64,000 nt of DNA from positions 806,001 through 870,000 of the forward strand of contig NZ_AP023354.1 of NCBI RefSeq assembly GCF_018324685.1, written 5' to 3'. This DNA comes from Actinocatenispora sera (GTDB lineage Bacteria > Actinomycetota > Actinomycetes > Mycobacteriales > Micromonosporaceae). Positions 1 through 64,000 of the stretch are shown piece by piece (position 1 is the stretch's first letter; each line of letters opens with the position of its first letter). Position numbers and translations under genes: made by a program. Below the pieces are notes generated by a model, which saw only the letters and a list, made by a program, of their open reading frames with translations, had not been told where the DNA came from and searched no databases.

Positions 1-1065
1 CGGCGCAACCCCGGCCGGGTGGCCGCGACCAGCACCCCGCTGATGATCGGCGTCGCGCTGATGACGATCTTCAGCGTCGCGCTCGCCACCGTTCGCGCCT
101 CGGCCGACGCCGAGATGAGCCGCAGCTTTCCGGCCGACTACCTGCTCAGCGGCGTGCAGGCCGAACCGGGCAGCGGCGTACCGGCCGCCGCCGTCGCCGC
201 GCTGCGCGGCCGCCCGGAACTCGCCGGGATCACCGCGCTGCACAGCACCCGCAGCACGGTCGCCGGCAGCCGCACCACCGTTGCCGCCCTCGAACCGGGC
301 GCCGACCTGCGCCCCGAGACGACCGCCGGGTCGCTGGCCAGACTGCACGCCGGCACGGTCGCGCTGCACCAGGCCGCCGCCCGGAGGCTCGGCCGGCACG
401 TCGGCGACACCGTGACCGTCGGCGCCCACCGGTACCGGATCGTCGCGCTCTACACCGGCAGCATGATCGGCAGCGCGTTGCTGTCGTGGCCGGACTTCCG
501 CACCGCGTACGGCACGCACCCGGCGCAGGCCGTGTATGTCCGGGCCCGCTCCGGCGTCTCGGCGGCCGACTCCCGGGCCGCCGTCGACGCCGCACTCCGG
601 CGGTACCCGCTCGTGGACGTCTCGTCGATGGCCGAAACCCGGCAACGGCTCAGCTCGTCGATCGACCAGCTGCTCGGCGTGTTCGCCGCGCTGCTCGGCA
701 TCTCCGTACTGATCGCCCTGTTCGGCATCGCCAACACGCTGTCGCTGTCGGTGTTCGAACGGTCCCGGGAGTCGGCGCTGCTGCGCGCCCTCGGCCTCAC
801 CCGTGGCCAGCTGCGCGGGATGCTGCTCGCCGAGGCGATACTGATCGCGGTGGTCGGCGCCCTGGTCGGCATCGCCTTCGGCATCGGGTACGGCATCGCC
901 GCCGCCCGCGCCGCGATGACCGGGTTCGCCGGCGGCGTGCAGATCCCCGTCGGGCAGGTACTCCTGTACCTGGCACTCGCCGCGCTGGCCGGGCTCGTCG
1001 CCGCGGTCCTCCCCGCGCGGCGCGCCGCCCGTACGTCGCTGACCGCGGCCATGGCCGAAGACTGA
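1..1065 (+). CDS. ABC transporter permease, FtsX/MacB family (5' end outside window)
   Basis: The reading frame is already open at base 1, so the gene starts upstream and only about 354 residues are visible. The visible part is the second half of a MacB/FtsX-type exporter permease: one membrane helix near residues 13-30, an extracytoplasmic domain of about 190 residues, then three C-terminal helices (about 225-245, 275-300, 320-340). It ends in the family's usual Arg-rich cytoplasmic tail after a 'LPARRAAR' segment. Such permeases pair with an ATPase, normally encoded just upstream and so not visible here. The substrate cannot be predicted; these systems export lipoproteins, peptides or antibiotics. 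The family is confident, the role is open. Confidence 0.9.
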   Translation, partial: RRNPGRVAATSTPLMIGVALMTIFSVALATVRASADAEMSRSFPADYLLSGVQAEPGSGVPAAAVAALRGRPELAGITALHSTRSTVAGSRTTVAALEPGADLRPETTAGSLARLHAGTVALHQAAARRLGRHVGDTVTVGAHRYRIVALYTGSMIGSALLSWPDFRTAYGTHPAQAVYVRARSGVSAADSRAAVDAALRRYPLVDVSSMAETRQRLSSSIDQLLGVFAALLGISVLIALFGIANTLSLSVFERSRESALLRALGLTRGQLRGMLLAEAILIAVVGALVGIAFGIGYGIAAARAAMTGFAGGVQIPVGQVLLYLALAALAGLVAAVLPARRAARTSLTAAMAED

Positions 1066-1251
1066 AGTACCTCTATGCGCTGAGGTACACCCGTAGCGCC
1101 GGTGCCCGGCTCGCGTGCGCGCGATGTAAAGCCCACCCCCGTCGGCGCTGGCGCGCTGGTGCTGGCGGTGTAAAGCCCACCTCTGTTCCTTCTTTCACCC
1201 CTCGTGGGGAACCGTGGGGAGCGGGCTTCGCCCCTCCCCACACCCCTCCCC

Positions 1252-1277
1252 GTCAAGGGGGCAGTCGCCCCCTTGAC
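1252..1277. repeat. Perfect 11-bp hairpin
   Basis: GTCAAGGGGGC and its exact complement are separated by AGTC. No T-run follows on either strand, so a classical intrinsic terminator is not obvious. It lies inside the repeat-bounded element. Confidence 0.7.
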
Positions 1278-1544
1278 AATCCCCCACCAGGAAACCAGAG
1301 ACGAGATCCTGACCCCGCCTGGCCCGTTTCGGAACGACGGGGTGTCGGTGCGGCCTACCCATCAACGCCAAGCCCGCCACGACAAACCAAACCCCCCACC
1401 CGTCTGTGGGCCGCCGGGACACGAAGCGACGCGACGCGTTGCGAGGCGGGCGTTGCCGTGATGGACATGCCGGGCCGGGCCCCGGTCTTCTTCGACAGGC
1501 ACTCGGCGTCGAGGGGCATCGTTACCGGGATGGGTAAGGGGATG

Positions 1545-1565
1545 GCCAAGGGGAATCCCCTTGGC
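1545..1565. repeat. Perfect 10-bp hairpin with 1-nt centre
   Basis: GCCAAGGGGA, A, TCCCCTTGGC. Such a tight centre favours a DNA palindrome or a larger RNA fold over a simple RNA hairpin. It lies inside the repeat-bounded element. Confidence 0.65.
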
Positions 1566-1804
1566 GGGGAAGGAGCGCGAGGAGGGGGCGAAGCCCTCTC
1601 CTCGCATTCCCCCACGCGGGGTTCAAGCGTGAACAGAGGTGGCCTTTACACCGCCAGCCACATGCGGCCCCGGCCAGAGACGCGTTCACACCGCCGGCTG
1701 CAACCGGCGCCGGACAGGGGTGGGCTTTACACCGCCAGCGCCGGGCGCACGCCGGCCGCGCAGCGGCGCCTCGGGTCCACCTCGGCGCAAAGAGGTGAAA
1801 TCCT

Positions 1805-1833
1805 TGTCACGGCGGGTGGCTGGCGTTCGTCAT
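1805..1833 (+). promoter_or_regulatory. ECF-type promoter of the sigma-factor gene
   Basis: TGTCACG (1805-1811), a 16-bp spacer, then CGTCAT (1828-1833). This matches the reported ECF41 promoter pattern (TGTCACA ... CGTC). It lies 30 bp before the ATG of the sigma gene, and the same arrangement precedes the neighbouring CMD gene, which suggests autoregulation. The -10 sits inside a perfect 9-bp dyad (CGTTCGTCA / TGACGAACG, 1824-1847). Confidence 0.65.
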
Positions 1834-1862
1834 GGTGGTGACGAACGTACGAGGGGGCGGCG

Positions 1863-2717
1863 ATGGACGAACGGGACATGTTGGCGCGGCGGTTCGAGGA
1901 GCAGCGGCCACGGCTGACGGCGGTTGCCTACCGGATGCTGGGTTCGGCCGTGGAGGCCGAGGACGCGGTGCAGGAGGCGTGGCTGCGGCTGGCCCGCAGC
2001 GACGCCGACGTGGTGGAGAACCTGGCCGGCTGGCTGACCACCGTGGTCGGCCGGGTTTGCCTGGACATGCTCCGGTCGCGTACCTCCCGGCGGGAGGCGT
2101 CGCTGGACGAGCAGCCGGCCGAACCGGCGCGGACCGCGCCGGCGGAGACACCCGAGTCGCAGGCGCTGCTGACCGATTCGATCGGGCTGGCGCTGCTGGT
2201 GGTGCTGCAGACCCTGGATCCGGCCGAACGGCTGGCCTTCGTGCTGCACGACATGTTCGCGGTGCCGTTCGAGGAGATCGCGCCGATCGTGGAGCGCACC
2301 CCGGCCGCCGCCCGGCAGCTGGCCAGCCGGGCGCGCCGGCGGGTGCAGGGCGGCACGCCGCAGCACCCGGACGTGGTACGGCAGCGGCGGATCGTGGACG
2401 CGTTCCTCAGCGCCGCCCGGCAAGGCGACTTCGACGCGCTGGTGTCGATCCTCGACCCGGACGTGATCATTCGCTCCGACGGCCGGTTCGTCCGGCAGGG
2501 GGCGGCGACGGTGGCCCGGGGTGCCACGGTGTTCGGGCCGATGGCGGCCGTGGGGATCCCCATCCTGGTCGACGGCCGGGTCGGCGTGGTCGCGTCGATG
2601 CACGGCCGGGAGTACCGGATCCTGCTGTTCCGGTTCGCCGGCGACCGGGTCGCGGAGTTCGAGGTGGTCAGCGACCAGAACCGGATCAACGCGATGGAAC
2701 TGTCCACACTGGACTGA
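1863..2717 (+). CDS. sigJ: RNA polymerase ECF sigma factor with SnoaL-like C-terminal domain (SigJ/ECF41-like)
   Basis: This 284-aa ECF sigma factor has region 2 at about residues 8-75 (YRMLGS...EDAVQEAWLRL) and region 4 at about 105-160. A C-terminal domain of about 110 residues resembles SnoaL/NTF2 folds and includes a conserved-type DGR segment near residue 205. In SigJ/ECF41-type factors this extension replaces a separate anti-sigma factor and modulates activity. The WLPEP linker motif typical of ECF41 is not visible, so it may belong to a related SnoaL-containing ECF group. The start is an ATG after GAGGGGG. The adjacent, convergent CMD gene is the classic partner of this sigma type, and both genes carry the same promoter signature. 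Confidence 0.9.
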   Translation: MDERDMLARRFEEQRPRLTAVAYRMLGSAVEAEDAVQEAWLRLARSDADVVENLAGWLTTVVGRVCLDMLRSRTSRREASLDEQPAEPARTAPAETPESQALLTDSIGLALLVVLQTLDPAERLAFVLHDMFAVPFEEIAPIVERTPAAARQLASRARRRVQGGTPQHPDVVRQRRIVDAFLSAARQGDFDALVSILDPDVIIRSDGRFVRQGAATVARGATVFGPMAAVGIPILVDGRVGVVASMHGREYRILLFRFAGDRVAEFEVVSDQNRINAMELSTLD

Positions 2718-2723
2718 GATGCC

Positions 2724-2754
2724 GGACCGGAAGGCGCCGGGCGCCTTCCGGTCC
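2724..2754. terminator. Bidirectional hairpin between convergent sigJ and CMD genes
   Basis: A perfect 15-bp stem (GGACCGGAAGGCGCC and complement) around a single central base lies just after the sigma stop codon and before the convergent CMD stop. A T-tract is lacking, as is common in actinomycetes. Confidence 0.7.
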
Positions 2755-2796
2755 GTACCGTCCACACCGGACGGTGGCCCGTGGCCACCTGGTGGC

Positions 2797-3255
2797 TCAC
2801 CACTCGGTACCGGCGGGCTCCTGGATCGTCGTGTTGATGCGGTTGAAGAAGTTCAGCATCGAGATCGTCAGGATCAGCGCCGCGCGCTGCTTCTCGTCGA
2901 AGTGCTTCGACACCTCGTCCCACAGCTCGTCCGAGACCGGCTCGTCGGACCGGTCGGCCAGCCGGGTCACCGCCTCGGTGAGCTTGAGCGCCGCGACCTC
3001 CGCGTCGCTGAAGTACGGCGCGTGCCGCCACACCGCGACGGCCGCGATCTTGTCCTCGTCCACGCCGGCCTTCCGCAGGTTCCGGGCGTGCGCGAACACG
3101 CAGGGGCTGCAGCCGTTGATCTGGCTGGCCCGCAGGCCGACGATCTCCAGGAGGTCGTTGCCCACACCACCCGAGGCCATCGCCTTCGTCAGGCTGCCGA
3201 TGCCCTTCATCGCCTCGGGCAGCACCATGGCCGGGTTCGTCATCCGTGCGCTCAC
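2797..3255 (-). CDS. Carboxymuconolactone decarboxylase / AhpD-like protein
   Basis: This 152-aa all-helical CMD-family protein carries the AhpD-type redox motif CSPC (NGCSPCVFAHA, about residues 48-58) with the following histidine, so an alkylhydroperoxidase-like peroxide-reducing activity is more likely than true lactone decarboxylation. The start is GTG at 3255, supported by GGAGG nine bases upstream; an ATG four codons later is less well placed. CMD proteins are the usual target genes of ECF41-type sigma factors, and the sigma gene lies convergently next door. A matching promoter lies at 3316-3344. The gene is probably transcribed alone. Confidence 0.9.
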   Translation of the reverse strand: MSARMTNPAMVLPEAMKGIGSLTKAMASGGVGNDLLEIVGLRASQINGCSPCVFAHARNLRKAGVDEDKIAAVAVWRHAPYFSDAEVAALKLTEAVTRLADRSDEPVSDELWDEVSKHFDEKQRAALILTISMLNFFNRINTTIQEPAGTEW

Positions 3256-3315
3256 TGTTGCGTTCCTCCGTCATCTTCGCGGACCGGCTCCGGCCCGCTT
3301 CGTCGTCGTGGCTCT

Positions 3316-3344
3316 ATGACGGATGGCCGTGCGCGGATGTGACC
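3316..3344 (-). promoter_or_regulatory. ECF-type promoter of the CMD gene
   Basis: Reading the minus strand: GGTCACA (3344-3338), a 16-bp spacer, then CGTCAT (3321-3316). The -10 element and the spacing are identical to the sigma gene's own promoter, and the -35 differs by one base from TGTCACA. It predicts a 5' UTR of about 55 nt. Confidence 0.6.
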
Positions 3345-3360
3345 GGTCGCGGGAAAAGAT

Positions 3361-4122
3361 TCAGGATCCGGTGCCGGCCAGGAATTCCTGGATGAGGTCG
3401 TTGGTCTCGGCCGGTCGTTCCAGGTTCGGGAAGTGACCGGCCCAGGACAGCTCGCGGTGCTGGGCGTCGGGGATCAGCCGCGCCGCCTCGGCCGCACCGG
3501 TGCGGAACCCGGCCAGGTCGTGCCCGCCGGACACCGCCAGGGTGCGGGCGGTGATCCGGGTCAGGTCGATGTCCGGCGTGGTCGGGTTGACCATCTCGTC
3601 GCCGGCCGCCAGCTGCACGTCGAACGAGCGGCGCTGCATCGTCGCCACCCGCTGCCGGGTCGCCTCGTCGGCGTCCGGGCCGAGCCAGGTGTCCACGTTG
3701 AGCACCACCGCGCCGGCCACGTCGCCGGCCTCGATCAGCTCGTCCTCCCGGGCGCCGAACGCGCGCTGGGTCGGGTCCGGCTCGATCCCCGGTACCGCCG
3801 GGCACAGCAGCAACAGCGAGTCGACCCGCTGCGGCCAGGTCGCTGCGAACTCCAGCGCCACCCCGCCGCCGTACGACGAGCCCACGACCGAGAGCCGGTC
3901 GAGCCCGAGGGCGTCGAGCAGGTCCCGGACGTCGTCGATGTTGCGGTACGGCTCGCGCGAGACCGGGGTGTCCCCGAACGCGCGCAGATCGCAGCGGATC
4001 GTGCGGAAGCCTGCGGCGACCAGCGCCGGTACCTGGTCGTCCCACATCCGGCGGTCGCACACGGACGAGTGCAGCAGGAGGACCGGCGCACCAGTGCCGG
4101 CCTCGTCATATACAAGAGTCAT
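3361..4122 (-). CDS. Alpha/beta-fold hydrolase
   Basis: This 253-aa single-domain alpha/beta hydrolase has the nucleophile elbow GSSYGG (Ser near residue 85), a late acid in the GGHDLAG segment and the catalytic histidine in AGHFPNLE near the C terminus. An oxyanion-hole type segment (LLHSSV) lies near residue 18. The start at MTLVYDE is chosen because conserved sequence begins there; the frame stays open 12 codons further. A TAACCT -10-like hexamer about 10 nt before this ATG and the lack of a ribosome site suggest a leaderless message. No signal peptide is seen, so it is cytoplasmic. The substrate cannot be inferred. Confidence 0.85.
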   Translation of the reverse strand: MTLVYDEAGTGAPVLLLHSSVCDRRMWDDQVPALVAAGFRTIRCDLRAFGDTPVSREPYRNIDDVRDLLDALGLDRLSVVGSSYGGGVALEFAATWPQRVDSLLLLCPAVPGIEPDPTQRAFGAREDELIEAGDVAGAVVLNVDTWLGPDADEATRQRVATMQRRSFDVQLAAGDEMVNPTTPDIDLTRITARTLAVSGGHDLAGFRTGAAEAARLIPDAQHRELSWAGHFPNLERPAETNDLIQEFLAGTGS

Positions 4123-4182
4123 CGCGGGCAGGTTAGCTGCACGGGCGCCGCCGCGCACCGGGATTCGCCGCGGCGGTACCGG

Positions 4183-5484
4183 TCAGCCCGGCTCCGGCTC
4201 GCCCTGCTGCGGCGACGGCAGCGCGGCCTCCGCCTCCTCCGTCGGCGGGTCGGCCCGATGTCGTTGCCTGGCCACCAGATGCCGGATCGCGGTGTTCATC
4301 ACCGCGATGAACGGCACGGCGATCAGGCCGCCGAAGATGCCACCGATCGCGATGCCGCCGGTGATGCCGAGGATGACGCCGAGCGGGTGCACGGCCACCG
4401 CCCGGCCCATGATCAGCGGCTGCAGGATGTGCCCCTCCAGCTGCTGCACGCCGAGCACCACGGCGAGCACGATGATCGCCGCGATCAACCCGTTGGTCAC
4501 CAACGTGACCAGCACGGCGACCACGCCGGACACGGTCGCACCGACGATCGGGATGAACGCCCCCAGGAAGATCAGCGCGGCCAGCGGGATCGCCAGGCTG
4601 TACGGCACGCCGACGGCGACGATGCCGATGCCGATGCAGAACGCGTCGATGAACGCCACCAGCACCGTCGCCCGCACGTACGCCACCAGCGAGCGCCACG
4701 ACGCGCTCCCGGCGTCGTCGACCGCCGCCCGGGCCGACCGGGGCAGGCCGAGCTGCAGGATGAAGTTCCAGATCGGCCGGCCGTCCCGGACCAGGAAGAA
4801 CGTGGTGAACAGGATCAGGAACAGGTCGACCAGGACCTCACCGACCGTGGTGGCGGTGGACAGCGCACCGCTCGTCACCGCGCCCCGGTTCCTGCTCAAC
4901 CACTTCTGCGCCTCCTTCAGCGCGCCGTTGATCTGCTTGTCCGAGATGTGCAGCGGGCTGCTGTGCAGCCACTGCTGGATCTTCTGGATGCCCTGCGCGA
5001 CGTTGTCGGACAGGTCGGAGAAGCCATTGATGAACGACGTCACGACGCCGGTGAGCACCCCGGCGACGACCACGATGCCCAGCACCACCATGATCAGCGA
5101 GGCCAGGGAACGCGGCACGCCGTGCCGGCGCAGCCAGGTCGCACCCGGCTGCAGCAGGGCGGTCAGCAGCAGCGCGATGATCGCCGGAATCATCACGTTG
5201 CTGACGTAGGTGAGCAGGGTGAACGCGCCGATCACGGCGGCGACGATCACGATCATGCGCCAGGACCAGGCGGCCGCGACCCGCACCCCGCGCGGTACCG
5301 ACAGCTCGGCCGGACGCGGCTCCGGCGCGGACGCGGCAGCCGCCGGCGCCGCCGGCGCGTCCGGTGGCGGGGTGGGCGGTGTGGTCGCGGTCGCGGTCTG
5401 CAACAGGGCCTGGTCGCTGCGCTCCCGGCCCTCCTCCAACCGACCGCGGGCAGCCTGCCACGCCCCGCGTGCCCGGTCCTTCAT
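4183..5484 (-). CDS. AI-2E family (PerM-like) membrane transporter
   Basis: This 433-aa protein has a hydrophilic Ala/Pro-rich N-terminal region of about 70 residues and then the typical AI-2E/PerM layout. Paired helices lie near 85-130 and 150-175, a soluble stretch with amphipathic helices near 180-240, and four to five closely packed helices near 280-400, including the family-typical run containing GAFIPIVGA. The C-terminal tail is charged and Pro-rich. Members export small molecules or act as Na+/H+ antiporters; the name does not prove autoinducer transport. It is divergent from the GroES-like gene. Confidence 0.85.
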   Translation of the reverse strand: MKDRARGAWQAARGRLEEGRERSDQALLQTATATTPPTPPPDAPAAPAAAASAPEPRPAELSVPRGVRVAAAWSWRMIVIVAAVIGAFTLLTYVSNVMIPAIIALLLTALLQPGATWLRRHGVPRSLASLIMVVLGIVVVAGVLTGVVTSFINGFSDLSDNVAQGIQKIQQWLHSSPLHISDKQINGALKEAQKWLSRNRGAVTSGALSTATTVGEVLVDLFLILFTTFFLVRDGRPIWNFILQLGLPRSARAAVDDAGSASWRSLVAYVRATVLVAFIDAFCIGIGIVAVGVPYSLAIPLAALIFLGAFIPIVGATVSGVVAVLVTLVTNGLIAAIIVLAVVLGVQQLEGHILQPLIMGRAVAVHPLGVILGITGGIAIGGIFGGLIAVPFIAVMNTAIRHLVARQRHRADPPTEEAEAALPSPQQGEPEPG

Positions 5485-5520
5485 GGTCTCGAAGCGAGTC
5501 AGCGTCGTCCCCCTACGTCA

Positions 5521-5563
5521 AGAGGCCTCGGGGGAGGGCGAACGCCCTCCGGTCGAGACCTCT
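5521..5563. repeat. Hairpin in the divergent upstream region
   Basis: An interrupted stem (AGAGG ... CCTCT outer, GGAGGGC-GAAC-GCCCTCC inner) lies between two divergent start codons, so it is not a terminator of either. It could be a UTR fold or regulator site. A TATACGGT stretch at 5602-5609 may be the -10 of the GroES-like gene. Confidence 0.45.
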
Positions 5564-5670
5564 GGGTGCACCACACAGCGGCACACCCCAGCCGCTTGGG
5601 GTATACGGTACCGGCGCGAGTCGATACCCGGACACGCACGAAGCCGCGGCTCGCGGTAGCGTTCCGCCTC

Positions 5671-6024
5671 GTGAGCACGAGGGACAGCCCGACGACCGAC
5701 GATCTCTACCAGGGCCTGCCGATCCGGCTGCTGCACGACCGGGTGCTGGTCCGCCAGGAGGGCAACGAGGGGGAGCGGCGATCCGCCGCCGGCATCGTCA
5801 TCCCGGCCACCGCATCGGTCGGGCACCGGCTCTCCTGGGCGGTCGCGGTCGCGGTCGGCCCGAACGTGCGGGCCATCAAGACCGGCGACCGGGTGCTGTT
5901 CGACCCGGACGACCGGTCCGAGGTCGAACTGCACGGCCGGCAGTACATCCTGATGCGGGAGCGCGACGTGCACGCCGTGGCCGCCGCCCGGGTCGACAAC
6001 GACGGCACCGGCCTCTATCTCTGA
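5671..6024 (+). CDS. GroES-like co-chaperonin domain protein
   Basis: This 117-aa protein matches the Cpn10/GroES beta-barrel pattern. After about 17 variable residues come 'IRLLHDRVLV', a mobile-loop-like region rich in Glu/Gly ending in GIVIP, then 'VGPN', 'GDRVLF' and 'ILMRERDVHAV'. GTG at 5671 is the start nearest to the conserved region. It is longer at both ends than canonical GroES (about 100 aa) and has no groEL neighbour, so it is probably a divergent actinobacterial paralogue, not the housekeeping co-chaperonin. Confidence 0.8.
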   Translation: MSTRDSPTTDDLYQGLPIRLLHDRVLVRQEGNEGERRSAAGIVIPATASVGHRLSWAVAVAVGPNVRAIKTGDRVLFDPDDRSEVELHGRQYILMRERDVHAVAAARVDNDGTGLYL

Positions 6025-6042
6025 CCGCGGCGCGGGGCCGGC

Positions 6043-6819
6043 TCAGCCCTTCTGCCAGACCGACACGTGGCTGGTGCTGTCCGCGGTGAACGGGGCGCGG
6101 TCCCAGCCGGACCAGCGGTACTTCAGGGTCAGCCCGGCGATCCGGGCCATCAGGTCCAGTTCCGCCGGCCACGCGTACCGGAACGGGATCCGGTGGAACC
6201 TGCCGGTACCGTCCGGCGACACCGTCACGTGGTTCGAGGTGAACAGCTGCGTCGCCACGTCGTACTGGTCGAAACCGACGTAGCCGCCGCGGTCGCCGGG
6301 CGCCACCGTGAACGGCACGGTGTCCTGTCCCGGTGGCAGCCGGCGCAGTTCCGGCACCCCGACCTCGATCAGGAACAGCCCGCCCGGCCGCAGCTGGGCC
6401 GCCGCGTTGCGGAACACGTCGACCTGGCCGTCCTGGCTGGTGACGTTGCTGATCGTGTTGAACACCAGGTACGCGAGCGTGAAGTCGGTGCCGACCCGGG
6501 TGGAGGTCATGTCGCCGATCGTCACGTCGACCCGCTCGCCGCCGGGCTTGCCGGCGATCCGGGCCGCCATCGCCCGGCTCAGCTCGATCCCGCTCACCGC
6601 GATCCCGCGGGACGCGAGCGGTGCGGCGATCCGGCCGGTACCGACCGCGAACTCCAGCACCGGTCCGCCCGCGGCCAACTCGGCCAGTACCTCCACCGCG
6701 GGGCGGACCGTCTCGGGCGAGTTCGCCCCGTCGCCCGGGTCGTCGTAGTCGGCGGCGATGCTCTCGCCGAACCAGCCGTCCGCCGGGTCGTCACCTGTCG
6801 CCGCAGCCTCATCCGTCAC
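6043..6819 (-). CDS. SAM-dependent class I methyltransferase
   Basis: This protein of about 258 aa has a Rossmann-type SAM-binding core. Motif I is VLEFAVGTGRIA (about residues 54-65), an acidic residue ends the next strand (SGIELS), GDM follows, and motif post-II is LRPGGLFLIEVGVPE. The N-terminal 'WFGESIAADYDDP' is common in actinobacterial small-molecule methyltransferases. The start is uncertain: GTG at 6819 is preferred by family length, and an ATG at 6855 is possible. The substrate is unknown, and the convergent GroES-like gene gives no hint. Confidence 0.85.
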   Translation of the reverse strand: MTDEAAATGDDPADGWFGESIAADYDDPGDGANSPETVRPAVEVLAELAAGGPVLEFAVGTGRIAAPLASRGIAVSGIELSRAMAARIAGKPGGERVDVTIGDMTSTRVGTDFTLAYLVFNTISNVTSQDGQVDVFRNAAAQLRPGGLFLIEVGVPELRRLPPGQDTVPFTVAPGDRGGYVGFDQYDVATQLFTSNHVTVSPDGTGRFHRIPFRYAWPAELDLMARIAGLTLKYRWSGWDRAPFTADSTSHVSVWQKG

Positions 6820-6902
6820 GACCGGGACGCTACGTGCCGGGACCTCGGGCTTCATCCCATTTTCGCAGCGGCACGCCACGGCGCAGCGTGGCAGGGAGCC
6901 GG

Positions 6903-7226
6903 CTACTGGGCGGCGCGGATGGTGAACGAGTGGCGCAGGCCGGTGACCTCCAGCAGCCGGTCGAGAAACGGACCGACGTTGGTGAGCACCAGCGAGCTGC
7001 GGGCCCGCGTCGCGGTGCGGCTGAGCACCACCAGCGTGCCGAGCCCCTGCGAGTCGCAGAAGGTCACCTTGCCCATGTCGAGCAACAGCCGGGACGAGCC
7101 GTGTTCCAGGCTTTCCTCGACGGTGGCCACCAGACGGGACACGGTGTGGATGTCGATCTCGCCGGCAAGCGCCACCACGGTCTCCTCCGGCTCGTGGCGC
7201 ACCGCGATGTCCAGGTCCGGTCGCAC
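6903..7226 (-). CDS. STAS-domain protein (anti-anti-sigma factor type)
   Basis: This 107-aa protein consists of one STAS domain. The phosphorylatable-serine region reads FCDSQGLG, with the conserved DSxGLG pattern found in SpoIIAA/RsbV-type antagonists that bind an anti-sigma kinase. GTG at 7226 is chosen because the domain begins there and GCGAGG lies just upstream; the frame extends 36 codons further without recognisable sequence. A TAGGCT hexamer also sits close upstream. It may act in a partner-switching pathway controlling a SigB/F-type factor such as the one at 55540, but no kinase lies nearby, so the partner is inferred only. Confidence 0.85.
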   Translation of the reverse strand: MRPDLDIAVRHEPEETVVALAGEIDIHTVSRLVATVEESLEHGSSRLLLDMGKVTFCDSQGLGTLVVLSRTATRARSSLVLTNVGPFLDRLLEVTGLRHSFTIRAAQ

Positions 7227-7391
7227 GCCTCGCAGCCTAACGCGGCGGCACCCGGCTTGCCGGATGAGGCGGCCCGGTGGAAGCAGTTCGTGACCTTTCT
7301 CGCAGGCCACGCGGTAGCCGCCGAACCGCCGCAAACCGGCCTGCGGGCCGGGGCGGCACGCGCCACCCCGGCCCGGCCGGGTCCTCCCAGG

Positions 7392-8219
7392 TCACTGCTG
7401 TGGCGGCTGACCGTACGTCGGGTCGGTCGGCGCGGTGCCGCCCCCGGGCGCGGTGGCGCTGTGCTGCGGACCGGACGTCTCGGCCGGCGCGCCGCCACGC
7501 TGCAGATCGTGCTGCGCGGACCGGCTGCGGACCTGCATCGTGCTGGCCTCGCTCTCGGCCCGGGTCAGCATCCGCTCCCAGCGGGTACGCATCGGGGCGA
7601 TCAGGCCGCCGCCGACGCCGACGATCGCCACGCCCACGATGATCGCCAGGAACGCGATGAACACCGGCGTGATGACGCTGCTCGCCACCTGGATCTGGTT
7701 CAGCGCCGCGATGACGCCCATGCCGATGATGATCGCCTGGACGACGCGGCCCACCGCGTTGCCCCAGGACATCGAGCTCAGCGCGTTGCTGACGATGTCC
7801 TTGACGACCCGGGCGATGGCGGTCGCCACGATCACGATCACGATCGCCACGAAGGCCTTCGGCAGGAAGTTGACCACGCCGCTGATCAGGTTGCTGACCG
7901 GGTTCGGCCCGAACGCGGCGAGCGCCAACTGCAGCGAGAACAGCAGGATCGCGCAGTACACCAGCAGGGCGACGAACGTGCTCGCGGTGTACTTGCCGAG
8001 GAACCGGTTGATGCCAGCACGTTCGCCGACCCGGTCGAACCCGACCTTCACGAGGATCCGGCCCAACACGTTGCGCAGGACCTTCGCGACGATCCAGCCG
8101 ATCACCATGATGACGACGAACAGCACGAGCTTGGGTACGAAGTTCGCGACCGTGGTCAGCGCGCTCGTGATGGAGCTACCGACATCGACCGCCAGGACTG
8201 GTGTCATGGCCTCCCCCAT
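7392..8219 (-). CDS. MscS-like 'conserved TM helix' membrane protein
   Basis: This protein of about 275 aa has four to five membrane helices near residues 20-45, 80-100, 120-145, 165-185 and 190-215. It carries the repeated small-conductance-channel-type pattern 'ARVVKDIVSNAL..MSWGNAVG' of the CmpX/MscS-related conserved-TM-helix family. The soluble C-terminal tail is low-complexity, rich in Pro, Gln and Gly. The beta domain of true MscS is absent, so channel activity is not proven. Starts at 8219 or 8207 (the latter directly after GGGGGAGG) are both possible. It appears monocistronic. Confidence 0.75.
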   Translation of the reverse strand: MGEAMTPVLAVDVGSSITSALTTVANFVPKLVLFVVIMVIGWIVAKVLRNVLGRILVKVGFDRVGERAGINRFLGKYTASTFVALLVYCAILLFSLQLALAAFGPNPVSNLISGVVNFLPKAFVAIVIVIVATAIARVVKDIVSNALSSMSWGNAVGRVVQAIIIGMGVIAALNQIQVASSVITPVFIAFLAIIVGVAIVGVGGGLIAPMRTRWERMLTRAESEASTMQVRSRSAQHDLQRGGAPAETSGPQHSATAPGGGTAPTDPTYGQPPQQ

Positions 8220-8339
8220 TCGGCCCGGGCCTGGACCGCGCCGTACCCCACACGGCCCGGCCGGCACAGACAGTCACCTTCGAGGTCAAGCTAACCCCGG
8301 GAGAGGAGAAAGATCTGGAATACCAGGAAGGTGCCCCGA

Positions 8340-9242
8340 TCAGGCGGTCTTACGCTTCGTACTGGAAGTTGCAGATTTCTTCGCGGCCCGCTTGCGCGGC
8401 GCCGCCTTCTTAGCCGCCTTCTTGGCCGCGGCCTTCTTCGCCGGTGCCTTCGCCGGCGCCTCGCCGCGCTTGGTCTTGGCCCGGTCGACGGACGCCCGCA
8501 GCGCCGCCATCAGGTCGATCGTGTTCGACGGCGCCTCCTCCTCGGCCGGCTGCTGGGTGACCTGCCGGCCGGCGATCTTGGCGTCGATGACCTCCTGCAG
8601 CGCCTCGCGGTAGTCGTCGGTGTACTCGTCCGGTTCGAAGTCGGCGGTCATCGAGTCGATCAGCGAGGTGGCCATGGACAGTTCCTGGGGGCGCACCGAA
8701 ACGTCCTCGTCGAGGAAGTCGAACCCGGCCTTGCGCACCTCGTCCGGCCACAGCATCGTGTGCATCACCAGCACCCCGTCGCGTACCCGCAGGGTCGCGA
8801 GCTGCTCGCGCTGGCGCAGCGCGATCTTGACGATCGCCACCCGCTCCGAGTCTTCCAGCGCGTCGCGCAGCAGTACGTAGGGCTTGGTCGCGGCGCCGTC
8901 CGGCTCCAGGTAGTACGACTTGCCGTACAGGATCGGGTCGACCTGCTCGGACGGGACGAACTCCAGCACGTCGATCGCGTGCGAGGTGGGCAGCGGCAGG
9001 TCGGCGAAGTCGTCGTCGGTGAGCACGACCTCCTCGCCGCCGCCGATGTCGTACCCCTTGGCGATCTGGTCGTAGCCGACCTCCTCGCCGTCGATGGAGC
9101 AGACCCGCTTGTACCGGATCCGGCCGCCGTCGGTGGCATGGACCTGGTGGAACCGGATCGTCTTCTCTTCGGTTGCGGCATACAGCTTGATGGCGATGGA
9201 AACCAGGCCGAACGACACGGCACCCTTCCAGATCGCTCGCAT
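8340..9242 (-). CDS. ku: Ku protein, non-homologous end joining
   Basis: This 300-aa bacterial Ku homologue begins with the hallmark RAIWKGAVSFGLV and contains the ring-forming core (about residues 10-200) that encircles DNA ends. The C-terminal tail of about 45 residues is almost entirely Lys/Ala/Pro (AKKAAAKKAAKK-type repeats). In bacterial Ku proteins such tails bind DNA and help Ku thread along it and recruit LigD. The start ATG at 9242 follows GGGAGG. It is divergent from the LigD ligase and polymerase genes, so the locus forms a complete two-component end-joining module. Confidence 0.97.
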   Translation of the reverse strand: MRAIWKGAVSFGLVSIAIKLYAATEEKTIRFHQVHATDGGRIRYKRVCSIDGEEVGYDQIAKGYDIGGGEEVVLTDDDFADLPLPTSHAIDVLEFVPSEQVDPILYGKSYYLEPDGAATKPYVLLRDALEDSERVAIVKIALRQREQLATLRVRDGVLVMHTMLWPDEVRKAGFDFLDEDVSVRPQELSMATSLIDSMTADFEPDEYTDDYREALQEVIDAKIAGRQVTQQPAEEEAPSNTIDLMAALRASVDRAKTKRGEAPAKAPAKKAAAKKAAKKAAPRKRAAKKSATSSTKRKTA

Positions 9243-9376
9243 GCCCGCCTCCCTCGCGGTGGGTTCGGCGTTCCCCTCCATCCTGCCTGCCAGCAGCGCG
9301 GTTGTCTGCCCAGCGGGCGCCCCGGCCCTTCCATCGGGTTCGGCGCCGGCCACGCTGCGGGTTGGTGCGGGACGGC

Positions 9377-9404
9377 CTGACGGGCGCTACCGGCCCGTTA
9401 GGGT
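9377..9404 (+). promoter_or_regulatory. Promoter of the ligD genes
   Basis: CTGACG (9377-9382), a 16-bp spacer, TAGGGT (9399-9404). Only six bases separate the -10 from the ATG at 9411, predicting a leaderless transcript. Confidence 0.5.
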
Positions 9405-9410
9405 GAGCCG

Positions 9411-10340
9411 ATGGCGGGTGGGTACCGGCCGATGCTCGCGGTCGCGGGAGAGCTGCCAACCGGACCCGGCTGGTCGTACGAGTTCAAATGGGACGGGATT
9501 CGCGCGATCGCCGAGATCTCCGGGGGTCGGCTGCGGCTGTTCGCCCGCAGCGGCGCGGACGTCACGGTGGCGTACCCGGAACTCGCCGGCCTGGCCGCGC
9601 TGCCCGGCGAGATGGTCGTCGACGGCGAGGTGGCGGTACTCGGGCCGGCCGGGCCGTCGTTCGCGGCGCTGGCCGAGCGGATGCACGTCCGCGACGCGCA
9701 CCGGGCCGCGGCGCTCGCCGCCCGGCTGCCCGTCACGTACCTGATCTTCGACCTGCTCCGGGCCGACGGCGCCGACCTGACCGCCGAGCCGTACCGGGTG
9801 CGCCGGGCCGCGCTGCGCAAGCGGGTCGCCGACGGGCCGCACTGGCTGGTCCCCCCGGTGTTCGACGACGGTGCGGCCACCTGGGCCGCGGCCGAGGAGA
9901 ACGGCCTGGAGGGCGTGGTCGCGAAGCGGCGCGACAGCGAGTACCGGCCCGGCCGGCGCTCGGCCGACTGGGTCAAGGTGAAGCGGGTGCACAACGACGA
10001 CCTGGTCGTCGGCGGGTACCGGCCGGGCGCGCGGACGATCGGCGCACTGCTGGTGGGCGAGTACGACGGGGGCGGGCTGCGCTACCGGGGCCGGGTCGGT
10101 GGCGGCATCTCCGCGGCGAAGGAGCGGCAGTTGCTGGATCTGCTGGCGCCGCTGGCGGCGGACGCGTCGCCGTTCGCCGATCCGGTACCGGCCGAGGACG
10201 CGCGCGGCGCGCACTGGGTGACGCCGGCGATCGTGGTAGAGGTGACGTACGGGAACCGGACCACCGACGGGCGGCTCCGCTTCCCCCGGCTGAACCGCAT
10301 CCGCACCGACCGGGAGGTTCCGTGGCAACCGAACGCGTGA
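9411..10340 (+). CDS. ligD: ATP-dependent DNA ligase domain protein (LigD ligase)
   Basis: This 309-aa stand-alone ligase has the nucleotidyltransferase motif I in FKWDGIRAI, whose lysine (near residue 26) is the AMP acceptor. Motif III/IIIa-type segments lie near 'YLIFDLL', motif IV near LEGVVAKRR and motif V near WVKVK. A C-terminal OB fold follows (about 195-305) with the final motif-like 'RFPRLNRIRTDRE'. It matches the LigD ligase domain, which in mycobacteria is fused to polymerase and phosphoesterase domains. The downstream polymerase gene overlaps by 19 bp, so the two are translationally coupled. No promoter leader is visible. Confidence 0.95.
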   Translation: MAGGYRPMLAVAGELPTGPGWSYEFKWDGIRAIAEISGGRLRLFARSGADVTVAYPELAGLAALPGEMVVDGEVAVLGPAGPSFAALAERMHVRDAHRAAALAARLPVTYLIFDLLRADGADLTAEPYRVRRAALRKRVADGPHWLVPPVFDDGAATWAAAEENGLEGVVAKRRDSEYRPGRRSADWVKVKRVHNDDLVVGGYRPGARTIGALLVGEYDGGGLRYRGRVGGGISAAKERQLLDLLAPLAADASPFADPVPAEDARGAHWVTPAIVVEVTYGNRTTDGRLRFPRLNRIRTDREVPWQPNA

Positions 10341-11227
10341 GGGTACGGGTGGGCGAGCGGGAACTGTCGCTGTCCAATCTGGACAAACCGATGTTCCCGG
10401 ACCTGACCAAGGGCGAGATGATCGACTACTACACGCGGATCGCGCCGGTGCTCCTGCCGCATCTCGCCGGCCGGCCGCTGACCCGCAAGCGGTACCCGAA
10501 CGGCGCGGCGGCCGGGTCGTTCTTCGAGAAGAACGCGCCGTCGCACACCCCGGACTGGGTGCGGACCGTGACGCTTCCGGTCCCGGGCTCCACGATGGAC
10601 CGGGAGACCGTCGACTTCGTGGTGGTGGACGAGCTCGCCACCCTGGTGTGGCTGGCGAACCTGGCCGCGCTGGAGCTGCACGTTCCCCAGTGGCGGGTCG
10701 ACGGCGACGATGCCGCGCAGCCGCCGGACCTGATCGTGTTCGACCTCGACCCGGGGCCGCCGGCCGGGTTGACCGAATGCTTCGCGGTCGCCCTGGCGCT
10801 GCGCGAGGAACTCGCCGCCGACGGCATCACCGCGTACCCGAAGACCAGCGGGCGCAAGGGGATGCAGCTGCTGTGCCCGATCGCGTCGACGCAGCCGGCG
10901 CCGGTGGTGTCCGGGTACGCGAAGCGGCTGGCACACCGGCTCGCGCAGCACGACCCGGACCGGGTGGTGGACCGGATGACCCGGTCGCTGCGACCGGGCA
11001 AGGTGTTCATCGACTGGAGCCAGAACAACGCGGCCAAGACCACGGTCGCGCCGTACTCGCTGCGCGCCGGCGCGGCACCGATGGTGTCGCTGCCGCTGCA
11101 CTGGGCCGAGGTCGAGGCCGGCCGGCCGGTCACCGGGGGCCCGGCGGCGGCCCTGTCCCGAATGGACAGCGACGGCGACCTGCTGGCCGGGCTCACCGAA
11201 CCCGGCCCCCGGGTACCGGAGGAGTGA
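10322..11227 (+). CDS. ligD: LigD-type polymerase/primase domain protein
   Basis: This 301-aa protein is an archaeo-eukaryotic-primase-like LigD polymerase domain. Visible motifs are the FEKNAP pocket, the metal-binding FDLDPG pair and the third acidic residue in FIDWSQN. The segment TSGRKGMQLL has Gln where many LigD polymerases have His (SGxxGLH). The GTG start at 10322 lies inside the ligase gene and follows GGGAGG by five bases, which settles the start. It fills gaps and adds ribonucleotides at Ku-bound breaks. The 3'-phosphoesterase domain of fused LigD is not present in this window. Confidence 0.95.
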   Translation: MATERVRVRVGERELSLSNLDKPMFPDLTKGEMIDYYTRIAPVLLPHLAGRPLTRKRYPNGAAAGSFFEKNAPSHTPDWVRTVTLPVPGSTMDRETVDFVVVDELATLVWLANLAALELHVPQWRVDGDDAAQPPDLIVFDLDPGPPAGLTECFAVALALREELAADGITAYPKTSGRKGMQLLCPIASTQPAPVVSGYAKRLAHRLAQHDPDRVVDRMTRSLRPGKVFIDWSQNNAAKTTVAPYSLRAGAAPMVSLPLHWAEVEAGRPVTGGPAAALSRMDSDGDLLAGLTEPGPRVPEE

Positions 11228-11266
11228 TCGGGTTTCGCGAGCGGCCACATCGGGCACCATCGATAC

Positions 11267-11413
11267 ATGCTGACATTCCTGTTGTGGATTCTGGCCGTCA
11301 TTCTGGTCGTCGCCGGGGTGGTCTCGTTGCTGAAGCGGCGGATCCTCTGGGGCATCGTGCTGATCATCGTCGGGCTGCTCGTCGGCCCCGGTGGCGTCTC
11401 CATCTTCACCTGA
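11267..11413 (+). CDS. Small two-helix membrane protein ending in a GPGGxSIF motif
   Basis: This 48-aa protein has two hydrophobic helices (about residues 2-20 and 26-40) separated by a basic KRR turn, and it ends GPGGVSIFT. I recall similar short proteins with this ending as common in actinomycetes, with no known function. The ATG at 11267 has no strong ribosome site. It lies 40 bp after the LigD polymerase stop and may be co-transcribed by read-through. Confidence 0.65.
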   Translation: MLTFLLWILAVILVVAGVVSLLKRRILWGIVLIIVGLLVGPGGVSIFT

Positions 11414-11459
11414 GGCACCACGGCGCCGCTCCCACCGGGAACGGCGCCGGGTTCCGCGC

Positions 11460-11609
11460 TCAGTACAGGAATCTGGCGCGCAGGGCGGTGATGGTCGCGT
11501 CGGACAGGTCGAGTCCGTCGTGCAGGTAGTCGTCGAAGCTGGGATACAGCCCATCGACCTCGTCGAACGCGACCGCCCCCAGGCTGGTACGCCATCGAAG
11601 TGCTCGCAT
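11460..11609 (-). pseudogene. C-terminal remnant of a tyrosine-phosphatase-family protein
   Basis: A 49-residue frame (MRALRWRTSL ... ARFLY) resembles only the C-terminal end of actinobacterial protein-tyrosine/serine phosphatases: the 'SFDDYLHDGLDLSDATI' helix followed by a short final helix. The catalytic HCxxGxxR part is absent upstream, where 35-bp tandem repeats and the lipase gene lie instead. I interpret it as a truncated remnant. A short functional protein is less likely. Confidence 0.5.
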
Positions 11610-11655
11610 CGATTCTCCGTCGCGGGTCAGACCGGATTCGCGGGGCACGCCGTAT

Positions 11656-11734
11656 CGGCGGTGCTCGCTGGATCGCGGGTCATGCCGGATCGGCGGTGCT
11701 CGCTGGATCGCCGGTCATGCCGGATCGGCGGTGC
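11656..11734. repeat. 35-bp tandem repeat, 2.3 copies
   Basis: Copies start at 11656, 11691 and (partial) 11726, each beginning CGGCGGTGC. The third copy encodes the last residues of the lipase (TADPA), so repeat expansion reached into the coding end. It separates the phosphatase remnant from the lipase. Confidence 0.8.
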
Positions 11735-13778
11735 AGGGCCGGCCGCCGCAGACGTCGACCACGGTGCCGGTGTCGAAGAACGTCGCCTTCTGCTCGCGGG
11801 CCGCCGCCGAGTTGCGCGGATCCTCGTGCGGGTCGTGCCCGTAGGCGGCGCCGGTCGGCGCGGTGTCGGTGGTGGGCGGCGACGGCGTACCGGAGTCCCA
11901 CACCACCATGGTGGATCCGTGATAGGGCAACGAAACGGGCCGGATCCCCCAGTACGGGACCCGATCCGGGCTGCGGCCCGGGGTCACGGTGGGCGCGGCG
12001 ACGCGGGCGCCGAGGGTACGCGCCTCCACGTCGGCGGCGACGTTCGCCACCTGGTGGTCGCCGTACGCGACATGCATCAGCACCTCGCGCCCCGAGCGTG
12101 CGAGCGTCTGCGCGTACCCCTGCGTTTCGGCTCTGTCCCAGACCATCTGGAGCAGGCCGAGGACGACCTGTTGGCGCAGCTTGTCCGGGTACGACGCGTC
12201 CAGGATCGGCTGGAACTGGGTGAAGTCGGCGCTGCGGTTGAGCAGCAGGCTGTAGTTCATCCCGGTCACGCCGAGCACGCCGCGGTGGATGTCCGGCGAG
12301 CTGGCGATGACCGCGCCGCCGACGATGCCGCCCTGACTGTTCCCGTCGTACACCAGCTGCTTGCCCGCGTCGAGCAGCGGCCTGCCGTCCTCGGTACGGA
12401 ACGCCGTGTCGGCCCGGAAACCCTTGTCGTGCACCAGATCCCGGCCCAGGAACAGCGCGTCGAGGATGCCCTGCTGCAGCCGGTCCGGGATGGACGGGAA
12501 CTGGCCGATCGTGGTGAGCGACGCGATCACGTTGAGCACGTCGTCGGACGCCATCCCGACCCAGTCGGTGGCGCAGAACGTCACGTCGTGCTCGGCCGCC
12601 ATCGCCTTGACGTTGCCGGCGCCGACCTCGTTGCGGCTGCCGAGCAGCCCGTGCCCGTACAGCGCCGGTCGGGACGGGTGCTCGAACGCGGCTCTCGGTA
12701 TCTCGCACCGGAACCGCGCGAGCTGCGTGTTGCCCGGCAGGTGCACCGGGCGGCCGCGCGCGTCGCGGGCGAACCGGGACCCGGCCGGGCCGCCGGGCAG
12801 CGACAGGTAGCTCGGCACGTACACCGTGCCGATCACCTCGCGGGCGATCCGGGCGTCCTGCTCGGCGGTGAAGTTTGTGACCGCGTCGACGTGGTAGCTC
12901 GGCGCCCGACCGCGCAGCCGGCGGAACGCGTCGTCCCGAATCCGGTCCAGCTCACCGGTCAGGTTCCGTCCACTTGCGACGGTGAAGTCCCACACCAGGT
13001 ACGCCCGTACGGTGTCGACGCCGGCCCGGCGCAGCGCGGCGAGCGAGGGCGCGAGTTCGCGCTGCCGGGCCCACAGCGGGTCGTGCCGGGGCAGCCGGTG
13101 CCCGGCGATGCTCGCGTACGCCACCGGTGCGGCCAGTGTCGCACCGGACGCGTCGCGCAGGTTTCGCAGCGCGACCGCGTAGTGGTGCCCCTCGGTGAAG
13201 TCCCGGGCTGGACGGATCAGCAGCGCCTGCCGGTCCGCGCTGGTGGCGTTCGCATCCAGCTCCGCCCAGTACGGCCAGCGGCGGCCGGTGTCGGTGTCCA
13301 GCAGCACGATCGGTGCGTCCGGCGCGAGCGACGCGCCGATGTCGGTGATCGGCGCGGCACCGGATGCCGGCAGGTTCACGTTCGGCACCTGAACCAGCAG
13401 CGCCTGCCCCGGGGAGAACCCGTCGCTGCGGTTCCAGGCGGTCGGGTCGACCGGCACGCCGAGCGCGTTGGCCGGCAGTACGGCCGAGGTGAACGCCACC
13501 CGCCGCCCGGTCGCGCTGTGCCGATCGGGCCGGGTGAACCAGTCGTTCGGGAACGGCAGCAGGCACTCGCTGCCGACCAACGGATCGCAGCCGCCGGGCC
13601 GCGCCGGCGCCGGATGCGCCGCGGCCGGCGCGCTCAGCACGCCGACCGCGGCGACCACCGCGACCGTCCCGGCCAGCAGTCGCCGGAGCCCGGAACCGCT
13701 GCGCAGCAACCGATGTGGCGAGCGCCCCGTGGTCGACGCGCGACGCGACCCGAGGCCGCCGCGCAGCATTCGGCGCAT
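11715..13778 (-). CDS. Secreted alpha/beta hydrolase (lipase/esterase-like)
   Basis: This protein of about 687 aa has a signal peptide after a basic leader of about 35 residues (hydrophobic LLAGTVAVVAAVGVLSAP, Ala-rich cleavage region). A mature N-terminal domain of about 300 residues is followed by an alpha/beta-hydrolase domain with the elbow DGNSQGGI (nucleophile Ser near residue 475) and LYGHGLLGS near residue 380. The start is uncertain: ATG at 13778 precedes the signal region, and an ATG at 13877 overlapping the upstream stop would add 33 mostly Arg/Gly/Ser residues. It is transcribed behind the SGNH hydrolase, giving a pair of exported hydrolases. Confidence 0.75.
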   Translation of the reverse strand: MRRMLRGGLGSRRASTTGRSPHRLLRSGSGLRRLLAGTVAVVAAVGVLSAPAAAHPAPARPGGCDPLVGSECLLPFPNDWFTRPDRHSATGRRVAFTSAVLPANALGVPVDPTAWNRSDGFSPGQALLVQVPNVNLPASGAAPITDIGASLAPDAPIVLLDTDTGRRWPYWAELDANATSADRQALLIRPARDFTEGHHYAVALRNLRDASGATLAAPVAYASIAGHRLPRHDPLWARQRELAPSLAALRRAGVDTVRAYLVWDFTVASGRNLTGELDRIRDDAFRRLRGRAPSYHVDAVTNFTAEQDARIAREVIGTVYVPSYLSLPGGPAGSRFARDARGRPVHLPGNTQLARFRCEIPRAAFEHPSRPALYGHGLLGSRNEVGAGNVKAMAAEHDVTFCATDWVGMASDDVLNVIASLTTIGQFPSIPDRLQQGILDALFLGRDLVHDKGFRADTAFRTEDGRPLLDAGKQLVYDGNSQGGIVGGAVIASSPDIHRGVLGVTGMNYSLLLNRSADFTQFQPILDASYPDKLRQQVVLGLLQMVWDRAETQGYAQTLARSGREVLMHVAYGDHQVANVAADVEARTLGARVAAPTVTPGRSPDRVPYWGIRPVSLPYHGSTMVVWDSGTPSPPTTDTAPTGAAYGHDPHEDPRNSAAAREQKATFFDTGTVVDVCGGRPCTADPA

Positions 13779-13869
13779 CGTACTTCCGGGCGTCGCGTCA
13801 CGGCGCGACCCGGAACCGGTGCGCAGCGGGCGGCGCCGGTCCGGGTGCCCGGCGCCCGTCGCGCTTGGC

Positions 13870-14766
13870 TCACGCATCGGACGCGTCTTCCAGCTGGTCG
13901 CCGATGATGCCCGCGTAGGCAGCCTCGCCGCGCGCGTTGGGGTGCAGCGGCGCGGCCAGGTTCGTCGGCACGTAGCCCTCCAGCCAGCGCTGGGACGGCG
14001 ACTGGCAGGCATCGTGGCCGACCCCCGGCGTCTCCACGTCGACGTACTCCGCGGCGTGCGCGGCGGCCTGCGCGGCGATCGTCTGGTTCAGCAGGTGGAC
14101 CTCGCCCTGCAGCCAGTCGGCGTCCACGTTCAGGATCGGCTGCACCGGCCAGCAGCCACCGTGCTTGATGTACAGCCCGTACCCGGTGACGACGACGCGT
14201 GCCTGCGGCGAGCGCTGGTGGATGGTGTCCAGTGCGGTCGCGAGCTTCGGCGCGAACGCGGCGATCCGCTGCGCGATCTGGTCCACCCCACCCGCGGTGT
14301 ACGAGTCCTTGCACGGATCGGCGGTCGGGTCGAGCTGCATGCAGTTCTGCGCGACGCCGACCAGGCCGGTGTCGTTGCCGCCGACGGTGAGCGTGACCAG
14401 GGTGGTGTCCGAGCGCAGCGCGTCGAACTGGGCCGGCGTGGTACCCATGTCGATCCCGGCCAGCGACAGCTTCTGTGGCGAGGTCAGGTCGCCGGTGTCG
14501 GCGCCGGAGCAGGTGACGTCGGTGAACGACGCCGCCCCGAGCCGGCTGGCGAGCAGGTGCGCGTAGTTCCTGGTGGACCGGCCGCAGGCGACCGGCCCGG
14601 TGATGTCGGGAATCAGCGGCCCGGAGGCCATCGAGTCGCCCAGGGCCACGTAGTGCGGTGCGGGCGCGGCGGCGGCCGGCGCGGCGCCGACCAGTACCGC
14701 CGCGGCGGCGGCAACGCATCCCGCCACGGCGGCGACGATCCTTGGCTGGGCTGACTGCAGCTGCAT
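13870..14766 (-). CDS. Secreted SGNH/GDSL-type lipase or esterase
   Basis: This 298-aa protein has a clear Sec signal peptide (VAAVAGCVAAAAAVL, AAAA-AP cleavage near residue 35) and all SGNH blocks: GDSMASG (catalytic Ser), a Gly in block II, GGND in block III, and HPNARG (catalytic Asp/His block V) near the C terminus. Six or more cysteines suggest disulfides, as in secreted Streptomyces SGNH lipases. The start is ATG at 14766. The next gene follows within about 90 bp, so the two exported hydrolases probably form an operon. Confidence 0.9.
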   Translation of the reverse strand: MQLQSAQPRIVAAVAGCVAAAAAVLVGAAPAAAAPAPHYVALGDSMASGPLIPDITGPVACGRSTRNYAHLLASRLGAASFTDVTCSGADTGDLTSPQKLSLAGIDMGTTPAQFDALRSDTTLVTLTVGGNDTGLVGVAQNCMQLDPTADPCKDSYTAGGVDQIAQRIAAFAPKLATALDTIHQRSPQARVVVTGYGLYIKHGGCWPVQPILNVDADWLQGEVHLLNQTIAAQAAAHAAEYVDVETPGVGHDACQSPSQRWLEGYVPTNLAAPLHPNARGEAAYAGIIGDQLEDASDA

Positions 14767-14931
14767 GGGGACACACCTCGCGCTCGATCGGCGACGGCGC
14801 CGGACCCGCGGGTGGGGAGGGGAATGCCGGGGACGCTGCGGGGCGGCGGCGAACTGGGGTCAAACGACATAATGCAGAGCCGACGTCGCCCAGGTAAGTG
14901 GATCGAAGCGCAGATTTCGATGGGGGATTCT

Positions 14932-16242
14932 GTGACGGATCACAACCTCGGCGCGACGCAGCCCCCGCTGAGGATCGGCGGCCGGTGCGTCGCGGCCCTG
15001 CTGCGCGAGCAGATCCCGGTGCTGACCCGGCAGGTACTGGCCCGCCTGGTCATCGAACTCCCGGTGTACGCGCAGCTGCCGACCGAGGAGGTCGGCGGCG
15101 ACATCGCCGACATCGTCGGGCACAACCTGCGCACCTTCGCCGACGTGCTGCAGCGCCGGCAGCCGGTCACCGACGAGCAGCTGGCCGCGCAGCGCGACTC
15201 GGCGGCGCAGCGCGCGGAGGAGGGCGTACCGCTGGACGCGATCCTGTCCGCCTACCAGATCGGCGTGGCGATGGCGTGGTCCGAACTCACCGCCGGCGCC
15301 GGGCCGGCCGACCTGCCGGACGTGCTCGCCACCGCCGGCCAGGTGCTGGCGTTCGAGCGTCGGGTGCTGTCCGCGGTCAGCGCCGCCTACCTGGAGGTAC
15401 GGCAGATCCTGGGCAGCGAGGAGCACGGCGGCCGGCACGCGCTGCTGACCGCGCTGGTGGCCGGCGAGGCGCTGGACAAGTTCGCGCACCACAACGGGCC
15501 GCGCCCGGCACCCCGGTACGTGGTGCTGCACCTGACGCTCGCGCCGCACCCGGACGAGGTCGGCGGCGGCGCGGTCGCCGGCGTCGCCGCTCGCCGCAAG
15601 GTCCGCCGGGTACGGGCGGTGCTGGACCGGTTCGCCGGTGAGCCGACGCTGACCGCCCTGGACTCGTCCGGCGGCACCGCCCTGGTACCGGCCGGGGTAC
15701 CGCCGCCGTGGCCCACGCTGACCGACCTGGTCGGCCGGGCAGCGGACGCCGCCGGCTGCGCGATCACCGCAGCGGCCGCCGTGGTACCGCCGCCACAGGT
15801 ACCGGCGGCGGTCGCGCAGACCGCGGAGATCGTCGCGCTGGTGCGCCGCACCGGCCGCCGCCCCGGCCTGTACCGGCTGGCCGACGTGTTGCTGGACTAC
15901 CAGTTGAGCCGGCCGTCGGACGCGCTGCCGGGCCTCGCCGAGCTGCTCGCGCCGCTGGACCACAAGCCGGACCTGCTGCACACGCTGGACACGTTCCTGC
16001 GGCACGAGCTGAACCGGCGGGCCACGGCGGCCGCGCTGCACGTGCACCCGAACACGGTCGACTACCGGCTGCGCCGGATCACCCAGCTGACCGGCCTGTC
16101 GCCGACCCGGCCAACCGATCTGCCGCAGCTCAACGCGGCGCTGGTGGCGCGCGGCGGTGGCCCGAAGCCTCCACCGGAGCACCCGCCCTCCGGCTGCGAC
16201 GAGCAGGCCACCGACCCGCGTCCGCACCGGCTTCCGGACTGA
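14932..16242 (+). CDS. PucR-type transcriptional regulator with RsbRD-like N-terminal domain
   Basis: This protein of about 436 aa has an N-terminal helical domain (about residues 15-150) resembling the RsbT co-antagonist (RsbRD) domain, then a GGDEF-like central part. The C-terminal PucR-type helix-turn-helix (about 370-425) contains ALHVHPNTVDYRLRRI. Such regulators usually respond to small metabolites. GTG at 14932 is chosen because GGGGGA lies just upstream; ATG at 14920 is an alternative. It is divergent from the SGNH gene, which it might control, and convergent with conservon 1. Confidence 0.85.
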   Translation: MTDHNLGATQPPLRIGGRCVAALLREQIPVLTRQVLARLVIELPVYAQLPTEEVGGDIADIVGHNLRTFADVLQRRQPVTDEQLAAQRDSAAQRAEEGVPLDAILSAYQIGVAMAWSELTAGAGPADLPDVLATAGQVLAFERRVLSAVSAAYLEVRQILGSEEHGGRHALLTALVAGEALDKFAHHNGPRPAPRYVVLHLTLAPHPDEVGGGAVAGVAARRKVRRVRAVLDRFAGEPTLTALDSSGGTALVPAGVPPPWPTLTDLVGRAADAAGCAITAAAAVVPPPQVPAAVAQTAEIVALVRRTGRRPGLYRLADVLLDYQLSRPSDALPGLAELLAPLDHKPDLLHTLDTFLRHELNRRATAAALHVHPNTVDYRLRRITQLTGLSPTRPTDLPQLNAALVARGGGPKPPPEHPPSGCDEQATDPRPHRLPD

Positions 16243-16261
16243 GCCGGCCCCGGGCGCGCGG

Positions 16262-16825
16262 TCAGCCGACGGTGACCGCGGGGAGGCGCGCCATCGCGTG
16301 TTCGACCAGCGTGACGAGGGCCGACCGGCACGACGCGGCGTCGCGGGCGTCGAACTCGATCAGCGGTACCGAGGAGTCCTCGAGCTGCAACGCCTCCCGC
16401 ACCTCGGCCAGGGTGTGCCGGCGCCGCCCGTGGAACAGGTTGACCGCCACCACGAACGGCAGGTCCCGCGCCTCGAAGTAGTCGATGGCCGGGAAGCTCG
16501 TGTCCAGCCGCCGCGGGTCGACCAGGATCATCGCGCCGGTGGCACCGCGGGACAGCTCGTCCCACATGAACCAGAACCGGTCCTGCCCCGGGGTACCGAA
16601 CAGGTAGAGCACGAGGTCGTCGGCGATGGTGCGGCGACCGAAGTCCAGCGCCACCGTGGTGGTGGTCTTCGACTCGATCCCGGCCGTGTCGTCGACACCC
16701 TCGCCGATCTGCGTCAGTACCTCCTCGGTGGTCAGCGGCGAGATCTCGGACACCGCGCCGACCAACGTCGTCTTCCCGGTACCGAAGCCACCAGCCACGA
16801 TCACCTTGACCGACTGCGGACCCAC
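16262..16825 (-). CDS. cvnD: Conservon GTPase-like ATP/GTP-binding protein (CvnD), conservon 1
   Basis: This 187-aa Ras-like/MglA-type small GTPase has a P-loop GGFGTGKTT (about residues 12-20), a switch segment rich in Thr (ESKTTTTVALDFG) and FGTPGQDRF in place of the DxxG region. CvnD proteins form a membrane-associated complex with CvnA-C that resembles eukaryotic GPCR-G-protein signalling. The start is GTG at 16825, preceded by AAGGGACGGGG. It is the last gene of the operon, 11 bp after cvnC, and is very similar to the second CvnD at 47315. Confidence 0.93.
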   Translation of the reverse strand: MGPQSVKVIVAGGFGTGKTTLVGAVSEISPLTTEEVLTQIGEGVDDTAGIESKTTTTVALDFGRRTIADDLVLYLFGTPGQDRFWFMWDELSRGATGAMILVDPRRLDTSFPAIDYFEARDLPFVVAVNLFHGRRRHTLAEVREALQLEDSSVPLIEFDARDAASCRSALVTLVEHAMARLPAVTVG

Positions 16826-16836
16826 GCCCCGTCCCT

Positions 16837-17205
16837 TCACATCGCTCGGAGGTGATTGATGACCTTCTGCAGGTCTTCCCGGCTCGGCCGGGTGCGGCGG
16901 TTGGCCGGCGCGCCGATCGCCACCAGCCGCTCCTCCAGCAGGTCGCTCAGGTGCACCCGGATCACGTTCATCGTGGTGTGCAGGTGCGCGGCGATCTCGG
17001 CGACCGACAGCCAGCGGTTCGCCAGCAGCTCGAGGATCTGCGCATGCTCGACCTGCAGCGCGGTCCGGTCGAACGTGCCGGCCGCGCGTACCTGGGTGTC
17101 GAGGCTCAGGGTGTGCCGGGCCCGGGCCCGACCACCGATCCGCGAGTAGTTGTCGAACAGCGGTGCGGCGGACTCGTCCACCCACTGCTCGTCGGCGTTT
17201 TCCAT
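16837..17205 (-). CDS. cvnC: DUF742 protein (CvnC), conservon 1
   Basis: This 122-aa DUF742 protein has an acidic N terminus and then a winged-helix-like C-terminal region (about residues 55-120) with HAQILELLANRWLSVAEI and the predicted recognition helix near 'NVIRVHLSDLLEE'. ATG at 17205 follows AGG; a GTG one codon earlier is equally in frame. It is the third gene of the cvnABCD operon. In conservons CvnC associates with the CvnB/CvnD module; DNA binding is suggested by the fold but is not established. Confidence 0.9.
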   Translation of the reverse strand: MENADEQWVDESAAPLFDNYSRIGGRARARHTLSLDTQVRAAGTFDRTALQVEHAQILELLANRWLSVAEIAAHLHTTMNVIRVHLSDLLEERLVAIGAPANRRTRPSREDLQKVINHLRAM

Positions 17206-17221
17206 CACGACCTGCCTTCGG

Positions 17222-17636
17222 TCACGAGCTCGGTGCGTAGCCGGTCACGACCCGCTGCTCGGCGCTCAGGTGCCGACCGACCTGGGCCACGATCCGGGTC
17301 ATGGAGAACGCCACGTTGCCGAGGTTGACGTCCTCGGCCGGGGTGAGCAGCACCAGGCAGGCGTTCTGCCCGGCGGAGATGATGAACAGGATCCGGTCCT
17401 GCATCTCGATCATCGTCTGCTGCACCGGCCCGCCGTCGACGTACTCGGACTGGGTGATCGCGCGGGACAGGCTGGCCAGCCCGGAGCACTGCGCGGCGAG
17501 CTGGTCGCCGGCGTTCTTGGACAGGCCGCTGGACCGCTGGATGATCAGGCCGTCGGTCGACACCACCGCGGCGCAGACCCCCTCGACGTCCTCGACGAGC
17601 CGATCCAGCAGGTGCACCAGGTGCGGATTCATGACG

Positions 17637-17644
<8 letters not shown>
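17222..17644 (-). CDS. cvnB: Roadblock/LC7-domain protein (CvnB), conservon 1
   Basis: This 140-aa Roadblock/LC7 protein is of the MglB-like type that acts as GTPase-activating or scaffold partner of the small GTPase. The core AAVVSTDGLIIQRSSGL and the later 'ACLVLLTPAEDVNLGNVAFSM' are characteristic. Its start codon overlaps the cvnA stop by 8 bp, showing translational coupling. It is cytoplasmic. Confidence 0.93.
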
Positions 17645-20597
<2,953 letters not shown>

Positions 20598-21129
20598 GAT
20601 GCTCCACAACACGGCCGGTAACGGACATCATGCTGATTCCGTGGTGAGGTGCGCACGGCCCCGTTCAATTCGGACGAAGCCCGCACCCTACTCACGGACA
20701 GGTTGTTCGCGCCACACCCTGTCAGCCCTTCGACGGCCAGGATCGGACCGCCTGTGCGACGCGCCCACTCGCCGGGCATGGCCAGGGGTCGGGAAGCGAA
20801 CGCGGGACGCGCCCTCCCCTCGGGCCGCAGCCGGCCGCCGAGCGTCCGCTCCGCCAGGACTCGAACGCGCCCGATTCCGACCTCTCTCTCGGATATCGCC
20901 AGTATCGTACATAAGTTGATCTTGCTAGGCCTCGCTACGCGCCGGTATCCTCGGCCTTCGCGTCGGTTGGCCCTCGTGGCCGCCCCCGCAGCCACCCTCC
21001 CGACGAACGGGAAGATTACGGGCCGAACGGCTCAGGATCAACGTGACCCCCGAACGACCCGTGGCGTAGCGCACAGCTGCGCCACCGCCCCTGGCCCCGC
21101 CGCGGCGCCCGGAGCAGGGTGACCACGAG
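20598..21129. promoter_or_regulatory. Divergent intergenic region between cvnA and the MFS gene
   Basis: About 530 bp without a credible gene. A local AT-rich patch at 20888-20932 contains TACGAT (minus strand, 20909-20904), a plausible -10 for the cvnABCD operon, giving a long leader of about 300 nt. No clear -35 or terminator is seen. Confidence 0.35.
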
Positions 21130-22395
21130 ATGACCAGACCCGTGACGCTGTGGCGCATCGCGCCCGCGGTGTTCCTGCCCACACTGCTGTTCGAGACCGG
21201 GCAGGGCGCGATCACCCCCATCGTGGCGCTCAACGCCCGCGAGCTCGGCGGCTCGTTCGGCGTCGCCGCCCTGGTACTGGCACTGCTCGGGCTCGGCCAG
21301 ATCGCCGGCGACGTACCGGCCGGGATCCTCGCCGCCCGGCTCGGCGACCGGAAGGCGATGCTGGTCGCGTCGGGGGTCGCGGTCGTCACGCTGACCGGCT
21401 GCCTGCTCGCCCGCGACGTGCTCGTCCTGATCCCCTGCGTCGCCGCAACCGGCATGACCAACTCGGTGTTCAACCTGGCCCGGCAGTCGTACCTGACCGA
21501 GGCGATCCCGGCCCGGCTGCGCGCCCGGGCGCTGTCCACCCTCGGCGGTACGGCCCGGATCGGTGCGTTCTTCGGCCCGTTCGTCGGCGCCGCGGTGCTG
21601 CACGGCGGCGCGCCGGCGCGGGACGCGTACTGGGTCGGGTTGGTGGCGACGGTGGCCGCCGGGCTGGTGGTGCTGCTGGTGCGCGATGTGTCCGGCGCGA
21701 CACCCGAGCGGAGGGCTGCGCCGACCACGACCCGAGCAGTACTGGCCTCGCACCGTCAGGTGTTCGCCACGCTGGGCATGGCGGTACTGATGGTCAGTGC
21801 GGTACGGGCGACCCGGCAGACGGTGCTTCCGCTGTGGGCCGACCACATCGGGCTCGACGCCTCGACCACCAGCCTGGTGTTCGGCATCGCCGGCGCGGTC
21901 GACATGCTGCTGTTCTATCCGTCCGGCCGGGTGATGGACCGGTTCGGCCGGCTGCCGGTCGCGGTGCCGTCGATGCTGATCCTGGGGTTGAGCGAGGCCG
22001 CGCTGCCGCTGACGCACGGCGTGCTGGCGTTGACCCTGGTGGCGATGGCGATGGGGTTCGGCAACGGGATCGGCAGCGGCATCCTGATGACGCTCGGTGC
22101 CGACGTGGCGCCGCCGGGGGCGCGCTCCCAGTTCCTCGGGATCTGGCGGTTGTGCGCGGACTCCGGCAACGCGGGCGGGCCGCTGGTGGTGTCCGCGGTC
22201 GCCGCGCTGGGCAGCCTCGCCGGCGGCATCGTGACGATGGGCGCGGTCGGGCTGGCCGCCGCGGCGGCGTTGATCCACTGGGTACCCCGCTACTCGCCGT
22301 GGGCCCATCCCGGCACCATGGCCCGGTACGCGGCGAGCCGGACGGCCGAGACGGAGCCCGCCGGTCCCGACGGCTCCCGCTGCTCGCCCCGCTGA
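21130..22395 (+). CDS. Major facilitator superfamily transporter
   Basis: This 421-aa protein has about 12 hydrophobic helices. The loop 2-3 signature AARLGDRKAM and its pseudo-repeat 'SGRVMDRFGRLPVAV' in the second half are typical of drug-efflux MFS proteins. The C-terminal tail of about 35 residues is hydrophilic. The start is ATG at 21130 with a weak GAG-rich upstream region. It is convergent with the TetR gene, so no regulator is obvious. The substrate is unknown. Confidence 0.9.
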   Translation: MTRPVTLWRIAPAVFLPTLLFETGQGAITPIVALNARELGGSFGVAALVLALLGLGQIAGDVPAGILAARLGDRKAMLVASGVAVVTLTGCLLARDVLVLIPCVAATGMTNSVFNLARQSYLTEAIPARLRARALSTLGGTARIGAFFGPFVGAAVLHGGAPARDAYWVGLVATVAAGLVVLLVRDVSGATPERRAAPTTTRAVLASHRQVFATLGMAVLMVSAVRATRQTVLPLWADHIGLDASTTSLVFGIAGAVDMLLFYPSGRVMDRFGRLPVAVPSMLILGLSEAALPLTHGVLALTLVAMAMGFGNGIGSGILMTLGADVAPPGARSQFLGIWRLCADSGNAGGPLVVSAVAALGSLAGGIVTMGAVGLAAAAALIHWVPRYSPWAHPGTMARYAASRTAETEPAGPDGSRCSPR

Positions 22396-22426
22396 GCGAG
22401 CCCCGAGGCTTGGCGGCGGCGCCGGG

Positions 22427-23038
22427 TCAGGCGCGGACGCCGTGGATCATCGCGGCCGCGTACGCGCCGGCCGCGTCCCGGGTGACCCGGTCCGGCGGCA
22501 CGGACAACAGCGCGAGCAGCGCCCCGCCGTACAGCGCCTGCAGGGTGGGGACCGCGGCCGGCGGGATCGGCAGCTCGTACTCCCGGTGGTAGGCAGCCGT
22601 GTCCCGGGCGGCCCGGGCCACCAGCGCGCCGAGCGTGTCGGCGAGTTCGGGCCGGCGGCGCAGCTCGCCCTGCAGTTCGAAGAGCGCGAGGTAGCGGTCG
22701 CGTTCGGCGGTGGCCGCGTGGAACAGCGAGCCGGCGATCAGGTCGACCGCCTCGGCGAGCGTGCCGCGCCGCCGCCGGCCGGCGCGGGACTGCTCGGTCT
22801 GGCTGTGCATGTCCTCATGGTGGCGCTCGACCAGTTGCTCGGCGACGGCGACGAGCAGCGCGTCCCGGCTGGGGAAGTAGTTGGAGGTGGTACCGGTTGG
22901 CACGCCGGCCTGCCGGTCGACCGAGCGGTGGGTGAGTCCGTGCAACCCCTGCGCGACGACGAGTTCGGTCGCCGCGGTCGCCAGCACGCGGCGGCGGGCG
23001 GCGTTGGGTGGTGGCACCCGCCCAGCGTATGGCACCAT
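22427..23038 (-). CDS. TetR-family transcriptional regulator
   Basis: This protein of about 203 aa has an N-terminal helix-turn-helix (about residues 18-60; 'LTHRSVDRQAGVPTGTTSNY', then FPSRDALL) and a helical ligand-binding domain. It is divergent from the FAD monooxygenase with only about 35 bp between start codons, the classical layout for a repressor of its neighbour. ATG at 23038 has no ribosome site and a TATAT stretch lies just upstream, so translation is probably leaderless; a GTG at 23017 is an alternative. Confidence 0.88.
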   Translation of the reverse strand: MVPYAGRVPPPNAARRRVLATAATELVVAQGLHGLTHRSVDRQAGVPTGTTSNYFPSRDALLVAVAEQLVERHHEDMHSQTEQSRAGRRRRGTLAEAVDLIAGSLFHAATAERDRYLALFELQGELRRRPELADTLGALVARAARDTAAYHREYELPIPPAAVPTLQALYGGALLALLSVPPDRVTRDAAGAYAAAMIHGVRA

Positions 23039-23072
23039 CGATATACAACGATCGTAGTGAATGGAATCGATC
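23035..23072. promoter_or_regulatory. Shared promoter/operator of TetR and monooxygenase genes
   Basis: This short AT-rich spacer has ATCGAT at 23037-23042 and again at 23066-23071, giving an approximate dyad spanning the whole spacer. It is a plausible TetR operator overlapping both promoters. Confidence 0.4.
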
Positions 23073-24386
23073 ATGGACATCTGCGTGGTGGGCGCCGGCA
23101 TCGGCGGCCTCGCCCTGGCACACGGGCTGCTCGCCGACGGCCACCGGGTCCGGGTGCTGGAACGCGCCGCCGGCCCCACCCGCAGCGGGGCCGCGGTGAC
23201 GATCTTCAGCAACGGCGCCGCCGCCCTCGCCGGCCTCGGCGTCGACCTCGGCACCGCGGTACGCGGCACGTCGACACCGGGCCGCACCGCCGCCCGCGGC
23301 ACGTCGACACCGGGCCGCACCGCCGCGCCCGGCACATCGACGTCGAGTGCTACTGAGCCCGGCCCTTCGGCGCCGGCCGGGGGCGCTGCCCCGAGCGGAC
23401 CGGCCACGGTCGGCGGTGCGCCGCTCGGGGCACCGATCGAGACGCTGGCGTCGGTCGACGCCGGCGGTCGGCGGATCATGCGGGCCGACCTCACCGTGCT
23501 CTGGCGGCGTACCGGCCAGCAGGTGCGGACGATGCCGCGGGCCGAGCTGATCGACCGCCTCACCGCCGGCCTGCCCGCCGGCACCATCCGGTACGACGCG
23601 CCGGTCGGGTCGGTGCGCACCGACCCGGACGGCGCCGAGGTGGTCTCCGCCGCCGGCACCGACCGGTACGACGTGGTGGTGGGCGCCGACGGGCACCGGT
23701 CCGCGGTGCGGTGCAGCGTGTTGTCGCCGGAGCCGGCCGCCGAGGTCGGCTGGGACACCTGGCAGGGGCTCACCGAGGTACTGTCGTCCATCGCCGGCGG
23801 TCGCACCGGCCTGCTGGCCGTCGGTACCGCCGGGCTGGTCGGGATGATGCCGGCCGGGCAGGGCCGTACCCAGTGGTGGTTCGACGTTCGCCGGGGCGCG
23901 GGGCCGGAGCCGGCCGGTACCGGCACCGTCGGCTGGCTGCGGCGGCTCTTCGCCGGGTACGCCGAGCCGGTGCCGGAGCTGCTCGCCGGCATCACCGATG
24001 CCGACATCGGGCGCTACCCGCACGTGCTGCACCGGGTACCGGACCGCTGGGGTTCCGGGCCGACGACGCTGGTCGGGGACGCGGCGCACGCGTTCCCGCC
24101 GTCCCAGGCGCAGGGCGCGAACCAGGCGCTCGAGGACGCCTGGCTGCTGCGCCGGGCGCTGCACGGGGACCGGGGCGATGCCGCGAGCGCGCTGCGCCGG
24201 TACGAGCGGCTGCGGGTGCCGCACGTGCGGCTGGTGTCCCGGATGGCGGCCTCCGAGCGGACCAACCTGCCGGTGCCGCCGCCGCTGGCGCTGCTCGCCC
24301 GGCTCGCCCCGCCGCGCGCCGGCGGGTACGCCTACCTGCGGCTGCTCCGCCGGTTCAGCAGCGTCCTGGCGAACGAGCGCCCCTGA
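23073..24386 (+). CDS. FAD-dependent monooxygenase with an in-frame repeat insert
   Basis: This protein of about 437 aa is of the PHBH-type class A flavin monooxygenase family. It has GAGIGG (FAD ADP-binding, residues 7-12), VVGADGHRSAVR (DG motif) and LVGDAAHAFPP (GD motif that binds the FAD ribityl). Between the first FAD-binding strand region and the substrate domain lies an unusual low-complexity stretch of about 55 residues rich in Gly, Thr, Pro and Ala, made partly of a 33-bp tandem repeat. ATG at 23073 follows GGAA by eight bases; an ATG at 23061 is in frame. It is likely controlled by the divergent TetR. Confidence 0.88.
   Translation: MDICVVGAGIGGLALAHGLLADGHRVRVLERAAGPTRSGAAVTIFSNGAAALAGLGVDLGTAVRGTSTPGRTAARGTSTPGRTAAPGTSTSSATEPGPSAPAGGAAPSGPATVGGAPLGAPIETLASVDAGGRRIMRADLTVLWRRTGQQVRTMPRAELIDRLTAGLPAGTIRYDAPVGSVRTDPDGAEVVSAAGTDRYDVVVGADGHRSAVRCSVLSPEPAAEVGWDTWQGLTEVLSSIAGGRTGLLAVGTAGLVGMMPAGQGRTQWWFDVRRGAGPEPAGTGTVGWLRRLFAGYAEPVPELLAGITDADIGRYPHVLHRVPDRWGSGPTTLVGDAAHAFPPSQAQGANQALEDAWLLRRALHGDRGDAASALRRYERLRVPHVRLVSRMAASERTNLPVPPPLALLARLAPPRAGGYAYLRLLRRFSSVLANERP
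23262..23340. repeat. 33-bp tandem repeat within the monooxygenase gene
   Basis: Copies start at 23262 and 23295, with a degenerate third at 23328. Each encodes RGTSTPGRTAA-like residues. The length is a multiple of three, so the frame is kept. Confidence 0.9.
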
Positions 24387-24446
24387 CCCGCACGTTGCCC
24401 GGCGCCGTACCGATGAGTGCGGCGGGTCCGGGCCGTCTGACCTGAC

Positions 24447-25588
24447 ATGCAGACACGCGAGCCGGACTTTCCGGCGATCTGGCGGCTACTGGACGAGCAG
24501 GTCACGGCGGGGCGGCTGCCCGGCTACGTGGCGGCGGTACGGCTCCGGGGGAGGTCGAGGTGCATGCCGGCGGCCGGACCGCGGTCGAACCGGACAGCGC
24601 GCCGATGGCCGAGGACACCCAGTTCCGCATCGCGTCGGTCACCAAACCGATCGGGGCCGCGCTCACCCTCGGGCTGGTACACGAGGGGCTGCTCGGGCTG
24701 GACGACCCGGTCACCGAGTGGCTGCCCGAGCTCGCCGGCCACCGGGTACTGACCGCGCCGGACGCGCCGCTGACCAGCACCGTCCCGGCGGTACGGGAGA
24801 TCACCGTGCGGGACCTGCTCACCATGCGCAGTGGTTGGGGCGTGATCTTCGAGCCGACCCCGCTGCAGCGCGAGATGGCGCGCCAGCAGGTGTCTCCGGG
24901 CCCGCTGACGCCGCCGATGACCGGGGACGAGTTCGTGGCCCGGATCGGCGCGCTGCCGGCGGCGTGCCAGCCCGGCGCCGGCTGGCTGTACGACACCAGC
25001 ATGGATCTGCTCGGCGTGGCGCTGGAGCGGGCCACCGGTACGTCCCTGGCCCGGCTGGTCGCCGACCGGATCACCGGACCGCTCGGGCTGGCCTCGACCG
25101 GGTTCCGGGCGACCGACCCGGCGCGGCTCGCCACCGCGTACCTGCCGGGGCCGGACGGGCTCACCGTCCTCGACCCGCCGGACGGCATGTTCGCGGCCGA
25201 GCCGACGTTCCGTGAGCTGAGCTCGGGACTGGTGTCGACCGCGCCGGACCTGCTGCGCTGCTTCACCGCGCTGGCCGACGGCGGCGCGCCGATCCTGCCC
25301 GCGGCATCGGTCGAGGCGATGACCACCGAGGCGATCACCCCGGCGCAACGCGACCAGGGCGTACCGATCCTCGGCCCCGGCCTGTCCTGGGGCCTGGGTA
25401 CCGGCGTGGAGATCGCCGCCGCGGAGCCCTGGCAGGCGCCGGGCGCCTGGGGTTGGACCGGCGGTACCGGCACGACGGTCCGGGTCGACCCCAGCCGCGA
25501 GCTCGTCGGCGTGCTGCTCACCCAGCGCGGCATGGCCGGCCCGCAGGACGGCTTCGACTCGTTCTGGTCCGCGGTCGCCACCGCGTGA
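24447..25588 (+). pseudogene. Serine hydrolase, beta-lactamase/class C-like, with a frameshift
   Basis: A beta-lactamase-family serine hydrolase of about 380 residues is split over two frames. From ATG 24447 the frame reads MQTREPDFPAIWRLLDEQ... up to VAAVRLRG, then the homology continues one frame over as GEVEVHAGG... to the stop at 25588. The break falls in a run of five G (24547-24551); a sixth G would restore one frame. The second part carries the catalytic SVTK (SxxK) and a Tyr motif in LYDTS. Without the shift, translation could only start internally (GTG 24560), losing the first strand but keeping SVTK. It could be a true mutation or a sequencing error in a homopolymer. Confidence 0.8.
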
Positions 25589-25600
25589 GCGCGCGGGCCG

Positions 25601-25732
25601 CGGCCCTCAGCCGGTTGCCGGCGCGGTCGACCTGCCCGACGAGATCGGCGACCCTCGCCGGGGTGAGCGGCCCTCAGCCGGTTGGGCGCGGTCGACCTGC
25701 GCGACGAGGTCGGCGATCCTCGCCGGGGTGAG
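25601..25732. repeat. 67-bp tandem duplication at the 3' end of the GH3 gene
   Basis: Copy 1 is 25601-25667 and copy 2 is 25668-25732, about 90 percent alike by eye, both starting CGGCCCTCAGCCGGTT. The copies differ by a 2-nt indel, so the stop codon read in the outer copy is out of frame in the inner one. Confidence 0.85.
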
Positions 25733-27916
25733 GCCGACCGGGAACGTCGCGAGCTTGACCAGCGGCAGCGAGCGGGCCAGCGCGACCAGCGCCGGGTCGA
25801 GCGGCTGGCCGTCGAGAGCCGGGGCGAGCGCGGCAGCGAGCAGCGGGCCGCCGACCGGGTGCGCCAGCCACTCGGTCACGGTGGACATCGGCCCGACCGG
25901 CGGGACGTACCCGTCGCCGGGCGTGGTCAGCTCGGCGCGCAGCCGGATGTCCCGGGACGAGGCGCCGATCTCGACGGTGAACCGGCCCGCGGTGACCTGC
26001 CAGTCGCCCCGCGGTACCGACCATTCGGCGAGGTCACGCGGACCGATCTCGAACCGGACCGGGGCCGACTCGCCCGGTGCGAGGCCCACCTTGGCGAAGC
26101 CGCGCAGTTCGTGCCGCGGCCGGTCACCGGGGAACGCGAGGTAGAGCTGGGCGACCTCGTGGCCGAACCGGTCGCCGGTGTTGGTCACCGTCACCTCGAT
26201 CTGCCAGCAGTTCTCGCCGGTGGCCCGCACGACCAGGTCGCGGTGGTCGAACGTGGTGTAGCTCAGGCCGTGCCCGAACGGGTACGCCACCTCGCGCTCG
26301 ACCGTGTCGAAGAAGCGGTAGCCGACGTAGCGGCCCTCGCCGTACCGGACGTGCCCGTCCCGGCCCGGGAAGTGCAGGTACGAGGGGGTGTCGGCGAGCC
26401 GCAGCGGGATCGTCTCGGTGAGCCGGCCGGCCGGCGCGTGCACCCCGAACAGCAGCTCGGCCAGCGCGGTGCCGCCGGCCTGGCCGGGCAGGAAACCCGC
26501 CAGGATCGCCGAGGTGTCCCACCACCCGTCCGGCGACAGCACGCCGCCGCTGGCGAGCACCAGGACGACCCGGGTACCCGTGGCGGTGACCCGGCGCAGC
26601 AGGTCGAGCTGATCGGCCGGTAGGTCGATGCTCGTCCGGTCGACGCCCTCCGACTCGGCGGCCTCCGGCAGGCCGAGGAACACCACGGCGACGTCGGCCG
26701 CGGCCGCGGTGGTGACGGCGGCGCCGGCCAGCTCGGCATCCGCCGTACCGTCGAGGCGGTAGCCGGCGGCGAAGGTCAGCTCGGTGCGTTCCTCGGCGAG
26801 TCGCCGCAGTGCCGGCCAGGCGGCGTCCAGCGTCGTCGGCGTCACGTGCGAGCTGCCGCCGCCCTGGTAGCGGGGCGTCCGGGCAAGCTCGCCGAGCACC
26901 GCGATCCGTTGCGCCGCTGCCGGATCCAACGGCAGTACCGCGTCGTCGTTCTTCAGCAGCACCGCGCCGGCGCGGGCCACCTCGGCGGCCAGCGCGTGGT
27001 GCGCGTCGACGTCCCACCCGGCCGCCCCGGCACGCGCCGCGTCCACCGGCGTCCCGGCCGGCGCGGCGTCGGTCGCGTAGCGGTGGGCGAGGGCGGCGAC
27101 CCGGCCGGCCGCGGTGGCCACCGCCTCCGCGCTCAACTGTCCATTGTGGACAGCTTCGATGATCTGGTCGTCGGTGCCGGTCGGCGGCATCTCCAGGTCG
27201 AGGCCGGCGGCCAGCGCCGCAACCCGGTCGTTCACCGCGCCCCAGTCGGACACCACCACGCCGTCGAAGCCCCACTCGTCGCGCAGCAGTTCGGTCAGCA
27301 GCCACCGGTGCTGGCTCGCGTACGTGCCGTTGAGCTTGTTGTACGCACACATCACCGCCGCCGGCCGGGCCTCCCGCACGATCCGTTCGAACGCCGGGAG
27401 GTAGATCTCGCGCAGCGTCTGCTCGTCCACGTCGGCGTCGACCCGCAGCCGGTCGGTCTCCTGGTTGTTCGCCGCGAAGTGCTTGACGCAGGCGCCCACC
27501 CCGCCGGACTGGATGCCGGTGACCAGCGCGGCGCCGAGCACACCCGCGTGGTACGGGTCCTCGGCGAAGTACTCGAAGTTGCGGCCGCACAGCGGGGAAC
27601 GCTTGATGTTCACGCCGGGTCCGAGGACCACGCCGGCGCCGAGGGCGCGCGCCTCGACCGCGAGCGCCGCGCCGACCCGGCGGGCCAGCTCCGGATCCCA
27701 GGAGCAGCCGAGCGTCACCGCCGGCGGGAAGCAGGTGGCGGGGATGCTCTCGCTGATCCCGAGCGCGTCGGCAGAGTCCGGGTCCGGGCGGCGGATGCCG
27801 TGCGGGCCGTCCGATACGGTCAGCGCCGGTACCGCGCCGGGGACCGCGACGGTCTCCCACATCCCCGCGCCGGAGGTCAGCGACGCCTGTTCGGCCAGGC
27901 TGAGTTCGCGCACCAT
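25607..27916 (-). CDS. Glycoside hydrolase family 3 (beta-glucosidase-like)
   Basis: This 769-aa protein has the GH3 N-terminal barrel (about residues 20-320) with KHFAANNQETDR and the nucleophile Asp in VVVSDWGAV, the alpha/beta sandwich domain (about 330-540), and a fibronectin-III-like domain (about 580-690) starting after HGLSYTTF. There is no signal peptide, so it acts inside the cell on imported beta-glycosides. The start ATG at 27916 follows GGAAGGGGCGG. The last 20 residues come from a tandem duplication that removed the original stop. Confidence 0.93.
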   Translation of the reverse strand: MVRELSLAEQASLTSGAGMWETVAVPGAVPALTVSDGPHGIRRPDPDSADALGISESIPATCFPPAVTLGCSWDPELARRVGAALAVEARALGAGVVLGPGVNIKRSPLCGRNFEYFAEDPYHAGVLGAALVTGIQSGGVGACVKHFAANNQETDRLRVDADVDEQTLREIYLPAFERIVREARPAAVMCAYNKLNGTYASQHRWLLTELLRDEWGFDGVVVSDWGAVNDRVAALAAGLDLEMPPTGTDDQIIEAVHNGQLSAEAVATAAGRVAALAHRYATDAAPAGTPVDAARAGAAGWDVDAHHALAAEVARAGAVLLKNDDAVLPLDPAAAQRIAVLGELARTPRYQGGGSSHVTPTTLDAAWPALRRLAEERTELTFAAGYRLDGTADAELAGAAVTTAAAADVAVVFLGLPEAAESEGVDRTSIDLPADQLDLLRRVTATGTRVVLVLASGGVLSPDGWWDTSAILAGFLPGQAGGTALAELLFGVHAPAGRLTETIPLRLADTPSYLHFPGRDGHVRYGEGRYVGYRFFDTVEREVAYPFGHGLSYTTFDHRDLVVRATGENCWQIEVTVTNTGDRFGHEVAQLYLAFPGDRPRHELRGFAKVGLAPGESAPVRFEIGPRDLAEWSVPRGDWQVTAGRFTVEIGASSRDIRLRAELTTPGDGYVPPVGPMSTVTEWLAHPVGGPLLAAALAPALDGQPLDPALVALARSLPLVKLATFPVGLTPARIADLVAQVDRAQPAEGRSPRRGSPISSGRSTAPATG

Positions 27917-28147
27917 CGACCGCCCCTTCCGTGGTACCGCCGCGACACGCAGGCGGTACCCGCAGCATGGCCGGCCGGCAGCCGGCCCGCAACGGCCCCG
28001 GTGCGACCGGTACCCGGGCTGCTCCGTGGGCCGTCCGCGGGCGCCGACCGGCGGCGAGCTGTGCGCAACGGACGATGCGCGGCCAGCGGCAGCGGCGCCG
28101 CTGCGCCGCGGAGGCGCGACGGCGGGCGGCGCGCGGCGGCGCGGCGG

Positions 28148-29719
28148 TCAGTGGGCGGCGGCGCGGCGTGGTGGCGCCAGGTTTTGGCGGGCCGCGCCGG
28201 CCAGATCGCGGGCGCGTTCCAGCAGCGTGTAGTCGTGCCGGGCGACGCCGGCCGCGACCGCGGCGTCCAGGTCGTGGTCGTACCGCTGGAGCAGGGTGTC
28301 GAAGTCCCGGCGCACCGGCTCGTACGCCTCGTAGCCGAAGGACCGGTGCAGCCGGGGGAACAGCGGCTTGTACAGCCGGGCCCGCTCGTGCAGCCCGGAC
28401 GAGTAGGACAGCGGGTTCTTCGGCCGGCGCAGCACGTACTCGGGCAGCACGTCGGCGAACGCCCGCCGGACGATCCACTTCTCCCGGCCGTCCCGCCGCT
28501 TCAGCTCGACCGGCAGCCGCATCGCGAGCCGCACGAGCGCGAGGTCCAGGAACGGGATGCGGGTCTCGACGCCCTGGCCCATGCTGGCCCGGTCCACCCG
28601 TTGCAGCTCGGTCCGGCACAGGTTGCGGATCTTGTGCAGGAACAGCCGGCGGGCCGCCGCCGGGCCGACCCGGTGGTACATGTCGTAGCCGCCGAACAGC
28701 TCGTCCGAGCCGTCGCCGGTGAGCACCACCTTGACCCCGGCATCCCGGATCCGGCGGAACAGCGGCACCGACACGACCGCGTTGATGATGTCGCCGTACT
28801 CGGTCAGTTCGCCGATCCGGATCGCCTCCCGGATCTCGGCCAGTCGTACCTGCCGCGGGTCGAGCTCGATCACCTCGTGCGGCACGCCGAGGTCGGCGGT
28901 GACCCGGCGGGCGTAGTCGAGGTCCTCGCTGCCGGGTGCGCCGATGGTGAACGCGACGCAGTCCGGATGCCACCGCTTGACGTGCAGCAGGGTGAGCGTG
29001 CTGTCCAGCCCGCCGGAGAGCACCACGCCGACGGTGAGGTCGGTGTCCAGCCGTACCCGGATGCTGTCGCGCAACGTCTCCCGCACGGCGGCGGCCGCCT
29101 CGTCCGCATCGGTGATCGGCGCCTCGTCCGCGCCGAGGGCGAGCAGGTCCACGTACGGCGCGAGCTTCGGCGGCTCGCCCGGGGCGGCCCAACCGTGCTC
29201 GCCGGGGCCGACCTCGGTGATCCGGCCACCGGCCGGCACCAGCGCCTTCACCTCGGAGCCGACGTGCAGCCGGCCGCCCTCGGCCGACCAGTACAGCGGC
29301 TTGACGCCGAGCGGGTCGCGGGCCAGGTAGGTGCGCCGGGTGGGCAGCTCGACGATCGCGAACGCGAACTCGCCGCGCAGCCGGTGCACCGCGGTCTCGC
29401 CCCAGGCGAGAAACGCCTCCAGCACGACCTCGGTGTCGGACTCGGTGCGCAGCGTCCGGCCGAGCCGCGCCAGCTCGGCGTGCAGCTCGCGGTGGTTGAA
29501 GATCTCGCCGTTGTAGCAGAGCAGGTACCGGCCGTCGGCCGACACCCACGGCTGCACGGCGCGTTCCCGGTCGACGATGTGCAGCCGCTGGGTGCCGGCC
29601 AGTACGTCGTCGTGCCGGAGCAGTTCGGTGGTCTCGCCGCGCGGCTCGATCGCGCCGATCATCCGGCGAAACGTCGTCTCGTCGGCGCCGGCGCCGACCG
29701 TCACCACGATGCCGCACAC
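28148..29719 (-). CDS. asnB: Asparagine synthase (glutamine-hydrolysing) family
   Basis: This 523-aa protein has an N-terminal class II glutaminase domain with the nucleophile Cys directly after the start residue (MCGIVVTVG) and ends in a synthetase domain with PP-loop SGGLDSTL (about residue 235) and TGDGSDELFGGY. Both active sites look intact. It is smaller than housekeeping AsnB of actinomycetes (about 610-640 aa). The start is GTG at 29719, one base after the stop of the M15-like gene, so the two are coupled. It may amidate an aspartate or another carboxylate, for example in peptidoglycan-related or secondary metabolism. Confidence 0.9.
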   Translation of the reverse strand: MCGIVVTVGAGADETTFRRMIGAIEPRGETTELLRHDDVLAGTQRLHIVDRERAVQPWVSADGRYLLCYNGEIFNHRELHAELARLGRTLRTESDTEVVLEAFLAWGETAVHRLRGEFAFAIVELPTRRTYLARDPLGVKPLYWSAEGGRLHVGSEVKALVPAGGRITEVGPGEHGWAAPGEPPKLAPYVDLLALGADEAPITDADEAAAAVRETLRDSIRVRLDTDLTVGVVLSGGLDSTLTLLHVKRWHPDCVAFTIGAPGSEDLDYARRVTADLGVPHEVIELDPRQVRLAEIREAIRIGELTEYGDIINAVVSVPLFRRIRDAGVKVVLTGDGSDELFGGYDMYHRVGPAAARRLFLHKIRNLCRTELQRVDRASMGQGVETRIPFLDLALVRLAMRLPVELKRRDGREKWIVRRAFADVLPEYVLRRPKNPLSYSSGLHERARLYKPLFPRLHRSFGYEAYEPVRRDFDTLLQRYDHDLDAAVAAGVARHDYTLLERARDLAGAARQNLAPPRRAAAH

Positions 29720-29720
29720 G

Positions 29721-30653
29721 TCAGCCGCCCAGCGCCGCGTCGAAGTCCCGGCGCAGCGCGGGTAGCGCCGCCGGGCTGAGGCACACGTGCCAGACCTGGC
29801 CCTCGTCGATCACGTTGACCTGGCCGGCGTCCTGCCGGGCCAGCAGCTCGGCGGCGAGCACGTGCCGGGCGCCGTAGCGCGCGTACCAGGCGAGTTCGAC
29901 GTCGACCGCGTAGCCGGAGCAGTGCGCGGACGCCGGCATGGTCGGGTACCCGAGCCGGGTCAGCCGGTCCTGGTGCCGGGTGCTGCGGGCCAGGCTGGTC
30001 ACCCACAGCGGCGGGGTACCGGCCGGGGCCCGCTCGGCGAACCGGCGGGCGACCTGGTTGAGCAGCGCCACCGCCTCCGGCCGGGTTCGCGGGTACCGGA
30101 GGCCGGCGGTACGCGGCGAGCGCTCCGGCCACAGGCCGCGCTGGACGGCGCGCCGGTGCGCGGACCGGATCGCCCGGCCGACCAGGTGCGTGGGCTGCCG
30201 GCGGTACCGGAAGCCGAGCCGGCCGGCGCGCCGCAGCGGCTCCAGGTCGACGAGGTCGGCCGCGGCGCACAGCTCGGCGCCGGACGGGTACGCCGGCGAG
30301 CGGCCCCACCACAGCGCGTCGATCTGGGCCAGCAGCTGCACCCGGACCAGCGGTACCGGCTCGCCGCCGGGCCGCCGCAGCACCGCCCGGACCGCGCGCA
30401 GCAGGTCGCCGAGTACCGCGGTGCGGCCGCGCGGCGTGGCCGCGAGCAGGCCGGCGTACACCGGTTCGGCCAGCCGCCGGGTGAGGATCGCGGGTGTCCG
30501 CGCGGGGTCTCGCGTCAGCTCGGCGAGCAGGTCGGCGACCGCCGACCGGTAGGCCGGGACGTCCGGTCCGGGTACCGGTGGCGCCGCCCGGCGTCGTCGG
30601 CGGGCCGGCCGCAGCCCGGGTGCCGGTCGCAGATCCTGCTTGGGTGATCCCAT
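29721..30653 (-). CDS. M15-like (D-Ala-D-Ala carboxypeptidase-type) family protein, DUF5715-like
   Basis: This protein of about 310 aa has a C-terminal metallopeptidase-like region with SAHCSGYAVDVEL, the SxHxxGxAxD zinc pattern of M15 peptidases, and a later 'VWHVCL' supplying the third ligand. The N-terminal 200 residues are Arg-rich and helical with no family I can name. No signal peptide is visible. ATG at 30653 is chosen because GGGGAG lies six bases upstream; the frame stays open for 39 more codons. It forms an operon with asnB and precedes a MurJ-like gene on the same strand, pointing to cell-wall work. Confidence 0.7.
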   Translation of the reverse strand: MGSPKQDLRPAPGLRPARRRRRAAPPVPGPDVPAYRSAVADLLAELTRDPARTPAILTRRLAEPVYAGLLAATPRGRTAVLGDLLRAVRAVLRRPGGEPVPLVRVQLLAQIDALWWGRSPAYPSGAELCAAADLVDLEPLRRAGRLGFRYRRQPTHLVGRAIRSAHRRAVQRGLWPERSPRTAGLRYPRTRPEAVALLNQVARRFAERAPAGTPPLWVTSLARSTRHQDRLTRLGYPTMPASAHCSGYAVDVELAWYARYGARHVLAAELLARQDAGQVNVIDEGQVWHVCLSPAALPALRRDFDAALGG

Positions 30654-30741
30654 GCCTTGCTCCCCGTGGACGATCCCGCTGTGGACGATCCGGCCGTGGG
30701 CCGGGCCCCGATGGACGGTGCCTCCGTGGTCGAGACGAGCA

Positions 30742-30787
30742 CGCCTACGAAGGTAACAATACGTATCCAAATAATCTCAATTTGTAG
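30742..30787 (-). promoter_or_regulatory. AT-rich promoter/spacer upstream of the M15-asnB operon
   Basis: This is one of the most AT-rich stretches in the window, directly downstream of the MurJ stop, with ATACGTAT (a perfect 8-bp palindrome) and TTGAGA on the minus strand. It is a likely promoter, but no well-spaced -10/-35 pair can be assigned. Confidence 0.35.
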
Positions 30788-32431
30788 TCACCTGGCGTGT
30801 CGGTCGGCGAGTCGAGCACGCACCAGACCGGACATCGCCCGTACCTCCGGGACGTGCACGACCCGGCCGGCGAGCCAGCCCCCGACGAGCCCGGCGGCGG
30901 TGCCGGCGAGCAGGGCGGCCAGCGATCCCGGTACCCCGCGACCGGCCACCGCGGTCACCGCCGCCACCGCCGCCCAGCCCGTCCCCGCACCGGCGCCGGA
31001 CACCAGGACCAGCCGGCCGACGGTGCGCCCCACCCGGCCGAACCCGAGCGGCCCGAACCGGTGCCGCAGCCACAGCTGCCCCAGCACCAGCCCGACCAGC
31101 TGCACCCCGCCGTACGCCACCGCGAGGCCGGCGACCACCCGGCCCGGCGCCAGCAGCCGCGGCACCAGCAGGCACGCCGGGACCAGAACGGCCGCCATCG
31201 CCGCGTTGATCCCGGCCGGCGTGCGGGCGTCCCTGAGCGCGTAGCAGACCTGCCGCTGCAGCGTCCCGATCGCCATCGGGACCAGCCCGAACGCCGACAC
31301 CGCGAGGACCGTACCGACGGTGCGGGCGGACGCCGGCGACACCGCGCCGCGGGCGAAGACCACCGTGGACAGCGCCGGCCCGAGCACGATCAGCGCGGCG
31401 GTGACCGGTACCAGCGCGACGGCGGTGAGCCGGCTGCCCAGCGACAGGTCGGCGAGCAGCCCGGCCGTGTCGCCGGCGGCCGCGGCCCGGCTCATCCGCG
31501 GCAGCAGCGCGGTCAGCAGCGCCACGCCGATGATCCCGTACGGCATCTGCAGCAGCAGGTGGGCGTTGGTGTACACGGTGGAGCCGACGCCGGACGCGCG
31601 CCCGGCGGTGTTCGCCGCCGACGTGATGACCAGGTAGCCGGCCTGGCTGATCGCCGCGTCGACGAGTACCCAGGCACCGAGCCGGCCGGCCTCGGCCAGC
31701 CCCGCACCGCGCCAGTCGAACCGCCACCGCCAGCGCAGCCCGACCCGCCGCAGCGCCGGCAGCAGCACCACCGCCTGCGCCGCGATGCCCACCGTGGTAC
31801 CGATGCCGAGCAGCCACGCGCCGCCGGCCGGCATGCCCGCCGGGGTCAGCTCGCCGGCCCCGCTCAGCAGTACGAACGCCACGCAGGTACCGATCACGAC
31901 GAGGTTGTTGAGCACCGGCGACCAGGCCGGCGGGCCGAACACGCCGCGGCTGTTGAGCACCGCACCGAGCGCGCCGTACAGCGCGTAGAACACGATCTCC
32001 AGCAGCATGATCCGGGTCAGCAGGGTGGTCAGGGCGACCTGCGCCGGATCGTCGCGGATGCCGTACAGCCAGGTCAGCGCCGGCGCGGCGAGGACCGCGA
32101 GCGCCGTCACCGCGGTCACCCCGACCACGATCAGGGTGAGCAGCCGCTGGGTGTACGCGTCGCCGCCGTCGGCGTCCCGGCGCCGCGCGTGTACCAGCAG
32201 CGGCACCACCACGCTGCTGAGCAGGCCGCCGAGCAGCAGCTCGTAGATCAGCGTGGGCAGCAGGTTGGCGGTGTTGTACGCGTCGCCGACCAGGCCGAAG
32301 CCGATCGCAGCGGCCAGCGCGGCGGTACGCAGGAAGCCGGTCGCCCGGGACACCGCGCTGCCGAGCGCCAGCACCCCGGTCGCCCGGCCGAGTCCGGCGG
32401 TGCCGGCCCGCGTCACGATGGCCACGAGCAC
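30788..32431 (-). CDS. murJ: MurJ/MviN-type lipid II flippase
   Basis: This 547-aa polytopic protein (about 14 helices) has the MATE-like MurJ pattern: SRATGFLRTA near the N terminus, 'LLPTLIYELLLGGLLSS' and a later PYGIIGVALLTALLPRMS. MurJ flips lipid-linked peptidoglycan precursors across the membrane. Actinomycetes usually have a larger MurJ near the origin, so this may be a paralogue. Its partnership with the asnB/M15-like genes suggests a specialised envelope task. The start is GTG at 32431 and no good ribosome site is seen. Confidence 0.9.
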   Translation of the reverse strand: MLVAIVTRAGTAGLGRATGVLALGSAVSRATGFLRTAALAAAIGFGLVGDAYNTANLLPTLIYELLLGGLLSSVVVPLLVHARRRDADGGDAYTQRLLTLIVVGVTAVTALAVLAAPALTWLYGIRDDPAQVALTTLLTRIMLLEIVFYALYGALGAVLNSRGVFGPPAWSPVLNNLVVIGTCVAFVLLSGAGELTPAGMPAGGAWLLGIGTTVGIAAQAVVLLPALRRVGLRWRWRFDWRGAGLAEAGRLGAWVLVDAAISQAGYLVITSAANTAGRASGVGSTVYTNAHLLLQMPYGIIGVALLTALLPRMSRAAAAGDTAGLLADLSLGSRLTAVALVPVTAALIVLGPALSTVVFARGAVSPASARTVGTVLAVSAFGLVPMAIGTLQRQVCYALRDARTPAGINAAMAAVLVPACLLVPRLLAPGRVVAGLAVAYGGVQLVGLVLGQLWLRHRFGPLGFGRVGRTVGRLVLVSGAGAGTGWAAVAAVTAVAGRGVPGSLAALLAGTAAGLVGGWLAGRVVHVPEVRAMSGLVRARLADRHAR

Positions 32432-32581
32432 CGATCGTAGTTAGGCAATTACCTTTTGTCGGGCGAAGGCGGGTCGCCAGGCGGTGATCCCGCGGGTGCG
32501 AAATGTGACTTTCGGCGGGGAAACCGCACAGCAGGCAGCCCCGGCTCGGCACCACCGGAACGACGATGTTCACTGTTTCGC

Positions 32582-33499
32582 GTGTCTCACCTGACCCCTT
32601 ACGTGGAACTGAGCCGCGCGCAATGGCGCACGCTGCGCAGGTCCACCCCGATGCGGCTGACCGCCGACGAGCTGTCCCGGCTGCAGGGCCTCGGCGACGT
32701 GGTCTCGCTGGACGAGGTCGCCGACGTGTACCTGCCGCTGTCCCGGCTGCTGAACCTGCAGGTCGCCGCGCGCCAGCGGCTCAACGAAGCGACCCGGGTG
32801 TTCCTCGGCGAGACGCCCGCGCCGGTGCCGTTCGTGATCGGCATCGCCGGCAGCGTCGCGGTCGGCAAGTCGACCATCGCCCGGCTGCTGCGCACCCTGC
32901 TCGCCCAGTGGCCCGACCATCCGCGCGTCGACCTGATCACCACCGACGGCTTCCTGCTGCCGAACGCCGAGCTCAAGCGGCGCGGCCTGATGGAACGCAA
33001 GGGGTTCCCGGAAAGCTACGACCGGCGGGCGCTGGTCCGGTTCGTCACCGACGTCAAGTCGGGCCAGGCCGAGGTGGCCGCACCGGTGTACTCGCACCTG
33101 ACGTACGACATCGTGCCGGGCGAGCGGAACGTGATCCGGCAGCCGGACATCCTGCTCGTCGAGGGGCTGAACGTGCTCCAGCCGGCGCCCCGGCTGGCCG
33201 TCTCCGACCTGTTCGACTTCTCCCTGTACGTGGACGCGCACGCCGGCGACATCCGCCGCTGGTACGTGGAGCGGTTCCTGAAGCTGCGGCAGACCGCGTT
33301 CGCCGACCCCGCCTCGTACTTCCACCGGTTCGCGGCGCTGTCCGACGAGCAGGCGGTACAGACCGCGACCGGCATCTGGTCGGCGATCAACGAGCCGAAC
33401 CTGGTCGACAACATCCGCCCCACCCGGCCGCGCGCCACCCTGGTCCTGCAGAAGGGCCCCGACCACTCCGTCGAGCGGGTCCGGCTGCGCAAGCTGTGA
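32582..33499 (+). CDS. coaA: Type I pantothenate kinase
   Basis: This 305-aa protein performs the first committed step of coenzyme A synthesis, ATP-dependent phosphorylation of pantothenate. The P-loop is GSVAVGKST (about residue 90), followed by TTDGFLLPN, 'RKGFPESYD' and SHLTYDIVP, all typical of CoaA. The length agrees with E. coli CoaA (316 aa). GTG at 32582 is the first start before the conserved [12 protein letters not shown] segment; no ribosome site is seen. Confidence 0.97.
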
Positions 33500-33522
33500 G
33501 CCCTCCACCGGGTGACACGACA

Positions 33523-33538
33523 TCGAACAGGTGTTCGA
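33523..33538 (+). promoter_or_regulatory. Perfect LexA (SOS) box
   Basis: TCGAAC-AGGT-GTTCGA fits the actinobacterial SOS box consensus TCGAAC-N4-GTTCGA exactly. It abuts a TAGAGT -10-like hexamer (33539-33544), so bound LexA would cover the promoter of the gene starting at 33552. Confidence 0.85.
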
Positions 33539-33551
33539 TAGAGTGGCTGGC

Positions 33552-33764
33552 GTGACGGTGGTACGGGGCTGGTGGAACGGGCAGGACGATCCCGGACGGC
33601 GGCAGCAGGTGGTGATCCACGAACGGTCCGGCCGCTGGCGGGTCGACCACCTCGGCCCGCGCGAGTCGTACGAGTACGTGTCCTGTGTCGACCCGCGCCA
33701 GGCCGACGCCGAGGCGGCCCGGTTCCTCGCCCGCGGCACCAACTGGCGGCCACTCCCGCGCTGA
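33552..33764 (+). CDS. Small protein of unknown function under SOS control
   Basis: A 70-aa soluble protein (VTVVRGWWNGQDD ... GTNWRPLPR) with several Trp, Arg and Asp/Glu residues and no membrane segment. It matches no family I recognise, and the alternating hydrophobic pattern in its middle suggests a small beta-rich fold. GTG at 33552 lies seven bases after TAGAGT, so the mRNA is probably leaderless; GTG starts at 33531 or 33543 would overlap the LexA box or the -10. A single-gene unit with a perfect SOS box implies a DNA-damage role. Confidence 0.7.
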   Translation: MTVVRGWWNGQDDPGRRQQVVIHERSGRWRVDHLGPRESYEYVSCVDPRQADAEAARFLARGTNWRPLPR

Positions 33765-33821
33765 CCCGGCGGCCAGCTGGGTGGCCACCGGGACGGTCGC
33801 GGCGGCTGGCATGCTGGCGGG

Positions 33822-34778
33822 ATGGCACTGCCGCGCTGCGCGATCCTCGACGACTATCAGAACGTCGCACTGACCTCGACAGACTGGTCACCGCTGGCCG
33901 GCCGGCTCGAGCTCGACCGGTTCGACCGGGCGCTGGCGGCGGACGAGCTGGTCGACGCGCTGCGCGGGCACCAGGTGGTGGTGGCGATGCGGGAACGCAC
34001 GCCGTTCCCGGCGGCCGTGTTCGACGCGCTGCCCGAACTGCGCCTGCTGGTCACCACCGGGATGCGCAACGCGTCGATCGACCTGGCCGCCGCGGCCGCG
34101 CACGGGGTCACGGTCTGCGGCACCCGGGGCAGCAGTACCGCGACCGCGGAACTGACCTGGGCGCTGATCTTCGGCCTGGCCCGCAACCTGGTCGACGAGG
34201 CGAACGGGATGCGCGCCGGCGACTGGCAGCGCGGCATCGGCCTGGAACTGCGCGGCCGTACCCTCGGACTGCTCGGCCTCGGCCGGCTGGGCAGCGCGGT
34301 CGCCGCGGCCGGCCAGGCGTTCGGCATGGACGTGCTCGCCTGGAGCCCGCATCTCACGCCGGAGCGGGCCGCGGCCGGCGGCGCCCGGCTCGCTGCCGAC
34401 GCCACCGAGCTGTTCGCGGGCAGCGATGTGGTGTCGATCCATCTGGTGCTCTCCGACGCGACTCGTGGCCTCGTCGACGAGCGGTTGCTGCGCGCGATGC
34501 GGCCCACCGGCTACCTGGTGAACACGTCCCGCGGGCCGATCGTGGACCGCACCGCGCTGGTACGGGCAATGCGCGAGGGCTGGTTCGCCGGCGCCGGCCT
34601 CGACGTGTACGACGTCGAGCCGCTGACCGCCGACGACGAGCTGCGCCGGCTGCCGAACGTCCTCGCCACCCCGCACATCGGGTACGTGACCCGGGAGGCC
34701 TACGCGACGTTCTACGGCGACGCGGTGGCCGACGTGCTCGGCTGGCTGGACGGTGAGCCGGTTCGCGTCCTCGGCTGA
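33822..34778 (+). CDS. D-2-hydroxyacid dehydrogenase, NAD-dependent
   Basis: This 318-aa protein has the nucleotide-binding GLGRLG (about residues 150-155) and the catalytic triad pattern of the family: Arg in NTSRGPI, Glu in YDVEPL and His in TPHIGY. It reduces a 2-keto acid or oxidises a D-2-hydroxy acid; phosphoglycerate dehydrogenase activity is possible but the ACT domain is lacking. ATG at 33822 follows GGCGGG closely. Confidence 0.93.
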   Translation: MALPRCAILDDYQNVALTSTDWSPLAGRLELDRFDRALAADELVDALRGHQVVVAMRERTPFPAAVFDALPELRLLVTTGMRNASIDLAAAAAHGVTVCGTRGSSTATAELTWALIFGLARNLVDEANGMRAGDWQRGIGLELRGRTLGLLGLGRLGSAVAAAGQAFGMDVLAWSPHLTPERAAAGGARLAADATELFAGSDVVSIHLVLSDATRGLVDERLLRAMRPTGYLVNTSRGPIVDRTALVRAMREGWFAGAGLDVYDVEPLTADDELRRLPNVLATPHIGYVTREAYATFYGDAVADVLGWLDGEPVRVLG

Positions 34779-34900
34779 GCCGGTTCGGTCCGCGGCGCCG
34801 CCGCAGACCGGTCCGGAGGTGCGGCACCGGATCACGCCGTCGCCGCCCGCTCGGTCCCGGCTCTTGCCGGGGCGGCCGGCTCGGCACCGCTGCTCGCTGC

Positions 34901-34970
34901 TCGCCGGTGCGGCTCGGCATCGCTGCTTGCCGGTGCGGCTCGGTACCGGCGTTTGCCGGTCGGTGCGGCC
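34901..34970. repeat. 26-bp tandem repeat, about 2.6 copies
   Basis: GCCGGTGCGGCTCGG recurs at 34903 and 34929, and a variant at 34955. It lies in the 226-bp gap between the dehydrogenase and the GH15 gene, which holds nothing else recognisable. Confidence 0.75.
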
Positions 34971-35004
34971 GGCCGCCACGTAGCGTGGTACGGGGGTGTG
35001 CCGC

Positions 35005-36810
35005 ATGCGGATCGAGGACTACGCGCTGATCGGTGACCTGCAGACGGCAGCGCTGGTGGGGCGCAACGGATCGGTGGACTGGCTGTGCCTGCCGCGGTTC
35101 GACTCGGCGGCCTGCTTCACCGCGCTGCTCGGCGAGCCGACGCACGGCCGGTGGCTGATCGGCCCGGTCGACCCGGTCACCCGGATCTCCCGGCGGTACC
35201 GGGACGGCACGCTGATCCTGGAGACCGACCTGGAGACGGCGGACGGCGCGGTGCGGCTGATCGACTTCATGCCGCCGCGCGAGCCCGGCGCCCGGCCCCA
35301 GCTGACCCGGATCGTGCAGGGCCTGCGTGGCCGGGTACGGCTGCAGGTCGAGCTGGTGGTGCGGTTCGAGTACGGGTCGGTCGTGCCGTGGGTGCAGCGG
35401 GTACCGGACGGGGTGGTCGCGCAGGCCGGGCCGGACGCGCTGCACCTCGCCACCTCGGTACCGCTGCACGGGCACGAGCTGACCACGGTCGGCGAGTTCG
35501 AGCTCGCGGCGGGCGGCACGGAGCGGTTCATGCTGACCTGGTTCCCGCCGTACGAGCCGCCCGGGCTGGTGGAGGACGCGTACTCGGCGCTGGCCCGGAC
35601 CGAACGGTGGTGGCTGGACTGGTCCGGCCGGTGCGGCTACACCGGTGCGTACGCCGACGAGGTGTTGCGGTCCCTGATCGTGCTGAAGGCGTTGACCGAC
35701 CGGCAGACCGGTGCCGTCGTGGCGGCGCCGACCACCTCGCTGCCGGAGGACCTCGGCGGCGAGCGCAACTGGGACTACCGCTACACCTGGCTGCGCGACT
35801 CCGTGCTGGCGCTCAACGCGCTCCTCGCCGGCGGGTACACCGGCGAGGCGCGGGCCTTCGCCGACTGCGTCTTCCGCGCCACCGCGGGGCATCCGGAGCA
35901 GATGCAGATCATGTACGGGATCGCCGGCGAGCGGCGGCTCGCCGAGTACGAGCTGGACCACCTGCCGGGATACGAGGGCTCCCGGCCGGTACGGGTCGGC
36001 AACGCGGCGGCCGGCCAGTTCCAGCTGGACGTGTACGGCGAGGTGCTCGGCGTCGCCGCCGTGGTCGCCGGCCACGTGGGCCGGTACCCGGACCGGCAGT
36101 GGCGGCAGCAGCGCAAGCTGCTGGACTACCTCGACGGCGTGTGGCAACAGCCGGACGACGGGATGTGGGAGTCGCGCGGCCCGCGCCGGCACTACACCCA
36201 GTCGAAGCTGATGGCCTGGGTCGCGTTCGACCGGGCGGTCGCGATGGCGAACCGGTTCGGGCTGGACGGCCCGGTCGAGAAGTGGGCGGCGACCCGGGAC
36301 GCGATCCGGGCCGAGATCCTGGACCGTGCCTGGGATCCGCGCCGCGAGACGTTCACCCAGTACTACGGGTCCACCGCGTTGGACGCCGGGGCGCTGATGA
36401 TCCCGCTGGTCGGGCTGCTGCCCGGCGGCGACCCGCGGGTGACGTCGACGATCGACGTGGTCCGCGCCGAGTTGGGGCGCGACGGGTTGCTGTCGCGCTA
36501 CTCCACCGATGACACCGACGACGGCCTGCCCGGTACCGAGGGGCAGTTCCTGGCCTGCTCGTTCTGGCTGGTGGATGCGTTGGCGTGGAACGGAAGGCGG
36601 GACGAGGCGCGGGAGCTGTTCGAGCGGCTGCTGGGGCTGGCCAACGACGTCGGCCTCTTCGCCGAGGAGTACGACGTGCGGCACGGCCGGCAGGTCGGCA
36701 ACTTCCCGCAGGCGTTCACCCACCTCGCGCTGATCAACGCCGCCCGGGTGCTCAGCCCCGACCAGCCGCACCCGTTCGAGCAGGCACCGCCCGCGCCACG
36801 GTCCAGCTAG
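35005..36810 (+). CDS. Glycoside hydrolase family 15 protein (trehalase/glucoamylase-like)
   Basis: This 601-aa protein has an N-terminal beta-sandwich (about 1-220, starting IEDYALIGD) and an (alpha/alpha)6 barrel. Catalytic-site segments visible are ERNWDYRYTWLRD, GMWESRG (general acid Glu) and TEGQFLACSFWLVD (general base Glu). The layout matches the mycobacterial GH15 trehalase and related actinobacterial enzymes; starch or glucan substrates cannot be excluded. There is no signal peptide, so it is cytoplasmic. ATG at 35005 follows GGGGGTG; a GTG at 34996 is in frame. Confidence 0.93.
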   Translation: MRIEDYALIGDLQTAALVGRNGSVDWLCLPRFDSAACFTALLGEPTHGRWLIGPVDPVTRISRRYRDGTLILETDLETADGAVRLIDFMPPREPGARPQLTRIVQGLRGRVRLQVELVVRFEYGSVVPWVQRVPDGVVAQAGPDALHLATSVPLHGHELTTVGEFELAAGGTERFMLTWFPPYEPPGLVEDAYSALARTERWWLDWSGRCGYTGAYADEVLRSLIVLKALTDRQTGAVVAAPTTSLPEDLGGERNWDYRYTWLRDSVLALNALLAGGYTGEARAFADCVFRATAGHPEQMQIMYGIAGERRLAEYELDHLPGYEGSRPVRVGNAAAGQFQLDVYGEVLGVAAVVAGHVGRYPDRQWRQQRKLLDYLDGVWQQPDDGMWESRGPRRHYTQSKLMAWVAFDRAVAMANRFGLDGPVEKWAATRDAIRAEILDRAWDPRRETFTQYYGSTALDAGALMIPLVGLLPGGDPRVTSTIDVVRAELGRDGLLSRYSTDDTDDGLPGTEGQFLACSFWLVDALAWNGRRDEARELFERLLGLANDVGLFAEEYDVRHGRQVGNFPQAFTHLALINAARVLSPDQPHPFEQAPPAPRSS

Positions 36811-36831
36811 GACCGTCCACATCGGACGGTC
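36811..36831. terminator. Hairpin after the GH15 gene
   Basis: GACCGTCC-ACATC-GGACGGTC immediately follows the stop codon. There is no T-tract. Confidence 0.6.
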
Positions 36832-36851
36832 AAGCACGGCCGAACGCGAAG

Positions 36852-36889
36852 GCCCGGCACCGGCCCGCGTGGGCGGGCCGATGCCGGGC
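36852..36889. terminator. Strong hairpin before the convergent carboxylase stop
   Basis: A 17-bp stem (GCCCGGCACCGGCCCGC against its near-complement, one G-U type pair) with a 4-nt loop lies between two convergent genes and probably serves the carboxylase transcript. Confidence 0.65.
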
Positions 36890-36907
36890 CCGGGCGACAG
36901 ATCCGGT

Positions 36908-42385
<5,478 letters not shown>

Positions 42386-42664
42386 CCGACCCAGCCCTTC
42401 CGTAGACGACGAAGTGCGCGCCGCGCCGCGGCCGCCCCGGTCCACCCTGACGCCTGCCGACTCGTCCCGCCATGGAGCAACTAACGCACGTTCAGGACGC
42501 ATCGTTGTAGGAACCCACCAAAAGCTCTCGGCCAGCTCCACCAATCCGATCCGACGAACCGATGCTATGGCCACCCGACGGCGGCCCACCATGGTGGTTC
42601 ACCCAGCGTTGCGACCGCGACAGTGGCGCGGCGGGATCGACCGGCATGTCCGACTCGCCCGCGC

Positions 42665-43579
42665 TCATCCGGCCGGGGCCGCGCCGGGCAGCGCGCCGGT
42701 GTCGACGGTGACCAGTACCGGCCGATGGTCGGTGTCGGTACCGACCCGTCCGGGATCGGCCACCGCGTAGCCGGCGATCGCCGCCGCCGGAACCCGGTGG
42801 GTGGCGTACCAGCGGTCGATGCGCCGCGGCGGCTGCGGGTCGATCGGGTGGTAACCGGTGGTGGGCTGCCACGGCGCGCCGAAAAGCACCGCGCAGTCGC
42901 GCATCCCGCCGGCGTTCTCGAGCACCTCCGCCGCACCGCGGTCCACCTGCCCGTCGCCGCCGAGCTGGTAGCCGTGCGCCGGATGCCAGACCGGCGCCGG
43001 ATAAGGGGACCGGTCGTAGTGGTGCCACCCGTCGCCGGTCTCGATCCGGCTGGCGCCGATGCTGTTCCAGTCGCCCCCGACGAACCCGGGCAGCGTGTCG
43101 GGGTGCATCGCGGTCAGCACCTGGTACGCGTCGGCGGCCCGCCACGGCGGCGAGTGCGGCGACAGGTGCACCGACCCGACCCGCAGCGGCGTGCCGTCGA
43201 TGGTCAGGACGCAGGTGACCATGCCGTGCCACAGGCCGTGCGAGGCGCGGCCCAGCCGGACCAGGCTTCCCGGCCGTACCGACGCCCGATCCGCGCGCCA
43301 CAGCAGACCCGCGTGGTACCGGCCGCCACCGGCCGCCGCCGCGGCCCGGCCGTCGACCTCGCAGTACAGCCCGGTCCGCTCGGCCAGTCGCCGCAGCGCC
43401 GCGTCCGCGCCGGCCTGCCGGGCCGGTTCGTCGGCGCCGTCGGCGATCAGCTCCTGCACCGCGACCACGTCGGCGTTCAGGCCGGCGACCAGCTCCTCGA
43501 CCCGCCGCCACCGCTCCGGCTGGGCGGCCTGCTCGTCGTAGAGCTGCCAGGCGTTCACCGTGGCCAGCGTGATGATCAT
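42665..43579 (-). CDS. Endonuclease/exonuclease/phosphatase family protein
   Basis: This 304-aa protein has the EEP metal-site motifs in order: NAW near the N terminus, VVAVQEL (metal-binding Glu), VHLSPHS, GGDWNS (catalytic Asp/Asn), RIDRWY and TDHRPVLV (catalytic His). It could cleave phosphodiesters in nucleic acids or small signalling molecules. There is no signal peptide. The start is ATG at 43579. The 280-bp gap to the carboxylase gene holds nothing recognisable beyond that gene's likely promoter. Confidence 0.9.
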   Translation of the reverse strand: MIITLATVNAWQLYDEQAAQPERWRRVEELVAGLNADVVAVQELIADGADEPARQAGADAALRRLAERTGLYCEVDGRAAAAAGGGRYHAGLLWRADRASVRPGSLVRLGRASHGLWHGMVTCVLTIDGTPLRVGSVHLSPHSPPWRAADAYQVLTAMHPDTLPGFVGGDWNSIGASRIETGDGWHHYDRSPYPAPVWHPAHGYQLGGDGQVDRGAAEVLENAGGMRDCAVLFGAPWQPTTGYHPIDPQPPRRIDRWYATHRVPAAAIAGYAVADPGRVGTDTDHRPVLVTVDTGALPGAAPAG

Positions 43580-43624
43580 CCCCCGACCGTACCGATGATC
43601 GGCGAGATCGGGCGACGCGGCGAC

Positions 43625-43948
43625 TCAGTCGTGGTCCGGCGCCCCGGTGAGGTGATGCTGGGCGGCGGCGAGGACCTCGTCGACCAGCCGCCGGACGTGG
43701 CCGCCGCGGGCGCGGTAGAGCGCGCGGCGGCCGTCCCGGCGGGTACGCACCAGCCCGGCCAGACGCAGCTTCGCCAGGTGTTGCGACACCGCCGGACGGG
43801 CCGAGCCGGTGGCGGCGGCAAGGCTGCCGACGTCGAGTTCCGCGTCGCGCAGCAGGCACAGCAGCCGCAGCCGGGTCGGATCGGCGAGCAACCGGAGGGC
43901 GGTGGCAGCGGTCTCGATCAGCTCGTCGTCCGGTAGCTGTTGCCGCAT
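43625..43948 (-). CDS. ArsR-family transcriptional regulator
   Basis: This 107-aa winged-helix protein has ADPTRLRLLCLL, the recognition helix region GSARPAVSQHLAKLR and the wing VRTRRDGRRALYRA. Two acidic residues and a His-rich end (HHL, HD) could form a metal site. ATG at 43948 is the conserved family start, but everything upstream of it is the coding remnant of a cation-efflux gene, so its own promoter has apparently been lost or replaced. It would normally sense a metal and repress a divergent exporter. Confidence 0.9.
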   Translation of the reverse strand: MRQQLPDDELIETAATALRLLADPTRLRLLCLLRDAELDVGSLAAATGSARPAVSQHLAKLRLAGLVRTRRDGRRALYRARGGHVRRLVDEVLAAAQHHLTGAPDHD

Positions 43949-43952
43949 CTCG

Positions 43953-44441
43953 GTCGGCCGCCGGATCGGCTCCGCCGCCCTGGTCGCCGACGGCCTGCAC
44001 GCCCGCACCGACGGCTTCACCTCCCTCACCGTACTGCTGGGCGCCGGCGGGGTGGCCATCGGCTGGAGCTGGGCCGATCCCATCGTCGGCCTGGCAATCA
44101 CGGTGGCGATCGCGTTCGTACTCAAGGACGCCGCCCGGGAGATCTACCGCCGGCTGATGGACGCGGTCGACCCCGACCTGGTCGACGCCGCCGAGACCGC
44201 ACTCGCCGCCACCCCCGGCGTCCGCGTCGTGGGCGCGCTGCGGCTGCGGTGGATCGGCCACCGGCTACACGCCGAGACCGACCTGACCGTCGATGCCAGC
44301 CTGTCCGTCCTCGACGCGCACGCCATCGCCGTCGACGCCGAACACGCGCTGCTGCACGCCGTACCGCGACTGTCCGAGGTCACCGTCCACACCGACCCCG
44401 CCACCGACAACGCCCACGAACCGCTCGCCCACCACCGCTAG
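43953..44441 (+). pseudogene. Cation diffusion facilitator (CDF) transporter, N-terminal half missing
   Basis: About 163 residues of a CDF zinc/cobalt exporter remain. They run from VGRRIGSAALVADG through helix V with its metal site HARTD and helix VI (DPIVGLAITVAIAFV), then the cytoplasmic metallochaperone-like domain and a His-rich end. Helices I-IV (about 130 residues) are absent; the recognisable sequence begins about 5 bp from the ArsR start codon. The frame extends further left only through antisense ArsR sequence. A deletion that fused the divergent pair explains this best. Confidence 0.8.
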
Positions 44442-44478
44442 GCCGGGTCCGCGAAGCCACACGAACCCGCGGCCCTCT

Positions 44479-44520
44479 GACACTCATCGTGTTGCCGAAA
44501 TCACCCGATGTATGAGTGTC
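44479..44520. repeat. Inverted repeat with 24-nt centre
   Basis: GACACTCAT (44479-44487) and ATGAGTGTC (44512-44520), extendable by CG with a bulge. It lies between the CDF remnant and the DMATS cassette, in a 283-bp gap of visibly lower GC that must contain the cassette promoter. It could be a terminator or an element boundary. Confidence 0.5.
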
Positions 44521-44724
44521 TGGTGATGCGGCGATGGAACTCGCCATGAGCTATTCCGCAACAACCCGCTGCTCCCTATATTGATCCTCATGACGTTTGT
44601 GGCTCACATGGTCGTTGTATCGCCTATCGAGTTCAGAGGCTGAAATGGGCAGTAACCCACCGTTATCTTTGAGCCGTCCGGGGACCGTTTCATTGCTTCG
44701 TATCGGAACAGGCTGTGACCGTCG

Positions 44725-45813
44725 ATGAGCCTGTCGCCATTCACACAGAGGCCCATCCTGGGCCGCGCGATGGGCGAGTACCTCATCGATATCTGGACTA
44801 CGGCGTGTGAAACGCTGGGTCTCGCCGCCGAGCAATGGCAGCCTCCCACGCAGGAGTTGCAGCGGTTGTTGCCCGACTGGGCCGACGACCAGATCCAGGC
44901 GGCGCCCCGCGAGACGTCCTACGTTGCCGATGACGGCTTCCCGGCGGAACTGTCGGCCAACTGGTCGGGGGCGCATCCGGAACTGCGGATGCTCTTCGAC
45001 TGCCTGTCCGATGTCCCGCACCGCGCCGGGGTCACCGACCCCCGATCGAGCCTGTGGTCCGGCTCGTCGCTGTTCACCTCGATCAGCCGGCTCTTCCGGC
45101 AGCCGGTCGCCGCACCGCTGTGGCATTCGATGGCCTGGCGGGCGCCGAATCCGCCGGCGCACAAGGTCTACTTCGGACTGTACGGATGGCCTCTCGCGCG
45201 ACGCGGTGCGGTCGTCGACCGGGCCATGCAGCTGGTGGGTCTGGGTCGGGCCTGGGAGCACGCGCGGCACCGGATCGAGAACGGCGCCCGCTACGGTTCG
45301 CGCGAGATCGAGTTCGTCGGACTCGACATCGGCGACAGCGCGGTGGCACGGGTGAAGATCTACTACCGCCATCAGGGCGTGGACGTCGCCGAGATGAACC
45401 GCGTCGCCTCCGTGGCGTTGCACCACGACGAGGGCCGCGCGCTCGCCGCCTACCGGATGCTGACCGGCGGCCGAGACGACGCCGGTGACGCACCGTTGAC
45501 CTGCCTGGCGTTTCGTTCCGGCTATCAGCAGGCCGTCGAGGCAACGACGTATCTCCGAATGCCGAGCCTGACAACGTGTGAACAGGAGTCGGTCGAGCGC
45601 ACATCCGCGCTGATGGAGTCGGAAGGCGTACCGGCGCAACGGTTCGTGGCGCTGACGGAGGCGTTCTCGCCACGCCGGTCCGACGGCGGCCGCGGTGTGC
45701 TGGAGTTGGTCAGCCATCGCGCCCGCCGCAGCGGCGACGTGACCACCTACTTTCGGTTCCCCACGTTCTCGCAGCCAGCCGCGTTGCCGGTGGCGTCCGC
45801 CCAACGAGCATGA
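44725..45813 (+). CDS. Aromatic prenyltransferase, DMATS (ABBA-fold) type
   Basis: This 362-aa protein resembles bacterial tryptophan/indole dimethylallyltransferases. The substrate-binding N-terminal pattern is ELSANWSGAHPELRMLF, and the alternating basic strands that hold the diphosphate include HKVYFGLYG, ARVKIYYRH, EATTYLRMP and TTYFRFP. The length fits bacterial DMATS enzymes. These soluble, Mg-independent enzymes attach dimethylallyl (or longer) groups to indoles. It is the first gene of a three-gene operon, with 20 bp to the next gene. The ribosome site is weak. Tryptophan or an indole is the likely substrate but is not provable here. Confidence 0.75.
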   Translation: MSLSPFTQRPILGRAMGEYLIDIWTTACETLGLAAEQWQPPTQELQRLLPDWADDQIQAAPRETSYVADDGFPAELSANWSGAHPELRMLFDCLSDVPHRAGVTDPRSSLWSGSSLFTSISRLFRQPVAAPLWHSMAWRAPNPPAHKVYFGLYGWPLARRGAVVDRAMQLVGLGRAWEHARHRIENGARYGSREIEFVGLDIGDSAVARVKIYYRHQGVDVAEMNRVASVALHHDEGRALAAYRMLTGGRDDAGDAPLTCLAFRSGYQQAVEATTYLRMPSLTTCEQESVERTSALMESEGVPAQRFVALTEAFSPRRSDGGRGVLELVSHRARRSGDVTTYFRFPTFSQPAALPVASAQRA

Positions 45814-45833
45814 CCCGTAGAAAGGAGTCCACC

Positions 45834-46493
45834 ATGAGCCAGCCCGACCGCTCGAACGTGGATCGCGTTGCCGAGTACAACAACCAGCGGCAGGAGCAGT
45901 ACCGTGCGTCGCGCCTGTGCCAGCTGCTCCTCGACGACACGGTGGCCGAGGAAACGAAGAAGGCGACATTGCCTCTCCTGCAGCCGTGGTCCAATGCGTT
46001 CCAGCGCATGATCACCGCGCGGGTCCAGGCGGAGGCGTCCCGGATTCAGACCGACCAGGACCCGGAGCTGCTCGCCCTGGCGATCGAGCACTGGCAGGAA
46101 GAGGTCGGCCACAACGACATCCTGAAGCGCAGCCGGGGCGGTACGGACCAGGTCATCTGGGATCCGGTCATCGAGGCGGGTGCGGCGTGGTTCATCGAAC
46201 AGTTCCGCACCCTGCCCGGCATGCAGCGCGCGATGCTGGCCCACCTCGTACTGGAAGCGGGCAGCCTGGTGTTCAGTCAGGCCGGCGTCCGCGCCTTCCC
46301 GCACGACGAGTACTTCGCCAAACACGACGAGGATGACGTCGAGCATCTGGAGATGGGTTATCGGCTGCTGCGAAGCCGATCGGACTGGTCTGTCGACGAG
46401 ATGGTGACGATCATGGATCGGGGCTGGCAGATCATCACCCTGGTGTCCGACCGGATCGCCGAGTGCGCCGTGCGCGACACCGCCGCAGCATGA
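45834..46493 (+). CDS. Heme-oxygenase-like diiron oxidase (HDO) candidate
   Basis: This 219-aa all-helical protein has a spacing of possible iron ligands like CADD/UndA/SznF-type enzymes: EEVGH (ExxH, about residues 92-96), a Glu in VLEAGS (about 146) and DDVEH (Dx3H, about 173-177). Helices predominate throughout. The start is ATG 45834, preceded by a near-perfect AAAGGAG. HDO enzymes oxidise amino acids or fatty acids (desaturation, N-oxidation, nitrile formation). Placement after a prenyltransferase suggests the prenylated amino acid or indole as substrate. The family call rests on motif spacing, so it is moderate. Confidence 0.6.
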   Translation: MSQPDRSNVDRVAEYNNQRQEQYRASRLCQLLLDDTVAEETKKATLPLLQPWSNAFQRMITARVQAEASRIQTDQDPELLALAIEHWQEEVGHNDILKRSRGGTDQVIWDPVIEAGAAWFIEQFRTLPGMQRAMLAHLVLEAGSLVFSQAGVRAFPHDEYFAKHDEDDVEHLEMGYRLLRSRSDWSVDEMVTIMDRGWQIITLVSDRIAECAVRDTAAA

Positions 46494-47305
46494 TCGATAC
46501 AGCACAGGATCGGGCCCGGGGGGTGGCGCTCGGTGCCGCCCGCGTCTGGCAGGCCGCGTTCGGCGAGCGGCTGACCGCGGCGTACCTGCTGGGCAGCCTC
46601 GCCCACGGCGGGTACTCGCCGTCGGCGAGCGACATCGATCTCGGCATCGTCCTTTCCGAGGTGCGGCCCGGCGACCGGCAACTCGCCGACGACTGCGCAA
46701 CCTCGGTGCGGGAGCAGGCCGGACTCTACGGGAAGGTGTCGGCCTTCTGGGCGTCGCTGCCCGCGCTGCGCGACGGCCGGGAGGATGGACGGTTTCCGGC
46801 ACTCGACCGGCTCGATCTGGCAGATCACGGGCAACTGCTGCTCGGCATCGCCGTGCGCGAGGCGGTCGCCCGTCCCGACCGGACCGAGTTGCTGTTGAGC
46901 AGCAGCCGGTTCGCGTTGGAGATCCTCGCGGTACCGGAGGTCGTGGCGGAGTTCCACCAGCCACAGCGGCTGCTGACCGACGTCGTCCTGTTCACCAAGG
47001 CCGTGCTGTTCCCGGTGCGGTTCCTGCACGCGACAGCGGAAGACGGCGGTGCGGTGGGCAACGACGTCGCGCTCGACTGGTACCTCGCGCAGCCCGATCC
47101 CGTCTCGGCGCCGCTCGTGCGGCTCGCGGCGTCGATCCGCGCGGGTGCGGCGCTAGACCCCGACAAGGCGTTGCCGCTCTTGGCCGGCCTCCGCCCGCTG
47201 TACCGGTGCTACATCGACGATCGGGTCGAACGGCTGCGCCTGGCCGGTGCGCCGGACGACCTGATCAGCGGGTTCGCCACCTGGCGAGACCGGTTGCGGG
47301 ACTGA
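46490..47305 (+). CDS. Nucleotidyltransferase-fold protein (Pol beta superfamily)
   Basis: This 271-aa protein has an N-terminal minimal nucleotidyltransferase domain containing LLGSLAHGGYSPSASDID, i.e. the GS...DxD metal and nucleotide motif, followed by a helical C-terminal domain of about 150 residues. Such enzymes transfer NMP to small molecules (as in antibiotic-inactivating adenylyltransferases) or to proteins and RNA. The start ATG overlaps the preceding stop (ATGA), so it is tightly coupled to the HDO gene. In the cassette it may activate the product or provide self-protection, which is inference. Confidence 0.75.
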   Translation: MIDTAQDRARGVALGAARVWQAAFGERLTAAYLLGSLAHGGYSPSASDIDLGIVLSEVRPGDRQLADDCATSVREQAGLYGKVSAFWASLPALRDGREDGRFPALDRLDLADHGQLLLGIAVREAVARPDRTELLLSSSRFALEILAVPEVVAEFHQPQRLLTDVVLFTKAVLFPVRFLHATAEDGGAVGNDVALDWYLAQPDPVSAPLVRLAASIRAGAALDPDKALPLLAGLRPLYRCYIDDRVERLRLAGAPDDLISGFATWRDRLRD

Positions 47306-47314
47306 CAGCGGCGA

Positions 47315-47890
47315 TCACCTGGCTGCCGGTTCCCCGACCACCGGCAGCCGCGCCAAGGCATGTTCGGTCAGGCGGATCAGGGCACGCCGGACCGACTCGC
47401 GATCGCGGGCGTCAAGCCGCACGAACGGCACCTCCGTACCGAGCTTCAACGCGCTGCGGATCTCGTGGTCCTCGTAGGCGCAGACACCGTGAAACATGTT
47501 GACGCCCACCACGTACGGGATGCGACGCGCCTCGAAGTAGTCGATGGCGGCGAAGCTGCTGTTCAGTCGCGCCGGCCGAGGGTCGACGAGCACCAAGGCG
47601 CCCAGCGCACCGAGCGCCAGCTCGTCCCACATGAACCAGAACCGGTCCTGCCCAGGGGTCCCGAACAGGTACAGGACGACTTCTTCGTTGATCGTCCGCC
47701 GGCCGAAGTCCAGGGCAACGGTCGTGTTCGTCTTGCTCTCGACACCGGCGAGGTCGTCCACCGGCTTACTCGCTTCAGTCAACAGCTCCTCGGTGGTCAG
47801 TGGCGGGATCTCGCTCACCGAACCAACGAGCGTGGTCTTGCCGGTGCCGAATCCACCGGCGACCACAATCTTGACCGACTGCGGCTCCAA
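47315..47890 (-). CDS. cvnD: Conservon GTPase-like protein (CvnD), conservon 2
   Basis: This 191-aa MglA/Ras-like protein has P-loop GGFGTGKTT, ESKTNTTVALDFG and FGTPGQDRF, and is clearly paralogous to the CvnD at 16262. The start is a TTG at 47890 supported by AGGAAGGA six bases upstream, and the protein begins EPQSVKIVV, equivalent to GPQSVKVIV in the other copy. It is the last gene of the second cvnABCD operon and is convergent with the nucleotidyltransferase (9 bp apart). Confidence 0.93.
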   Translation of the reverse strand: MEPQSVKIVVAGGFGTGKTTLVGSVSEIPPLTTEELLTEASKPVDDLAGVESKTNTTVALDFGRRTINEEVVLYLFGTPGQDRFWFMWDELALGALGALVLVDPRPARLNSSFAAIDYFEARRIPYVVGVNMFHGVCAYEDHEIRSALKLGTEVPFVRLDARDRESVRRALIRLTEHALARLPVVGEPAAR

Positions 47891-47908
47891 GATCGTTCCT
47901 TCCTCACA

Positions 47909-48283
47909 TCACATGGCGCGCAGGCCGTCAAGGACCTGGACGAGTCTGTCCCGCGTGGGCGCAGCGGAGCTCGTGGTTCCGGAGCTGAGTGCCAGCACGC
48001 CGCGGTCGATCAGATCAGCCAACTGCCTTTTCGTGATCGTCAACGGCACCTTGCCGATCGCAGAGATCTCCGCGACGGTGAGCCATCGTTGACACAGCCG
48101 GAGGATCTGGACCTGATGCGGCTCGAAATAGGTGGGGTCGAGATCCGCCGTCGTCGCTCTCACCATGCTGCCCAGATTCAAGTCACTGGAAATGTCGGCG
48201 GTTGCGCGGCGGCCGGCAACCGCGTAGAGCGGGACCAGCCCGCCGGCGTCATCGTCGACCCATTCGTCATTCTGCCCGGCCAT
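47909..48283 (-). CDS. cvnC: DUF742 protein (CvnC), conservon 2
   Basis: This 124-aa protein shares the CvnC layout: an acidic N terminus (NDEWVDDDAG), a linker, and a winged-helix-like C-terminal half with 'QILRLCQRWLTVAEI'. ATG at 48283 follows GGAAGGA; the frame is open 8 codons further into cvnB. It starts 4 bp after the cvnB stop. Confidence 0.9.
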   Translation of the reverse strand: MAGQNDEWVDDDAGGLVPLYAVAGRRATADISSDLNLGSMVRATTADLDPTYFEPHQVQILRLCQRWLTVAEISAIGKVPLTITKRQLADLIDRGVLALSSGTTSSAAPTRDRLVQVLDGLRAM

Positions 48284-48287
48284 AAGG

Positions 48288-48716
48288 CTATCCTTCCAAA
48301 CCGCCATTCAGGGCGGCTGTCGTGTCGCGAGGCTGCGATCCGAGGTGCACCCCGACACGCTTCACCAGACGGTTCATCTCGTAACCGACCTGGCCGAGAT
48401 CCGCGTTGACATCGGCGAGTACCGCGAGGCACGCATTCGGTCCGGCAGCCGTGATGACCAGGTACGCGTCCTTCATTTCCACGATGGTCTGCTGCATCGG
48501 TCCGCTACCGAACTGCCGGGAAATCCCGCGGGCGATGCTCGCCAGCGAGGAGGCGCGGGCGGCCAGCGAGTCAGCACTGTCCTTGCTGATTCGCCGCGAT
48601 CGCTGGATGAGCATGCCGTCGGTCGACACGGCCACGGCACACAGGGCATTGAGACCATCGACCAGATCGTCCAGCGCCCAGTCGACGTTCATCGGTGTGG
48701 TGGGAGTCTCACTCAT
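48288..48716 (-). CDS. cvnB: Roadblock/LC7-domain protein (CvnB), conservon 2
   Basis: This 142-aa Roadblock/LC7 protein has CAVAVSTDGMLIQRSRRI and 'ACLAVLADVNADLGQVGYEM', the same order as the conservon 1 copy. It is a probable partner and regulator of the adjacent GTPase. It sits 32 bp after cvnA, in contrast to the overlap in conservon 1. Confidence 0.93.
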   Translation of the reverse strand: MSETPTTPMNVDWALDDLVDGLNALCAVAVSTDGMLIQRSRRISKDSADSLAARASSLASIARGISRQFGSGPMQQTIVEMKDAYLVITAAGPNACLAVLADVNADLGQVGYEMNRLVKRVGVHLGSQPRDTTAALNGGLEG

Positions 48717-48748
48717 GATGCTTTGCCGTTTCCTGTCAAGGGGTGTGT

Positions 48749-51253
48749 TCAGTTGTCCTCAGCGCGGCCAGCGTTGCTGCCCTGTTGGAACCGTGCCAAC
48801 CGGTTGCGGATGAGTTCCGGATCTCCCATGTCGATCGCCTGCTCCGGCGTGCCGGGATGCTCCAGATCCTCACGCAGCTGCGGCGCGATGTGCTGCTGCG
48901 GTTGCCGCTCCGGCAGCGGCGGCCGGCCCGGCCGCGCATCGCGCTCGGGGACCTGTGGCTGCTGCCTGATCGCCGTGACCCGCGCCGGCGGCTCCACACC
49001 GATGTCCCGAGCACCCAACGAAGCGTGCCCCGTACCGGGCTGGATGCGCGGGGCCGGGCTGACCGGCCGAGCGGTCGGCGCAGGGCGGTGCGCCGAGCCG
49101 CTGTCGAGCCGGTGCGCGGCACCGTTCGTCGACAGGCCGGGGCGTCGCGGCGCGGGCGGGGCACCGACGAACGCGGGCATCTGCATCGTCTGCTCGACAT
49201 CGCGCGGCACATCCACACTCTCGGCCATGCGGGAGATGTCGCCACTGCGGTCGGCTGCGTTGTCCAGCTGTGCCTTGGGAATCAAGACGACCGCCAGCAC
49301 GCCGCCGTAGGGCGAGGTGGTCAGCGTCACCGTGATCCCGAGCTGCTTGGCGAGTTGCGCGACGACCCAGAACCCCAACTGCGACCCGTCGCCCAACGCG
49401 TTGACGTTGAACTCCGGCGCCTGCTTGAGCATCGCGTTGGCCTGGTCGAGATCCTCGGGCGCCATGCCGATCCCTCGGTCCTCGACCTCGATGGCAATAC
49501 CCCGGTCCACGTACACACCACGCACCCGCACGTCCGACTCGGTGCTGGAGAAGCCGATGGCGTTGTTGAGAAGCTGCGTGAGCAGATGGATGGTCCCGTT
49601 CACGGCGTCGCCCCGCACCCGAACCTCGGGCGCGGTCTCCAGCTTGACCCGGTCGTAGTCCTCGGCCTGCGCCTTGGCAGCCTGCATCACCTGCAGCAGC
49701 GGAATGGGCGTCTGGAACTTCCGCCCCGGCTTACCGCCACCGAGGATGATCAGGCTCTCGTTGACGCCCCGCACCTGGTTGACCCGGTGATGGACCCGGA
49801 ACCACTTCTCCAGACGGGCGGGGTCTTCCTCCGCCCGCTCTTCGGCATCGAGTGCACGGCTCGCCTGCTGCAGCGGACGCTGGTTGCGGTATGCGATGCC
49901 GAGGAACACACGCAGTACCCCGGCGCGCGCCTGGCCCTCACTCACCACGGCGTCGGCAGCAAGCACGACGGCGTCGTTGAGCGTCTTCCGCACGTTGTCG
50001 ATCTCGTCCTGTCCCTGTTCGGCTTCCTCGTCAGCAGCCGAGTTGATCTGGCCCAACTCCTCACGCACGTTGACCCGCTCACCCGCCGCCAGTCGTTCCC
50101 GGATCGCCGGGAAGCGCGTCCGCACGATGAGGTTGGCGTCCTCACCGAGCTGGCGGATACGAGGGATCAGCGTCCGGCCGACCAGAACACTGGACCGGCG
50201 CAGGGCCCACAGAATCGCCAGGGCCACCACCGCAGCCGCGGCAACACTGCCGCCGATCGCCCAGCCGAGGTTCTGGTTTCCGCTGGCCAGCCCCTGCGCG
50301 GAGACCTCGTCGGCCTGCGACTTGGCCAGCTCGATCAGGTCGTTGGAGACCTGGTCCGTCAGCTTGCCCCACGCCGCCGAATCCACCGGAAGCCCGGTGG
50401 GGACGCCGCCTTGCCAGGCACCGTCGGCCAGGATCGCGTCCTCCGCGGCGGACAGGCGGGACCATTCGTCGCTGCGCATCATGCGACGGACTCCGGCACG
50501 AACGTCCGGAAGCAGATCCGCCTCGACGTTGCTCAGCTGCGAACGGTAGGCGCCGACCAGTTGGACGTACGTCAGGTAGTCGTTCGTGCTGAACTTCTTC
50601 GCGGCGAAGGCACCGGCGGCCTGAGATCCCGCACGCGACATCAGGTCGGACACCCGGAACAGGTCCGTGGCGGCGAAGCCACCCTGCGACGCGGTTGCGT
50701 CGGGGATGATCCGCGCCTGGGTGTTGAACAGTTGAATGGAAGCGTCGAGGATCTTGTTGTAGAACGCGTAGACGTTCTGCGGGCTGATGGTTCTCGCGTC
50801 GATCTGCGCACGGACCTTCGGCAGCTCGTGGAGGTAGCCCGTGACGGTCGCCATCTGGTCCTTGATCGACGCGGGGGCGCTGCCCAGTGCTGCCTTCGCG
50901 GCGTTCTGCATCGAGGCCAGGCCCTCGTCGCTGGTCGCGCGTTGCGCGTTCAGCGACCGTGTTCCCGCCGGCGTCCCCGCCGAGTTGGCCAGCTCGGCCA
51001 TGCTCAGCTGACGTTCCTTCTGCAAGGAGGCGAGGCCGTTCACTGCAGGGATCGACACCTGCCGCACGCTCGAAGCCACCTGGCGCGCATAGACTCCGGT
51101 GTAGCCCAGGTACGAGGCGCCAACCAGCCACAACGCGATCAACGCGACGCTGGGAACCAGCGCGACGCGGACAACACCTTGCCGGATCGATCGTTGGCGC
51201 CGCGGCCGGCGGTCGCGACCCGCCTGGCGCTGATGGGTCTGCTGACTAGTCAT
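48749..51253 (-). CDS. cvnA: Conservon sensor histidine-kinase-like protein (CvnA), conservon 2
   Basis: This 834-aa protein has the same architecture as the CvnA at 17637: a membrane helix (about 30-53), a NIT-type extracytoplasmic domain, a second helix (about 325-347), and a GHKL ATPase with LLNNAIGF and EDRGIGM. The disordered tail is shorter and Pro/Arg/Gln-rich. The canonical phospho-acceptor region reads RNQRPLQQAS, again without the expected His. ATG at 51253 follows GGAG by four bases. No P450 or other conservon-associated enzyme follows. The nearest neighbours are the convergent DMATS cassette and, upstream, a tRNA. Confidence 0.92.
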   Translation of the reverse strand: MTSQQTHQRQAGRDRRPRRQRSIRQGVVRVALVPSVALIALWLVGASYLGYTGVYARQVASSVRQVSIPAVNGLASLQKERQLSMAELANSAGTPAGTRSLNAQRATSDEGLASMQNAAKAALGSAPASIKDQMATVTGYLHELPKVRAQIDARTISPQNVYAFYNKILDASIQLFNTQARIIPDATASQGGFAATDLFRVSDLMSRAGSQAAGAFAAKKFSTNDYLTYVQLVGAYRSQLSNVEADLLPDVRAGVRRMMRSDEWSRLSAAEDAILADGAWQGGVPTGLPVDSAAWGKLTDQVSNDLIELAKSQADEVSAQGLASGNQNLGWAIGGSVAAAAVVALAILWALRRSSVLVGRTLIPRIRQLGEDANLIVRTRFPAIRERLAAGERVNVREELGQINSAADEEAEQGQDEIDNVRKTLNDAVVLAADAVVSEGQARAGVLRVFLGIAYRNQRPLQQASRALDAEERAEEDPARLEKWFRVHHRVNQVRGVNESLIILGGGKPGRKFQTPIPLLQVMQAAKAQAEDYDRVKLETAPEVRVRGDAVNGTIHLLTQLLNNAIGFSSTESDVRVRGVYVDRGIAIEVEDRGIGMAPEDLDQANAMLKQAPEFNVNALGDGSQLGFWVVAQLAKQLGITVTLTTSPYGGVLAVVLIPKAQLDNAADRSGDISRMAESVDVPRDVEQTMQMPAFVGAPPAPRRPGLSTNGAAHRLDSGSAHRPAPTARPVSPAPRIQPGTGHASLGARDIGVEPPARVTAIRQQPQVPERDARPGRPPLPERQPQQHIAPQLREDLEHPGTPEQAIDMGDPELIRNRLARFQQGSNAGRAEDN

Positions 51254-52386
51254 TGCGCTCCATCAACAACGGTTGACATATTGCAAGCGCGTGCCCCCGC
51301 ACCGGCGCCGTTCCCGCCCACACACTGTGCCGCCACGTCGTACGAGCCCACCGACCCGCGTTCACGATCGCCGTCGAGGCCTCAGCCACCCTCAACGAGG
51401 CAAGGCAGCCCCAATGACGGTGTTGACGGAACTGTGGCGAGTTGTGCCATGCACGGCCCCGCACTCTACCCTGTCCGAAATCGCGCCAGACACCTCCCGC
51501 GCGCGCCTCGGCGGCCCCAGCAGCCGCCACCGCCGCGTGCCGAGCCTGGCATTACAACACCGATACGGGCCGTGCGTAGCCCGGCAACCTGCCTTGATCG
51601 GACCCGGCCGGGACGCCGTCGAGAGTCACGGCTGGCCACGCTGGTCAACCCGCACGACGGCGGCGCGCGAGCCCACCGCCGACCACAGTCACGTGTTCAA
51701 CCTCACCCCCAACGAGGGGCTCAGGCGCTCGCAAACACGCCAGCACGCCCTGCCGACGCGATTCAGATGACGAACATCTCGAGCCCAGTATTTGAGACGA
51801 CGCGGCTGCCCGGCCAGCGACCAGCGCAGTCAGGCCGGGATTCTTGGCGTCGTCGTCGCGGACATCCCCCAGCAACCGAACGGGGACCCGATTCTCAACT
51901 GTTCGTAAAGCTTCCTTCGCTAATATCTCGTCCCGAGAAATGAGGCGGGCGCCGCCGCTGCTGAAGATGCGAATCCACCGACGGCGGCACCGGCAATCCT
52001 GGGCATGCTCCCGGTGACTGGCACACGGCGGGTCCAGCCGGTGGATGCCTCACCTGCGGCGCGGGAACGGGCGCGCGCTGGGCGCCTTCACGAGGCAGCC
52101 AGTGGTGGCGGGCGGAGCAGTGGCTGTCGTACGGCGGCCCGATCCACGCCGACCCCAGGACCGTCCATGCCACCCCGACCACGACCCAGGTGGCACCCGC
52201 TGAACGGCACGCGGCGAGCCGCACCGCATCTCCGTGCCACGACAGCGGCACCAGCCGCTGCTCGCACCGCCCCGCCGGGGGTGTCGCACCGCCCAGGCAA
52301 CGCCGTGACCAGCACAGATACGCACCCTCAGGCGTGTGGACCGCGTACCCGGCCACCTCGAGCTTTGAGGTAGCCTGTCCCATGCC
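51254..52386. other. Gene-poor region between cvnA and tRNA-Lys
   Basis: About 1.1 kb with mixed base composition and no convincing gene. A minus-strand frame at 51895-52383 (162 codons) is open but covers the tRNA promoter, lacks a ribosome site and has no recognisable domain. A TAGCCT hexamer at 52371-52376, ten bases before the tRNA, is its likely -10. Confidence 0.5.
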
Positions 52387-52459
52387 GGGTCGCTAGCTCA
52401 ATTGGCAGAGCTGCGGACTTTTAATCCGTAGGTTGTGGGTTCGAGTCCCACGCGACCCA
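52387..52459 (+). tRNA. tRNA-Lys (anticodon UUU)
   Basis: A 73-nt cloverleaf: acceptor GGGTCGC/GCGACCC, D-arm with TAGCTCAATTGG, anticodon loop CTTTTAA (anticodon TTT), T-arm GGGTTCGAGTCCC and discriminator A. CCA is not encoded. tRNA 3' ends are common integration sites, and remnants of an integrase lie 0.7-1.4 kb downstream. Confidence 0.97.
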
Positions 52460-53190
52460 CCCTCTGACCTGAGAAAACACCCTCATGGGCCAGTTTCCGT
52501 GGTGCTCGGGGTCGGCCCGAGGTCCCTGGTTATGCCAGTTTTCGACCGGTTTCACGTTGAGTCATAACATGGCTTTGACCTGCGGGAACGCTGTAATCGC
52601 CGGCGCGATTATCCGTCTGATGCTACACGCCGCCCTTCGCCCTGACATCTCGTTGACTGGGCGAGGCTCGCCATTTCTTTGCCGCTAGTGCCGTTGACGC
52701 GGCCCGATTTGGGAATTCTCTTACGTCGCCGTGACCTTCCTGCGCTTCAGGCCCAGCAACGCGCAATGCCGAAAAAGAGCATTCACGATTCGCGCGACGT
52801 AATCGCCGCGATATTGGCGAATGGCCAAAGGGCGAACCGTTGAGGTCCCCAATCGAGCTCCAGCGGCCCGGCAAACTCCTACTGGACCGGCCAGAGCGAT
52901 CCTGCTGCGCTGCGCGATCAGCATGCGGGGCCCGACAGTCCGAGGCGAGCCCGTGAGATCAGCCGAAGGCCACGGAGTGATTCGACCGGTATGGGAGGTC
53001 TGATCCACACCTTTGTGCGACACCCTGTCGTATTAAAGGGGGTCGCTGGCAATAGGTAGTGGGTGCACGGGCAGCGCCAGCGCTGGCATGCCTCATCCGA
53101 AGACCGCTCCAACAAAGCCGTAGAACACCTGGCACGAGCGGATGTCGTCGACGGACCTGCAGCGTGATGCACACCAGAGGAACCTCACCA
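52460..53190. other. Non-coding region between tRNA-Lys and the xis/int remnant
   Basis: About 730 bp of lower GC than its surroundings with no supported gene. It is probably residue of an integrated element. No second copy of the tRNA 3' end (GGGTTCGAGTCCC) is visible downstream. Confidence 0.45.
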
Positions 53191-53812
53191 ATGAGTGCGA
53201 TGCGACCTGCGCGCCGAGTGCGGCGCTTGGACGACGTCCGCCGGCTGGGCGTGACGACCAGCCTGGCCACCGCCGCGCAGATCCTGGGAGGCTGCTACCC
53301 TACGGCCCGGCGTCTCGCGGTGGCCGGGACGTTCCCCATCCCGGCAATCCGTCTCGGACGACGTTGGAGCGTACCCACCGAACCGCTTATCGCTCTGCTG
53401 ACGACCAGACTGTCGCCGCCCTCAAGCGATACCGCGCCCACGCGCAGCCGAACGTACCGCTGCAGGCGATGCGTGGACCGAGACCGGGCTGCTGTTCGTC
53501 AACCCGGACGGCACCACACTGCACCCATCTCGCATCACCGACGCGTTCGCCATCTACCTGCGCCGAGCCGGACTCCCGCCGATCCAACTCCGCGACTTGC
53601 GGCACGGCACCGCAACCCTCACGCTCGCCGCCGGCATCGAGATTCGAACCGTCTCCGCGATGCTGCGACACTCCTCGATCGCGGTGACCGGCCTCTACTC
53701 CAGCGTGACCACCGGGCTCGCCCACGAGGCAGCGCCAACCATCAACGATGCGCCCCGGGCCCGCTGGAGAGGCCGTCACGGCCGGCGAACCGCGCCACAA
53801 CAGCAACGCTGA
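53191..53812 (+). pseudogene. Decayed excisionase plus tyrosine-integrase remnant
   Basis: ATG 53191 (after AGAGGAA) opens an excisionase-like helix-turn-helix of about 70 residues ('SLATAAQILGGCYPTARRLA ... RLGRRWSVP'). The sequence then runs into the 3' third of a tyrosine recombinase in other frames: 'TVAALKRYRAHA' in one, and from about 53450 AERTAAGDAW... through LRDLRHGTATLTLAAG (catalytic Arg and His) to LRHSSIAVTGLYSSV (His and Tyr nucleophile) in another, ending at 53812. About two thirds of the integrase is missing and at least one frameshift is present. It is the footprint of an actinomycete integrative plasmid or ICE beside tRNA-Lys. Confidence 0.8.
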
Positions 53813-54031
53813 CCACTTCTCGGCGACGCCGCCTCCCACCGGTGGTGGTGGTTGACGGCTGCACGCTGCGCGTGCTGTACTGAAGCTGGTTCACGGTTTT
53901 TGTGGTCGTTTCATGAGGCGCTCGCAAAGATTGACAGCGGGCGCGGTCTCTTCTCTTTCCTGTTGAGTCGTGTGCGTTGGCCGGCGTATCCAAATGGCTG
54001 CGCCGGAGGCTCGATGAGGAAAAGAGGCAAC

Positions 54032-54235
54032 ATGGCGCAAGGCACCGTGAAATGGTTCAACGCCGACAAGGGATTCGGGTTTATCAGCCCGGACAACAGC
54101 GGTGAGGACCTGTTCGTTCACTTCTCCTCCATCCAGAGCTCTGGATTCCGCAGCTTGGATGAGAACGCTCGGGTGCAGTTCGAAATCGAGACCACCGGCC
54201 GTGGCCCGCAGGCGATGAACGTCTCGACGTTGTAA
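54032..54235 (+). CDS. Cold-shock protein (CspA family)
   Basis: This 67-aa single cold-shock domain has RNP1 KGFGFI and RNP2 LFVHFSSI, the typical nucleic-acid-binding aromatic cluster. It acts as an RNA chaperone, often at low temperature. ATG at 54032 follows AGAGG. The upstream 220 bp contain TTGACA (53931-53936) and no gene, consistent with the long 5' UTR usual for csp genes. A strong terminator follows. Confidence 0.97.
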
Positions 54236-54244
54236 AGACCCAGG

Positions 54245-54276
54245 GAACGGGTGCCCGATGCTTCGGGCACCCGTTC
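54245..54276 (+). terminator. Intrinsic terminator of the csp gene
   Basis: A perfect 14-bp stem GAACGGGTGCCCGA with loop TGCT, followed by TTGCTAT. It lies 10 bp after the csp stop. Confidence 0.85.
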
Positions 54277-54356
54277 TTGCTATCTATCAGCCGGAGCGAT
54301 GGCCACATCGGCCGATCGGGCCGGATCATTCTGGCAAGGGAGTTGCTATTACAGCT

Positions 54357-55436
54357 ATGGGTTTGCGCTCGACGCAGGTCGACCAGCGTCGAGCGGCTCA
54401 GGCGGATCAGTTCGCCGGGTCGTACAAAGCGGTCGCGCAGGTTGTTCGGGAGCTGGGGCTACTGCGTCGGGCCCGCTGGTTCTACGGGTTGCTGTTCGGC
54501 GGGCTGTGTCTCGCGCTCGCCGGCGCGGTCACCGGATTCGTTCTGCTCGGTGACTCGTGGTGGCAGCTTCTGATCGCCGCAACACTGGGCGTGATTTGCA
54601 CGCAGTTCGCGTTCCTCGCGCACGAGGCATCGCACCGCCAGATCTTCTCGGGCGGGCCGGCCAACGACCGCGCCGGGCGCTTGCTGGGCACTCTGCTGGT
54701 GGGTATCAGCTACTCGTGGTGGATGGGTAAGCACACCCGTCACCACGCCAACCCGAACCGGGTCGGCAAGGATCCCGACATCGAAATCGACACGATCTCG
54801 TTCCTGGCCGAGGACGCCGCTACCCGCCGCGGCCTGCTGGCGGCGCTGACCCGCCGCCAGGGCTACGCCTTCTTCCCGCTGCTGATGCTGGAAGGGATCA
54901 ATCTGCACGTCAGCTCGATCCGATTCTTGGCCGGCCGGCGCCGTATCACGGGCCGCTGGACGGAGTTGGGGCTGATCGCCGCGCATCTCGCCCTGATCGC
55001 TACGCCGGCATTCGTCTTCCTGTCGCCCCGGATCGCCGGAGCATTCTGTGGCGTCCAGCTGGCGGTGTTCGGCGTGTACATGGGCGCCTCGTTCGCGCCC
55101 AACCATAAGGGAATGCCGATCGTCGGTGCCGACGAGAAACTCGACTTTTTCACCAAACAGGTCCGCACCTCCCGCAACATTCGAGGGCGTTTCTGGGCGA
55201 GCGCGTTGATGGGTGGACTCAACTACCAGGTCGAGCATCATCTGTTCCCCAGCATGCCGCGCCCACACCTGGCGAAGGCCCGCAGCGTCGTACGCGACTA
55301 CTGCCATTCCCGGGGAATTCCTTACACCGAGACGTCACTGCCGCGCTCGTACGCGATCGTGATCGCCTACCTCAACGAAGTCGGCTTGGCCGCGCGCGAT
55401 CCCTTCGAGTGCCCCATGCTCGCCTTGCGTCGCTGA
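54357..55436 (+). CDS. Fatty acid desaturase (membrane, acyl-lipid type), copy 1
   Basis: This protein of about 359 aa has all three histidine boxes: HEASH (HxxxH), HTRHHANP (HxxHH) and VEHHLFP. Two pairs of membrane helices lie around residues 45-85 and 200-260. It resembles DesA3-like or delta-type acyl desaturases that introduce double bases into fatty acyl chains, raising membrane fluidity. ATG at 54357 lies 14 nt after AAGGGAG. It directly follows the cold-shock gene, so a role in cold adaptation is likely. A paralogue lies at 60140. Confidence 0.92.
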   Translation: MGLRSTQVDQRRAAQADQFAGSYKAVAQVVRELGLLRRARWFYGLLFGGLCLALAGAVTGFVLLGDSWWQLLIAATLGVICTQFAFLAHEASHRQIFSGGPANDRAGRLLGTLLVGISYSWWMGKHTRHHANPNRVGKDPDIEIDTISFLAEDAATRRGLLAALTRRQGYAFFPLLMLEGINLHVSSIRFLAGRRRITGRWTELGLIAAHLALIATPAFVFLSPRIAGAFCGVQLAVFGVYMGASFAPNHKGMPIVGADEKLDFFTKQVRTSRNIRGRFWASALMGGLNYQVEHHLFPSMPRPHLAKARSVVRDYCHSRGIPYTETSLPRSYAIVIAYLNEVGLAARDPFECPMLALRR

Positions 55437-55539
55437 CAGCCACACGCGCAGCAGCTTCCGATCGCAGCCCAGGCTGGGCAATCGTTGAGGGCGAACACCA
55501 TTCGCCGCGCGCCGCCAAGCCGAGTGAGCGCCCGCGTTC

Positions 55540-56364
55540 GTGACGGTAACCGAGACCGAGCAGTGTGCCGGCGACGCCGGCGGCGACGGGCCGACGGCCC
55601 GGGTACGGGCCCTGGCGAAGGCCACTGCCGGTGACCATGCGGCGGCCCGGGCGGCCGTGATCGAGTCGCTGCTGCCGCTGGCCGACCGGCTGGCCCGCCG
55701 CTACCGCGGGCTGGGCGTGCAGCTGGAGGACCTGCGCCAGGTCGCCGCGACCGGGCTGATCAAGTCGGTCGACGGCTACCGGCCACAGCTGGGCCGGTTC
55801 ATCGCCTACGCGGTGCCGACCATCACCGGCGAGCTGCGCCGGTACCTGCGGGACCGGGCCTGGGCCGTGCGGCCGCCGCGGCGGCTGCAGGAGCTCGCGC
55901 TGCGCACCCACCACGCCGCCGAGACGCTCTGCGCCCGGCTCGGCCGCTCGCCGAGCGTCACCGAACTGGCCGACAGCGTCGGCGAGCCGGTCGAGCGGGT
56001 CGGCCACGCGATGGCGGCGTTTCGGGCGTACATGGCCGTCTCGCTGGACGGCGCGGCCGGGGAGGCCCAGTCGCCGCTGGTCGAGCAGCTGCCCGGCGCC
56101 GACCCCGGCATCGACGCGGTCGTCGACCGGTTGGCACTGGCCGAAGCGCTGACCACGCTGCCCGGCCGGGAACAGGCCATCATCCGCATGCGGTTCCTCG
56201 ACGAGCTCACCCAGCAGGAGATCGCCGCGAGGCTCGGCATCTCGCAGGCACACGTGTCCGGCATCCTGTCCCGTACCCTGCGCGAACTGCGCGATCTGCT
56301 ATCGGCCGAAGACCCCGCAGCAATGCCGGCCAGCGGTGCACCGGGCCGACCGATCAACCGCTAA
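55540..56364 (+). CDS. SigB/SigF-type RNA polymerase sigma factor
   Basis: This 274-aa group 3 sigma factor has region 2 at about 45-115 (DLRQVAATGLIKSVDGY), region 3 at about 125-185 and region 4 at about 215-262 (LTQQEIAARLGISQAHVS). This family runs general stress and sporulation programmes and is usually controlled by anti-sigma kinases and STAS antagonists; none is adjacent, although a STAS protein lies at 6903. The start is GTG at 55540. It sits inside a group of stress genes that it may transcribe. Confidence 0.93.
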   Translation: MTVTETEQCAGDAGGDGPTARVRALAKATAGDHAAARAAVIESLLPLADRLARRYRGLGVQLEDLRQVAATGLIKSVDGYRPQLGRFIAYAVPTITGELRRYLRDRAWAVRPPRRLQELALRTHHAAETLCARLGRSPSVTELADSVGEPVERVGHAMAAFRAYMAVSLDGAAGEAQSPLVEQLPGADPGIDAVVDRLALAEALTTLPGREQAIIRMRFLDELTQQEIAARLGISQAHVSGILSRTLRELRDLLSAEDPAAMPASGAPGRPINR

Positions 56365-56503
56365 GGCTGCGCAGGCTTGAACAACGATTGCCTCGCCTTC
56401 CGCTGGACGCGAACCGCGGGACAGCCAACAGATGGACGGGTGCCATCCCGAGGCGTCCGCTGGCGCCGCAGTGCAACGCCAGCAGCACGCCCCCCGGCAC
56501 CTG

Positions 56504-56857
56504 TCAGGTTTCGTCGTCAGGCTGGGGATCGTCGGAGTCCCGGTGAGGGGCCCCGTTGTCTTGCTGGTATTGGCGGTTGAGGCGTTGAGCCTCGGCGAGT
56601 TGGTCTTCGAGGATGATGATGCGACACGCGGCGTCGATCGCGGTGCCCTCGTCGACCAGAGTGCGGGCTCGGGCGGCCAGACGCAGCTGGTAGCGGGAGT
56701 AGCGGCGGTGCCCGCCGGCGGAGCGGTGCGGGTTGAGTAGTTTCGTTTCCAGGCTGCGCAGAAAGTCCTGGGACACTCCGACCAGCTCGGCTGCCTGCCC
56801 CATGGTGTAGGCGGGATAGTTGTCGTCGTCGAACATGTCTTCGAGCTGTTGGCCCAT
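56504..56857 (-). CDS. MerR-family regulator, copy 1
   Basis: This 117-aa protein has the MerR winged helix at about residues 19-85: YTMGQAAELVGVSQDFLRSL, then 'NPHRSAGGHRRYSRYQL'. A C-terminal coiled-coil helix of about 25 residues ends in an acidic tail. There is no effector domain. It resembles HspR-like repressors of heat-shock genes. ATG at 56857 follows AGGAGGG. A dyad at 56975-57007 lies upstream. It is a close paralogue of the protein at 58354, and together they bracket hsp20. Confidence 0.9.
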   Translation of the reverse strand: MGQQLEDMFDDDNYPAYTMGQAAELVGVSQDFLRSLETKLLNPHRSAGGHRRYSRYQLRLAARARTLVDEGTAIDAACRIIILEDQLAEAQRLNRQYQQDNGAPHRDSDDPQPDDET

Positions 56858-56974
56858 GCACCCTCCTGCCGGCCTCGGCCAGACGCACGTCGAGGGCCCC
56901 CGGCGCGGATACGCCGGGGGCCCGGGTTCGGGATCAATAACACCACCTGCCGACATGCGGTCGGCGTCTTGGTT

Positions 56975-57007
56975 CCGCACCTACCTTGACAGGGTTACAA
57001 GGTGCGG
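56975..57007. promoter_or_regulatory. Dyad operator upstream of MerR copy 1
   Basis: ACCTTG-N9-CAAGGT (56983-57003) nested in CCGCACC ... GGTGCGG (56975-57007). The inner half-sites resemble the HAIR element (CTTGAGT ... ACTCAAG) bound by HspR. It lies about 120 bp before the MerR start codon. Confidence 0.55.
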
Positions 57008-57459
57008 GGATCGCGTAAACGTGACCGGAGACCACCACCTCAGACTCGATGGGACCCTCAACGGTGTCCGCCCCGGCGTCAACCTCACCGCCTGGCGGGC
57101 GATCCAACGGTGTGTATCACCCTCCCTTTCCTGCGAACTTCCACTTCCTCCAGTACCGGCCGTGTCGGTGGGCGCCGGCTTCCCAACGCCCACCGCGCGG
57201 CGGCGAACTATCCACTCGGCGGACCCGCGGCGGTCTGCCGGCCGCACTCGGATGATGCGGCTGCTGCGTCAGCGTCTGTCCTGGTCTTCCTTGTCGACCC
57301 GCAGAACGCTAGCCGACGCTCCCCTGAATGTCTAGTACCGTGAGCCTAGATTTCTACGTGTCCTCGACCAGGGTCCGGCCGCGTAGGTCGCAGCGACCCG
57401 GTTGGATCAGGTGGGCCGGCGGCCGAGGTCCGACCGGGCGCGCGTGCCGGCGGATTCAC
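57008..57459. other. Intergenic region without a supported gene
   Basis: About 450 bp between the MerR dyad and the hsp20 promoter. Open frames here have no ribosome sites or recognisable domains. I see nothing else. Confidence 0.5.
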
Positions 57460-57487
57460 TTGACGTCGCGGCCCAGTGGGATAAAAT
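57460..57487 (+). promoter_or_regulatory. Strong promoter upstream of the hsp20 leader
   Basis: TTGACG (57460-57465), a 16-bp spacer, TAAAAT (57482-57487): one of the best housekeeping-type promoters in the window. It predicts a leader of about 230 nt before hsp20, containing the possible 40-aa ORF. Confidence 0.65.
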
Positions 57488-57554
57488 TGGTCTCGCCACT
57501 ACAGATTAGCCCTGGTGGCTGGGGCAGGTTGTTTGCTGTGGAGGTGAGTGATCG

Positions 57555-57677
57555 ATGTCGGCCACCATCGATCGGACGGCCCGCGGCCGGAGGTGGCCGC
57601 GTCGTCGAGGCCGTCGGGTTTGGTACGGGCGCGGCCCGTGGCGGCCGTGGCCCGGCGGGCCGATGCGGCTGGCCTGA
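57555..57677 (+). CDS. Possible 40-aa Arg/Trp-rich leader peptide upstream of hsp20
   Basis: A short frame with a strong ribosome site (GGAGGTGA, 7 nt before ATG) lies between the promoter at 57460 and hsp20. The product begins MSATIDRTARG, has four Trp and many Arg and Gly, and ends MRLA. Both this frame and hsp20 are preceded by the same 11-bp sequence CAGGTTGTTTG (57525-57535 and 57690-57700). It could be a regulatory leader or a small protein. GC-rich chance coding cannot be excluded. Confidence 0.4.
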   Translation: MSATIDRTARGRRWPRRRGRRVWYGRGPWRPWPGGPMRLA

Positions 57678-57725
57678 GGGCCCGTCCTACAGGTTGTTTG
57701 TTGATCGTTGCGGGAGTGATGGTTG

Positions 57726-58163
57726 ATGAGCATGGTGCGGTTCGATCCGTTCCGGGAGATCGAGCAGTTCGCCAACGGCTGGGCGAACGAGCCGGCGTGG
57801 CGTAGCCGCTGGGCGGCGATGGACGCGTTCAAGTCCGGCGACGCGTACCAGGTGCGGTTGGATCTGCCCGGCATCGACGAGGACTCGTTGGAAGTCACGG
57901 CCGAGAACAACACGTTGACGGTGCGGGCGCGACGCGACGTCGATGCACCGAAGGGTGCCGAGTTCGTGACACGGGAGCGCCCGGTGGGCACGTTCACCCG
58001 GCAGATGGTGCTGGGCGACGGGCTGGATGTGGAGAAGGTGTCGGCGGACTACCGCAACGGAGTGTTGACGGTGACGATCCCGGTCGCCGAGCACGCCAAG
58101 CCGCGCCGGATCCCGATCGCCCGCGCTGCAGGCGGTGACCGCAAGGTGATCGAAGCCAGCTGA
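57726..58163 (+). CDS. Hsp20 family small heat-shock protein
   Basis: This 145-aa protein has a short N-terminal arm (RFDPFREIEQF), an alpha-crystallin domain at about 35-125 (YQVRLDLPGIDEDSLEV ... YRNGVLTVTIPV) and a C-terminal 'RRIPI' IxI-type anchor. It is an ATP-independent holdase that prevents aggregation of unfolded proteins. ATG at 57726 follows GGGAG by nine bases; an ATG two codons later is possible. It is flanked by two MerR paralogues that are likely regulators. Confidence 0.95.
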   Translation: MSMVRFDPFREIEQFANGWANEPAWRSRWAAMDAFKSGDAYQVRLDLPGIDEDSLEVTAENNTLTVRARRDVDAPKGAEFVTRERPVGTFTRQMVLGDGLDVEKVSADYRNGVLTVTIPVAEHAKPRRIPIARAAGGDRKVIEAS

Positions 58164-58282
58164 CCTCATCCCCGCCCCCTCAGCAAAGGTGGACAGGGGC
58201 GATCGGGGCTGGTTCGTTCGATCACTGTGCGGGGAGGTGATGCCCTGGCGCGATGTTGTCGCAGGCTCCCCTCGTGGCTGGG

Positions 58283-58321
58283 GTGCTCACCCTGCTGACC
58301 ATCCCACAGCAGGGTGAGCAC
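58283..58321. promoter_or_regulatory. 15-bp perfect dyad upstream of MerR copy 2
   Basis: GTGCTCACCCTGCTG-N9-CAGCAGGGTGAGCAC, ending 32 bp before the GTG start of the second MerR gene. The 9-bp spacer equals that of the dyad before MerR copy 1. It is an operator candidate. It could also act as an hsp20 terminator, although there is no T-tract. Confidence 0.6.
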
Positions 58322-58353
58322 TCCGACAGGTGCATCAGGAAGGTGGCGGTCCG

Positions 58354-58752
58354 GTGATCGCAGACCAGAACGGGTCCGGAGCAGACCTGTCGGGACTGGT
58401 CGGGGCGCGGACACCGGCGTTCACGATCGGCACCGCCGCACAGCTGCTGGGTGTCAGCCAGGCGTTCCTGCGTCAGCTGGGCGTCAACGGGCTGCTCGAC
58501 CCACAGCGCTCCGCCGGCGGGCATCGCCGCTACAGCCAGCACGACCTGGGCCTGGCCAGCCAAGCGCGGGTACTGGTCGACGAGGGCCTGTCGATGGACG
58601 CCGCGTGCCGCATCGTGACCCTCCAGGTCGAACTCGCCTATGCCCGCGCCGAGATCGCCCAGCTGCACCAGCAACTCGACGCCATCACCGACGAGCGGAA
58701 ACCGGCTGCCGATCCCGACACCTCTGCCGACCCGGACACCGGCGACCGCTGA
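58354..58752 (+). CDS. MerR-family regulator, copy 2
   Basis: This 132-aa paralogue of the protein at 56504 has FTIGTAAQLLGVSQAFLRQL, 'DPQRSAGGHRRYSQHDL' and the shared VLVDEG...DAACRI, then a coiled-coil and an acidic tail. GTG at 58354 is preferred because AGGAAGGTGG lies upstream; a GTG at 58330 is in frame. It reads in the same direction as hsp20 and is separated from it by 190 bp containing the perfect dyad. Confidence 0.9.
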   Translation: MIADQNGSGADLSGLVGARTPAFTIGTAAQLLGVSQAFLRQLGVNGLLDPQRSAGGHRRYSQHDLGLASQARVLVDEGLSMDAACRIVTLQVELAYARAEIAQLHQQLDAITDERKPAADPDTSADPDTGDR

Positions 58753-59687
58753 GACCCGGCTGCACAAGGGCCCCGCAGCCGCCGAATGCGACGGCTGGAA
58801 CCCCGCCACCGCCGGCACGGCCGGGCCACACCACTGCCCGACCTGCGTACGCACCGGCCCACCCACCGGCGACGTTGCCGCACAACCGATCTCAGCGCGG
58901 CTGCGCCCCGTGTGCGAGCAACACCCCGCCGCCGTTGCCGGAGCGGATGGCAGTGGAATCCAGTGGATCTGCGGTGGGAAACGGGTGGGCGTCGTTCGCC
59001 GGACTGCCATGACGGCGTCCTTCCAGCCGGCCCGCTGTGGGCTGGCCCTGTATCGATCACCCAGGACGACGTCAACTCTGGCACCATCTGCATGGCGGTC
59101 GACGCCTCGACAAGTCTTTCGTAACCCCACGACAGTCCGCGGGCGCCCCGCGCCGAACATCGACTCCCGGCGGCGGCCGGTCAGGCGCCTGCTGTTGGCG
59201 GCAGGGTTCGGAGTGAGGCTGCGTAGTGTCAGCATCAGGCGACCAGGGGTTGCGGCAGACTCTGTGCTAGGGGATAGTGGCCAGAACCCCGCCGTGGCCG
59301 AGACCCCGCTGCTGGACGGTGACGGTGGAGGGATGTGTCCGGAGCACGCTTGGGGGAAGCGTCCGGAATCCCGGGGGATCCGCCGTTTTCGATCGGCCTC
59401 GTTCTGGCCACGGCGGGTTGTCATCCCTGGTCCATGTGCGGGAACGACAGCGGTCAAGCCGGCGCTGCCGAGGTCCGTGTCGCCGCGTACAGACCAGCCG
59501 CCATGCCGGTGGTGGACGTGCGTGCACGGCCATCGCCGGTCCAGGCTCGCTCGGCTCAGACCCCGCCGAAGCCATCCGCCGACGGGGCGCACTGCGCCCT
59601 GCGAACGGATGGCAAGACGCCGCCCCGCGGTGTGCGAGTGGATTGTCCAACGGATCCGACAGCACTCCCCAGGATGGAGAAACCACG
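58753..59687. other. Long intergenic region with inverted repeats
   Basis: About 935 bp without a firm gene. At the left, a frame read through about 58757-58990 contains Cys-rich text (AECDGWN, HHCPTCVRTG, RPVCEQH) reminiscent of small zinc-ribbon proteins, but no start codon with a ribosome site is evident. At 59277-59287 and 59401-59411 lies an 11-bp inverted repeat (GTGGCCAGAAC / GTTCTGGCCAC), and an ACGCTT-GGGGG-AAGCGT hairpin lies between them. Confidence 0.45.
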
Positions 59688-60059
59688 ATGAACTCGATGT
59701 CGCCGCGTCGTTCGGCCGACCCGAGCGGGTGGCGTGGAAAAGAGGTGCTGCTTCGCGACGGCGACAGGCTCGGCAAGCTGGTCGATGTCTACTACGACGC
59801 CGACAGCGACGACCCGGTGTTCCTGTGCGTGAAGCCGCGTCTGTTCTCCAGCAAGCAGCTGCTCGTCCCGGCCGACAAGGTGCACGAGACGCCGGCCGGC
59901 CTGACGGTGGACTGGTCCGAAGACGACGTCAGGGGCGCCCCGACCACCAAGCCGGGCGTGGGCTTGTCCGGCGTCGAGGAACTGCGCGTCTTCCGCCATT
60001 ACGGCATGGAGTTCACGCTGTCCACCGCCGACAACGGGCGGCGCCTGGTGCGGCACTGA
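59688..60059 (+). CDS. PRC-barrel-like domain protein
   Basis: This 123-aa protein has a first half that fits a PRC barrel: WRGKEVLLRDGDRLGKLVDV, then DDPVFLCVKPR and the 'LLVPADKV' strand. The second half (about 80-123) is unassigned. PRC barrels bind RNA or proteins in ribosome maturation, photosynthesis and stress proteins. ATG at 59688 follows GGAG by eight bases. It is a single gene, convergent with the desaturase. Confidence 0.8.
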   Translation: MNSMSPRRSADPSGWRGKEVLLRDGDRLGKLVDVYYDADSDDPVFLCVKPRLFSSKQLLVPADKVHETPAGLTVDWSEDDVRGAPTTKPGVGLSGVEELRVFRHYGMEFTLSTADNGRRLVRH

Positions 60060-60139
60060 CGAGCACCGCTCTATCGGGTTCCGTCGTGCAGGCGCTCGCC
60101 GGAGGGCCGGCTGCCCAGCGCCCCGCCCGACCGGGGCGG

Positions 60140-61258
60140 TTACTTCGGTGCCCGCAGCTGCACGGCAAGCGGGCAGGAGAACTGGGTGCGTCCGGCCAGT
60201 CCGACGTCGTTGAGGTAGCGCAGCACGATCGTGTACGCGGTGCCGAGAGGCTTCTCGGTGTACGCGACGTTGTTGTCCGCGCAGGCCCGACGCACCAGCG
60301 GCTGGACCCGACGAAGGTTCGGCCGCGGCATGCTCGGGAACAGATGGTGCTCGATCTGGTAGTTCAGCCCGCCCAGCAGGAAGTGGATGAACCAGCCGCC
60401 GGTGACGTTGCGCGACATCAGTACCTGCCTCTGCAGGAAGTCGATGCGCAGGTCCGCCGGCACGATCGGCATGCCGGTGTGGTTAGGGGCAAACGCGGCT
60501 CCGAGGTAGAGCCCGTACACAGCGAGCTGGATGCCAACGAACGCGACCACGATCTCCGGTGACATCAGTATCAGCAGGAGGACGAGGTAGCCGACCAGCC
60601 GCACGGTCAGGAACGCGATCTCCCAGCCGCGGCGCTTCATCGGCGCCCGCCCCACCACGCGTTGGACGCTGCCGACGTGCAGGTTGAGCCCCTCCACCAG
60701 CAGCAGCGGGAAAAAGAACCAGCCCTGCCGATCGGCGAGGTACCTGCCGATCGGGCCGCGTTGTGCCCTCGCATCGGCCGTGAAGGCGATCACGCTGGTC
60801 GCAATATCCGGGTCTGCACCCAGTTTGTTGGGGTTGGCATGGTGCCGGGTGTGCTTGTTCTGCCACCAGCCGGCGCTCAACCCGCCGAGCAGCGTGCCGT
60901 GCACGAGCCCGGCCCACTCGTTGGCCGTACCCGAGCGGAAGATCTGCCGATGCGCGGCGTCGTGGCCGAGGAACGCGAGCTGGGCGAACACGACCGCGAG
61001 CACCCCGGCGAGGATGAGCTGGAACCACGAGTCGCCGACCAGCACCATCGCCAGGCCGGTGCCGGCCAGTGCGAGCACGGTCAGCGACATCTTCGTCCAG
61101 TAGTAGCAGTAGCGCCGGCGCAGCAGCCCGGATTGCTTCACCTGCCGCATCAGCTGCGTGTACTGCTGGGTATATCGATCCTGCTGCTGCCTGGGTCCGG
61201 CGGGTTCGGCTGGACGACCGGCTGCCGTTGTGGCGCCGGTGACGGATCTGCTGCTCAT
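60140..61258 (-). CDS. Fatty acid desaturase (membrane, acyl-lipid type), copy 2
   Basis: This 372-aa paralogue of the enzyme at 54357 has the same three boxes (HDAAH, HTRHHANP, IEHHLFP) and the same helix layout; the stretch from APNHTGMPIV to the C terminus is closely similar. ATG at 61258 follows GAGGGAG; a GTG two codons earlier is in frame. It is divergent from the first GAF-ANTAR gene across a 244-bp spacer holding a 12-bp inverted repeat. Two desaturases within 7 kb suggest different acyl substrates or regulation. Confidence 0.92.
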   Translation of the reverse strand: MSSRSVTGATTAAGRPAEPAGPRQQQDRYTQQYTQLMRQVKQSGLLRRRYCYYWTKMSLTVLALAGTGLAMVLVGDSWFQLILAGVLAVVFAQLAFLGHDAAHRQIFRSGTANEWAGLVHGTLLGGLSAGWWQNKHTRHHANPNKLGADPDIATSVIAFTADARAQRGPIGRYLADRQGWFFFPLLLVEGLNLHVGSVQRVVGRAPMKRRGWEIAFLTVRLVGYLVLLLILMSPEIVVAFVGIQLAVYGLYLGAAFAPNHTGMPIVPADLRIDFLQRQVLMSRNVTGGWFIHFLLGGLNYQIEHHLFPSMPRPNLRRVQPLVRRACADNNVAYTEKPLGTAYTIVLRYLNDVGLAGRTQFSCPLAVQLRAPK

Positions 61259-61327
61259 GCCCACTCCCTCGACTCACCGCTGTCGGTGCGCGCCTGGGTC
61301 TGGGGCACGTTGGTTCGGGTCGGCAAC

Positions 61328-61408
61328 ACCTGGGACGGGCTCAAACGGCCGTCCGTCGGCACTCGCTACGACCACTACCTCTTGTCTGAGACGATACCCG
61401 TCCCAGGT
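61328..61408. repeat. 12-bp inverted repeat with 57-bp centre
   Basis: ACCTGGGACGGG (61328-61339) and CCCGTCCCAGGT (61397-61408), in the divergent spacer between the desaturase and the GAF-ANTAR cluster. ACGGCCGT lies inside. It is a possible regulator site or transcript fold. Confidence 0.5.
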
Positions 61409-61502
61409 CGGTGGAAACCCCGCCGGCCGCACGGCGCCGACCAGCGACGGTGCCGCCGATCTCGCCGAGGACTAGGCTTGGTCGTGACGGGGCGGAGGCC
61501 GG

Positions 61503-62237
61503 ATGGCTGACAGGCGACAGCGGCTACAGGCTCTGTTGTCGGACGACCGTGCGGCCCGGCCCGGCCCGGCGGTCGGACTGGTGTGCGCTCGTTGCGTCGT
61601 GGAACTGTCGATCACCGGCGCCGGGGCAACCGTGTTGGCCACCTTCGGTCAGCGCGATGGGCACGCCCGCGACGGCCATCCCGCTCGCGGGCTGGTGCAC
61701 GCGACCAACGCCACGAGTGCGGCGCTGGAAGACCTGCAACTCACCGTCGGAGAGGGTCCCTGTCTGGACGCGTTCGAGTCCGGCGGACCGGTGTTGGTGG
61801 CAGACCTGACCGCGGAGCTGTCCCGATGGCCGGTGTTCGCTGCCGAGGCCGTCAAGCTTGGCGTGGCCGCGGTCTTCTCGTTCCCGCTGCAGATCGGGGT
61901 CGTGCGGTTGGGGTCGCTGGACCTCTACCGTGCCAGCCCCGGTCGGTTGACCCCGGTGGAAGTGACAGACGCGCTGATCCTGACCGATCTCGCCGGCGAA
62001 CGCATCCTCCAGGAGATCGACGGGCACGCGATCGCCGATCTGAGCTGGCTCGCAAACCCGCACATCGAAGTGCATCAGGCGACCGGCATGGTGCAGGCGC
62101 AGCTGGGCGTGACGACCGAGCACGCCCTGATGCGGCTGCGCGGGTACGCGTTCACCCACGACCTGACGATGGCCGAGGTGGCGCGAAAGGTCGTGCGGAA
62201 GGTCCTGCGCTTCGAGCCGGAGTCGGAGCCGAAATGA
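61503..62237 (+). CDS. GAF-ANTAR regulator 1
   Basis: This 244-aa protein has a GAF sensor domain (about 15-160; 'TVGEGPCLDAFESGGPVLVADL') and an ANTAR RNA-binding domain (about 180-235; QATGMVQAQLGVTTEHAL). ANTAR proteins bind dual-hexaloop RNAs and act as antiterminators. It has the usual second-half ANTAR pattern but a more divergent GAF domain than its two neighbours. The ATG is at 61503. It is first of three tandem paralogues 23-25 bp apart, likely an operon. Confidence 0.9.
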   Translation: MADRRQRLQALLSDDRAARPGPAVGLVCARCVVELSITGAGATVLATFGQRDGHARDGHPARGLVHATNATSAALEDLQLTVGEGPCLDAFESGGPVLVADLTAELSRWPVFAAEAVKLGVAAVFSFPLQIGVVRLGSLDLYRASPGRLTPVEVTDALILTDLAGERILQEIDGHAIADLSWLANPHIEVHQATGMVQAQLGVTTEHALMRLRGYAFTHDLTMAEVARKVVRKVLRFEPESEPK

Positions 62238-62262
62238 CGCATGGTGAGGAAGGTCGTCTGCG

Positions 62263-63009
62263 ATGAGCAACACCCGGGACCAGCGGCTGGCGGCCACGTT
62301 CGTGTCGCTCGCCGACACCCTGGTCGCCGACTTCGACGTGCTCGATTTCCTCGGCATGTTGACCGAGCGGGCCGTCGAGCTGCTGGAGGTCGACGCCGCC
62401 GGGGTGATTCTTGCCGACCAGCGCGGCGGCTGGAGGCCCGCGGCGGGATCGTCGGAGAACTCTGGCCTGGTCGAGGTCTTCGCCGCGCAGACCCAGCAAG
62501 GGCCCTGTCTGGACTGCGTGCGCACCGGCGAGCTGGTGCTCAGCATGGATCTGGCCGCCGACGTCGAACGATGGCCGCAGTTCGCTCCGTTCGCGACCAG
62601 CGCCGGCTTCCGTGCAGCGTGTGCGGTCCCGATGCGGCTGCGCGACGATATCATCGGTGCCCTGACCCTGCTCCGTGCGGCTGCGGGGCCGGTCGATCGA
62701 GACAGCATCGCGCTCGGCCAGGCGCTGGCGGACGTGGCGACCATCGGAATCCTGCAGCAGCGCGCCGTGAGCCGGCAGGAGATTCTGTCCGAGCAGCTGC
62801 AGGCCACGCTGTACCGACGCACCGTCATCGAGCAGGCCAAGGGGGTGCTTGCCGAACGGGGCGACATTGACATGCACGCCGCGTACACGCTGTTGCGCGA
62901 CTATGCCCGGGGGAGTCGGCGACGGCTGTCCGACGTGGCCAGGGATCTGGCCAACGGCGACCTCGACGCCGCTCAGTTGCTGGCGTCCGACGTGTCCCGA
63001 GGAGACTGA
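62263..63009 (+). CDS. GAF-ANTAR regulator 2
   Basis: This 248-aa protein has GAF at about 20-165 (VDAAGVILADQRG ... GPCLDCVRTGELV) and ANTAR at about 180-240 (RTVIEQAKGVLAERGDIDMH, then the 'LLRDYAR' helix). ATG at 62263 follows GAGGAAGG at a somewhat long distance. It is closely similar to regulator 3 across its whole length, which indicates recent duplication. The GAF ligand is unknown; redox or small-molecule sensing is common. Confidence 0.92.
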   Translation: MSNTRDQRLAATFVSLADTLVADFDVLDFLGMLTERAVELLEVDAAGVILADQRGGWRPAAGSSENSGLVEVFAAQTQQGPCLDCVRTGELVLSMDLAADVERWPQFAPFATSAGFRAACAVPMRLRDDIIGALTLLRAAAGPVDRDSIALGQALADVATIGILQQRAVSRQEILSEQLQATLYRRTVIEQAKGVLAERGDIDMHAAYTLLRDYARGSRRRLSDVARDLANGDLDAAQLLASDVSRGD

Positions 63010-63032
63010 CCACACCTGCTGAGGAGCGCCGG

Positions 63033-63791
63033 ATGTCGCCCACATCGGATCAGACCACTGAGGGCCGTGAACACCGGGTCTCGCGTGCGTTCGTCGCCCT
63101 GGCCGACACGCTGGTCGCCGACTTCGACATCGCCGATTTCCTGGCTATGCTCACCCAGCGGTGCACCGAACTGCTCTCCGTCGATGCGGCTGGCGTCATT
63201 CTCCGCAGCCCCCACGGCGAGTTCCAGGTCGTCGCGAGCTCCGGTCGGGGGGCTCAGCTGTTGGAGCGGTTCGCGGTGGAGACCGGCGACGGCCCGTGCA
63301 TCGACTGCGTCCACAGCGGGCAGCCGGTGATCTGCACGGACCTCTCCGTCGGGCGCGCCCGCTGGCCACGGTTCAGCGTCGCGGCCGGCAAATGCGGTTT
63401 CCGCGCCGTGCACGCCCTACCGATGCGCTACCACCACCAGTCCATCGGCGTGCTCACCCTGCTCAACGCCGCGGCTCACGGGGTCGCTATCGACGCGTCT
63501 CGGCTGGGACAGTCGTTCGCCGACGTCGCCACGATCGGGATCCTCCAGCAACGCACCATCGACCAGGGAGAGCGCCTCTCCCAGCAGCTTCAGGCAGCGC
63601 TGACCAGCCGCATCGCGATCGAGCAGGCGAAGGGCGTGCTCTCCCAGCACGGCGGCGTGTCGATGGACGAGGCCTTCGACAGACTCCGCGGGTACGCCCG
63701 GGCGCACCAGCTGCGGCTCACCGCGCTGGCCGGCACGGTCGCCGACGGCAAGGCCGATCTTCGCGCGATCCTCGCCCACCCACGCGGATAG
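63033..63791 (+). CDS. GAF-ANTAR regulator 3
   Basis: This 252-aa protein has GAF at about 25-170 (VDAAGVILRSPHG ... GPCIDCVHSGQPV) and ANTAR at about 185-245 (RIAIEQAKGVLSQHGGVSMD). ATG at 63033 follows GAGGAG by six bases. It is a paralogue of regulator 2 and the last gene of the tandem trio. Confidence 0.92.
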   Translation: MSPTSDQTTEGREHRVSRAFVALADTLVADFDIADFLAMLTQRCTELLSVDAAGVILRSPHGEFQVVASSGRGAQLLERFAVETGDGPCIDCVHSGQPVICTDLSVGRARWPRFSVAAGKCGFRAVHALPMRYHHQSIGVLTLLNAAAHGVAIDASRLGQSFADVATIGILQQRTIDQGERLSQQLQAALTSRIAIEQAKGVLSQHGGVSMDEAFDRLRGYARAHQLRLTALAGTVADGKADLRAILAHPRG

Positions 63792-64000
63792 CTCTCCATC
63801 CATGCACCGCACCCGGTGAGCCGGTTCGTTCCAGATACGGTGACCACGGCTTGTCAGCTTTCTCAACCGGCTCAAGCCGTTCCATGAGCTGCCTACCTGC
63901 CCCGTCCAACGCGTCGACGATTGATGCGACATGAACGGGCCCGACTGCCAGCACCGGCAGATCCGGCCCGGCAGATCCGGCAATGCGCAAAGGGGCCGGT
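63792..64000. other. Right edge of window, no gene seen
   Basis: About 210 bp after the last ANTAR gene. Open frames here are short and lack ribosome sites. A gene reaching in from the right cannot be excluded. Confidence 0.4.

Follow-up and report, generated by a model that had tools for sequence, protein, structure and literature searches.

Two types of gene cluster that link an indole prenyltransferase to a conservon have been described: Type A consists of IptA and a tryptophanase, and Type B of SCO7467 and the flavin monooxygenase (FMO) SCO7468 (Ozaki et al. 2013, PMC3617294). Both prenyltransferases use free tryptophan, and in Type B the FMO makes an aldoxime while the dehydratase is unidentified (PMC3617294). 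The ligands of conservon sensors are largely open (PMC13343842). Functional validation extends to only about a dozen heme-oxygenase-like dimetal oxidases (HDOs), most of whose oxidations were without precedent; HDOs include N-oxygenases and SktA, which forms bromoskatole (PMC13108848), and the diiron nitrile synthase AetD (PMC10654658, PMC11611611).

Here we describe a seven-gene islet in the window, the whole stretch of 64,000 nucleotides that was analysed, which looks like a third type of conservon-linked indole prenyltransferase cluster. We read it, with a probability of roughly two in three, as a three-enzyme pathway with its own G-protein-like signalling unit. The prenyltransferase (DMATS) would transfer the prenyl group of DMAPP to the indole of free tryptophan. 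The HDO candidate would bind two irons, with the amino acid of prenyl-tryptophan ligating Fe1, and would use O2 for an oxidative breakdown of the side chain, in the manner of AetD (giving a nitrile) and SktA (giving a skatole) on bromo-tryptophans, resulting in a prenylindole nitrile, an aldoxime or a shortened indole. A nucleotidyltransferase (NTase) may, judging by its motif, move a nucleotide onto the product, an intermediate or a protein, and the conservon, whose co-inheritance with the trio is observed, may sense or control the pathway.

Organization of the islet

The three enzyme genes are tightly packed on the plus strand, and the ORF coordinates agree with the spacing given in the earlier note. 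The DMATS-type indole prenyltransferase (44725..45813, 362 aa, ATG start) is followed on this strand by a 20 bp spacer with the ribosome-binding site AAAGGAG (45814..45833), the HDO candidate (45834..46493, 219 aa, ATG start, with an alternative in-frame ATG at 45810 that overlaps the DMATS stop) and the Pol-beta-type NTase (46490..47305, 271 aa), joined to the HDO by an ATGA overlap. On the minus strand CvnD, a small GTPase (47315..47890, PF03029 3.3e-26), ends 9 bp from the NTase stop and is accompanied by CvnC (DUF742, 47909..48307, PF05331 5.1e-18), CvnB (Roadblock/LC7, 48288..48716, PF03259 2.5e-18) and the 834 aa sensor CvnA with NIT and HATPase domains (48749..51253, PF08376 5.3e-35, PF02518 1.2e-11). 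The window carries two conservons. The CDF gene upstream of the trio, which had been called decayed, indeed retains the C-terminal half only (PF01545 profile positions 123-198 of 198).

Trio and conservon lie in a 7.3-kb block (44499..51778) common to the window and A. comari at 87% identity by blastn, and the flanks in two A. comari stretches of the same region (L005 and L036, 20.7 and 19.0 kb) were unlike the window's surroundings by blastn. The seven genes were the only ones of at least 70 aa called in the window's block, and within it neither the tryptophanase gene that marks Type A nor the flavin monooxygenase gene that marks Type B was found. Trio plus conservon are probably a small transferable gene set of a soil actinomycete.

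Conservation and distribution

Trio order and strand were identical in 25 of 25 loci, a count that holds for relatives of at least 56% identity as the contig scan was seeded with the HDO alone, using patterns that reach close relatives. This shared arrangement, together with the dN/dS of the three genes against A. comari (0.19, 0.10 and 0.32), places the trio beyond chance, and the co-occurrence in other genomes that the earlier note had proposed to look for was found. Fifteen of the 25 loci are Amycolatopsis and hence not independent. Near-copies and identical sequences occur among the 28 trio rows, and the bootstrap was not settled (0.971). The NTase match was absent for the more distant HDOs (L003 and L004 at 52-56%, and Embleya). 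In 6 of the 25 relatives the DMATS stop is missing and the frame continues through the spacer region, resulting in a one-frame DMATS-HDO. These fused ORFs retain an RBS-like site and a start codon, so two polypeptides could still arise in place of a single protein, which in Kibdelosporangium would have about 580 aa, and the starred tree branches force only one origin in the history of the fusion.

The trio is rare and patchy. In a sample of the phylum the HDO profile matched a single genome of 396, the one that carries the window; in the order it matched 3 of 298 (that genome included) and in the family of G501 6 of 200 (G501 included); within the genus an HDO match was present in 3 of 4 genomes, in G002 only with a second kind of HDO. 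One trio genome, L006, is titled Rhodococcus rhodnii and was read as a misnamed Kibdelosporangium genome because 19.5 of its 20.6 kb, flanks included, align to Kibdelosporangium aridum L011 at a mean of 88%; the trio genera therefore number seven, not eight, and no transfer into Rhodococcus is claimed. The plasmid collection contained a single HDO relative, in Embleya (41.6%), and no NTase relative. DMATS relatives were found there in Streptomyces sp. SAT1 (42%) and in that Embleya record (27%), where some 2 Mb separate DMATS and HDO. The SAT1 DMATS adjoins an aminotransferase and a methyltransferase and has no HDO or conservon match within 19 kb, so a DMATS alone is no predictor of the trio. 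No description of the trio was found in the literature searched, in keeping with the earlier statement that no described pathway contains it, and the combination of prenyltransferase, HDO candidate, NTase and conservon looks undescribed.

The nucleotidyltransferase

By single sequence the NTase is a weak match: PF01909 (NTP_transf_2) scored 20.7 bits, below the cut-off of 21, and PF18765 was likewise sub-threshold. The NTases of L009, L015, L016, L021 and L024, the 5 of 25 loci omitted from the alignment, were also below the PF01909 cut-off. Among the 21 aligned homologues (the window plus 20 of the 25 loci) PF01909 and PF18765 matched 18 and 20 at E<=1, and G35, S36, D48 and D50 do not vary in any of the 21. 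The profile matched AadA (7uy4) at 6.2e-5 over the whole sequence with no single stretch significant, the NCBIfam models were far below cut-off (best 25.8 against 505, for ANT(9)/AadA; others lower) and the MntA antitoxin model matched weakly. The presence of the GS ... DxD motif (G35-S36 ... D48-x-D50) suggests that 46490-47305 is a Pol-beta-type nucleotidyltransferase.

The NTase may serve self-protection instead, inactivating the islet's own product like the aminoglycoside adenylyltransferases, or may AMPylate a partner (HDO, CvnD), and we give this somewhat less than even odds. The weak likeness to ANT(9)/AadA and to MntA points this way, as does the occurrence of relatives elsewhere. An NTase match was found in 9 of 298 genomes, three of which carry the trio. 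Of the other six, the five besides G478 have relatives at 34-39%, and these were found without a DMATS or HDO homologue by tblastn and without a conservon homologue among the called ORFs near the NTase. However, the NTase is present in 25 of 25 trio loci, with its frame broken by a frameshift near the C-terminus in one (L009), and in the window shares the ATGA overlap with the HDO, and a step in the pathway fits these data too.

The oxidase candidate

Structure prediction of the 219-aa protein resulted in a heme-oxygenase-like seven-helix bundle, bearing out the fold expected for 45834-46493. The best structural match was AetD, at only 11% identity; ranked by VIA-align 2 from the Foldseek list, its many entries fill ranks 1-11, all of them a single protein. 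SznF was absent among the 50 structural matches listed. By sequence, the PF14518 (Haem_oxygenas_2) cut-off of 28.9 bits was reached by 0 of 9 family proteins scanned with cut-offs, and at E<=1 this model matched 25 of 28 HDO rows (best 6.9e-5). A PDB search with the single protein gave no matches at all and the profile search gave COP9 and Symplekin, which are unrelated, with no HDO among the matches, so the HDO identity depends on fold and ligands.

E90, H93, E141, H164, D168 and H171 are present in 28 of 28 sequences, at or in helices of the model, and are predicted to be the dimetal ligands by spacing and helix position. The earlier note had named an ExxH, Glu, Dx3H metal site; ExxH (E90, H93) and Glu (E141) stand, and Dx3H gives way to H164-x3-D168-x2-H171, which is invariant, since its aspartate lacks conservation, with A at position 167 in 24 of 28 sequences. 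The six invariant ligands point to a metal oxidase and argue against a ferritin-like reading, for which the PF22277 (EncFtn-like) and PF19138 matches were weak, and against a TenA-only reading, for which the structures fell below AetD (18.1 at most among 50 matches listed). We consider the protein a candidate HDO binding two irons. In the Embleya relative the HDO is fused to a cupin, and neither of its trio partners was found in the 24.6 kb covered; a tie to prenyl-tryptophan therefore does not extend to the entire HDO family.

The HDO could also act as an N-oxygenase with a Type B-like product, hydroxylating prenyl-tryptophan twice on nitrogen toward the acetaldoxime and prenylindole-3-acetonitrile, with the NTase activating the oxime and AMP leaving, which would fill Type B's open dehydratase step. 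N-oxygenases exist among HDOs (PMC13108848), the conservon and DMATS context is that of Type B, where the FMO makes the aldoxime and the dehydratase is unidentified (PMC3617294), and E67, which likewise does not vary among the 28 sequences, could supply a further carboxylate; we nevertheless judge N-oxygenation unlikely. The fold, the ligand set and the one-frame linkage to the DMATS suggest oxidative breakdown of the prenyl-tryptophan side chain.

The prenyltransferase

The sequence of 44725-45813 firmly supports a DMATS prenyltransferase, in agreement with its earlier identification: PF11991 matched at 2.2e-8 (34.3 bits, above the cut-off of 25) and the best PDB match was MpnD (4yl7, E 7.4e-28 with the single sequence and 2.9e-44 with the profile). 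The TIGR03429 (arom_pren_DMATS) subfamily cut-off was missed (49.9 against 163.85). E86, R88, K147, Y149, R209, K211, Y213 and Y276 are invariant in 26 of 26 sequences (the window plus 25 loci) and are positions with known roles in DMATS enzymes. MpnD, an indolactam prenyltransferase, was set aside as a guide to the substrate as a peptide-making gene was not seen conserved.

The substrate may also be other than prenyl-tryptophan, with the DMATS prenylating a small peptide or a different aromatic compound, or with the HDO acting ahead of prenylation. The match to MpnD, the Embleya HDO homologue without a DMATS nearby and the crystallisation of AetD with tyrosine and phenylalanine (per PDB entry titles) are consistent with this reading, which we hold to be as doubtful as N-oxygenation. 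Against it, no further gene of at least 70 aa was called in the 7.3-kb block common to A. comari, the common DMATS-HDO frame argues for consecutive steps, and no other family was found across genera near the trio with a crude gene caller, which recovered 21 DMATS genes and 10 HDO genes from the 25 loci though the homology scan has both in all of them, so a further conserved gene may have been missed. Free tryptophan is the likelier substrate since a conserved substrate-making gene was not seen and the conservon-linked IptA and SCO7467 use it (PMC3617294).

The conservon

A conservon was found beside the trio in 24 of 25 loci, convergent in 4, downstream collinear in 3 and upstream collinear in 17; in L028 the trio is present with no conservon within 20.6 kb. 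Among the Kibdelosporangium loci it is inverted in L012 as compared to L006, L011 and L017. CvnC had no tblastn match above 60 bits in L007, L014 and L027. The trio-linked CvnD form their own group in a CvnD tree that omits L001, L002, L031, L032, L033, L036, L039, L046 and L075 as well as CvnD matches below 120 bits or with a query span below 150; 30 of 44 CvnD places became loci, so the tree covers only part of the conservons in those genomes. One genome from the window's family (L076) has a cluster with the gene content of Type A, and a CvnD of that cluster (L047) falls into the trio-linked group. The three arrangements, the separate CvnD group and the block shared with A. comari make the conservon a part of the trio's unit, 44499-51778; its convergent position had been noted correctly, and it belongs to the unit rather than bounding it. 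Hitch-hiking of the conservon without function, to which the non-independent Amycolatopsis loci (15 of 25), L028 and the presence of two conservons within the window could point, is the least probable reading given three arrangements in 24 of 25 loci with an inversion even among Kibdelosporangium, a CvnD group of its own and the same pairing in Type A and Type B clusters (PMC3617294; L076).

Discussion

The enzyme that probably makes its substrate is encoded in one operon, or in one frame, with the HDO candidate, and the reaction is thus open to direct study from tryptophan and DMAPP with just these two proteins in purified form. In a more specific form of the reading, a transferable signalling islet, which we regard as a long shot, a fused polypeptide would make prenyl-tryptophan and pass it to the diiron site, giving a prenylindole nitrile or similar, the NTase would nucleotidylate it or use AMP as a leaving group, and the small product would be the cue of CvnA; if true, this would be to our knowledge the first prenyl-tryptophan HDO, and it would add a bifunctional enzyme of a new kind and give a conservon its ligand. 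Types A and B and the window's islet suggest that conservon-linked prenyltransferases have been followed by at least three different enzymes (tryptophanase, FMO and diiron oxidase), a pattern that looks as though the prenylindole product were of importance to the conservon.

AetD has a fold like that of the window's HDO, and AetD and SktA (the latter by description) have a like six-ligand pattern, [DE]xxH / E / Hx3[DE]x2H, and, by spacing, two aromatic residues in the helix that precedes the first ligands. Their known substrates are ring-substituted tryptophans and their context is halogenation by brominating enzymes, whereas the window's HDO comes from an actinobacterium and has a prenyltransferase as its linked partner. 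MpnD (4yl7), CymD, TleC and other bacterial DMATS, which belong to peptide pathways, resemble the window's enzyme in PF11991 and in the conserved charged and Tyr positions, and the window's DMATS differs in falling below the TIGR03429 cut-off. The ANT(9)/AadA and MntA-type NTases have a GS...DxD motif like that of the window's NTase, which is near AadA in size but far from reaching the NCBIfam cut-offs.

The earlier note had compared the trio with bacterial DMATS enzymes in general, paired with tryptophanase or flavin monooxygenases; this holds in part, as the right precedent is the conservon-linked Type A and Type B indole prenyltransferase clusters (PMC3617294). In these, as in the window's islet, CvnA-D lie next to the DMATS. 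The enzyme that follows the DMATS in Types A and B works on the amino-acid portion of prenyl-tryptophan, a role that the HDO candidate would take in the window. The islet differs in having the HDO candidate and a nucleotidyltransferase instead of tryptophanase or FMO, in the one-frame DMATS-HDO forms of its type, and in a conservon that is not always upstream.

Gene content of the cassette

An ORF check recovered the three plus-strand genes that the earlier note had placed at 44725-45813 (DMATS prenyltransferase), 45834-46493 (candidate heme-oxygenase-like dimetal oxidase, HDO) and 46490-47305 (nucleotidyltransferase, NTase). The genes are linked by a 20-bp gap carrying AAAGGAG and then by an ATGA overlap. 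The DMATS protein scored above the PF11991 cut-off with MpnD as its top PDB match, and the NTase carries the Pol-beta nucleotidyltransferase motif GSLAHGG...SDIDL. The 219-aa second product, taken alone, matched no Pfam or NCBIfam family and no PDB sequence. Its predicted fold is heme-oxygenase-like, with the diiron nitrile synthase AetD as best structural match. The enzyme families named in the earlier note were upheld, for the DMATS by PF11991 and for the HDO candidate by fold prediction together with ligand conservation. Upstream of the cassette lies a remnant of a CDF cation-efflux gene (43625-44441), of which only the C-terminal half is left and which overlaps an ArsR-type ORF on the opposite strand. 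The two window pieces adjoining at this remnant have matches about 0.66-0.72 kb apart in two further Actinocatenispora genomes, which would fit the loss of a segment from the window at this point.

Conservation and distribution of the three genes

The 219-aa protein was used as query in one scan of genome contigs, which gave 34 candidate stretches, 25 of them with a relative. All three genes were present in the same order and strand in 25/25 loci, and co-occurrence therefore holds in other genomes. With the predicted heme-oxygenase-like fold, this means that neither of the two outcomes named in the earlier note as refuting it was obtained. By record title the loci belong to Amycolatopsis (15), Kibdelosporangium (3), Plantactinospora (2) and, with one each, Actinocatenispora, Actinoplanes, Pseudonocardia, Rhodococcus and Streptacidiphilus. 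Identities ranged from 40-84% for DMATS, 56-93% for HDO and 47-84% for NTase. Because 19.5 kb of the locus titled Rhodococcus rhodnii NRRL B-16535 (L006, JOAA01000020.1) align with Kibdelosporangium aridum at 88%, we took it as Kibdelosporangium, most likely a mislabelled genome, and the trio is therefore counted in seven genera instead of eight. At one locus, from Amycolatopsis sp. 2-2 (L009 10615-11431), the NTase frame shifts close to the C-terminus, reflecting either a sequencing error or a broken gene. Whole-genome sampling indicated that the HDO family is rare, and dN/dS values of 0.02-0.32 for the four genes compared demonstrated purifying selection.

Fusion of DMATS and HDO

DMATS and HDO share a frame with no stop between them in six of the 25 loci, namely the three from Kibdelosporangium, the Kibdelosporangium-like L006 and the two from Plantactinospora. 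Four further genomes, all from a single genus within the family of genome G501, also have open frames of 585-589 aa at the HDO; these may be the same species again as the fused loci. Four of the six linkers resemble translated ribosome-binding sites (DREEP in L017, DRKEP in L006, L011 and L012), and all six keep a site resembling GGAG, AGGAA or AGGAT with a GTG or ATG after it, suggesting that the genes seem to have been joined through stop-codon loss and that their products could be one or two proteins. Both trees split the fused rows into two groups, with weakly supported branches that permit a single origin.

The conservon and a putative transferred islet

A conservon of CvnA-CvnD signalling genes (NIT/HATPase sensor, Roadblock, DUF742 and GTPase) occupies the minus strand at 47315-51253, with 9 bp between its end and the stop codon of the NTase. 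A conservon adjoins the trio in 24/25 loci, with CvnA, CvnB and CvnD matched in every one of these, and is convergent in 4, downstream in the same direction in 3 and upstream in the same direction in 17; L028 has none within its 20.6 kb. Comparison among the Kibdelosporangium-like loci showed the L012 conservon inverted within an otherwise collinear stretch. In a CvnD tree of 55 rows, the 28 trio-linked rows group (support 96/93) with the Type A indole prenyltransferase cluster L047 and with the second conservon of the window, which is entered as a duplicated row; the remaining 24 rows fall outside. The conservon belongs to the trio unit. The second conservon, whose CvnD groups with the trio-linked ones, lies on the minus strand at 16250-20612, with a GDSL lipase and an MFS transporter as neighbours and no DMATS recognised beside it.

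The window and the Actinocatenispora comari locus have 44499-51778, the trio and its conservon, in common at 87% identity; beyond this block the compared A. comari stretch matches only by likeness to the second conservon. In the A. comari genome the block is on contig 45. The upstream flank of the window and its 52.4-53.8 kb segment find their best counterparts as separate pieces on contig 128, and the sequence past 53.8 kb finds its own on contig 3. Just downstream of the 7.3-kb block are a tRNA-Lys (TTT) gene (52387-52461) and the C-terminal tail of a phage-type integrase (53597-53812; PF00589 0.0023, under the cut-off), together resembling an integration site. The block 44499-51778 looks like a transferred islet.

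Related arrangements in other genomes

A second kind of arrangement was found in the window's genus, in the same A. comari genome that carries the trio (L034 8754-11456). It comprises a methyltransferase, an HDO (52-55%) and a DMATS (PF11991 2.9e-12). The opposite strand carries an AAA/LuxR regulator upstream of these genes, and NTase and conservon were unmatched within the 12.3 kb fetched. This cassette is possibly a second prenylindole pathway. Another locus, L035, has an HDO together with a DMATS-like match. On an Embleya plasmid (L030 11566-12615) a cupin domain is fused in front of an HDO (41.6%), whereas in SznF the cupin is behind it; no trio partner was found within the stretch fetched. 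This fusion gene adjoins a zinc alcohol dehydrogenase and, by eye, an aldehyde-dehydrogenase/MaoC-like gene. NTase relatives (34-39%) occur in five genomes examined with neither DMATS nor HDO nearby. In L108 (2075-2874) an NTase relative is split into two pieces in differing frames, adjoined by IS-like transposase genes (by eye). A DMATS with 42% identity to that of the window is flanked by a class V aminotransferase and a methyltransferase on a Streptomyces sp. SAT1 plasmid (L041 7502-10870), with HDO unmatched near it.

Proposed pathway and comparison with known clusters

The analysis established which genes the islet holds, the predicted fold and the conserved ligands, the common inheritance of the genes and purifying selection on them; every catalytic step in the most likely mechanism is inferred. 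Tryptophan would be prenylated by the DMATS and its amino-acid end would then be oxidised by the HDO loaded with two irons. A nitrile would be one of three outcomes of this oxidation (carbonitrile, skatole-like, aldoxime/acetonitrile). The NTase would act on the product, an intermediate or a partner, and the pathway would be controlled or read by the conservon. IptA-type indole prenyltransferase clusters were found to carry a conservon by Ozaki, Nishiyama and Kuzuyama (2013, PMC3617294), who suggested that the conservon and the cluster's product are connected. Cvn8 was shown to repress its adjoining biosynthetic cluster (PMC13343842), and some other conservons come with an accessory gene of the P450 or GAF kind (PMC8510531). 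In the account of PMC3617294, Type A clusters contain a tryptophanase and yield 6-dimethylallylindole-3-carbaldehyde; on its gene content L076, which comes from a genome in the same family as the window, belongs to this type. Type B clusters contain an FMO, with SCO7467 giving 5-dimethylallyl-tryptophan and SCO7468 its acetaldoxime, which is converted to the acetonitrile by an enzyme left unidentified there. A DMATS paired with an HDO was named in no paper found among the open PMC papers searched. Unlike Type A and Type B, the window islet has neither tryptophanase nor FMO, and the most fitting description of it is a third type among the conservon-linked indole prenyltransferase clusters, one that combines a nucleotidyltransferase with a candidate oxidase resembling AetD.
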